From Planctomycetaceae bacterium (GTDB taxonomy: Bacteria > Planctomycetota > Phycisphaerae > Phycisphaerales > Zrk34), in the NCBI GenBank assembly GCA_002685935.1, contig NYZD01000120.1, positions 1-34,206 of the forward strand: a stretch of 34,206 bases of DNA, read 5' to 3'. Position numbers and translations under genes: made by a program. Under the pieces are notes generated by a model. It was not told the DNA's origin and searched no databases. It saw nothing but the letters and a program-made list of their open reading frames with translations. Shown here in pieces: positions 1 to 34,206 of this stretch (positions are counted from its first letter, which is position 1; each line of letters begins with the position of its first letter).

Positions 1-1
1 G

Positions 2-742
2 AGTCTGCTGACCGAAGATCAGGTCGCCGCGATTCGTGAACATGCCGTCAAGTGCCTCGATGAACCGCAGTCCATCCCCGCGCACGAGCGGCACTTTCTG
101 GCCGGCCCGACGCAGGTGCTGCTCGACCACCCGGCGATCGTCGGCGTCCTCAATGAGATCATCGCCCATGCCCGCGTGGCCAGTGAAGAAACCTACGGGT
201 TCCGCTTCGACCACGGCTTCACGATGCGCCGCGCGGCCGGCGAAGAGCACAATCCCTTTAACCCCCACGGCGGCGGCCTGCACGCGCTGGTCGGCAACTC
301 GCACATCTATCAACATCAATGGGGCCGCATCAGCGCCGGACTCACGCGCGTGGTCTGTGAATTGACCGGCGTCGAAGAAGACGACGGCGCCACGCTCCTG
401 CTATCCGGCAGCCACAAAGCCGCGTTCCCCCGCCCCCAAGCCCTGACCGACATCAACTCCAAGCTCTGGGAAAGTTACACCTGCCCGCCCGGGTCGGTGC
501 TGATCTTCACTGAAGCGCTGTGCCACTCCGGCCGGCCGTGGACCAACCACGCCCAGCCGCGCTTGGCAATGTTCAACTGTTACAACGCGATCTGCGCCAA
601 ATGGGCACCACACGGCGTGCCCGACGAGGTGATCGACGCGATGCATCCCAAACGCCAGTCCCTGTTCCGCGGCGTGTGGACCGGCGCCGGTGAAGGCAAA
701 GCGGTCAACACCTATCTCGATCAACAGAACCGGGCGCTGTGA
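2..742 (+). CDS. Phytanoyl-CoA dioxygenase (PhyH)-like protein, 5' truncated by window edge
   Basis: The reading frame is open from base 2 to the TGA at 740-742, so the true start lies before the window. The visible 246 residues resemble the PhyH family of Fe(II)/2-oxoglutarate oxygenases: a central stretch with GSHKAAFP followed by a C-terminal block PPGSVLIFTEALCHSG whose His is the probable distal iron ligand, then an Arg (QPRLAMF) in the place of the 2-oxoglutarate-binding Arg. Such enzymes hydroxylate small organic substrates in the cytoplasm; the substrate cannot be read from the sequence. The canonical HxD proximal ligand pair is not obvious, so activity is not certain. A second member of the same family lies at 30727-31482 and shares the GSHKA and LTHG/LCHS blocks. 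The next gene begins 60 bases downstream. Confidence 0.75.
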   Translation, partial: SLLTEDQVAAIREHAVKCLDEPQSIPAHERHFLAGPTQVLLDHPAIVGVLNEIIAHARVASEETYGFRFDHGFTMRRAAGEEHNPFNPHGGGLHALVGNSHIYQHQWGRISAGLTRVVCELTGVEEDDGATLLLSGSHKAAFPRPQALTDINSKLWESYTCPPGSVLIFTEALCHSGRPWTNHAQPRLAMFNCYNAICAKWAPHGVPDEVIDAMHPKRQSLFRGVWTGAGEGKAVNTYLDQQNRAL

Positions 743-802
743 TGCGCGTGACAGCGCGCAGCTGGGGTCGAGCGCACGCGAGCCTCCAGGTAGGACGTAT
801 TG

Positions 803-2338
803 ATGAATCATTATTCCGGGGAACCCCGTCACATGATCGACACCCAAATCCGCACCGCGATGGTGCACACGTTGGCCTCGGTGCGCCCGCAAACCGCCGA
901 ACAACTGCACGGCTGGCTGCGCGCCGTGCTCGGCATCGACGTGCCCCGCGCCACCACCTGCGACGGCCACGCCGGGCCGATGGACTATCTCGCTCACGTC
1001 TTCTTCGAACAGCCCGGCGACGTGATCGTCTGGGCCAACCGCGGCGGCGGCAAGACTTATTACGGCGCCGTCGCCACGCTGCTCGACCTGCTGTTCAAGC
1101 CCGGCATCGAGGTCCGCATCCTCGGCGGCAGTTTCGAGCAATCCCGCAAGATGCACGAATACCTGCGCTGGATGCTCGAACGCGACGGACTGCGCCATCA
1201 CGTCGCCGGCCGCATCACCGATCGCGGCGTGCGCCTGACTAACGGCAGCAAGGTCGAACTGCTCGTCCAAAGCGAGACCTCCGTGCGCGGCCACCGCGTG
1301 CAAAAACTGCGCTGCGATGAGATCGAACTGTTCGACCGCGATGTCTGGCAGGCGGCGCAGTTCGTCACGCGCTCCGCCAGGTGCGGCGATATCGACGTGT
1401 GCGGCGCCGTCGAGGTGTTCAGCACCATGCATCGGCCGTTCGGTCTGATGAACGAACTCATCGCTCAGGCTCCCGCGGTCGACGCCGCGGTGTTCAAATG
1501 GTGCGCCCTCGACGTCATCGCTCGGTGCGAGCCGACCCGCGCGTGTGATGACTGCCCACTGTGGGACGCCTGCCGCGGCCGCGCCAAACAAGCCGACGGT
1601 TTCATCAGCGTGCAGGACGTGATCGATCAGCATCGCCGCAGCTCGCGGCAGGCATTTGAGGCCGAGATGCTCAGCCGCCGCCCCACGCGCACCGACGCGG
1701 TGTTCAGCTCATTTGACCCGGCCGTGCACGTGAGCGCGATCGCCCCGGACCCGCAGCTTCACTGGGTCGGCGGGATGGACTTCGGCATCCGCAGCCCCTT
1801 CGTGATGCTCTGGGCCCAGATCACCCCAGGCCCCCCCGGTGATCCGCCGCACGTCGACATCATCGATGAATATGTGATGAGCGATCTACCCGTCAACGAA
1901 CATCTGGAAACGATCGCACAGCGCGGCTGGCCGACCGTCGACTGGCTCGGCGTCGACCCGGCCGGCGCGCAGCGCAACGAACAGACCGGCCGTTCGACTC
2001 TCTCCGTGCTGCGCGACGCCGGCCACACCGTCCGCGCCACCCGCCGCCGCCTTGCCGACGGTATTGAGCTACTGAGAAGGATGCTGGAAGTGCGCGACAG
2101 CACCCCCGGAGGCGATGCGGCGGATACTCCCGACGACGCCCCGCCCCGCCCGCCTTTGCTGATCCATCCCCGCTGCGAGCGGCTGATCGAAGCGATGACC
2201 TGCTACCACTTCGACGCCGACCGCCCGCATCGCGACGAGCCCATCAAAGACGGTCATGACCACCCCGTCGACGCCCTGCGGTATCTCGTGACGAATCTAT
2301 ACAGGGGCAGCGGCAAAGTGCGGCGCCGGGTTTATTGA
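803..2338 (+). CDS. Orphan phage-terminase-like large subunit (ATPase plus RNase H-fold nuclease)
   Basis: The 511-residue product has the two-domain plan of a DNA-packaging terminase large subunit. An N-terminal ATPase shows a Walker A motif RGGGKT (about residues 80-85) and a Walker B-like LRCDEIELF (about 169-177). A C-terminal RNase H-like nuclease shows GGMDFG (Asp ~326), GVDPAG (Asp ~385) and the closing DGHDHPVDALRYLV with Asp ~490. Between them lies a four-cysteine cluster, C-x5-C-x2-C-x5-C at about residues 242-257, suited to zinc or an iron-sulfur cluster. ATG 803 is preferred because AGGA sits 7 bases upstream; ATG 833 and TTG 800 are alternatives. No portal, capsid, protease, small terminase or integrase is adjacent: neighbours are a dioxygenase and a dehydrogenase. 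It may be a domesticated or relic packaging motor. Family assignment is firm from motifs; the cellular role is unknown. Confidence 0.8.
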   Translation: MNHYSGEPRHMIDTQIRTAMVHTLASVRPQTAEQLHGWLRAVLGIDVPRATTCDGHAGPMDYLAHVFFEQPGDVIVWANRGGGKTYYGAVATLLDLLFKPGIEVRILGGSFEQSRKMHEYLRWMLERDGLRHHVAGRITDRGVRLTNGSKVELLVQSETSVRGHRVQKLRCDEIELFDRDVWQAAQFVTRSARCGDIDVCGAVEVFSTMHRPFGLMNELIAQAPAVDAAVFKWCALDVIARCEPTRACDDCPLWDACRGRAKQADGFISVQDVIDQHRRSSRQAFEAEMLSRRPTRTDAVFSSFDPAVHVSAIAPDPQLHWVGGMDFGIRSPFVMLWAQITPGPPGDPPHVDIIDEYVMSDLPVNEHLETIAQRGWPTVDWLGVDPAGAQRNEQTGRSTLSVLRDAGHTVRATRRRLADGIELLRRMLEVRDSTPGGDAADTPDDAPPRPPLLIHPRCERLIEAMTCYHFDADRPHRDEPIKDGHDHPVDALRYLVTNLYRGSGKVRRRVY

Positions 2339-2679
2339 TCGGGAATCAGGTGGATTCGCCGGACTGGCGGCGGCGCACTTGTACGGAAGCGGCCCCGCGA
2401 TGTGGTTGGGCCATCAGAACAAGACAAGGGAGATTGGGCGAAAAGGGCGTGCCGGGGCTATCGCCATCAGGCCCGGCCTGTGGTCGAGCGCGACGTGTTC
2501 GCAATTGGTATATTCATGATCGTGAGTTTTCAGAGACATCGGATCGTTCGACCATCTCGACATATTGGCCTCGATGTCTTCGGTGACCGGCGCGAGGTGC
2601 GAGCCCGGGCCGTCGGGCCCTGAGTATACCGGACCGCACGGTGTCTCCGCGTGGCGCTTCGCCGACTGGGGTACCTCCC
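2339..2679 (+). other. Non-coding stretch between terminase-like gene and dehydrogenase
   Basis: About 340 bases with no convincing gene on either strand. Short open frames on both strands lack a ribosome-binding site and recognisable protein features. The middle part (about 2500-2580) is more AT-rich than its surroundings and contains TATATT at 2509-2514, but no good -35 hexamer stands at the expected distance. No tRNA, terminator with a T-run or repeat was found. Confidence 0.4.
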
Positions 2680-3702
2680 ATGCGTCCCAAAGTCCTATTG
2701 AATTTCGGTCCACACGTCTATGATCAATGGGTGACGCCACAGAGCTGGGCGCGGTTGGAATCGTTCGCCGAGCCGGTCGGCCGAGATCGCACCGACCCCT
2801 ACACCGAATCGCAGTTGATCGAGGCGCTCGAGGGCGTGGCCGGCGTCATGTCCCAGGGATCCCTCATCGCCCACCTGCCGCGCGAAGTGTTGCAGCACGC
2901 CGACACGCTGCGCCTCATCGGCCTGTGGTCCGACAACATGGGCCACGAGCTGGACTACGAGGCCGCCCGGGAGCGGGGCATCAAGGTCGTGGACACTTCA
3001 AACGTGGGTTCGCACCAGCCCGTCGCCGAATGGGTGCTCGCGCTGACGTTGGCGTGCCTGCGCAATCTCGGTGAGATCACCCGCCGCATGATCGACCGCA
3101 CCGAACGGCAGGCGGTGGCGCTCAATGATGATTTCGTCAACGGTGAGCTGACCGGCAAGCGCGTCGGCCTGGTGGGCTTCGGGCACATCGGGCGGCGATT
3201 GCTCGAACTGCTCGCACCGTTCCGTGTGGATCTGAAAGTCTGCGATCCGTTTCTCGCCCAAACCGTCATCGACGAGCACGGCATTCACACCGCCGACCTG
3301 GACGATGTGATTCAACACGCCGAGATACTCATCATCCAGGTGCCGCACACGCCCACGACGGGAGGCATGATCGGCCGGCGCGAGTTGGACCTCATGTGCA
3401 AGGGCGGGATCCTGATCAGTTGCTGCCGCGGCCCGGTGATCCAATCCGATGCGCTCATCGAGAAACTTCAGCGCAACGAGATCATCGCCGGGCTGGACGT
3501 GTTCGACCCCGAACCCATTCCCAAAGACAGCCCGATCCGCGACCTGCCCAATGCGATCATCTCCCCGCACATCGCCTGGTACGCCCCCGCCGCGTTCCCG
3601 CGCTACTTCGACACCATGGTGGATGAATTCGAACGCTTCTTCCGCCGTGAGCCGCTGCAGTTCGAACTGACACCGCAACTGTACGCCCAGCGAAACACAT
3701 GA
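2680..3702 (+). CDS. D-isomer-specific 2-hydroxyacid dehydrogenase family protein
   Basis: The 340-residue product is a cytoplasmic NAD(P)-dependent dehydrogenase/reductase of 2-hydroxy/2-oxo acids. The Rossmann fingerprint VGFGHIG lies at about residues 165-171, and the catalytic triad expected for the family is visible as Arg 250 (SCCRGP), Glu 278 (DVFDPEP) and His 297 (SPHIAWYAP). Length is typical. The start MRPKVLLNF at 2680 begins exactly at the first beta strand of the fold; a GTG at 2641 would add 13 residues unlike the family and is not preferred. The substrate is not determinable; phosphoglycerate, glyoxylate and uronate-derived oxo acids are all handled by relatives. The following gene is a glycosidase-like protein 114 bases downstream on the same strand, so the pair could serve sugar-acid metabolism. 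Confidence 0.88.
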   Translation: MRPKVLLNFGPHVYDQWVTPQSWARLESFAEPVGRDRTDPYTESQLIEALEGVAGVMSQGSLIAHLPREVLQHADTLRLIGLWSDNMGHELDYEAARERGIKVVDTSNVGSHQPVAEWVLALTLACLRNLGEITRRMIDRTERQAVALNDDFVNGELTGKRVGLVGFGHIGRRLLELLAPFRVDLKVCDPFLAQTVIDEHGIHTADLDDVIQHAEILIIQVPHTPTTGGMIGRRELDLMCKGGILISCCRGPVIQSDALIEKLQRNEIIAGLDVFDPEPIPKDSPIRDLPNAIISPHIAWYAPAAFPRYFDTMVDEFERFFRREPLQFELTPQLYAQRNT

Positions 3703-3705
3703 CGT

Positions 3706-3728
3706 GGCCGGACCGCCGCAAGCCGGCC
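3706..3728 (+). terminator. GC-rich inverted repeat after the dehydrogenase gene
   Basis: GGCCGG at 3706-3711 and CCGGCC at 3723-3728 form a six-base-pair stem with an 11-base loop, starting three bases after the dehydrogenase stop codon. There is no T-run, so it is at best a weak or factor-dependent terminator or an mRNA-stabilising 3' hairpin. Confidence 0.3.
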
Positions 3729-3816
3729 CAGACCATGCGGATGATGTCCGGTGACATGTCGTTCGACGGTATAGTGCGCAGATCCATCCAAAGGTCCGCA
3801 GCAAGAGGATCGACGC

Positions 3817-5433
3817 ATGACTACTTCACGCACGATTGACGGGAATATCTATTTCACGGATTTGCCGGCTCTGATCGTCGGAGATTTTCGACCCGCCCCC
3901 GGTCCGGGCGCCGGTTGGATCAGCTTCGACTATGAGCTGGACACCTTCGGCGGCGTCGGCCTGGCCACCGGCGCCCTGAGCCCCGCCGAACCGCTGGCCC
4001 TTGACCTGGGCCTGACCGGATGGCATCGCCTGCACGTCGCGCACAGCCCGGCGATTCGCATGTGGCTCGACGGGGAAACCGGCTACACCCAGGTGCCCGG
4101 CGATCCCTCGACCGTGCGCGATTACCCCTTCCCCGCCGCCGACTACACCGGCCGCAAACTCCACATCGCCCCGGCCCACGGCTCGGATGAGGCCAACGCG
4201 CTGACGCTGTTCTACCTGCGCGCCGAACCGTGCGACAGCCCGCCGTCCAGCCACCGCAATCTCGTGGCAACCGATGACGGGCACGGCGTGTTCTATAGTG
4301 GCATGGACACCCCGCGCGACATCTCTCGTCACCTTTATCAATTCCGCGACAGCGATTTCTTCCGCGTCATCTGGGGACCTTACGGCGGCGGCACACTGGA
4401 CCTCCGCCATGACTCGACCCATTCAGATTCCGCCATCCAGGACGACGTCCACAACTACAACCCCGGTGAATGGAAATTCAATCGGGCGCTGCGGCGTATG
4501 GTCGCCGCCGGTGTCGACCCGCTTACCGAGGTCCGTCGCATCACCCGCGAGATCGACCTGGAGTTGCACTTCTACTTCCGTGTCGGCGCGTTCTACGGCC
4601 CGTTCCCGCATATGGGCTGGACCCGGGATTTCTACGCCCGCAATCCGCAGTGGCGCTGTCGCGATGAATTCGGCGATGAAGTCAAACGCATCAGCTACGC
4701 CCATCGGGCGGTCCAGGATCACGTGCTCGCCTACTTTGAAGAGCTGATGGAATACGAGGCCGACGGCCTGTGCCTCGCGTTCAATCGGGGCCTGCCGCTG
4801 ATGGTCTGCGAAGATCCGGTCCTCGACGCATTTAAGCGCAAGCACGGCCGACCGCCCCGTCTGCCCGAAGAAGTCGACAGCCCCGAGATGCTCGACGTGC
4901 GCGGTGAACTCATGGACGACTTCGTTGCCCGCGTCCAGCAGCTTGTTGAAAGCCACGGACAGGTCGTGTCCTGCATCGCGCCGCGTGATTTTGAGCGCAG
5001 CCGCCTGTACGGCCTGAACCTGGAACTGCTCATCGAGCGCGGCCGACTCGAATCGGTCATGGTCGGCGCCGGGCATGGCGATGATCCCCCCATCAACACC
5101 GACCTCGCACCCGTGCAGAAACTCAAGGCCCTGGGCACAAAGATTTATTCCGGCGGCTCCACCTGCCCCGCCCACGGTGCCGCATGGGATCCTGACGACC
5201 TGATCGTGCGGGCGAAACACATGGCCGCGATCCTCGACGCCGGCCTCGACGGCGGCTATTTCTGGGATGCCGAAAGCGTCATCGGATACGAATGGGAAAC
5301 CATGCGCCGCTTCGGCGACCGCGCCCTGCTCGATCGCATCATCAAAGGCGAATGGCCCCCGTCATCGGAGCGCGACACGCTCGCCATCGGCGGCTTCGTC
5401 GTCGATCGCTACAGCCCGTGGAATGCGTATTGA
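3817..5433 (+). CDS. Putative glycoside-hydrolase-like TIM-barrel protein
   Basis: The 538-residue product has no signal peptide. About the first 140 residues look like a beta-sandwich of the kind that precedes catalytic barrels (WISFDYELDTFGGVG, LTGWHRLHV). From about residue 150 the pattern is that of a (beta/alpha)8 barrel related to the GHL10/GH-like proteins of PVC bacteria: FFRVIWGPYGGG, a long segment on walking substrate loops (HFYFRVGAFYGPFPHMGW), GLCLAFNRGLPLM, and a C-terminal GGYFWDAESVIG that would close the barrel. Acidic residues suited to catalysis occur (for example in FWDAE), but which are catalytic cannot be assigned. A good Shine-Dalgarno, AGAGGA, lies 9 bases before ATG 3817. 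It probably acts on a glycan or glycoside in the cytoplasm; substrate unknown. Confidence 0.6.
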   Translation: MTTSRTIDGNIYFTDLPALIVGDFRPAPGPGAGWISFDYELDTFGGVGLATGALSPAEPLALDLGLTGWHRLHVAHSPAIRMWLDGETGYTQVPGDPSTVRDYPFPAADYTGRKLHIAPAHGSDEANALTLFYLRAEPCDSPPSSHRNLVATDDGHGVFYSGMDTPRDISRHLYQFRDSDFFRVIWGPYGGGTLDLRHDSTHSDSAIQDDVHNYNPGEWKFNRALRRMVAAGVDPLTEVRRITREIDLELHFYFRVGAFYGPFPHMGWTRDFYARNPQWRCRDEFGDEVKRISYAHRAVQDHVLAYFEELMEYEADGLCLAFNRGLPLMVCEDPVLDAFKRKHGRPPRLPEEVDSPEMLDVRGELMDDFVARVQQLVESHGQVVSCIAPRDFERSRLYGLNLELLIERGRLESVMVGAGHGDDPPINTDLAPVQKLKALGTKIYSGGSTCPAHGAAWDPDDLIVRAKHMAAILDAGLDGGYFWDAESVIGYEWETMRRFGDRALLDRIIKGEWPPSSERDTLAIGGFVVDRYSPWNAY

Positions 5434-5474
5434 GCGCGGTGGCGTGTCATCTCAGGTCCCGACGTCGAAACGCC

Positions 5475-5753
5475 TCACCCCCGCGCCGGCACCATCTCCG
5501 TGATCCCCCACAGCGCCACGGCGATCACGATCATGAAAAACATAATGATCACCGTCAGCCGTATCGTCTGCCACGCCAACCCCTCAAGCGACGGCAGCTT
5601 CAACGTCTTGTAGACCAGCGCGATCACCAGCGCCAGCGGCGGCAGCAGCAGCCACCACACGCGATGCAGTGGGATCGGATCCAGGAACGGCCACCACGCC
5701 ATGATCAGCGTCGCCGAGGCTGCGGACACAAAGCAGAGCATCGCCGCGATCAT
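5475..5753 (-). CDS. Small two- or three-helix membrane protein
   Basis: A 92-residue protein starting MIAAMLCFVSAAS, with hydrophobic segments at about residues 3-20, 34-48 and 65-84 (LTVIIMFFMIVIAVALW). It is not recognised as a named family. Its ATG overlaps the stop codon of the upstream membrane gene in an ATGA arrangement (5750-5753), so the two are almost certainly translationally coupled and probably work together at the membrane. A longer frame could run in from 5885, but that extension lies entirely inside the upstream gene and is low in membrane character, so the internal start is chosen. Confidence 0.7.
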   Translation of the reverse strand: MIAAMLCFVSAASATLIMAWWPFLDPIPLHRVWWLLLPPLALVIALVYKTLKLPSLEGLAWQTIRLTVIIMFFMIVIAVALWGITEMVPARG

Positions 5754-6412
5754 GACGCATCCTCCCGCGTCACGACCTTGCCGACTTTGGGCTGCCGTGT
5801 GGGCGGCGGCTTGATCGGCGCGGGCGCCTGCCGATACGCCACGTCCATGATCGCCAGCAGATTCAACAGACCCGCCAGCGTGCAATACAGCGTGCCCAGT
5901 TCATTGACGCGGCCGATTGATTTGCGGTAGGCCGGCTCCTGATCCGAAGACGCCAGGACGTCGCCCAGCCCGGCGGGCGCGCGGCCGAACGCGTTCGACC
6001 GCATCCCCCGGGGAATCTGATCGTACAGCTCTGCTGCCAGCCCGGCCCGCGCGGAATTGAGAATAACCGCCGGCGGGCCCATCACCACCTGACCGAAGAA
6101 CCACAACCGATCCTCACGGGAATCGATCACATCGATCCCGCCGATCAGCAGGCCCGCGACAAACAATCCGTATAGGGCGATCATGATGATCAGACCGCGC
6201 TTTCTTTCGCCGATAAGCCAATGGCCCAACCCCGGCACGCACCAGCCGGCGATTGCCGGACCGGCGTTCCAAACCCACGGACGTTCGGCGGATTCCCGGC
6301 TGGCCGATGCGGACACAGGCGTCTCCCAGGTGCGGCGGTGGCATGGGGTTGCGGCACGCCGCGGGGTGTGGTTCAATGCCGCGCCGAACGGAGGCCAAAA
6401 TATGATTGACAC
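5750..6412 (-). CDS. DUF6677-like membrane protein
   Basis: A protein of up to 220 residues that resembles the planctomycete DUF6677 proteins: a W-x-V-P-G-L-G-H motif (WCVPGLGHWLIGERKRG) followed by paired hydrophobic segments (IIMIALYGLFVAGLLIGG), as in TM2-like membrane proteins, then a further membrane region near residues 175-195. The function of the family is unknown. The farthest start, GTG at 6410-6412, is shown, but the first 45 or so residues are poor in family-like features and the true start may be internal, near residue 45. It is the first gene of a two-gene unit with the small membrane protein that overlaps its stop codon. Confidence 0.65.
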   Translation of the reverse strand: MSIIFWPPFGAALNHTPRRAATPCHRRTWETPVSASASRESAERPWVWNAGPAIAGWCVPGLGHWLIGERKRGLIIMIALYGLFVAGLLIGGIDVIDSREDRLWFFGQVVMGPPAVILNSARAGLAAELYDQIPRGMRSNAFGRAPAGLGDVLASSDQEPAYRKSIGRVNELGTLYCTLAGLLNLLAIMDVAYRQAPAPIKPPPTRQPKVGKVVTREDAS

Positions 6413-6435
6413 CCGTATCGACGTTTGATTAGTGT
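6406..6435 (+). promoter_or_regulatory. Possible sigma-70-type promoter before the acidic-protein gene
   Basis: A perfect TTGACA stands at 6406-6411, and an AT-richer stretch GATTAGTGT follows at about 16-18 bases spacing. The -10 match is poor (about 3 of 6). The site lies about 70-100 bases upstream of the ATG at 6504. It overlaps the farthest start of the divergent membrane-protein gene, which is a further reason to doubt that far start. Confidence 0.3.
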
Positions 6436-6503
6436 ACCGCCAAGTATCAGGGCCGTTAAGCTGCCCCTGCCGATTCGATCACCGCTTCACCGGAGCACCT
6501 GTG

Positions 6504-6770
6504 ATGGATGAACTTGCTTTTATCAGACTTACCGCCGAGCCGGACACAAACTCGGACGGGCCGTGGGGCCGATTTGGTCGCCGTTACGACGCGCCGATCT
6601 CGCTGAAGGATGACGACGAACTGGATGACGACGCGCTTTTCGACGATGAGGAGGATGATGAAGGGCCCGACGATCTCGACGACGATCTCGACGACGACGA
6701 CCTTGACGATGACCTCGACGACGACGACCTTGACGATGACCTCGACGACGACGATGCGGACGATCTGTAG
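6504..6770 (+). CDS. Short, extremely acidic Asp/Leu-repeat protein
   Basis: An 88-residue product starting MDELAFIRL. The first 40 residues have mixed composition (including GPWGRFGRRYDAP); the remaining half is almost only Asp, with periodic Leu and a few Glu, ending in a tandem LDDDDLDDD repeat. The predicted charge is strongly negative. Proteins with such tails are often seen near the translation or sigma/DNA-binding machinery of planctomycetes, but no function is established and none is claimed. The frame is open from 6432, but the internal ATG 6504 is preferred because the preceding 24 residues have no family-like content; no strong Shine-Dalgarno precedes it. The next gene follows 57 bases later and encodes an Arg-rich protein, giving a pair of opposite charge. 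The acidic half overlaps no other gene. Confidence 0.65.
   Translation: MDELAFIRLTAEPDTNSDGPWGRFGRRYDAPISLKDDDELDDDALFDDEEDDEGPDDLDDDLDDDDLDDDLDDDDLDDDLDDDDADDL
6687..6755 (+). repeat. 27-bp tandem repeat encoding LDDDDLDDD
   Basis: A 27-base unit starting CTCGACGACG occurs at 6687-6713 and again, identically, at 6714-6740, with a partial third copy to about 6755. Each copy encodes nine residues, so copy-number changes would keep the frame. A related shorter block precedes it from 6671. Confidence 0.85.
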
Positions 6771-6827
6771 ACAGGCGGTCCTGACTCGGGCGGCCCGTCG
6801 CCGGTCGCCGCAGAGGAGGATCCGCTG

Positions 6828-7277
6828 ATGTCCGATAGCCAGCCGCACGGCGACCCGTCCGACACCACCCCCACCGACCGACCCGATACCCGCCGCGCCA
6901 GCGTCGTCGACCGCCGCATGGGCGTCGACCGACGCGACCTCAAATCCGACAAGACCGGCCTCGAGCGCCGCCGCGGCCCCGGTCGCCGCCGCTCCGACAA
7001 CGCCCGCCAGGCTGAGGAAGGCGAGATGACCCCCGAGCAGTTTCTGTTCATCAAAGCCATCGAAGCCTACAAGCGCGTCAACAAGAAAACCTTCCCCACC
7101 TGGTCGGAAGTGCTGGAAGTCATCCGCAAGCTCGGCTACCGCAAGACCGTCGCGTCGCAGCTCAACCTCAAGGCCGCCGAAGACTGGACCGAGCCCCCCG
7201 ACGCGCCCGTCGCCCCGCCCAAGGAAGAAGCCCTGCCCGGCCACGAAGAAGAGCCGGCGGACCTGCTCAGTGCGTGA
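6828..7277 (+). CDS. Conserved planctomycete-type small basic/acidic protein, unknown function
   Basis: A 149-residue protein with three parts. Residues 22-58 are Arg-rich with VDRR, ERRRGPGRRR patterns; residues 67-107 form a compact helical domain (TPEQFLFIKAIEAYKRVNKK, then FPTWSEVLEVIRKLGYRK); the last 35 residues are Pro- and Glu-rich. The FPTW-x-EVL-x-VIRKLGYRK block looks like a helix-turn-helix-type fold and recurs in planctomycete proteins as I recall them; no function is established. A strong Shine-Dalgarno, GAGGAGG, lies 8 bases before ATG 6828, so the start is secure. It follows the acidic-repeat gene by 57 bases on the same strand and is closed by a rho-independent terminator, so the two form a bicistron. 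Nucleic-acid binding by the Arg-rich part is an inference. Confidence 0.75.
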   Translation: MSDSQPHGDPSDTTPTDRPDTRRASVVDRRMGVDRRDLKSDKTGLERRRGPGRRRSDNARQAEEGEMTPEQFLFIKAIEAYKRVNKKTFPTWSEVLEVIRKLGYRKTVASQLNLKAAEDWTEPPDAPVAPPKEEALPGHEEEPADLLSA

Positions 7278-7323
7278 CCACAGAACACGAACGGGGCGCC
7301 GATTAGACTTCAACGATTACCCC

Positions 7324-7350
7324 AACCGCGGGCTGCGCCCCGCGGTTTTT
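7324..7350 (+). terminator. Rho-independent terminator after the acidic/Arg-rich pair
   Basis: A nine-base-pair stem AACCGCGGG (7324-7332) with CCCGCGGTT (7339-7347), a six-base loop, and a T-run at 7346-7350 on the plus strand. It lies about 47 bases after the stop codon of the gene ending at 7277. This is the clearest intrinsic terminator in the window. Confidence 0.8.
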
Positions 7351-7489
7351 CTTGCGCGATGGAGATGCTGAATCGGCGTCATTCACCACGTGCAGTTGCC
7401 GTCACGGCGTCCTGCCCATGGACGTCAACGATGATCGTCACAGGTCACCGCGTGCCACCGCCTCGGGACAGATCAAAGGCGGCCACCAA

Positions 7490-7954
7490 CTAATAATCGC
7501 TGTATTTCACGCCGTCCGCGTCCAACTCGACGCCGGGTGTGGCCGCGTGGATGTGCCCCGGACTTTCGCCGTAGCACCACGCTGTGGTCGCACCGTGATT
7601 CGTCGCCACAGCCGTTTTGCCTTTCTTTTCTCCGATCGGCAGCGGCGGGATCGCCTGCAGGTAGGGGCCATACACGATGCCGCCCGCCGAATCGGCCGTC
7701 GAACTGAATGAAGATCCCGATAGATCGCTGAAGCTGACCATCTGGCTCACGAAACTGCCCACCGTCGGGTAGTTGCCGCCATGCTCGGCCCGATACAGCT
7801 CAATCGATCGACGGAGCACGTCCAGATCGCTGCGCAGCGCGGCCTCTCCGGAGTGGCTCGCCCCGCGCGTCAGACGAGGTATCGCGATGACGGCAATGAT
7901 GCCGATCAACACGACCACGACGACCAACTCGATCAGGCTGAAGCCTCGCCCCAT
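7490..7954 (-). CDS. Prepilin-type (GspG/PilA-like) pseudopilin
   Basis: The 154-residue product begins MGRGFSLIELVVVVVLIGIIAVIAIPRL, a canonical class III prepilin signal: a short leader ending in Gly 4, cleavage and N-methylation at Phe 5, Glu at +5 (residue 9), and a hydrophobic helix of about 20 residues that anchors the unprocessed protein. The rest (residues 35-154) is a soluble pilin-head with two Cys-poor strands and an acidic end (DADGVKYSDY) reminiscent of GspG pseudopilins. It would assemble in a type II secretion or type IV pilus machine in the envelope. No other secretion genes are near, which is usual for planctomycetes, where pilin-like genes are scattered. The weak upstream region lacks a clear Shine-Dalgarno, but the start is fixed by the motif. 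Confidence 0.88.
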   Translation of the reverse strand: MGRGFSLIELVVVVVLIGIIAVIAIPRLTRGASHSGEAALRSDLDVLRRSIELYRAEHGGNYPTVGSFVSQMVSFSDLSGSSFSSTADSAGGIVYGPYLQAIPPLPIGEKKGKTAVATNHGATTAWCYGESPGHIHAATPGVELDADGVKYSDY

Positions 7955-8266
7955 CGGACGTCATCCCGGTGATGATCGCAATGCGCCGCACACCGCGCAC
8001 ACGGACGCTCGTAAGGACGCTCGGATGAGTGATTCGCACAATCCCCGATATCTTTATCAGTAATTCGTCCGTTGGACTCCACGTTTGCGGCGATCATTAT
8101 GAGACCCCGTCGCGGCCGCGCCACGCTGATCCCACTCCTGATCGCCCCTCACGATTGGCTGGGCATGGATGCCAACGTCGCCATGCACCCCACGCGCCAC
8201 GCTATCCCGAAATCGTGCCTGGGCCTTTACCCGCGCTATCGCGCGCTTGCCGTCGACCGCCCGCGG
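7955..8266 (-). other. Intergenic region upstream of the prepilin gene
   Basis: About 310 bases without a supportable gene. It holds a 9-base direct repeat, GGACGCTCG at 8003-8011 and 8015-8023 (12-base period), in front of the minus-strand prepilin gene, which might be a regulator site. An AT-rich patch at about 8040-8070 is a plausible promoter location, but I cannot fix hexamers. At its far end GACCGC/GCGGTC (8255-8268) forms a short hairpin that overlaps the stop codon of the ceramidase-like gene. Confidence 0.35.
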
Positions 8267-9715
8267 TCAAATCAGTTTCTCGATCCGCTCCTCGAGCACC
8301 TCGATCAGCTGCTCCAGACAGCCCGGCGCCAGCACCGCGATCGATTCCTGATAGATGCCCTTGCCGTAGATTTCCGCCGGCGGCAGATACAACGGCCCCC
8401 AGCCGTCCGCGATCGACGCCACGACAATCGGCCGATCCGCGAATCGCTCACGCAGCGCGGTCTGCAACAGACTGTACGGCTCGCCCTGGACCGACAACCA
8501 GATCGCATCGCCCATCCGCCAGATCACGATCCCAAGCCGAAAGCCATCGCCCGCCGGACGCTCACGCAGCCGCGAGAGCATGCGCGTGTTCCGCTCGACC
8601 AACGCCCGCCAATCCGCCGCCGCCGCCGCATCACCCCGATCGCGCGCCGCCTGTTCCTCGGCGAGCAGCGTCACGCGCTCCGCTTCCAGGTCCGCTTTCG
8701 TCGGCAGGTCATCGCGGTATTTCAGATCAACCTTCACACGATCCACGCGCCACACCGCGCTCGCCGCCCGATCCGCTTCCGACAGACCCACACGCTCCCA
8801 CGTACCGATCGTCGCGCCGGACACGACCGGTCCGGCGTATTCATGACGCGTGTTCGGCGCGCCCAGCGACTCGAACGCCGACATCGCCGCGAATCCCAGT
8901 TGCCGCCCGTTGCGATCCGCCACCACCGCGTCGCCCACGAATCCGTCACGCGGCCCAAGCTCACCCGATGCCCCCTGAATGAACACGCACGGCGCGTCCG
9001 TCGCCTGGCGCACCACCTCCCGCATCGCCCCCGGATAGTCCGGGCTGATCAACTGATTGTCCCACACCAGCGTTGTCGGGTGGCATGCATAGTTCACAAT
9101 CGTCGCCACCGTCCGACCCGCCGCCCCCGTCACCCGCGCGACGATCACCGTGTCGTCCGCGACCACATCCGGATTGAACCCGGTGACCCACTGATCGGAT
9201 TCCGGATCGAAGCGATCCCGATTGCCCGCCACATCGCAGCGACCGGTCGCATAGCTGATCGTCACGTCCTGCACTTCGTCGATCGCGCGCTTCGCCAGAG
9301 CGCCGATGGTCTGCGTCATCGAATCCAGATAGGGCGGGACCAATTCCCCGCCGGGCAGCTCCGCGCGATCGCGGCCCATCAGTCCCGCGCCGTGTGTGTG
9401 AGCGCACACGACGACCACCGCCTCGCACTCGATCCCCGCCACGCGCGCCACCTCGGCTGATATCCCGTCGACCTCGTCCTGTTCCAGCACGCAATGATCC
9501 ACCGCGATCAACATCTGCTGCGTCGCGGCCGTCGGTGCGCTGCCCGCCTGCCCGAACACCATGGCCGTGGCCGTGAGCGCCCGATGCACCCCCACCGATC
9601 GATCATGCGTCGCCGCCCCCCACATGCGATGATAAATGCCAACCGGCGGCGTGATGTCGCCCTGGGCGATCCCAAACCGGCAGATGCTCTGCGGGGTGCT
9701 GACTTGCGTGGTCAT
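8267..9715 (-). CDS. Neutral/alkaline non-lysosomal ceramidase-family protein
   Basis: A 482-residue protein that lacks a signal peptide. Diagnostic family segments are the opening FGIAQGDITPPVG, the metal-binding CAHTHGAG in the first third, and NYACHPTTLVWDNQLISPDYPG in the middle, a pattern shared with neutral ceramidases and a larger group of related PVC-bacterial hydrolases. Zinc would be held by the His residues of these two motifs. Whether the substrate is ceramide is doubtful: many bacterial members of this group have no known substrate. ATG 9715 is chosen; a frame extension to 9958 would add 81 residues of Gly/Pro-rich sequence without family content, over a region with intergenic hairpins. 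The gene is divergent from the URO-D gene that begins at 9988. Confidence 0.75.
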   Translation of the reverse strand: MTTQVSTPQSICRFGIAQGDITPPVGIYHRMWGAATHDRSVGVHRALTATAMVFGQAGSAPTAATQQMLIAVDHCVLEQDEVDGISAEVARVAGIECEAVVVVCAHTHGAGLMGRDRAELPGGELVPPYLDSMTQTIGALAKRAIDEVQDVTISYATGRCDVAGNRDRFDPESDQWVTGFNPDVVADDTVIVARVTGAAGRTVATIVNYACHPTTLVWDNQLISPDYPGAMREVVRQATDAPCVFIQGASGELGPRDGFVGDAVVADRNGRQLGFAAMSAFESLGAPNTRHEYAGPVVSGATIGTWERVGLSEADRAASAVWRVDRVKVDLKYRDDLPTKADLEAERVTLLAEEQAARDRGDAAAAADWRALVERNTRMLSRLRERPAGDGFRLGIVIWRMGDAIWLSVQGEPYSLLQTALRERFADRPIVVASIADGWGPLYLPPAEIYGKGIYQESIAVLAPGCLEQLIEVLEERIEKLI

Positions 9716-9850
9716 CGTATGCGTTCCGTCCGTTTGTTCATGGTTTATCCGGTCGCCAAAGAAGGTACCGTCTGGATGGATCAGCGCCCAATATTCTCCG
9801 CCGGGCTGGGGCGGCCGGCCTTGTGACGCCGGGACGCCGGCAACGTAAAC

Positions 9851-9892
9851 TGCCCACGGTCGGGGAATGTCCTCGGCCATGCCGAGCGGGCA
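9851..9892. repeat. Nested inverted repeat in the ceramidase/URO-D intergenic region
   Basis: CTCGGC (9872-9877) and GCCGAG (9881-9886) pair around a three-base loop; outside them TGCCC (9851-9855) and GGGCA (9888-9892) can pair. The structure lies about 95 bases before the URO-D start and about 140 bases before the ceramidase-like start. It may be an operator or a leader hairpin. Confidence 0.3.
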
Positions 9893-9987
9893 GCCGTTCC
9901 CGCCTCCTGTGCCGCTGACTCGGAGCACATCCCGGTTCCGTGCAGCAGTGCCATTCAATCATTTGATCAGCAGGAGCACACACGATC

Positions 9988-11055
9988 ATGGCCACACTGA
10001 CCACCAAACAGCGCATCGGGCGGATGTACGAGCACAAGGACGCCGACCGCGTCCCCATCCTGGCCAGCCCGTGGGAGACCACCATCGCGCGATGGCGGCG
10101 CGAGGGACTGCCCGAGGATGTGGATTACGCCGACTACTTTGGTCTCGACGGCGTCGTGGGCTACCGCGGCGATATCAGCCCGCGCTACGAAACGAAGGTC
10201 ATCGAGGAAACCGACGACTACATCATCCAATTCGATGCCTGGGGCACCACGTCAAAAACCTGGAAGCACGCCGAGTCCACGCCCGAGTGGATCGGCCGCA
10301 CGATCGTGGATCGAGATTCATGGGCCGCGGCCAAAGCACGCATGGTCATGACCCCCGAACGTATTGACTGGGATTTCCTCAAGAAGGAATACCCCGTCTG
10401 GCAAAAGAACAACTGCTGGATCCTCGGACAACTGTGGTTCGGGTTCGACGTCACCCATGCCCGCTTGGTGGGGACCGAGCAATTGCTGCTCTGGATGGCC
10501 GATGACCCGGAACTGGTGATCGATCTGTTCAACACGGAGCTCGACTGCAGTCTGCAGCTGATGGATATGATCTGGGACGCCGGCTACACGTTCGACTCCG
10601 TGTTCTGGTGGGACGACATGGGCTATCGCAACGGCACGTTCTTTTCCGTCGAGATGTACCGCGACATGCTCAAGCCCGTTCACAAACGCGCTATCGATTG
10701 GGCCCACGCCAAAGGCATCAAAGCCCACCTGCATTCCTGCGGCAACATCAACGCGTTCGTCCCCGAGTTGCTCGAGATCGGACTCGACGCCCTCAACCCC
10801 CTGGAAGTCAAAGCCGGGATGGACCCGGTCCACCTCAAGTCCACCGTCGGCGATCGCCTCGTGCTGCACGGCGGTCTCAATGCCCTGCTCTGGGACGACA
10901 TCGACCGCACCGAAGCGGAAATCCGCAGACTCCTGCCCATCATGATGCAGGACGGCGGCTACATCTTCCAGGAAGATCACTCGATCCCCGACAGCGTCAG
11001 CTTCAAGGATTTCGGGCGCATCGTGGAACTGGCCAAGACGCTCGGAAGCTACTAA
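9988..11055 (+). CDS. URO-D superfamily protein, probable methyltransferase-like (MtaA/MtbA/CmuA type)
   Basis: A 355-residue cytoplasmic protein of the uroporphyrinogen decarboxylase superfamily. The segment LHSCGNINAFVPEL has His 249, Cys 251 and Asn 253, matching the HxCG zinc motif of corrinoid-dependent methyltransferases (MtaA-like) rather than haem-pathway HemE. In this branch the domain usually moves a methyl group between a corrinoid protein and a thiol. The third zinc ligand of MtaA-type enzymes is not apparent at the C-terminus (EDHSIPDSVSF). AGGAG at about 9972-9976 fits the start. It heads a plus-strand unit: the aldo/keto reductase follows 30 bases later, then a small protein, DeoC and an SGNH hydrolase. 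No corrinoid protein is in the unit, so the role is open; URO-D-like proteins are often expanded in PVC genomes. Confidence 0.75.
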   Translation: MATLTTKQRIGRMYEHKDADRVPILASPWETTIARWRREGLPEDVDYADYFGLDGVVGYRGDISPRYETKVIEETDDYIIQFDAWGTTSKTWKHAESTPEWIGRTIVDRDSWAAAKARMVMTPERIDWDFLKKEYPVWQKNNCWILGQLWFGFDVTHARLVGTEQLLLWMADDPELVIDLFNTELDCSLQLMDMIWDAGYTFDSVFWWDDMGYRNGTFFSVEMYRDMLKPVHKRAIDWAHAKGIKAHLHSCGNINAFVPELLEIGLDALNPLEVKAGMDPVHLKSTVGDRLVLHGGLNALLWDDIDRTEAEIRRLLPIMMQDGGYIFQEDHSIPDSVSFKDFGRIVELAKTLGSY

Positions 11056-11085
11056 GACAGACGACCGCCCCGAGGAGCACGCAAG

Positions 11086-12066
11086 ATGCATATGCGACCA
11101 CTGGGCGCCGCGGGCCCCACCATCGCCGAAGTCGGCCTCGGCTGCTGGCAGTTCGGCGGCGACTTCGGCGACATGACCGAAGACACCGCCATGGCGATCA
11201 TGGCCGCGTCCGTCGATCGCGGCGTCAACTTCTTCGATACCGCCGACGTCTACGGCGCCGGCCGCAGCGAAACCCTCATCGGCCGGTTCCTGCCCGGCTG
11301 CGCCGCGACCGTCACCGTCGCCACCAAGTTCGGCCGCGGCGGCGACATCTTCCCCGCCAACTATTCCCACGACGTCCTGCGCCGCGCGACCGAAGCATCA
11401 CTCACGCGGCTCGGTGTCGACTGTCTCGATCTGCTGCAGCTGCATTGCATTCCGATCGAATCCCTGCGGGCCGGCGACGTCTTCGACGGGCTGCGCCAGC
11501 TTCAATCCGAGGGTCTGATCAAAGCGTTCGGCGCCAGCGTCGAGTCCGTCGAAGAAGGTCTGCTGTGCATGCAGCAGGACGGCCTGCTCAGCCTGCAGGT
11601 CATCTTCAATATCTTCCGCCAGAAACTCGTCGCCGAGCTCCTGCCGCAGGCCAAGGCCAAGGGCGTCGGCATCATCGTGCGCCTGCCGCTGGCCAGCGGT
11701 CTGCTGTCCGGCAAGTTCACCCAGGACACGACCTTCGTCGAAACCGATCACCGCAACTACAACCGTGACGGGCAGTTTTTCAACGTCGGTGAGACCTTCG
11801 CCGGCCTGCCCTTCGAAAAAGGTGTCGAACTCACCGACGCGATTAAGTCACTCCTGCCCGACGGCTTGACCATGGCCCAACTCGCCCAGCGCTGGATCCT
11901 CGATCACGACGCTGTCTCCGTCATCATCCCCGGCGCCAGCTCCCCCCAGCAGGCGCAAGACAACGCCGCGATCTCGGATCTGCCGCCCCTCCCCACGGCA
12001 CTCCACGAAAAGCTCTCGGCGTTCTATACCACTCACGTGCACGACCACATCCGTGGACCGTATTAA
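11086..12066 (+). CDS. Aldo/keto reductase
   Basis: A 326-residue cytoplasmic NAD(P)H-dependent oxidoreductase with a (beta/alpha)8 barrel. The catalytic tetrad is visible: Asp 51 (FFDTADVYG), Tyr 56, Lys 81 (VATKFGRG) and His 120 (LLQLHCIP). The C-terminal region NRDGQFF / LTMAQLAQRWILDHDAVSVIIPGASS is the usual cofactor-binding end of the family. GAGGAG lies 8 bases before ATG 11086. It is second in the URO-D/AKR/small protein/DeoC/SGNH unit, which suggests a sugar or sugar-derivative substrate. It differs from the Tat-exported, frameshifted reductase at 21910 and has no signal peptide. Substrate not known. Confidence 0.9.
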   Translation: MHMRPLGAAGPTIAEVGLGCWQFGGDFGDMTEDTAMAIMAASVDRGVNFFDTADVYGAGRSETLIGRFLPGCAATVTVATKFGRGGDIFPANYSHDVLRRATEASLTRLGVDCLDLLQLHCIPIESLRAGDVFDGLRQLQSEGLIKAFGASVESVEEGLLCMQQDGLLSLQVIFNIFRQKLVAELLPQAKAKGVGIIVRLPLASGLLSGKFTQDTTFVETDHRNYNRDGQFFNVGETFAGLPFEKGVELTDAIKSLLPDGLTMAQLAQRWILDHDAVSVIIPGASSPQQAQDNAAISDLPPLPTALHEKLSAFYTTHVHDHIRGPY

Positions 12067-12149
12067 CAGAGGAAGTGGATCCCGTTTCTTCCCGTCTTCA
12101 CTCACGTTCGCCTCTGGCCCGGCACCAGGCGTTCATCGCAGGCACCCCT

Positions 12150-12563
12150 ATGACCGACTCACCCGATTGGACCTGGCAGGATGGTTGGATACTGATGTCG
12201 CTGTTCCTCGCGCACGGTGAAAGCGGGGCTGCGCTCCACGAGATCATCGCAATGGCCGACGCCACCAATCACGCCATCCCCACCCCCAAGGAACTCAACA
12301 GCGCCTTCACGAAGTTCACCCAGCGCGACTTGGTTGAAGTGATCGACGAGCGCTACGTGCTCGCAGCCGAACATCTGCCCGGGATCAAGAAAGCCCACGA
12401 TGGCCGCGGCGGCCTCTTCAAGTCATCCGACAAGGGCTGCAAGTGGCTCAGCAAAGCGAATCTGACCCTCAGCAACGACCGTGTCATCGAGCTATCCGAC
12501 ACCGAAGTCACGGCCGCCTACTGGCAATACCGCAAAGAGTCCGAACAACGGAAGCCGCGTTGA
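12150..12563 (+). CDS. Small conserved protein, possible winged-helix fold, unknown function
   Basis: A 137-residue soluble protein that I do not recognise. Residues 10-75 (TWQDGWILMSLFLAHGESGAALHEIIAMADA, TPKELNSAFTKFTQRDLVEVIDERYVLA) look like helices followed by a helix-turn-helix and a beta-hairpin wing, so a winged-helix DNA-binding or interaction domain is possible. The rest is basic and helix-rich (GIKKAHDGRGG, KGCKWLSKAN). It lies between the aldo/keto reductase and deoC, 84 and 9 bases away, which makes it part of the same transcript and possibly its regulator. ATG 12150 is chosen; a GTG at 12075 with AGAGGAA close by would add 25 residues. Confidence 0.6.
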   Translation: MTDSPDWTWQDGWILMSLFLAHGESGAALHEIIAMADATNHAIPTPKELNSAFTKFTQRDLVEVIDERYVLAAEHLPGIKKAHDGRGGLFKSSDKGCKWLSKANLTLSNDRVIELSDTEVTAAYWQYRKESEQRKPR

Positions 12564-12572
12564 GGACCGCGC

Positions 12573-13292
12573 ATGACCGACGACATCACACTCCGCTCCC
12601 TCGCCGGCATGATCGATCATGCCCTGCTGCACCCCACGATGACCGACCGGAACATCATTGAAGGCTGCGCACTCGCTCGGCAATACCAGGTCGCCACCGC
12701 CTGCATCAAACCGTATTGCATCCCCATGGTCAGTGAACTTCTCGCCGGCTCCGGCGTCGGCGTCTGTCCTGTCATCGCCTTCCCCCACGGCAACAGCACC
12801 ACCGACATCAAGGTCAAAGAAGCCGACGCCGCCGTGCTGGCCGGCGGCACCGAGATCGACATGGTCGTCAACGTTGGCAAGGTCATGGGCGGCGACTGGC
12901 CTTACGTCTCCGACGAGATCAAGGCGATCAACGAAGCGGTCACCGCGAATGATGCGATCCTCAAGGTCATCTTTGAAAACGATTACCTGTCCGACGACCA
13001 CATCATTCGTCTGTGCGAGATTTGCGCCGAGCATCACGTCGCGTTCGTCAAGACGTCGTCCGGCTACGGTTTCGTCAAACAGCCCAACGGCACGTACGCC
13101 TATCAAGGCGCCACCGAGCATCATCTCAAGCTGATGCGCAAGCACACCCCGCCTTCCGTGCAGATCAAGGCCGCCGGGGGCATTCGCACCTTCGATGATA
13201 TGCTGCGCATCATCCCCCTCGGTGTGTCGCGCGTCGGAGCCACCGCCACCGAAGCGATCCTCGGCGAAGCCAGACAAAGAGGCATTCAGTAA
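12573..13292 (+). CDS. deoC: Deoxyribose-phosphate aldolase DeoC
   Basis: A 239-residue cytoplasmic class I aldolase that reversibly splits 2-deoxyribose 5-phosphate to glyceraldehyde 3-phosphate and acetaldehyde. Schiff-base Lys 160 lies in VAFVKTSSGYG, the second catalytic Lys 199 in QIKAAGGIRT, and the active-site Asp 96 in GTEIDMVVNVG; the sequence NGTYAYQGATEHHLKLM and the C-terminal GVSRVGATAT are also typical of DeoC. Length matches the family. It starts 9 bases after the small upstream gene and is followed by an SGNH hydrolase 25 bases away, so expression is probably coupled. Its place beside an aldo/keto reductase and a URO-D-like protein suggests that it may work on a sugar phosphate other than the nucleoside-derived one. 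Confidence 0.93.
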   Translation: MTDDITLRSLAGMIDHALLHPTMTDRNIIEGCALARQYQVATACIKPYCIPMVSELLAGSGVGVCPVIAFPHGNSTTDIKVKEADAAVLAGGTEIDMVVNVGKVMGGDWPYVSDEIKAINEAVTANDAILKVIFENDYLSDDHIIRLCEICAEHHVAFVKTSSGYGFVKQPNGTYAYQGATEHHLKLMRKHTPPSVQIKAAGGIRTFDDMLRIIPLGVSRVGATATEAILGEARQRGIQ

Positions 13293-13317
13293 TAGACAAA
13301 CCACAAGGACACACCCC

Positions 13318-13893
13318 ATGCCCACGCTACCCAAAGTCATGTTGCTCGGCGACTCGATCCGCATGAGCTATGAGGCCCAGGTCGCCGACCTCCTCCGCGG
13401 CCGCGCCCAGGTCGTCAGCCCCGCCGTGAACGGGCAACACACGCTGTACACGCTGGCGTCGCTGAACCAGTGGTTCGAGGAGCTCGGCGAACCCGACATC
13501 GTGCACTGGAACAACGGCCTGCATGACATCGGACACAACCCCGCCCGCTACCCCGTGCAGTTCCCCCTGGAAATGTATGTCGCGAATCTGACGTTCATTC
13601 TCGAACGGTTGCTTGAGGTCACGCCGAAGGTCACCTGGGCCACCATGACGCCGGTCCACCCCGACCGACCGTTCGTCGATACCGAGTATTCCTGGCGCAA
13701 CGAAGAAATCGATCGAAACAACGCCGCCGCCCGCGCCCTGATGGAATCCCGCGACGTGCCCGTCAATGATTTGCACGCGGTGGTCTGGGCCGATAGGGAT
13801 GCGTTCCTCGCCGAGGATCAAATCCACCTTTCCGAGGCAGGCGAACAAGCGTGCGCCCAGGCCGTCGCCGACGCCGTGGCGCGCTGGCTGTGA
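13318..13893 (+). CDS. SGNH/GDSL-type hydrolase
   Basis: A 191-residue protein with the SGNH block pattern: GDSIR with Ser 13 as nucleophile, Asn 66 in HWNNGLHD, and the C-terminal DQIHLSEAG, where Asp 167 and His 170 complete the triad. Family members cut ester bonds, typically acetyl groups on sugars. No signal peptide is seen, so it acts in the cytoplasm. ATG 13318 is chosen because the block I motif falls at the usual position 10 residues from the N-terminus; an in-frame start at 13195 lies inside deoC. It is the last gene of the plus-strand unit and converges with the sialidase-like gene. Confidence 0.88.
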   Translation: MPTLPKVMLLGDSIRMSYEAQVADLLRGRAQVVSPAVNGQHTLYTLASLNQWFEELGEPDIVHWNNGLHDIGHNPARYPVQFPLEMYVANLTFILERLLEVTPKVTWATMTPVHPDRPFVDTEYSWRNEEIDRNNAAARALMESRDVPVNDLHAVVWADRDAFLAEDQIHLSEAGEQACAQAVADAVARWL

Positions 13894-13941
13894 GCAGCGC
13901 GGACGCCGGCCAACCGCAATCCGACAACCGACTCATTGCGA

Positions 13942-15261
13942 CTAATCCTGCAACTCCCAGATCACCACCATCACATTGCCCAGCCCAAGATAGTTCGCGT
14001 GCGGCAGCAATAGCGTGTCGTTCCAGTTTTCCGGCGCGTCTTCCTTCTTCAGGTCGGTCCACGTATACGTCGTGTAATTGTAGATCGCCGTCATCAGTCG
14101 CCCGTCGGCCAGCCGCACCGTCCGCGGGTTGAACAGCTTGAATCCCTGCGGACAGCGAAACAGAATGTACCGCCCGTCCCAGTCCCACGTGCGGCCGTGG
14201 TCTTCGCTGACCACCGCCTCCACGCCGCCGTAGATTCGACGATCCAGCTCGCCGATCCGCGCCGCGTGCGTCATCACCAGCCGTCCATCCGGCAGCACGG
14301 TGATGTTGGCATGCACACGACCAAACCGGAAAAACGCCTGCGGCTCCGCCCACGTCCTGCCGTTATCCGACGACCACGACGTCACAATGTTCCGCCACCC
14401 ATCGTTCTCCGATGGGATACTCGGATCCTTATGACGCAGCGCCACAACCAAATCCCCGTTCTGTGCGCGGACCACCGAACACTCCGACGTGCACCACTCG
14501 GCCGGCAAAAAGACCGGCTCATCCCAGGTGTTCTTGTCCGCGTGGTACGTTCGCAGGATCGTCTGCCCGTTCAGCCGTCCGTCGGGATACTCGTCTCCGC
14601 TGGCCGGTTCTCGCGGTATCGCCAGACCAAACGTCAGGTCCGCACCCTCGACCCAGGGCTGATGACACAGGTCGCCCGCCCCGTCCCGCCCATCATCGAG
14701 CAGCGGTTGAGGGATGATCTCGCCCCAGGTGTGACCCCGATCATCGCTGCGGCAGTACGCCCAGATGCACTTGCCATCGTCCGGCGAGTACGTCAATCCC
14801 TTGTCCTTCTCAACGAGATACACCCCCCGCGCGATGATCGTGTCCGCACCCAGCGCCGGCACCGCCACCGGCGCGCAATACACGAACGGCGTCCGCTTCG
14901 CCGGCTGATCCCACGCCTCGCACGACGGGTCTCCCGTGAACAACAGACTGTCGAACTTGCTTCGATCCGCGAAGTCCCGATGCCGCATCGACGCGGTGAA
15001 CGTGATCACCGGCACGCCGTCGCTCATCACGTCGAGCCCCTGCGATTCGGGGAAGTTCGCCAGAAACCGGTACGTCAACCCCTCAAAATAATGGTGCTTC
15101 CCGCTCGCGGCGTTCTTGCGGATCGGATGCGGATAGACCTCCGTGATCAGCCGCTTGTGCCGGTGCGTCCGCAGCGCATCCTGGTGCACGAACGCGCTCG
15201 CCTCATGCGCATCGAGCGTCTGCAGCCTGTCGTTCACCTCGCCGCCGTAGAGTATTGACAT
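13942..15261 (-). CDS. Sialidase-like BNR/Asp-box protein
   Basis: A 439-residue protein without a signal peptide. At least three Asp-box motifs (S-x-D-x-G-x-T-W) are visible: SDDRGHTW, SSDNGRTW and SEDHGRTW; they mark the blades of a six-bladed beta-propeller. The family includes sialidases but also many proteins acting on other glycans, and the FRIP/arginine-triad residues of true sialidases cannot be assigned here. AAAGGG lies 7 bases before the ATG at 15261. It is convergent with the SGNH gene and divergent from the chimeric gene at 15399. A paralogue lies at 31496-32599. Its probable role is in glycan breakdown; the exact substrate is unknown. Confidence 0.75.
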   Translation of the reverse strand: MSILYGGEVNDRLQTLDAHEASAFVHQDALRTHRHKRLITEVYPHPIRKNAASGKHHYFEGLTYRFLANFPESQGLDVMSDGVPVITFTASMRHRDFADRSKFDSLLFTGDPSCEAWDQPAKRTPFVYCAPVAVPALGADTIIARGVYLVEKDKGLTYSPDDGKCIWAYCRSDDRGHTWGEIIPQPLLDDGRDGAGDLCHQPWVEGADLTFGLAIPREPASGDEYPDGRLNGQTILRTYHADKNTWDEPVFLPAEWCTSECSVVRAQNGDLVVALRHKDPSIPSENDGWRNIVTSWSSDNGRTWAEPQAFFRFGRVHANITVLPDGRLVMTHAARIGELDRRIYGGVEAVVSEDHGRTWDWDGRYILFRCPQGFKLFNPRTVRLADGRLMTAIYNYTTYTWTDLKKEDAPENWNDTLLLPHANYLGLGNVMVVIWELQD

Positions 15262-15311
15262 CAGATGGCCCTTTCATCCATGGTCCCGGTACGGGGTCGG
15301 GGTCGCCTTGA

Positions 15312-15317
15312 ATTGTA
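15312..15317 (-). promoter_or_regulatory. Possible -10 element of the sialidase-like gene
   Basis: On the minus strand TACAAT (five of six matches to TATAAT) lies about 50 bases upstream of the sialidase-like start in the divergent intergenic region. No good -35 hexamer is found at 16-18 bases, so this is weak. Confidence 0.25.
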
Positions 15318-15398
15318 TCCCAAACGAATCTTCCGCCCGGCCACATCTCCGCGCGGTGGGCTGGTCAATTTCACTTAGGATACCTCAAGGACCATAGT

Positions 15399-16181
15399 GT
15401 GAAGGCTAACCATATCGTGAAGATTCGCTTGATCCCAAAACGACGGTGGCTTCGCGTGACGCTCGTGGTCATCGCGATTCTGATTGGCCCGTCCGTCTTT
15501 GGCCGCGCCGCGAGCCTGTGGCGACGTGTCATCATTCACACCACCGCCCATGTCATGACCCAGCCCGCGCCGGCCACGCAACTGCGCATCGCGTCCTACA
15601 ACATCGCGCACGGCCGAGGCCTCGCCGAATCAAACTGGGACGGCGGCAATAGCGCGGATCGACTCACCCGTCTCGACCACGTGTACGAACATGCCGACGT
15701 GGTCAACACCAGCGATCGCGTGCTGCTCGCCGGGCCGGTGTCGTGTTATCTCGACGATCGTTTCGTCGGCGGGGATCAGGTGCCGACCGTTGCCATCGGC
15801 GAACAGTTCACGCTGGGTCTCGGCATCGACTCCACCATGCGCACCGCGCGCAAGCTGATCGAGAAATCCGAGAATATCCAGGGCGGCAACCGCGTCGTCA
15901 CCTATGCCTATGTGCTGTCAGTGACCAACTTCAGCGATGATGCCGCGCCCGTGCGGCTCATCGATCGCATCCCTCAGGCCGACCCGCCGCAACTCAAAGT
16001 CACGCTCACCGCCACCGACCCGCCGCTGAGTAAAGATGAAAAGTATCAAAAAGAGCAGCGTCCCCAGGGCCTGCTGCGCTGGGACCTGGTCGCACCGGCT
16101 AACGCGGTGAGCCTCGATGCCCAACTCGTCGAATACGAGTACACGCTGGAATACGCCAAGGACCGCGTGCTGAGACAATAA
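15399..16181 (+). CDS. Chimeric protein: EEP nuclease/phosphatase N-terminus joined to a DUF4139 C-terminus
   Basis: A 260-residue product made of two unrelated family pieces. Residues 16-40 form a membrane anchor or signal segment. Residues 62-93 (LRIASYNIAHGRGLAESNWDG, then RLTRLD) are the start of an endonuclease/exonuclease/phosphatase domain, including its Asn metal/substrate motif; the rest of that domain, about 200 residues with the catalytic His, Asp and Glu, is missing. From residue 94 to 258 the sequence follows DUF4139, the C-terminal half of MucoidyInhibitor-A-like proteins (VVNTSDRVLLAGPVSCYLDDRFVG, YVLSVTNFSDDAAPVRLIDRIP, PQGLLRWDL, EYEYTLEYAKD). The N-terminal parts of DUF4139 proteins are absent. 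The junction is near base 15675. This looks like an internal deletion that fused two genes in frame. The EEP half must be inactive. GTG 15399 has AAGGA 8 bases upstream. Confidence 0.7.
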   Translation: MKANHIVKIRLIPKRRWLRVTLVVIAILIGPSVFGRAASLWRRVIIHTTAHVMTQPAPATQLRIASYNIAHGRGLAESNWDGGNSADRLTRLDHVYEHADVVNTSDRVLLAGPVSCYLDDRFVGGDQVPTVAIGEQFTLGLGIDSTMRTARKLIEKSENIQGGNRVVTYAYVLSVTNFSDDAAPVRLIDRIPQADPPQLKVTLTATDPPLSKDEKYQKEQRPQGLLRWDLVAPANAVSLDAQLVEYEYTLEYAKDRVLRQ

Positions 16182-16554
16182 GCCGTCGCCACATCACGGC
16201 AGACCGCATTCTCCGGGCCGCGTTGGAATCTGTCGTCTGAAGCGCGACGGCGCGCGATCACCCGTCCGTGCCGACCGAAGACCGGTCCGTCCGCAGAGGA
16301 TGCCAGAGCGCCAATGACCCGGCCGATCCGAGCGGTCGGGGCTGGCACGCGTCGCCGTGATCCCCGAAACCATCGGCCTTTCGGCCGCCTCCCACGTCCC
16401 CTGGGTCGCCGGCAACCCCAATGCGCCCCGGGGCACCGCGAATCCGTTGGATTTCAGCCCCGTTTCGCCGATAAAGTGTACACATCGCTCGGGATCGATC
16501 GGCGTGCCCGTATGCCTCGCCCGCCCCGACGCCCGACGACTGGAAGGACCTCGC
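16182..16554 (+). other. Intergenic region before the arylsulfotransferase-like gene
   Basis: About 370 bases without a supportable gene. The frame of the following gene remains open to 16357, but this part has no family content and no Shine-Dalgarno. Possible promoter elements are noted separately at 16447-16475, next to a GTGTACAC palindrome (16476-16483). No RNA gene was recognised. Confidence 0.4.
16447..16475 (+). promoter_or_regulatory. Possible promoter of the arylsulfotransferase-like gene
   Basis: TTGGAT (16447-16452), a 17-base spacer and GATAAA (16470-16475) give a weak sigma-70-like pair about 80 bases before the ATG at 16555. A palindrome GTGTACAC immediately follows at 16476-16483 and could be an operator. 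Confidence 0.3.
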
Positions 16555-17901
16555 ATGCATCAACAGCTTCGTCGCGCAGCCGGCTTCATGTGGATTCGGT
16601 ACTGCGCGCTGATCGCCTGCTGCCTGATCGTCGGCGTCTGCTACGGATATCTGGCCCATAAGAATCAATGGTTCCCTTACGGCCTGCGCGCTGCGCTCAC
16701 CCCAGACGCCGACACCACCGACACCACGACCGACAACAGCAACGAAGGTGATCTCGAAAAACTGCTGTCGCTGCCCTATCTCTCGGGATGGAAGGCCGCG
16801 CCCGAAAGCTCCGGCGTGGTCGTGCACGACCGATCCATCGCCCACCCCGGCCTCAACCTGTATTCCTCCGGCGAGCGCCCGTTTGTCATGTTGATGGACA
16901 TGGCCGGCCAACCGCTGCACACCTGGGCGTACGATTTCTCGAAGGTCTGGCCCGACCGCGAGATCGGTTGGGACGATCCGGGATACATCCGACGCTTCCA
17001 CCTGTTCGACAACGGCGACCTGCTGGCCATCTTCGATCCCCGCGATCAGAGATACAACGAACAGCACGTCATCATCAAACTCGATAGCCAAAGTCGCGAA
17101 CTGTGGTCCTACTCAGGCGGCGTCCACCACGACCTTCAGGTACTCGACGACGGATCCATCCTCCTGCTCACCCGCCAACTCAATTCCGTCGAAGGCGTCC
17201 GCGACGGCAAGGAAGTGCTCGAAGATTCCATCACGATCCTCAGTGCCGATGGCGATCCCATCAAACATGTCTCCGTGCTCAAAGCGATCCGTGATTCCAA
17301 CTACGCATCTCTGCTCGCCCACGCGCCCGACATGCGCGACATCCTGCACACCAACACCGTGGAGATGATCGACGATCGACTCGCGTCCCGCTCGCCCCTG
17401 TTCAAGTCCGGCCAGGTGTTGGTCAGCGTGCTAAACCTCAACACGATCGCCGTGATCGATATGGACACGCAAAAGGTAATCTGGGCCATGACCGGCATGT
17501 GGAAATGGCAACACCAACCCACCGTGGTCGACAACGGCAACATGCTGCTGTTCGATAACGTCGGCCACTTCGGGCAATCCAAGGTCATCGAGTTCGATCC
17601 GATCACTCAGGAGGTGCTGTGGCTCCACGGCGGCAGCGAAGCCAATCCGTTCTTCTCTCACAACTGCGGGTCGAACCAGCGGCTGCCCAACGGCAACACG
17701 CTGATCACCGAATCCACCCAGGGCCGCGCCTTTGAACTCACGCCCGACAGCGATATCGTCTGGGAGTTTCTCAATCCCCGACGCACCGGCGAGTCGAACA
17801 AGAAGATCGCCGTGATCCCCGAACTCGTGCGCCTGCCCGCCGATCTGGATATCACTTGGGCCGCCGCAAATCAGCCGGCGTCTGACGCCGCGAAACCGTA
17901 A
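16555..17901 (+). CDS. Membrane-anchored arylsulfotransferase (ASST)-like beta-propeller protein
   Basis: A 448-residue protein with one N-terminal transmembrane segment (about residues 13-33) and a short Asp/Thr-rich linker, then a six-bladed propeller-like domain. Three repeats carry a His followed by a D/N-G-x-x-L-L blade end: HHDLQVLDDGSILLL (from about residue 191), HQPTVVDNGNMLLF and SHNCGSNQRLPNGNTLI. This is the pattern of arylsulfotransferases and related PQQ-like proteins. In true ASST a His takes up the sulfate; which His would do so here is not assigned, and the family contains many proteins of unknown activity. GGAAGGA lies 7 bases before ATG 16555. The ArnT-like glycosyltransferase starts 24 bases downstream, so both are probably made together and act at the membrane surface, perhaps in modifying a surface glycan. 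Confidence 0.65.
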   Translation: MHQQLRRAAGFMWIRYCALIACCLIVGVCYGYLAHKNQWFPYGLRAALTPDADTTDTTTDNSNEGDLEKLLSLPYLSGWKAAPESSGVVVHDRSIAHPGLNLYSSGERPFVMLMDMAGQPLHTWAYDFSKVWPDREIGWDDPGYIRRFHLFDNGDLLAIFDPRDQRYNEQHVIIKLDSQSRELWSYSGGVHHDLQVLDDGSILLLTRQLNSVEGVRDGKEVLEDSITILSADGDPIKHVSVLKAIRDSNYASLLAHAPDMRDILHTNTVEMIDDRLASRSPLFKSGQVLVSVLNLNTIAVIDMDTQKVIWAMTGMWKWQHQPTVVDNGNMLLFDNVGHFGQSKVIEFDPITQEVLWLHGGSEANPFFSHNCGSNQRLPNGNTLITESTQGRAFELTPDSDIVWEFLNPRRTGESNKKIAVIPELVRLPADLDITWAAANQPASDAAKP

Positions 17902-17925
17902 CGTAGCCGGCATCTGAGATCACCG

Positions 17926-19572
17926 ATGAATGCGACGGCCGAAAACGACCTCACCACCGACCCACCCGCCGACGCGCTGCCCACGCCGTCCGTTCGGCGC
18001 GACCGCGTGCTCTGGCTGATCCTCCTCGTCGCTCTGGCCATCCGCCTGTTCATGGTCCTGACCAACACCTACCAATGGGATGAGGAACGCGACTGGATTC
18101 CCCTCGCGATTGAAGTGTCTGACAAACTGGCGCAGGGAGACGTGCTGATCCGCGGCCAATATCACCCGGCCCTGCCCGCCTACTTCATCCGCCTCGGTAG
18201 CTTCCTTGGCGGCGAGAACCCGTTGGGCTTTCGACTCAGCAGCCTCGTGATCGCACTACTCACCGTGATCATCGTGTACCGCGCCGCCGGGGAATGGCTC
18301 GGGCGCGCCGCCGGTCGCTGGGCCGCCGCCCTGCTCGCAGTCAACGAGTACCACATCGGCATCACCTGCATCGCCACCGAACGCGCTTCGATGTTCCTCT
18401 TCGCCGCCCTCACGCTGTGGATGTTCCTGCGCTTCTGCCGCCTCGGCCAGACCCGCTGGCTCTACCTCACCGCGATCTGCGCCGCGATGACCTTCTGGTG
18501 CAACGAGCGCGCCATCCTTTTGGGGCTGCCCATCGGCGCGACACTGATCTTCACCGCACATCGGAAGCAGTTCATCAGGATCCATCCATACCTCGCGCTC
18601 GTGTTGTTCCTGCTGATCATCGCGCCGATCGTCAAGGCGCACGTGCAGCCGGCATTCGCCGCAGACCACAGCGCCCTCACCGCCAACGACAACCTGTCCC
18701 GCATCGGCGGCATCGGCTTCACGCGGCAGTACGTCATGTTCTTCCTGCGCCAGCCGATTCAGATGATCTACGACCATTTCGGCAAGGAGCTGACCGATTC
18801 GGCGGCGGGCTACGCCACCATGAACGGCCTGATCGGCGCATTCCTCCTCGCCGCCACGATTTTCATGACCTTCCGCGCCCGCCGCGGCCCGCCCGCCCTG
18901 CTGTTCTGCGCGCTGTGGTTTTGGTTCATCTTCGGTGTCTTCGTGCTGATCAAACCCAGCGAAAACGTCACGCCCGGTCTCGATACCGTCGCGTGGTTCT
19001 GGGTCGACCTGATTCTCCTGCCCGCGGTCGTGATGGCCGCGATGTGGCTGATCCGATTCAAAGACAAGGCCGCGCTCGCCGCCGTTGGCCTTCTCGCCGT
19101 CGTCAGCACCTACGGGTTCATCACGCTGCCGCGTTCGACACCGGGAATGGCCGATTCGGTCGTGCGCTGCAGACCCGATCTGATTACTCCCTCCGACGGC
19201 CAGATGGTCGACGTGCGCGCTGCATTCCTCCATGCGATGGCGTTGCCGTCCGATGAAACGGTCGTCCTGCATCAGATCATCATCGAGACCGGCAGCGAGA
19301 AACACGTGCTGACCCACGTCCCCGGCGATCCCGCGCCGCAACACCCCGATGTCGACGGCGCCGCCCTCGGCACCGACGATCGCGAATTCCGCGTCCGCGC
19401 CCTCGTGCCCCGCACGGACACAGGTGGCATCATTCCACGCTCCTACAAAATCTCCTATCGTCTAACTTCGCCCACCGGTGATCAACGAACACTGGAAGCC
19501 GGCATCTGGCCCCGCGCCGAGGATGATCCCTATTGGCGATGGCAGCCCGTGTTCTGGGTCGAAACGCCGTGA
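17926..19572 (+). CDS. ArnT/PMT-type (GT39/GT83-like) membrane glycosyltransferase
   Basis: A 548-residue integral membrane protein with about ten hydrophobic helices between residues 27 and 405 and a soluble C-terminal domain of about 140 residues. After the first helix the segment TYQWDEERDW places Asp 52 and Glu 53 where ArnT/PMT-family enzymes have their catalytic acid in the first periplasmic loop, and the following HPALPAYFIRLGS matches the family loop. Such enzymes transfer a sugar from a polyprenyl-phosphate donor to lipid A, protein or another surface acceptor on the outer face of the membrane. Acceptor and donor are unknown. It begins 24 bases after the ASST-like gene. The C-terminal part (after about residue 410) has beta-rich repeats and is not recognised. 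Confidence 0.75.
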   Translation: MNATAENDLTTDPPADALPTPSVRRDRVLWLILLVALAIRLFMVLTNTYQWDEERDWIPLAIEVSDKLAQGDVLIRGQYHPALPAYFIRLGSFLGGENPLGFRLSSLVIALLTVIIVYRAAGEWLGRAAGRWAAALLAVNEYHIGITCIATERASMFLFAALTLWMFLRFCRLGQTRWLYLTAICAAMTFWCNERAILLGLPIGATLIFTAHRKQFIRIHPYLALVLFLLIIAPIVKAHVQPAFAADHSALTANDNLSRIGGIGFTRQYVMFFLRQPIQMIYDHFGKELTDSAAGYATMNGLIGAFLLAATIFMTFRARRGPPALLFCALWFWFIFGVFVLIKPSENVTPGLDTVAWFWVDLILLPAVVMAAMWLIRFKDKAALAAVGLLAVVSTYGFITLPRSTPGMADSVVRCRPDLITPSDGQMVDVRAAFLHAMALPSDETVVLHQIIIETGSEKHVLTHVPGDPAPQHPDVDGAALGTDDREFRVRALVPRTDTGGIIPRSYKISYRLTSPTGDQRTLEAGIWPRAEDDPYWRWQPVFWVETP

Positions 19573-19601
19573 CACCCATCGGGATCGGCCGCGCCGTTCC
19601 C

Positions 19602-20843
19602 TCACGCCCCTATCTCCCCCGCCGCCTCGATCTCCGCTTCAAATTCCTGTTGTCGGGCCTCCAACCCCGCCCCGGCCCGCACATGACACCGCGTGTGATA
19701 GATCGGCTTCAGATCCTCCGGATCAATCTTCCAGAACAACGATCGACGGTTCGGCCCGGACGATACTTCCGCGCTCGACAGCATCGACCAGTTCTGCAGC
19801 TTCTCCTCCGGGTGCCCCCGCTCGCCCGCCAGACAAATGCGCTCCGGAAACGGCACCGCGTGATCCAACGTGATTCGCGCCGCGCCCAGCAACGTCGCAC
19901 CGCGCTGGTGTTCCGCCTCGGCCAGCGACAACAGCCGGCGATACCGTTTCTCGCATCCATCCCAATACACCGCGTCTGGGTTGTCCGCCCCCCATCCCCG
20001 TACCTCAAATGAACGCTGCGAACATGATTCCTTGAACGCATGCATCGCAGGATCGAGATACGCCCCGGCCGTGATCGCGCCCCAGCCGTCGCTGTAGCGC
20101 ACACCCATGCGCACGTTCGCCTTCTCAATCACGGCGCATCGCATGTCCGGCGCCACGTAAAGCCCGTTGAACGGCCCCCAGAATTCCATGTACCGCGCCA
20201 GCATGTCAACATACGCGTGAATGTCCGTCATGCCCGACGGCATGATCCACGCCATATCCACGGGAAATAGGCACTCCGGCTCTTCATCGCAAAGCACCGC
20301 CGACGAAACCGCGCCGACCTGCGTCACCTGCTCAAACCGCGTCTCCGCCGGCCCCGTCTGCGGCGGCGGGCGGTTGTCATGCTCAAACTGCATCAACACG
20401 TTGTCGATGTTTCCCGCCTGAATCTCTCCGCCCTCGGCCGTGTCCGCGAAGAAAAGGCGCGTGCACTGCGGCGGCGGCGGCGCGGCGGCGACAAAGCGCG
20501 TGTTCAGACGCCGCGAGCCAAACCACCCCCAATCGTGATAGAACGCCGCGAGCAAGGGGTCCGTGATCCCCTCCGCCGCCCCCCGCCGCATCGCTCGCAC
20601 ACGCTCGGCCATCCCCCCACATTCCGGATAACGCGTCACATCCAGATCGCTGGCCATACGTTTTTGGCTGAATCGCGGCAGCATGTGGCGCAGGTCCGCT
20701 TCACTGAGAATCGGATAGGCGATCGTCGCGTACTCAAACGCGACCGCCATGTCGTTCTCAAGCCAACTCTTGCGCGTCTCGATCAAGGCCTGCGCCTTGG
20801 CCTTGCCCGCCGCTTTGACGTCCGATACCGATTGATCCAACAC
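19602..20843 (-). CDS. Uncharacterised protein, possibly Ntn-hydrolase/C45-like
   Basis: A 413-residue soluble protein that I cannot name firmly. The middle part (FWGPFNGLYVAPDMRCAVIEKANVRMGVR, then SDGWGAITAGAYLDP) resembles the core of Ntn-hydrolase acyltransferase/peptidases of the C45/C69 type, where a glycine-rich strand pair is followed by an acidic V-E-K strand. A candidate nucleophile Cys could not be assigned with confidence, because no Cys sits at a clear autoprocessing site. The first 90 residues are helical and charged. The start is GTG 20843 with GGAG 8-9 bases upstream. It lies 49 bases downstream of the dienelactone-hydrolase lipoprotein, on the same strand, and may be co-transcribed with it. 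Confidence 0.5.
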   Translation of the reverse strand: MLDQSVSDVKAAGKAKAQALIETRKSWLENDMAVAFEYATIAYPILSEADLRHMLPRFSQKRMASDLDVTRYPECGGMAERVRAMRRGAAEGITDPLLAAFYHDWGWFGSRRLNTRFVAAAPPPPQCTRLFFADTAEGGEIQAGNIDNVLMQFEHDNRPPPQTGPAETRFEQVTQVGAVSSAVLCDEEPECLFPVDMAWIMPSGMTDIHAYVDMLARYMEFWGPFNGLYVAPDMRCAVIEKANVRMGVRYSDGWGAITAGAYLDPAMHAFKESCSQRSFEVRGWGADNPDAVYWDGCEKRYRRLLSLAEAEHQRGATLLGAARITLDHAVPFPERICLAGERGHPEEKLQNWSMLSSAEVSSGPNRRSLFWKIDPEDLKPIYHTRCHVRAGAGLEARQQEFEAEIEAAGEIGA

Positions 20844-20892
20844 GATGTCGCTCCATGATGTGGATCCCGTGATCCCGCCTCGCGCGCGGCCC

Positions 20893-21735
20893 TCAAAACT
20901 CCGCGTGCAGCGTCGTCCAACGTGTCCACGCCTTGTTTCGAGCCTCGACGTCCGCCGGGTCGGCGTCGTCAGCCTCGCCGCTGCGCATGAATCCGTGCCC
21001 CGCGCCGTCGTAAACCACGGGCAGGTATGTCTTGCCCCGTGCCTGCATCGCTTCGATCACTTCCGGAACCGAGGCCGTGATGCGATGGTCGTTACCGCCA
21101 TAGAACCCATACACCGGCGCCTGGATGTCCGCCATCCTGCCCGCGTCCGTCGCTCGGCCGTAGAACACAAACGCCGCTTCGATGTCCGCACGATGACACG
21201 CATAGTCGAACGCCTGTCCGCCACCCCAGCAGAAGCCCGTCACTGAAACCTGATCCGTGGTCGATGCCAAGCCGCGCACGTAATCGGCCGCGGCGTCCAG
21301 ATCGCTGAGCACCTGATCCGACGACAGGTCATAGATCGCCTTCCGCGCCGCATCGCCGGACGCAAAGCTCTCGGTCCCGCCGCCCGCCGGTCCACTGCCG
21401 CTCAGCAGGTCCGGCGCGATCGCGACATACCCCGCCTCCGCCGCCTGATCCGACAAGCTGCGCACCCATGGTGTGAGTCCCCGGTTCTCGTGAATGATCA
21501 CGACCGCCGTCGCCGCCTCGCTCACTTCCGGATACGTCACGTACGCCCGCACCGTGCGCCCGGTCGCGGTTGTGAGGTCCACCCACTCATGGTGCCGCGG
21601 CGATTGCTCCAGCCGATCGCCATCGGTCCCGGTGGCCCCGGGTGAGGCGCCCTCGGGTGCGTCCCGCTCGCAGCCGCTCAAAACGAACAGCAGCCCCATA
21701 AGAAACCAGACGCAAGTGCTCATCATGGACCGCAT
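20893..21735 (-). CDS. Dienelactone-hydrolase-family lipoprotein
   Basis: A 280-residue alpha/beta hydrolase. The N-terminus MRSMMSTCVWFLMGLLFVLSGC carries a lipobox (LSGC, Cys 22), so the protein is exported and lipid-anchored. The dienelactone-hydrolase triad is visible: nucleophile Cys 169 in GFCWGGG, Asp 216 in GGNDHRI and His 247 in GAGHGFM; Glu 83 in IHENRG is also a family residue. DLH-family enzymes hydrolyse lactones or esters; the substrate is not known here. GAGGTG lies 7 bases before ATG 21735. It is first in a two-gene minus-strand unit, divergent from the aldo/keto reductase gene at 21910. Confidence 0.88.
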   Translation of the reverse strand: MRSMMSTCVWFLMGLLFVLSGCERDAPEGASPGATGTDGDRLEQSPRHHEWVDLTTATGRTVRAYVTYPEVSEAATAVVIIHENRGLTPWVRSLSDQAAEAGYVAIAPDLLSGSGPAGGGTESFASGDAARKAIYDLSSDQVLSDLDAAADYVRGLASTTDQVSVTGFCWGGGQAFDYACHRADIEAAFVFYGRATDAGRMADIQAPVYGFYGGNDHRITASVPEVIEAMQARGKTYLPVVYDGAGHGFMRSGEADDADPADVEARNKAWTRWTTLHAEF

Positions 21736-21807
21736 GGTTCACCTCGCTGTTTCGGCAGCGACGCGCCCGGCCGCCGCACGCATGCTCGTTCTCAGATCAC
21801 CCAAGTC

Positions 21808-21834
21808 ATTGTATGAGGACCGCCGCGACCACAA
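21808..21834 (-). promoter_or_regulatory. Possible promoter of the dienelactone-hydrolase gene
   Basis: On the minus strand TTGTGG (21829-21834) and TACAAT (21808-21813) are 15 bases apart, about 70 bases before the start codon. The -10 is good; the spacing is short for sigma-70. Confidence 0.3.
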
Positions 21835-21909
21835 CACAATCTGCCCCGGCGACCGCCGCCCACGGCCAACTTGGCAGCGGACCCGACCCCCGGGATAATC
21901 AGCCGCACC

Positions 21910-22915
21910 ATGATTAATCGACGTGAATTTCTAAGAACCATGGCCGCGATGACCGGCGGCATCATGGCCACACCGGCGCTCCTGGCCGAAGAGGCCGCGA
22001 CCACCCAGCCCAAGCCACCGCGCGATCGGCTCGGAGAACTATTGCCCCTGCGAAAACTGGGCGCCACCAAAGCAAGAGTCACCATGCTCGGCGTCGGCGG
22101 CTGGCACATCGGCAACCTCAAGGAACGCGACGTCCAGCGCACCATCGAGAAAGCCCTCGAAGGCGGCGTTCGCTTCTTCGACACCGCCGAGTCCTACCAG
22201 GAAGGCGTCAGCGAGAAACGCTACGGCCAACTGCTCGTCCCCAAGTACCGCGATGTCAGTTTCATCATGTCCAAGTCCGCCGCACGCGATGCCAAGACCG
22301 CCATCGCGCATCTCGAAGGCACGCTACGCCGACTCAACACCGACCACTTGGACCTGTGGCAGATCCACAGCGTCCAAAGCCCCGACGACACCGACAAGCG
22401 ACTCGAAGCCGGCGTCCTCGATGTATTCCTCAAAGCCAAACAGCAGGGCAAGGTGCGCTTCATCGGTTTCACCGGACACAGATCACCCGAGGCCCACGTG
22501 CGCATGCTCGAGGGCACCCGAAGTGCTGCAGACCTGCCAGATGCCCATCAACGTGCTGGACCCCAGCTACAACAGTTTCATCAAGAAAGTCTTGCCCACG
22601 CTGACCAAGCGCAAGGTGGGCGTGCTCGCGATGAAAGCCTTGTCCAACGGCCGCTTCTTCACGAAACCCGATCCCGTCGATGGCCGACCCGACGAGCCGC
22701 TCATCCCCACTCGCATCACCACCGCCGAGGCCCTGCACTTTGTCTGGTCGCTGCCGGTCAGCGTGCTCATCAGCGGCGCCGACAACACCAAACAGCTCCA
22801 GCAGAACATCGAGACCGCCCGGAGTTTCACCAAGCTCAACGATCAGCAGCGCGAGCACCTCGTGGACAAGGTCGCCGACCTGTCCCACAAGCGCGTGGAA
22901 TATTACAAAGCCTGA
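21910..22915 (+). pseudogene. Tat-exported aldo/keto reductase, broken by a +1 frameshift
   Basis: The 5' part encodes MINRREFLRTMAAMTGG, a twin-arginine signal with the RREFLR motif, then a reductase with the AKR tetrad Asp 91, Tyr 96, Lys 122 and His 153 (FFDTAESY, IMSKSAARD, LWQIHSV). At about base 22517 the reading frame changes: the frame that began at 21910 degenerates, while the next frame continues with EVLQTCQMPINVLDPSYNSF and runs to the TGA at 22913-22915. Removing one C from the CCC run at 22517-22519 restores a continuous protein of about 334 residues, LEGTEVLQTC across the repaired point. So this is either a recent pseudogene or a one-base sequencing/assembly error. If intact, it would be a periplasmic oxidoreductase of the same family as the gene at 11086, but in a different branch. 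Confidence 0.85.
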
Positions 22916-22940
22916 TGCGTAACGCAGCGCAACACCGTCT

Positions 22941-22958
22941 CGCCGGGCAGGCCCGGCG
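22941..22958. terminator. Strong hairpin between convergent reductase and nrfA genes
   Basis: CGCCGGGC (22941-22948) and GCCCGGCG (22951-22958) form a perfect eight-base-pair stem; the outer AGCGC/GCGCT (22926-22930 and 22956-22960) offers an alternative pairing. It lies between the stop codons of two convergent genes and fits a bidirectional terminator, although there is no T-run on either side. Confidence 0.5.
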
Positions 22959-22962
22959 CTAG

Positions 22963-24423
22963 TCACCGCGCCGCCGCCGTGCGCGTCGCCCCCAGCAGAT
23001 CCGGCGGATCGCCGGCGATGAACCGTTTGATCAGGGCCTGCGCCGTATCCTTGTCCGAGTAGTCCGGGTATTGCACCTCACCGGTGAACCCGTTCTTGGC
23101 CAGAATCTTCGCACACTCGATCCGCGCCTGCTGCGCCAGATCCACCGACGCCATGAGAATCCGCATGCACTCCTGCGGTGAGTGGAATCCCATCCCATTG
23201 TTCGCCGCTACGTAGTCCCACCGTATCTGCGACTGCGTCACCAGTTGGCGCACGTGCTTCAGCGCCGCATCGTCCGCACCGATCTGCATGCACGCCGCGA
23301 TATCAAAATGAGCCTTGGATACCGCATCTTCCGCACGGTCCCGCCCCTCACGCACCTTGTCCTGAATCCCCTGAACCCGCGTGTGGACCTCTTGCTCAGA
23401 CCACCGGTGGCATACCGCGCACGAATTGGCGATGTTCAATAGCGGGCTTTGAAGATGATGATCGGTGAACTTCGCCCCGCCCTCCGTGCGGTAGGGCATG
23501 TGGCAGTCGGCGCAGGCCACATTCTGAAACGCGTGCACGCCCGTCATGTAAATCTCGTAATCCGGGTGCTGCATCTTGATCATCCGCGCCTTGGAGATCG
23601 CGTGCGTCCAGTCGGCGAAATCGTACTCCTGGTAGTAATCCTCCATGTTCTCGACCGCCATGCCCTTGTCCCACGGGAACGTCAGGTACTTGCCCTTGCC
23701 CTTGAAGTAATACTCCACGTGGCATTGCGCGCACACCAGCGTCCGCATCTCCTGATGCGACACGTCATCGATATCCCGGCCCTGCCGTTCGAACGCCTCG
23801 CGCAGCGCCGGCCGCGAAATGTGCAGCTTCATCGTGTTCGCTTCATGACAGTCCAGGCACCCGATCGGATGTGTGATCTCTTTCTCCAACTCACCAAACT
23901 TGCTGGCGTAAAACGCTTCGGGACCCATCTCCGCCATCAGGCGCGGCACGTCGGGGCTCTTGCACGTCCAGCACGTCGCGGCGCCGGTTTTGTCGCCCAC
24001 CCGCTTGGTCTGCGTGACGTCTTCAATCGTGTACGTATGCCCACGCGCCTGGCGAAATTCCTTGGCGAATCCGTAGCCGGCGAAAAGAATCACCAGGTCC
24101 GGAGTTTCTTCGAGGTAGTCGCGCGGATGGGCGCCGCCGTACTTCGTGGCGGTTTCATCATCGCTCATCAGCTTGTAGCTGGCGTATTCCCGCGGGAAGT
24201 TCTCGCCCCACTTGGCGTTGTCCGATTCGTATTCCCCCACCGGTTTCCGCGGCGCGGTCACCAGCTGACCTTCCCGACGGTGCTCCAGAACGGAGGCATA
24301 CAACACCGCCAGCACCAGCACCGCCACCGCCGCGACGACAAACGCCAACCATGCCACCTTCGCGCTACCACGATTGCGCAGCCGTGACGATGCCGGACCT
24401 CTACCACGTGAATTACTGGCCAT
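22963..24423 (-). CDS. nrfA: Pentaheme cytochrome c nitrite reductase NrfA (ammonia-forming), membrane-anchored
   Basis: A 486-residue protein that reduces nitrite to ammonium with six electrons in the periplasm. Five haem sites are visible: the NrfA-specific CWTCK (residues 151-155), CLDCH (189-193), CAQCH (231-235), CADCH (304-308) and CAVCH (335-339). The catalytic haem is the Lys-ligated CxxCK, the hallmark that separates NrfA from other multihaem cytochromes. Residues 22-42 form an uncleaved-looking N-terminal membrane anchor or signal. Start ATG 24423 has AGGAG 9 bases upstream; an extension to 24648 adds 75 Arg-rich residues and is not supported. No nrfH (electron donor) or maturation gene lies beside it; upstream is a divergent permease, downstream a convergent reductase. 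It would give the cell dissimilatory nitrite ammonification or nitrite detoxification. Calcium-site residues were not checked. Confidence 0.95.
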   Translation of the reverse strand: MASNSRGRGPASSRLRNRGSAKVAWLAFVVAAVAVLVLAVLYASVLEHRREGQLVTAPRKPVGEYESDNAKWGENFPREYASYKLMSDDETATKYGGAHPRDYLEETPDLVILFAGYGFAKEFRQARGHTYTIEDVTQTKRVGDKTGAATCWTCKSPDVPRLMAEMGPEAFYASKFGELEKEITHPIGCLDCHEANTMKLHISRPALREAFERQGRDIDDVSHQEMRTLVCAQCHVEYYFKGKGKYLTFPWDKGMAVENMEDYYQEYDFADWTHAISKARMIKMQHPDYEIYMTGVHAFQNVACADCHMPYRTEGGAKFTDHHLQSPLLNIANSCAVCHRWSEQEVHTRVQGIQDKVREGRDRAEDAVSKAHFDIAACMQIGADDAALKHVRQLVTQSQIRWDYVAANNGMGFHSPQECMRILMASVDLAQQARIECAKILAKNGFTGEVQYPDYSDKDTAQALIKRFIAGDPPDLLGATRTAAAR

Positions 24424-24440
24424 CGGAACTCTCCTGTGAG

Positions 24441-24480
24441 CGATCGGTCTTCGCGGCGCGCGGGGCGCGCCCGCCGATCG
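24441..24480 (-). promoter_or_regulatory. Nested GC-rich hairpin in the nrfA leader region
   Basis: Outer arms CGATCGG (24441-24447) and CCGATCG (24474-24480) enclose inner arms GGCGCG (24455-24460) and CGCGCC (24466-24471) with a five-base loop. The structure lies 18-57 bases upstream of the nrfA start, just above its Shine-Dalgarno, and would be part of the nrfA mRNA leader if transcription starts farther upstream. It might be an operator or attenuator; no function is proven. Confidence 0.35.
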
Positions 24481-24604
24481 TCGGTTCATTGCCAAATAGT
24501 CGAATCGCAGGCAACGTCGGCCGCTGGGACGCGGGCACCGACGACAGGCTGTGCACCCCGCCGCGCTGCTAACATATCCCGCCCGGTCCAGACGGATAGC
24601 CCGC

Positions 24605-25558
24605 ATGATGTACCTGATACTCAGTGTCCTGGCGTTGGTCGGCTTCATGCAGGCCTTTCGCTATGCCCAGCATCGATCCGGAAGTGTGATGTTCGTCGCC
24701 GCGGTCAACTACACCGTCGCGGCGCTGATCAGCGTCATCGTGATGCTCACCGGTTCCGACGACCCCACGCAAGCACTGACCACGCCCGTCATCACGCTCG
24801 GGCTCGCCAACGGCATCAGCTATTTCCTGCATCTGCTGATCATCCTGGCATCATTCCGCCTCGCGGGTGTCGGCGTCACCTCGGCCATCCTCAGCACCGC
24901 CGTCATCATCCCCGTGCTCACCGCGCACCTGCTCTGGGACGACAAGGCCAACGCCTGGCAGTGGGCCGCCCTTGGGCTGCTGCCGATCGGCATGCTCCTG
25001 ATGCGCCCGCGCTCAGCCAACGGCATCCACCTCACCTGGAGAGCCGATGTTCTGTTGGTTCTCTTGTTCATCGGCGGGGGCGTAATTCAGACGATCCATA
25101 AGGCCATTGACGTCCAGTCTGCCGACGCCGGAGCAAGCCATGCCGCGGTTCGTCACGTTTACATCGCAGTGCTGTTCGTCACCACAGCGCTTTGTACGAT
25201 CGCATACGCGGTGGCGACCCGCGTGAAAGCGGACGTCGCCGGCACGGCCCTGGGCGCAATCATTGGCGCCATCAACGCCACCCTCACCGCGCTCATCCTG
25301 CTCGCCCTCAGTGTGATGTCAGCCGCGGTATACTTCCCGGTCAGCACCGCCGTCGTCGTCGCCTTGAACGTCATCATCTCATGGCTGTTCTGGCATGAAC
25401 GCATCACGCGCCGACAAGCCGTCGGCCTGATCGTCGCCGTGATCATTGTCGTCCTGGCGAACTTCGGGGGTGAAAACACCGATGATCCCAACGAGGCGGC
25501 GACCGGCGATAGCACACCGGCGCCCGATCCGAGCCTCCATGATGACACCGCCGACTGA
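24605..25558 (+). CDS. EamA/DMT-superfamily permease-like membrane protein
   Basis: A 317-residue integral membrane protein with about ten hydrophobic helices (for example YLILSVLALVGFMQAF, HLLIILASFRLAGVGV, STAVIIPVLTAHLLW, ending VGLIVAVIIVVLANFGG), the two-times-five-helix layout of drug/metabolite transporters. The middle of the first repeat (TSAILSTAVIIPVLTAHLLWDDKANAWQWAALGLLPIGMLLM) matches the EamA pattern in which a helix pair precedes a conserved E/D-x-x-x-x-x-Q. The exported or imported substrate is unknown. The start could be ATG 24605 or 24608. The stop at 25558 overlaps the start of the next gene (25539), so the two are co-expressed. It is divergent from nrfA. Confidence 0.75.
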   Translation: MMYLILSVLALVGFMQAFRYAQHRSGSVMFVAAVNYTVAALISVIVMLTGSDDPTQALTTPVITLGLANGISYFLHLLIILASFRLAGVGVTSAILSTAVIIPVLTAHLLWDDKANAWQWAALGLLPIGMLLMRPRSANGIHLTWRADVLLVLLFIGGGVIQTIHKAIDVQSADAGASHAAVRHVYIAVLFVTTALCTIAYAVATRVKADVAGTALGAIIGAINATLTALILLALSVMSAAVYFPVSTAVVVALNVIISWLFWHERITRRQAVGLIVAVIIVVLANFGGENTDDPNEAATGDSTPAPDPSLHDDTAD

Positions 25559-27455
25559 TCCCAACTGGCTCGATGACGCGATCCACGCCCTCGCGCAGGT
25601 GCGCGTCGGTGTCTTCGGTGATTTCTGTGTCGACGCCTATTGGCACATCGACCCTGATGCCTCGGAAATCTCCATCGAAACCGCGCTGCCCGTGCGGCGC
25701 GTGCAGCGACAGAACTACACGCTCGGCGGAGCCGCCAACGTCGCGGCGAACCTTGCCGCCCTGCGCGTTGCCAGGCTGGTGACCGTCGGCATGGTCGGCG
25801 ACGACCTGTTCGGCCGCGAACTGCTGAACATGCTCCGCACCATCGGCGCCGACGCGACCGACATGCTTAACATCCAGCCCGATTGGCAGACACCCGTCTA
25901 CGCCAAGCCTCACGTCACCGATGTCGAAGAGAATCGCATCGACTTTGGCGGCTTCAATCAGCTCAGTCATCACAGCATCGATGCCCTCGCCGACGCATTG
26001 GATCATGCCGCATCCCACTGCGATGTGATTGTGTTGAATCAGCAGGTGCCCGCCGGCATCAGCCCGCCCGCGATGATCCAACGCATCAATCAGATCGTCG
26101 ACGCCCATCCGGACTGCCGGTTCATCGTCGATGCCCGCGATCGACCGGGCCTGTATCGCGGCGTCTCGATGAAGCTCAACGCCCACGAGGCCGCGACACT
26201 ATCCGGAGATCCCCGTTCACCGGACGATGCCATCCCGCCAAGCGATGTGCACGCCATGGCGCAAGCGATCCACGCCGAACGCAAACAACCGATATACATC
26301 ACGCGCGGCGAGCACGGCATCGTCGCTGCCGACGACGCCGGCGTGCATACCGTGCCGGGCATCGCCGTAACCGGCCCGACCGACCCCGTCGGCGCCGGCG
26401 ATACCGCCCTCGCCGCCCTCGCCGCGGCGCTCGGCGCGAAGCTCGACACACTCACCGCCGCAACGCTCGCCAACATCGCCGCATCCATCACCGTCACCCA
26501 GCAGCGCACCACCGGCACCGCCACACCTGATGATCTGCGGCGCGTCGGGCCAACCCCCGAATACATCCACTTCCCGCTGCTCGCCGACGATCCCGCTCTC
26601 GCGCGCCGCTGGCGCCACACCACGATCGAGATCATCCGCGAACCGCCCACCAATCTCCGCATCGATCACGCCGTGTTTGATCACGACGGCACGCTCTCCA
26701 CCCTGCGCCACGGCTGGGCCGAAGCGTTGGAATCCATGATGGTGCGCACGATCCTCGGCCCACGCCTTAATGACGCCGACGGCGCCCTGCGACAGCGCAT
26801 CACCACCACGACCCGACAGTTCATCGAATACACCACCGGCGCGCAGACCCTCATCCAGATGCACGGCCTGGTCGATCTCGTCCATCAGTTCGGCCTCGTG
26901 CCGCCCGCCGATGTACTCGGCGCCGCCGAATACAAGAAGCGATACAACGTCGAGTTGATGAAGCTTGTCAACCGCCGCCTCGACCAAATCCGCCGCGGCG
27001 AGAAACACCCCAACGACTTCCGCATCTCCGGATCGCTCCCCCTGCTGCAAGCCCTGCACGACCGAGACGTGGAGCTGTCACTGGCCAGCGGAACCGATCA
27101 GCCCGACGCCGTCGCCGAAGCCGAAGCCCTCGAATACGCGCACCTTTTTGAAAGCCGCATCGTCGGCGCGATCGGAGATGTCCATTTTGATCCCAAACAG
27201 GTCGTCCTCGATCAGGCGCTCGGCGCCGACACCAACGCCACCGATCGATTCGTAACCTTCGGTGACGGCCCCGTGGAAATCCGACGCGCCCGACAACGCG
27301 GCGGCTACGCAGTCGGCATCGCCAGCGACGAAGAACATGCCGCCGGCCCCGACCTCGCCAAACGCCGACGTCTCATCCGCGCCGGCGCCGACGCCATCAT
27401 CAGCGATTTCACCGATCTCGACGCCCTGCTGCGTCTGTTGAATCTGGATCGGTAA
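25539..27455 (+). CDS. Bifunctional PfkB-type sugar kinase (RfaE1/HldE-like) fused to a HAD hydrolase
   Basis: A 638-residue cytoplasmic two-domain protein. Residues 1-340 are a PfkB/ribokinase-fold kinase of the HldE/RfaE1 type: GDFCVDAYW, SIETALPVRRV, GGAANVAANLAAL (63-75) and the anion-hole motif GPTDPVGAGDTA with catalytic Asp 288. Residues 370-638 are a HAD-superfamily phosphohydrolase: DHDGTLS (nucleophile Asp 381, acid Asp 383), LASGTD (motif II), DPKQVV (motif III) and FGDGPVEIRRA (motif IV). HldE normally fuses the kinase to a nucleotidyltransferase; here a HAD domain occupies that place. A kinase next to its opposing or next-step phosphatase (as in heptose 7-P kinase and GmhB phosphatase) is one reading; regulation by removal of the product is another. 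The start overlaps the permease stop (ATG 25539 or 25542), so the substrate may be what that permease carries. Function is inferred only. Confidence 0.85.
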   Translation: MMTPPTDPNWLDDAIHALAQVRVGVFGDFCVDAYWHIDPDASEISIETALPVRRVQRQNYTLGGAANVAANLAALRVARLVTVGMVGDDLFGRELLNMLRTIGADATDMLNIQPDWQTPVYAKPHVTDVEENRIDFGGFNQLSHHSIDALADALDHAASHCDVIVLNQQVPAGISPPAMIQRINQIVDAHPDCRFIVDARDRPGLYRGVSMKLNAHEAATLSGDPRSPDDAIPPSDVHAMAQAIHAERKQPIYITRGEHGIVAADDAGVHTVPGIAVTGPTDPVGAGDTALAALAAALGAKLDTLTAATLANIAASITVTQQRTTGTATPDDLRRVGPTPEYIHFPLLADDPALARRWRHTTIEIIREPPTNLRIDHAVFDHDGTLSTLRHGWAEALESMMVRTILGPRLNDADGALRQRITTTTRQFIEYTTGAQTLIQMHGLVDLVHQFGLVPPADVLGAAEYKKRYNVELMKLVNRRLDQIRRGEKHPNDFRISGSLPLLQALHDRDVELSLASGTDQPDAVAEAEALEYAHLFESRIVGAIGDVHFDPKQVVLDQALGADTNATDRFVTFGDGPVEIRRARQRGGYAVGIASDEEHAAGPDLAKRRRLIRAGADAIISDFTDLDALLRLLNLDR

Positions 27456-27475
27456 ACCGCACGCGACCAACCGCC

Positions 27476-30400
27476 CTAATCCAGATCAATCAGAATCATG
27501 TCCGTGATGCTCAGCGGCAGTCGCAACGTCAGCCGATCGCCGCGAATCCGAAACTCCAGTTCTCCCTGCTCGACGGAGCGGACCCGAACAGCCTGACCAA
27601 CATCTCGGATGCTGACCCACAACGTCTCGATCGGCTCGCCCGTGAAATTCATCAGCGGCACCGCGAGCCGGCGCTTCGGTTCCGTCGTTTCAATGACCGT
27701 CATTTCAACCAGCCCATTGCTGCACCTGACCGGCCGGACAAGATCCGTCGGCAGATGCTGGTCGACGATCAGATGTCGGTAATCACGATTCATCTCCGTC
27801 GGCAGAAAATGCGTGAACGCATCGTCGCTCGACCCACGATCCACGGGTCGATTCGGCAAGCCGCTCTTCAAATACGCCTGACCGGGCAGGAATCCGACCA
27901 ACATCGCCCGACCCTCGCCATGCTCTTTGACGACAATCGCCGGCGAGTCATCGTCAAACGTCGCGATCGCCCGCCCGTCATCAACCGTGAGCTGCTGCTT
28001 CCACACGATCACCGGCACGCGCTCATCAAGTTTCTTAGTGACGGTCGCGCTCCTCCGTCGGCCCGCGACCTCCCAATGACACAAAGCCTGATCAAACGGC
28101 TCATACCCCGGCAAATCCTGCTTACTCAAGAACGGCTTGTTCTCCTCCAGCAGATACTTCAACAGATTCGGATCCTGAATCATCCGCTGCGACTTCACGC
28201 CGTAAAGCTCATTCGCTTCGGGGTTCGGCTGATTGAATTCATTGAGGAACCCGCCGCCCACGTGTGCGATCAGCGTGCCCCCCGCCTCCACCCACTGCCG
28301 TAATGCCGACACCGTGTCCGAATGCATCCACTGCTGCGTGACGTAGATCACCTTGTAATCGCTCGCCAGCCCGTCGATCACGTCATCCTCGGATAGAAAG
28401 TCCACCGGCACCTGCGAATGACGCAGCGCATAATAAATCGCCTTCCGTTCATTGTTGTGCATCGCGAAATTGGAGTTCGTCGCGCCGGTCATGACGTCAT
28501 CCACACTCGACAGCAGCAGCCCCACCTGCGCCGGCCGCACCTTCCCGTCCATCACGTAATCTTCAAACACCCCCGCATCGTGCGTGCAGTCGTAGACCGC
28601 CCGCCACATCGCCAGATCATCGGTCGCGATGTAATTCTCCGTTGCACCCGACGCCAGCGGCGACGCGCAGAAATAATTGATCATCGTCGCGCCGTGCGCC
28701 ACCGCCGTGTAGAACGACAACCGGAAATCACGCGGCGTGTTCCCCGGACTGTGCGGCATCACGTACATGTGAATCGGATTGTCGTGATACTTCGCACCGG
28801 CGCGGAATCCGCTCGTCAGATAGCCCATCACCTGCACGCTGAATTCCGGAATCTGCCAGATGTAGTCCTCACTCCACGGCATCGACATCGCACCGATCTT
28901 GAACGGGCGGATGTAATCCAGCTCACTCACCAGATAATTCGAATGCGGCGAGTAATTCGCCCCGGTCAATACACCATGGTCGGCGTAGTAGGCCGTGCCT
29001 TTGGCATAGTGGGCGCCGCCCTTTTCCTTGGCGCAAAGCTGCGAATAGTAGTAAAGCGGATTGGTCGGGTCGGTCGTGTAGACCACCGGACCCGCCCACT
29101 CGCCGGAATGGCGGTAATCGAAAAACTGCTCGAACTCATCCGAGCCCGGCCGAATCGGCGGCAGGTGAATCTCATCACCGTAACTCACCACGTAAAGATC
29201 ATCCCACCCGCCTTCGTGCTTGCTCACCTGCTCGTCGATCGCCGACGGGCTCGGATCGCCCCAGTGCGTGATCAACGTCCGCTTCGCGTTCCGCACCAGC
29301 GTCGTGTTGTCACCCAGCGCTCTGATCAGCGCTCGACCTTCGGGGTAGTCCGGCGTATTACCAAACCCGCCGATGTTGTAGATATAGAATCGATCCGGCA
29401 CGCGGCCGCGCTTCGGGAACTTTCCAACCTGTTCGGTCAGCCACGTCAATGCTTCAGGCACGGTGCGGATGACCGGCTCGCCCAGCAGATCGCCCATGCG
29501 GGCGCGCAGCACATCGTTCGGCGCCATCACGCCGGGTATCTCAAACAACGTCTTCCCGTCGACCGTCATCTTCTTCACCGATCGCAACCCGCCGCGACCG
29601 TCCGGGATCGCAAACTCCAGATCCACGGGGCACGGCGGATCGAACATCCAGCCATAGTTGTGCAGCCCATCCATCAGTTGGCCCACGGGAACCCAACCCG
29701 ACGTCTGCCCCGGCTGAAGCTGATCCGCCGCCGTCGGCTCGTGGTCCGCCGCATGACGCGGCGCGACGTGCTCCGCATCCACCGCGTCCACGCGCGGCCC
29801 GGCATGGGCATACCCCGCCGTATCATCGATGTAACCCGACGCCATCACCCGGATCGGCTGCCAGTCCCGCAGATGCACCGAATAAGGCGAATGCTGACCG
29901 CCCGAATAAGGATTGAACTGCGGAATCACGTCCTCGTCGCCGCGATTCGTCACCCGCGCATACAGATCACCCGCCTGCGTCAGCCAGCCGTCCAGCTCCA
30001 CATACGTCCGGGCGGCCGGATTCTGACGCTGCGCCTCGCGCCCCGCCTCATCATCAGTCAGACAGATCAAATCCACGTGGCGCTTCGCCGTGCCCAGGAC
30101 CGGTGTCCGCGTCGCGTCCTCCTCCTGATTCCGCGCGATCAATCGGATTGTCGCCGCTCCCGCCGTCAGCGTCGCCCGACCGCCTTCCTGCCAGACCAGG
30201 TTGTCCGTCGCGCCCCAGAAGAACCGCGGCATTGGGATCCGCCGACCTTCCGGGTCCGTCGATCCCGTGCAGCCCCAGATTTTGTCGTCATCGGGCCGAC
30301 CGAACGCCTCGCGATGCACGACGCGGCCCCCTTGCTCGATCTCCACGTCAAACGCCACGGCAAAGTTGTACGGATGTTCGTACCGAGCCAGCACCTCGAA

Positions 30401-30688
30401 CGATCCGTCGTACGGAATCGTCACCACCTGTTCGGCGATCGCGACCGCATCGTCCGCCATCTGCGCCGGGGCCCCCAGACATCCCATCCGCGACAGGAAC
30501 GTCAGCGCAAACGTCGACGCATAGTAATTCTCCCGGAACGGCCCCACCCGCCAGTCGCCCTGCACGACCGTGAAATCCTCCGCCTCAGCAATCAGACGCA
30601 CCGGCGCATCCTGCGCCATCGCAGGCGGCGCAACCCCAATCAACATCAGTCCGATCAAGGTGACGATCATGAATCGTTCAAATTGCAT
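27476..30688 (-). CDS. Large exported glycosidase-like protein (GH42/beta-galactosidase-like architecture)
   Basis: A 1070-residue exported protein. The N-terminus MQFERFMIVTLIGLMLIGVAPPAMA is a signal peptide with an AMA cleavage site. Residues about 25-190 look like a carbohydrate-binding beta-sandwich; residues about 420-700 read as a TIM-barrel (RVPDRFYIYNIGGFGN, LYVVSYGDEIHLPP, YTAVAHGATMINYFC); residues about 720-870 resemble the glutamine-amidotransferase-like trimerisation domain of GH42 enzymes (VGLLLSSVDDV, VIYVTQQWMHSD, LRQWVEAGGTLIAHVGGGF). The C-terminal 200 residues form a further beta domain. Catalytic Glu residues are not assigned. ATG 30688 is preferred: GAGGGA lies just upstream at a normal spacing. 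It is the third gene of a minus-strand unit, 38 bases after a PhyH-like gene, and would degrade a glycan outside the cytoplasm. Confidence 0.7.
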   Translation of the reverse strand: MQFERFMIVTLIGLMLIGVAPPAMAQDAPVRLIAEAEDFTVVQGDWRVGPFRENYYASTFALTFLSRMGCLGAPAQMADDAVAIAEQVVTIPYDGSFEVLARYEHPYNFAVAFDVEIEQGGRVVHREAFGRPDDDKIWGCTGSTDPEGRRIPMPRFFWGATDNLVWQEGGRATLTAGAATIRLIARNQEEDATRTPVLGTAKRHVDLICLTDDEAGREAQRQNPAARTYVELDGWLTQAGDLYARVTNRGDEDVIPQFNPYSGGQHSPYSVHLRDWQPIRVMASGYIDDTAGYAHAGPRVDAVDAEHVAPRHAADHEPTAADQLQPGQTSGWVPVGQLMDGLHNYGWMFDPPCPVDLEFAIPDGRGGLRSVKKMTVDGKTLFEIPGVMAPNDVLRARMGDLLGEPVIRTVPEALTWLTEQVGKFPKRGRVPDRFYIYNIGGFGNTPDYPEGRALIRALGDNTTLVRNAKRTLITHWGDPSPSAIDEQVSKHEGGWDDLYVVSYGDEIHLPPIRPGSDEFEQFFDYRHSGEWAGPVVYTTDPTNPLYYYSQLCAKEKGGAHYAKGTAYYADHGVLTGANYSPHSNYLVSELDYIRPFKIGAMSMPWSEDYIWQIPEFSVQVMGYLTSGFRAGAKYHDNPIHMYVMPHSPGNTPRDFRLSFYTAVAHGATMINYFCASPLASGATENYIATDDLAMWRAVYDCTHDAGVFEDYVMDGKVRPAQVGLLLSSVDDVMTGATNSNFAMHNNERKAIYYALRHSQVPVDFLSEDDVIDGLASDYKVIYVTQQWMHSDTVSALRQWVEAGGTLIAHVGGGFLNEFNQPNPEANELYGVKSQRMIQDPNLLKYLLEENKPFLSKQDLPGYEPFDQALCHWEVAGRRRSATVTKKLDERVPVIVWKQQLTVDDGRAIATFDDDSPAIVVKEHGEGRAMLVGFLPGQAYLKSGLPNRPVDRGSSDDAFTHFLPTEMNRDYRHLIVDQHLPTDLVRPVRCSNGLVEMTVIETTEPKRRLAVPLMNFTGEPIETLWVSIRDVGQAVRVRSVEQGELEFRIRGDRLTLRLPLSITDMILIDLD

Positions 30689-30726
30689 AGTCATTCCCTC
30701 ACGTAATCTTTGCCTGTGTGACACCT

Positions 30727-31482
30727 CTACGCCTTCACCACAATCTCACGTTTGTCAACATACGGCGGCTGAAGAATCAATCGCTGCCGCTCGGTCAAAC
30801 CTGAAACACCATCAGACATCGGCCGCCCCGCCCACTGCATGTAATGCGGACAATACTTCAACAACACCGCGCGGCGCTCGGCCCCGGTGTGCGTCCACGC
30901 CGCCGTGCCGTGCGTCAGTGACTCGGTGAACAATCCCGCATCACCCGCCGCAAGCGGCACGTTCGCCACCAGGGGATTATCTTCCGGACGCATCATTTCC
31001 GCCGGCGTCGGATACAGCGCCTTGTGCGAACCCGGAATGCAGATGAATCCCCCCGCGCCCGGCGGCGTGTCGCTCAACGCAAAGCTCGCCACAATCAACC
31101 CATTGTGCATCTTCGCGCCGTGCGTCACATAAAAACACGCGTGATGAAACATGCCCGCAACGTGATGCAGATTGCCCGCCGGCAAATCACCATCGCCGGT
31201 CGCGCGCATCGCCATGCCGTACGCATGATCCAGCCGAAACCGCTCGCCGAGTATCTCCTGCAACAGAGGCATGATCGTTGGATGATCGATCAACTCCCGC
31301 CAGTCGTCCCCCCATCCAAAGAAATCGCCGAACCGGTATTCAAGCGATCCATCCTCCGGTGAAGTCACCGCGTGCGCCGCCATATCCGCCGACATCCGCG
31401 CCACGCGCGCCGTATCCAGCACGCCCGGCACCACCAGGTAACCATTCAAATCAAATAAATACCGCTGCTCGTCGCTCAACAT
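30727..31482 (-). CDS. Phytanoyl-CoA dioxygenase (PhyH)-like protein
   Basis: A 251-residue non-haem iron/2-oxoglutarate-dioxygenase-like protein that begins MLSDEQRYLFDLNGYLVVPGVLD, the usual PhyH opening. The middle has HHACFYVTHGAKMHNG, followed by GAGGFICIPGSHKALYP, the usual GxxxxxPGSHK turn, and the C-terminal block GDAGLFTESLTHGTAAW carries the likely distal iron His; Arg in AERRAVLLKY would hold 2-oxoglutarate. The proximal HxD pair is not obvious. ATG 31482 has GAGGAG 9 bases upstream. The upstream sialidase-like gene stops at 31496, 13 bases away, and the glycosidase starts 38 bases downstream, so the three are one transcript. Substrate unknown; a paralogue opens the window. Confidence 0.82.
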   Translation of the reverse strand: MLSDEQRYLFDLNGYLVVPGVLDTARVARMSADMAAHAVTSPEDGSLEYRFGDFFGWGDDWRELIDHPTIMPLLQEILGERFRLDHAYGMAMRATGDGDLPAGNLHHVAGMFHHACFYVTHGAKMHNGLIVASFALSDTPPGAGGFICIPGSHKALYPTPAEMMRPEDNPLVANVPLAAGDAGLFTESLTHGTAAWTHTGAERRAVLLKYCPHYMQWAGRPMSDGVSGLTERQRLILQPPYVDKREIVVKA

Positions 31483-31495
31483 GACCGCGATCTCC

Positions 31496-32599
31496 TCACG
31501 TGGTCCGCAACCGCACCCAGCGAATGTTATTGACACAATCCTCAGTGCACCAGAACACCGCGAACACCTCGCCGTTGGACAGCAGCGTCGAGCTTGGAAA
31601 TCCGAACTTCAACGCGCTCAGTTCATCGCCGCCCGTATCGACACCGCGCATCGCCGACGTCGCGCCCTGCCAGACGGGCGCTTCATCCTGATTGATCCAA
31701 TCATCGCCGTCGATCTCGCTGACGTTCGCCCAAAGCCCCGACCGCTCCGCGTGGCGGTACAGGCACAGAATGCGGCCATCGTTCAGGCGCGTCAGCTTCG
31801 CCGTCTCACCGTTAAACCCGCACGCGCGCGGCTCGTCAAACGTTCTGCCGTCGGCGCTGATCGCAAAGTGATTCGGAACACTGCGCCCGCTCGGCTCGTG
31901 ATACCGCCAACAGATCGCCAGCAGACGACCGTCCGCCAGTTCGATCATCGATTGTTCCCAATGAAACACGCCGTTGGCGTAATCATCCATCACCTCCAGG
32001 TGGTCGCCCCAGGTCGCGCCCTGATCCTCAGACACCACCGCGATCGCCCGCATGCCGCCCGCCGCGTCGCCGTTCCAGTCGCGCCACGTCGCCGCCGGCC
32101 AAAGCCACCGCCCATCACGCAGAGCCATCGGCGCATGGCAGACCTCAAACGCCGGCCCCACCAGCGGCATCTTCACAATCTGCGCCACCCCCCACGTGCG
32201 CCCGCCGTCCGCGCTACGCGTGCGGATCACGTCCATCTCACCCATGCCCAGCGACTCATGATTGATGATCCCCGCTTCCGGATCGTCTCGGTACATCAGC
32301 CCGCCCATGCCGAACAACTCGCCGTTGTCCATCAAACCCACGCGCACCGAATGCGAGGTCGCCCGCTCGCAGACCGGCTCGGCCAGCATCCGCTGCGGAT
32401 CAGACCACGTGCGCCCCTCGTCATCGGAATGCGCAAAGGACGTGCGGTAGTCCAGCGATTCCACCGCCTGCCCGATATCGAACGTCGCCACCAGCCGCCC
32501 GTCTCCCAGATGATTGACACACGGATGCCACGTGTGCGCCGCACGCAGGTACGGCTTGGGGTTCCGCCAAACCAGGCCGGTATCAACGATTTCAATCAC
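31496..32599 (-). CDS. Sialidase-like BNR/Asp-box protein, second copy
   Basis: A 367-residue protein with Asp-box motifs (SDDEGRTW, SADGGRTW, SEDQGATW) and repeated D-G-R-L/I-L/W-A/C strand ends (DGRLVATF, DGRWLWPAA, DGRLLAICW, DGRILCLY), giving a six-bladed propeller. No signal peptide is seen. It is more divergent in sequence than, but structurally like, the protein at 13942-15261. The start GTG 32599 (with GGAG about 9 bases upstream) makes the protein begin MIEIVDTGLV and leaves a 158-base divergent promoter region; an in-frame ATG at 32701 is an alternative that would leave only 56 bases. It is first in the unit sialidase/PhyH/glycosidase. The substrate is not known; true sialidase activity is not claimed. 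Confidence 0.72.
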   Translation of the reverse strand: MIEIVDTGLVWRNPKPYLRAAHTWHPCVNHLGDGRLVATFDIGQAVESLDYRTSFAHSDDEGRTWSDPQRMLAEPVCERATSHSVRVGLMDNGELFGMGGLMYRDDPEAGIINHESLGMGEMDVIRTRSADGGRTWGVAQIVKMPLVGPAFEVCHAPMALRDGRWLWPAATWRDWNGDAAGGMRAIAVVSEDQGATWGDHLEVMDDYANGVFHWEQSMIELADGRLLAICWRYHEPSGRSVPNHFAISADGRTFDEPRACGFNGETAKLTRLNDGRILCLYRHAERSGLWANVSEIDGDDWINQDEAPVWQGATSAMRGVDTGGDELSALKFGFPSSTLLSNGEVFAVFWCTEDCVNNIRWVRLRTT

Positions 32600-32757
32600 G
32601 CTTAGAACACTCCGGTTCGTCCGCACGTACGATCCATCATCATACCTTGGGTGGCTCAACGGGCTATTGGTGACCGCCCGCGCATCGTGGTAGCCTGACA
32701 TGGGGCAGCAAATCAACTGGGGGTCGAACGACCGATACCCGGAAAGGATCAACCATC

Positions 32758-33327
32758 ATGATCGCCGATCGAATCAATCGCTGGATGGTCAATATGACGA
32801 TATGCATGGCGCTCGCATGGGGTGCCGGCTGCAGTGAGCGTGAGCCCGAACCCCAGGCGCCCGATTCGTCGCCCACGACGACGGCCGATGAGGTCAGCAA
32901 GCTGCTGCCTCAGGACGTGCCCACCACGCAGCCCGGCGACGAGCCGGTCACGTTCGATGACGTCAAACGCGATGTCGGCCAGGCCGCCAAGACCACCCTC
33001 ACACTCGCCGACCAAACCAAGGACCAGGTCGTCGCGGCGACCAAATCAAAGCTGGACCTGCTCAAGTCAAAGCTGAATGACGCCAAAGCCCTCGCCGCCG
33101 CTAAAGGCGCCCAAGCCAAGGCAAAGTTCGATGAACTCAAGGCCGATGCCGATGTCAAACTGGATCAGGCCAAGGTCAAGATGACCGAGTTACAGGAATC
33201 CAGCGGCGAGGCGTGGCAGTCGCTCAAAGCCGGACTGTTCAAGGCCGTGGTCGAGGTCGAGCAGGCCGTGGGCGAAGCCGCCGAAGCATTCGGCGATGAT
33301 GAAGCGGACACAGGAACTGATGAGTGA
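32758..33327 (+). CDS. Coiled-coil lipoprotein, unknown function
   Basis: A 189-residue protein. Residues 1-25 form a type II signal region (hydrophobic segment TICMALAWGAGC, Cys 25 as probable lipidation site, a slightly imperfect lipobox), then a Pro/Thr-rich linker to about residue 58. Residues 65-170 are Ala/Lys/Asp-rich with heptad-like Leu, Val and Ala and no Pro (KTTLTLADQTKDQVVAATK, KLDLLKSKLNDAKALAAAK), a strong amphipathic/coiled-coil helix pattern, and the tail is acidic. It may be an outer-membrane or periplasmic structural lipoprotein similar in plan to apolipoprotein-like bacterial helices. AAAGGA lies about 11 bases before ATG 32758. It is divergent from the sialidase-like unit and ends 50 bases before the convergent TetR gene. 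Confidence 0.7.
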   Translation: MIADRINRWMVNMTICMALAWGAGCSEREPEPQAPDSSPTTTADEVSKLLPQDVPTTQPGDEPVTFDDVKRDVGQAAKTTLTLADQTKDQVVAATKSKLDLLKSKLNDAKALAAAKGAQAKAKFDELKADADVKLDQAKVKMTELQESSGEAWQSLKAGLFKAVVEVEQAVGEAAEAFGDDEADTGTDE

Positions 33328-33377
33328 TGCCGGTCAGCCGTGAACCCCGGCCGACGATCTCCGCCGCCCCGAATTCA

Positions 33378-33971
33378 TCAGCCCGTCATCGACGTTCCCA
33401 CCGCCGCGACACCAGCTGTCGCGTGGCGGATCAGTGTCTCCGCCGCGGCACGGGCCTGGGCGACCACGTCCTTGCGACCGAGGTGAGCCTGCACGAACAC
33501 GCCCTCCGCCAGCAGGCAGATCTGAATCGTCAACGAATCCGGATCCGCCACCCCCGCTTCCGCGGCGATGCCTGAGACGTAACGATGCAGCAGCCGCGTG
33601 TGCTCCGCAACCGCCACGTTCACCGGATGGTCAGGTTCCGAGAACTCGCCCGATGCCAGGATAAACGGGCATCCGCTGAACTCCTCGTTGTGAATGCATT
33701 CATCCACCAGATCCAGAATCCTCATCAAACGACCGGCCGGATCGCTGGCCCGCGCCTCCAACTCCGTCATGAACCAGTGCCGAAACCGCTCATCCGATCG
33801 GCGAATCGCCGCGAGGATCAGTTCGTCCTTCGACTTGAAATGCCGGTAGAGCGTCATCTTCGCCACCCCCGACGCCTGAACCACAGCATCCACGCCCGTC
33901 GCGTGAAATCCATCTCGGCAAAACAGCTTCATCGCCGTTTCGATAATCTGGTCACGTCGTGATTCGCTCAT
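33378..33971 (-). CDS. TetR/AcrR-family transcriptional regulator
   Basis: A 197-residue regulator. Residues 1-60 show the typical TetR DNA-binding domain: SESRRDQIIETAMKLFCRDGFHATGVDAVVQASGVAKMTLYRHFKSKDELILAAI, with the helix-turn-helix at about residues 26-48. The C-terminal domain (residues 70-197, with EEFSGCPFI) is all-helical and binds the ligand, which is unknown. The nearest downstream-oriented targets cannot be told; an autoregulatory role is suggested by the palindrome that covers its promoter. It converges with the lipoprotein gene that ends at 33327. Confidence 0.93.
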   Translation of the reverse strand: MSESRRDQIIETAMKLFCRDGFHATGVDAVVQASGVAKMTLYRHFKSKDELILAAIRRSDERFRHWFMTELEARASDPAGRLMRILDLVDECIHNEEFSGCPFILASGEFSEPDHPVNVAVAEHTRLLHRYVSGIAAEAGVADPDSLTIQICLLAEGVFVQAHLGRKDVVAQARAAAETLIRHATAGVAAVGTSMTG

Positions 33972-33997
33972 GGTCGCTCTACCCTTGGGACATCGGT

Positions 33998-34028
33998 GTT
34001 ATACTCACCGGTCTACCTGGATTCCAGG
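33998..34028 (-). promoter_or_regulatory. Promoter and probable operator of the tetR gene
   Basis: On the minus strand TATAAC (33998-34003, five of six matches) lies about 27 bases before the start codon, and a perfect 13-base palindrome CCTGGATTCCAGG at 34016-34028 covers the expected -35 position. A short ACCGGT palindrome lies between them at 34007-34012. This fits autorepression by a TetR dimer; the operator role is inferred. Confidence 0.5.
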
Positions 34029-34070
34029 CTGAATTGCCATACCGGTCGAAGAATTTCCCGGTTCGATCCT

Positions 34071-34099
34071 GCGTTGATTGGCCTATCCCGAATCAACGC
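34071..34099. repeat. Nine-base inverted repeat (stem-loop)
   Basis: GCGTTGATT (34071-34079) and AATCAACGC (34091-34099) pair around an 11-base loop. It lies between the tetR promoter and the partial ORF at the window end. It could be a terminator for that minus-strand ORF or a transposon end; no T-run is present. Confidence 0.4.
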
Positions 34100-34119
34100 C
34101 TCACTTTAATGACTTGTCA

Positions 34120-34131
34120 GCCACTAGTGGC
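34120..34131. repeat. 12-base perfect palindrome
   Basis: GCCACTAGTGGC at 34120-34131 is a perfect palindrome just after the stop codon of the partial minus-strand ORF. Its role is unknown; at a possible insertion-sequence border it could be part of a terminal inverted repeat. Confidence 0.3.
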
Positions 34132-34134
34132 GCG

Positions 34135-34206
34135 TCATTCTACGACTTTCGGGTATAGACGTTTGAGTTTGATGCGGGCGTCGTCGGTCGTGAACTGCCG
34201 GTCGAC
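34135..34206 (-). CDS. 3' end of an ORF running off the window, possibly a transposase
   Basis: Only the last 23 codons are visible, ending in TGA at 34135-34137. They read VDRQFTTDDARIKLKRLYPKVVE. The FTT-x-DARIKLKRLYP ending is one I associate with C-termini of planctomycete IS630-like transposases, but the fragment is too short for certainty. If correct, an insertion sequence begins here and the hairpin and palindrome at 34071-34131 could belong to its end. It could also be an ordinary gene with a similar ending. Confidence 0.35.
   Translation of the reverse strand, partial: VDRQFTTDDARIKLKRLYPKVVE

Follow-up and report, generated by a model that had tools for sequence, protein, structure and literature searches.

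Gene-fusing deletions that produce chimeric genes are a known class of event, and the locus described here brings together pieces of two gene families. The first is the endonuclease/exonuclease/phosphatase (EEP) superfamily (PF03372), whose relatives in the order are proteins of about 330–350 aa; the closest of them to our sequence, a protein of about 338 aa in genome G292, is covered end to end by the Exo_endo_phos profile (1–225 of 225, E 9e-21). EEP relatives carry the motifs N-E (in VVVLNEVDF), G-D-L-N/G-D-x-N and S-D-H, to which we assign catalytic and metal-binding roles on general knowledge of the family. The second is the MuiA family (TIGR02231; DUF4139, PF13598), with proteins mostly of about 560–700 aa, one of which (in G358) has both DUF4140, the N-terminal domain of the family, and a nearly complete DUF4139. 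Our literature search on DUF4139 turned up two incidental mentions, and on chimeric genes it returned nothing useful.

The window analysed here, a 34,206-nucleotide stretch of a planctomycete draft genome (contig NYZD01000120.1), contains one reading frame that joins these two unrelated genes in frame, as our comparison confirmed. Like the chimeric genes that arise from gene-fusing deletions, it has a single junction, two co-oriented truncated genes and an in-frame product; unlike them, it has no ancestral adjacency that could be found in relatives, and its junction is taken from the assembly. The first-pass annotation had read the frame as an EEP N-terminus running into the DUF4139 C-terminal half of a MuiA-like protein, with both domains truncated near base 15675. 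This reading is borne out: searched separately, the first half leads to EEP proteins and the second to DUF4139/MuiA proteins, and the break was mapped to the junction zone given in Table 1. One continuous known family across the frame is ruled out, since no Pfam or NCBIfam profile covers its full length.

Table 1. Features of the chimeric frame and its immediate neighbours (positions in the window).
Feature	Position	Strand	Basis or remark
Chimeric open reading frame	15399..16181	+	260 codons, GTG to TAA
Putative alternative GTG start	15417..15419	+	M-K-I-R-L start of the G292 EEP relative
5' piece, EEP-family N-terminal ~93 residues	15399..15677	+	Identity to EEP N-termini of relatives
Junction zone, codons L-D-H-V	15672..15683	+	Codon-level comparison with both families
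3' piece, MuiA-family/DUF4139 C-terminal ~165 residues	15681..16178	+	TIGR02231, PF13598, relatives
Left neighbour, BNR-repeat (sialidase-like) protein	13942..15261	-	PF13088
Right neighbour, arylsulfotransferase (ASST) family protein	16546..17901	+	PF14269 and PF05935

Residues 1–93 correspond to about the first quarter of an EEP-family protein that is anchored in the membrane; they include the motif S-Y-N-I-A-H-G-R-G and a hydrophobic stretch that looks transmembrane. This identity was established via relatives. Pfam and NCBIfam recognise the second part only: Exo_endo_phos matches neither residues 1–93 nor the whole frame, and residues 1–93 by themselves give zero Pfam matches. The piece is 56% identical to the G292 protein and, overall, 44–57% identical to EEP N-termini in G292, G045, G371, G266, and G276, with weaker likeness elsewhere, and the best alignments stop at query residue 92–104. 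What the frame shares with the superfamily is the anchor and the first motif, Y-N-I-A-H-G-R-G; what it lacks is about 245 of the ~338 residues, including most catalytic residues, the other three motifs all lying past the break and only the first Y-N motif being kept. To judge from its residues, the product most likely has no nuclease activity. Because the best EEP relative begins with M-K-I-R-L at the second GTG, we prefer that codon to the first, and the real start may lie there. Elsewhere, the same genome encodes one ordinary EEP protein above the cut-off.

The second part of the frame matches the C-terminal half of the DUF4139 profile alone (100–204 of 205, E 3.3e-11), and this is enough to bring the score (43.7 bits) above the gathering cut-off of 31.8. 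On TIGR02231, residues 95–256 align with positions 366–521 of 524, the last ~30% of the family model, at 84.3 bits; this is under the whole-protein cut-off of 112.6, as would follow from loss of the remaining MuiA sequence. The best alignments to DUF4139 relatives begin at query residue 92–95; identity reaches 50%, to relatives mostly of about 600–670 aa, and the conserved MuiA motifs G-G-N, L-R-W-D and L-S-x-D are intact. The last ~165 residues of the frame are thus the C-terminal end of the family, whereas about the first 420–500 residues, including the first half of DUF4139 and the whole of DUF4140 (for which Pfam finds no match in the frame), are absent. Since the MuiA parent has lost roughly three quarters of its length, its function would not be expected in the product. 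Two further DUF4139 proteins are encoded on other contigs of the same genome. In five genomes of family f3, DUF4139 genes stand in tandem about 1.8 kb apart (G015 C14, locus L009; G137 C41; G314 C25; G325 C13; G396 C22), which suggests paired MuiA-type proteins.

At the junction both gene families break off at the same residue. The frame is EEP-like through R-L-D (15669–15677), where relatives go on with R/D/E-I-A-x-L, and MuiA-like from V-Y (15681 onward), where relatives mostly read L-T-x-x-V-Y; in the codon-level comparison the intervening H codon (15678–15680) can be assigned to neither parent. Provided that each parent had its family's conserved residues, the bases common to both at the join would number at most about 9–11. 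No repeats able to drive recombination lie on the junction (searched from 15200 to 16400).

Two other genes of the window deserve mention. An aldo/keto reductase gene (21871–22962, + strand) is apparently frameshifted near 22500: Pfam recognises its first half only (2–142 of 291), and an overlapping frame at 22253–22915, which Pfam does not confirm, resembles the C-terminal half by eye. This is either a natural pseudogene or an indel error of the draft. Further upstream, a phage-type terminase large subunit gene (800–2338, + strand; phrog_2, E 4e-22; no Pfam match) sits amid metabolic genes.

Two partly overlapping sets were searched, one of 400 genomes from the order and one of 298 from the class, and one half or the other was matched in 175 and 60 genomes, respectively. 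Among the matches listed, none spans both halves: EEP matches start near residue 3–60, the strongest ending at 92–104, and strong DUF4139 matches start at 90–95. We rejected a designed or recurrent fusion, there being no second example among the matches listed in order or class. Degenerate 26-base and peptide patterns likewise found no independent copy of the junction in the genome contigs, a set from which records near the window's genome were possibly left out. No solved structure is convincingly related by sequence.

The missing halves were sought in the organism's own genome, a draft of 198 contigs that is 79% complete, with two queries each for the EEP 3' part and the MuiA 5' part. The best hits in this draft (E 0.24 and 0.18) are not credible, yet identical or similar queries recover both missing parts in every control genome; because the draft is incomplete and fragmented, we treat the absence as suggestive. 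A partial EEP gene opening contig C155 could have been the missing 3' part, but EEP relatives do not match it and we ruled it out. The first-pass annotation had also proposed looking in relatives for the missing parts as adjacent intact genes, and this check came out negative. In none of the five relatives in which we saw both genes do the two stand side by side: they lie on different contigs in G007, G029, G276, and G292, and about 3.5 Mb apart on the single contig of G060 (or about 1.1 Mb, counted in the other direction, if that contig is circular). All five are distant from the window's genome, so the lack of adjacency lowers the claim of a fusing deletion without excluding it. Around the junction and its flanks no neighbours are shared with any relative's locus examined, and since gene order there is unconserved, synteny could not decide the origin.

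We believe that, in this lineage, one deletion or rearrangement probably brought together the start of a membrane-anchored EEP gene and the end of one encoding a MuiA/DUF4139 protein. A gene-fusing deletion would be the simplest fit to the sequence, because it accounts at once for the loss of both inner parts and for the single junction; the earlier reading, a gene-fusing deletion or an assembly join, stands, although the adjacency looked for in relatives was not found. The two genes, in the same orientation, would have been joined by one event that removed the remainder of both, at least ~2 kb as estimated from the sizes of relatives' genes, with the reading frame kept by chance, so that a protein of 254–260 residues could still be made. 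This product would consist of a membrane anchor, an EEP-fold stub and a MuiA-type C-terminal stretch of ~165 residues, and would be a remnant in which both parental activities are most likely lost. The comparisons show the two origins, the truncations, the junction, the absence of the missing halves from the draft and the uniform composition; from these we infer a deletion as the event, a join that is real in the DNA and a product without function. Because the five relatives are distant and gene order is unconserved, the deletion or rearrangement may have been a larger one, or the two genes may have been neighbours in this genus in particular.

The main competitor to a fusing deletion, which we consider distinctly less likely but take seriously, is an assembly or library artefact, in which far-apart sequences of one genome were put together in the contig and the organism has both genes intact. 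The fragmented, incomplete state of the genome speaks for it, as do the distance between the two genes in relatives, the lack, on either flank, of gene order shared with any relative examined and the apparent frameshift in the nearby aldo/keto reductase gene, which may reflect local sequence quality. Against it, the bases that the parents would have shared at the join are fewer than the 21 or more that k-mer assemblers usually require, the remaining gene ends do not turn up on any other part of the assembly, although contig ends are where they would often be left by a misjoin, and the chance of an in-frame join is just 1 in 3. That the contig is instead a chimera of two organisms binned together seems to us very improbable. 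The best relatives of the two pieces do come from two separate families within the order (EEP: G292, f3; DUF4139: G358 and G055, f2), but both gene families are patchy throughout the order, and mixed organisms are unlikely because both contig arms are alike in composition and match the remainder of the genome: the tetranucleotide correlation between the arms (r 0.946) is at the top of the range between other stretches of the same genome (0.80–0.95), their GC contents are 0.637 and 0.630, and no relative tested is as close to either arm as the other arm is.

There is also the reading, improbable in our view, that this is a working new protein, in which the EEP membrane anchor displays the MuiA-type C-terminal part and selection has kept the fusion. 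The frame is intact across 260 codons, third-position GC is alike in the two parts (0.76 and 0.77) and the motifs of the MuiA part are undamaged; a recent accident, however, would appear equally undamaged, and the condition of the two parts agrees equally with a recent event and with selection. In addition, DUF4139 is cut within the domain, the listed matches in order and class give no parallel case, and a single-sequence structure model is uninformative (mean pLDDT 34).

We regard the fusion as an accident of an ordinary kind, and would find it of more than low interest only if reads and sister genomes showed it to be real and kept. Should the join be one of assembly, what it reveals is a flaw in the draft, and either way knowledge of both families is unchanged. 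If the join is real, this would be a clean, undegraded bacterial chimeric gene caught soon after the fusing event, and also a caution, in that automatic annotation may call the frame simply a DUF4139 protein.
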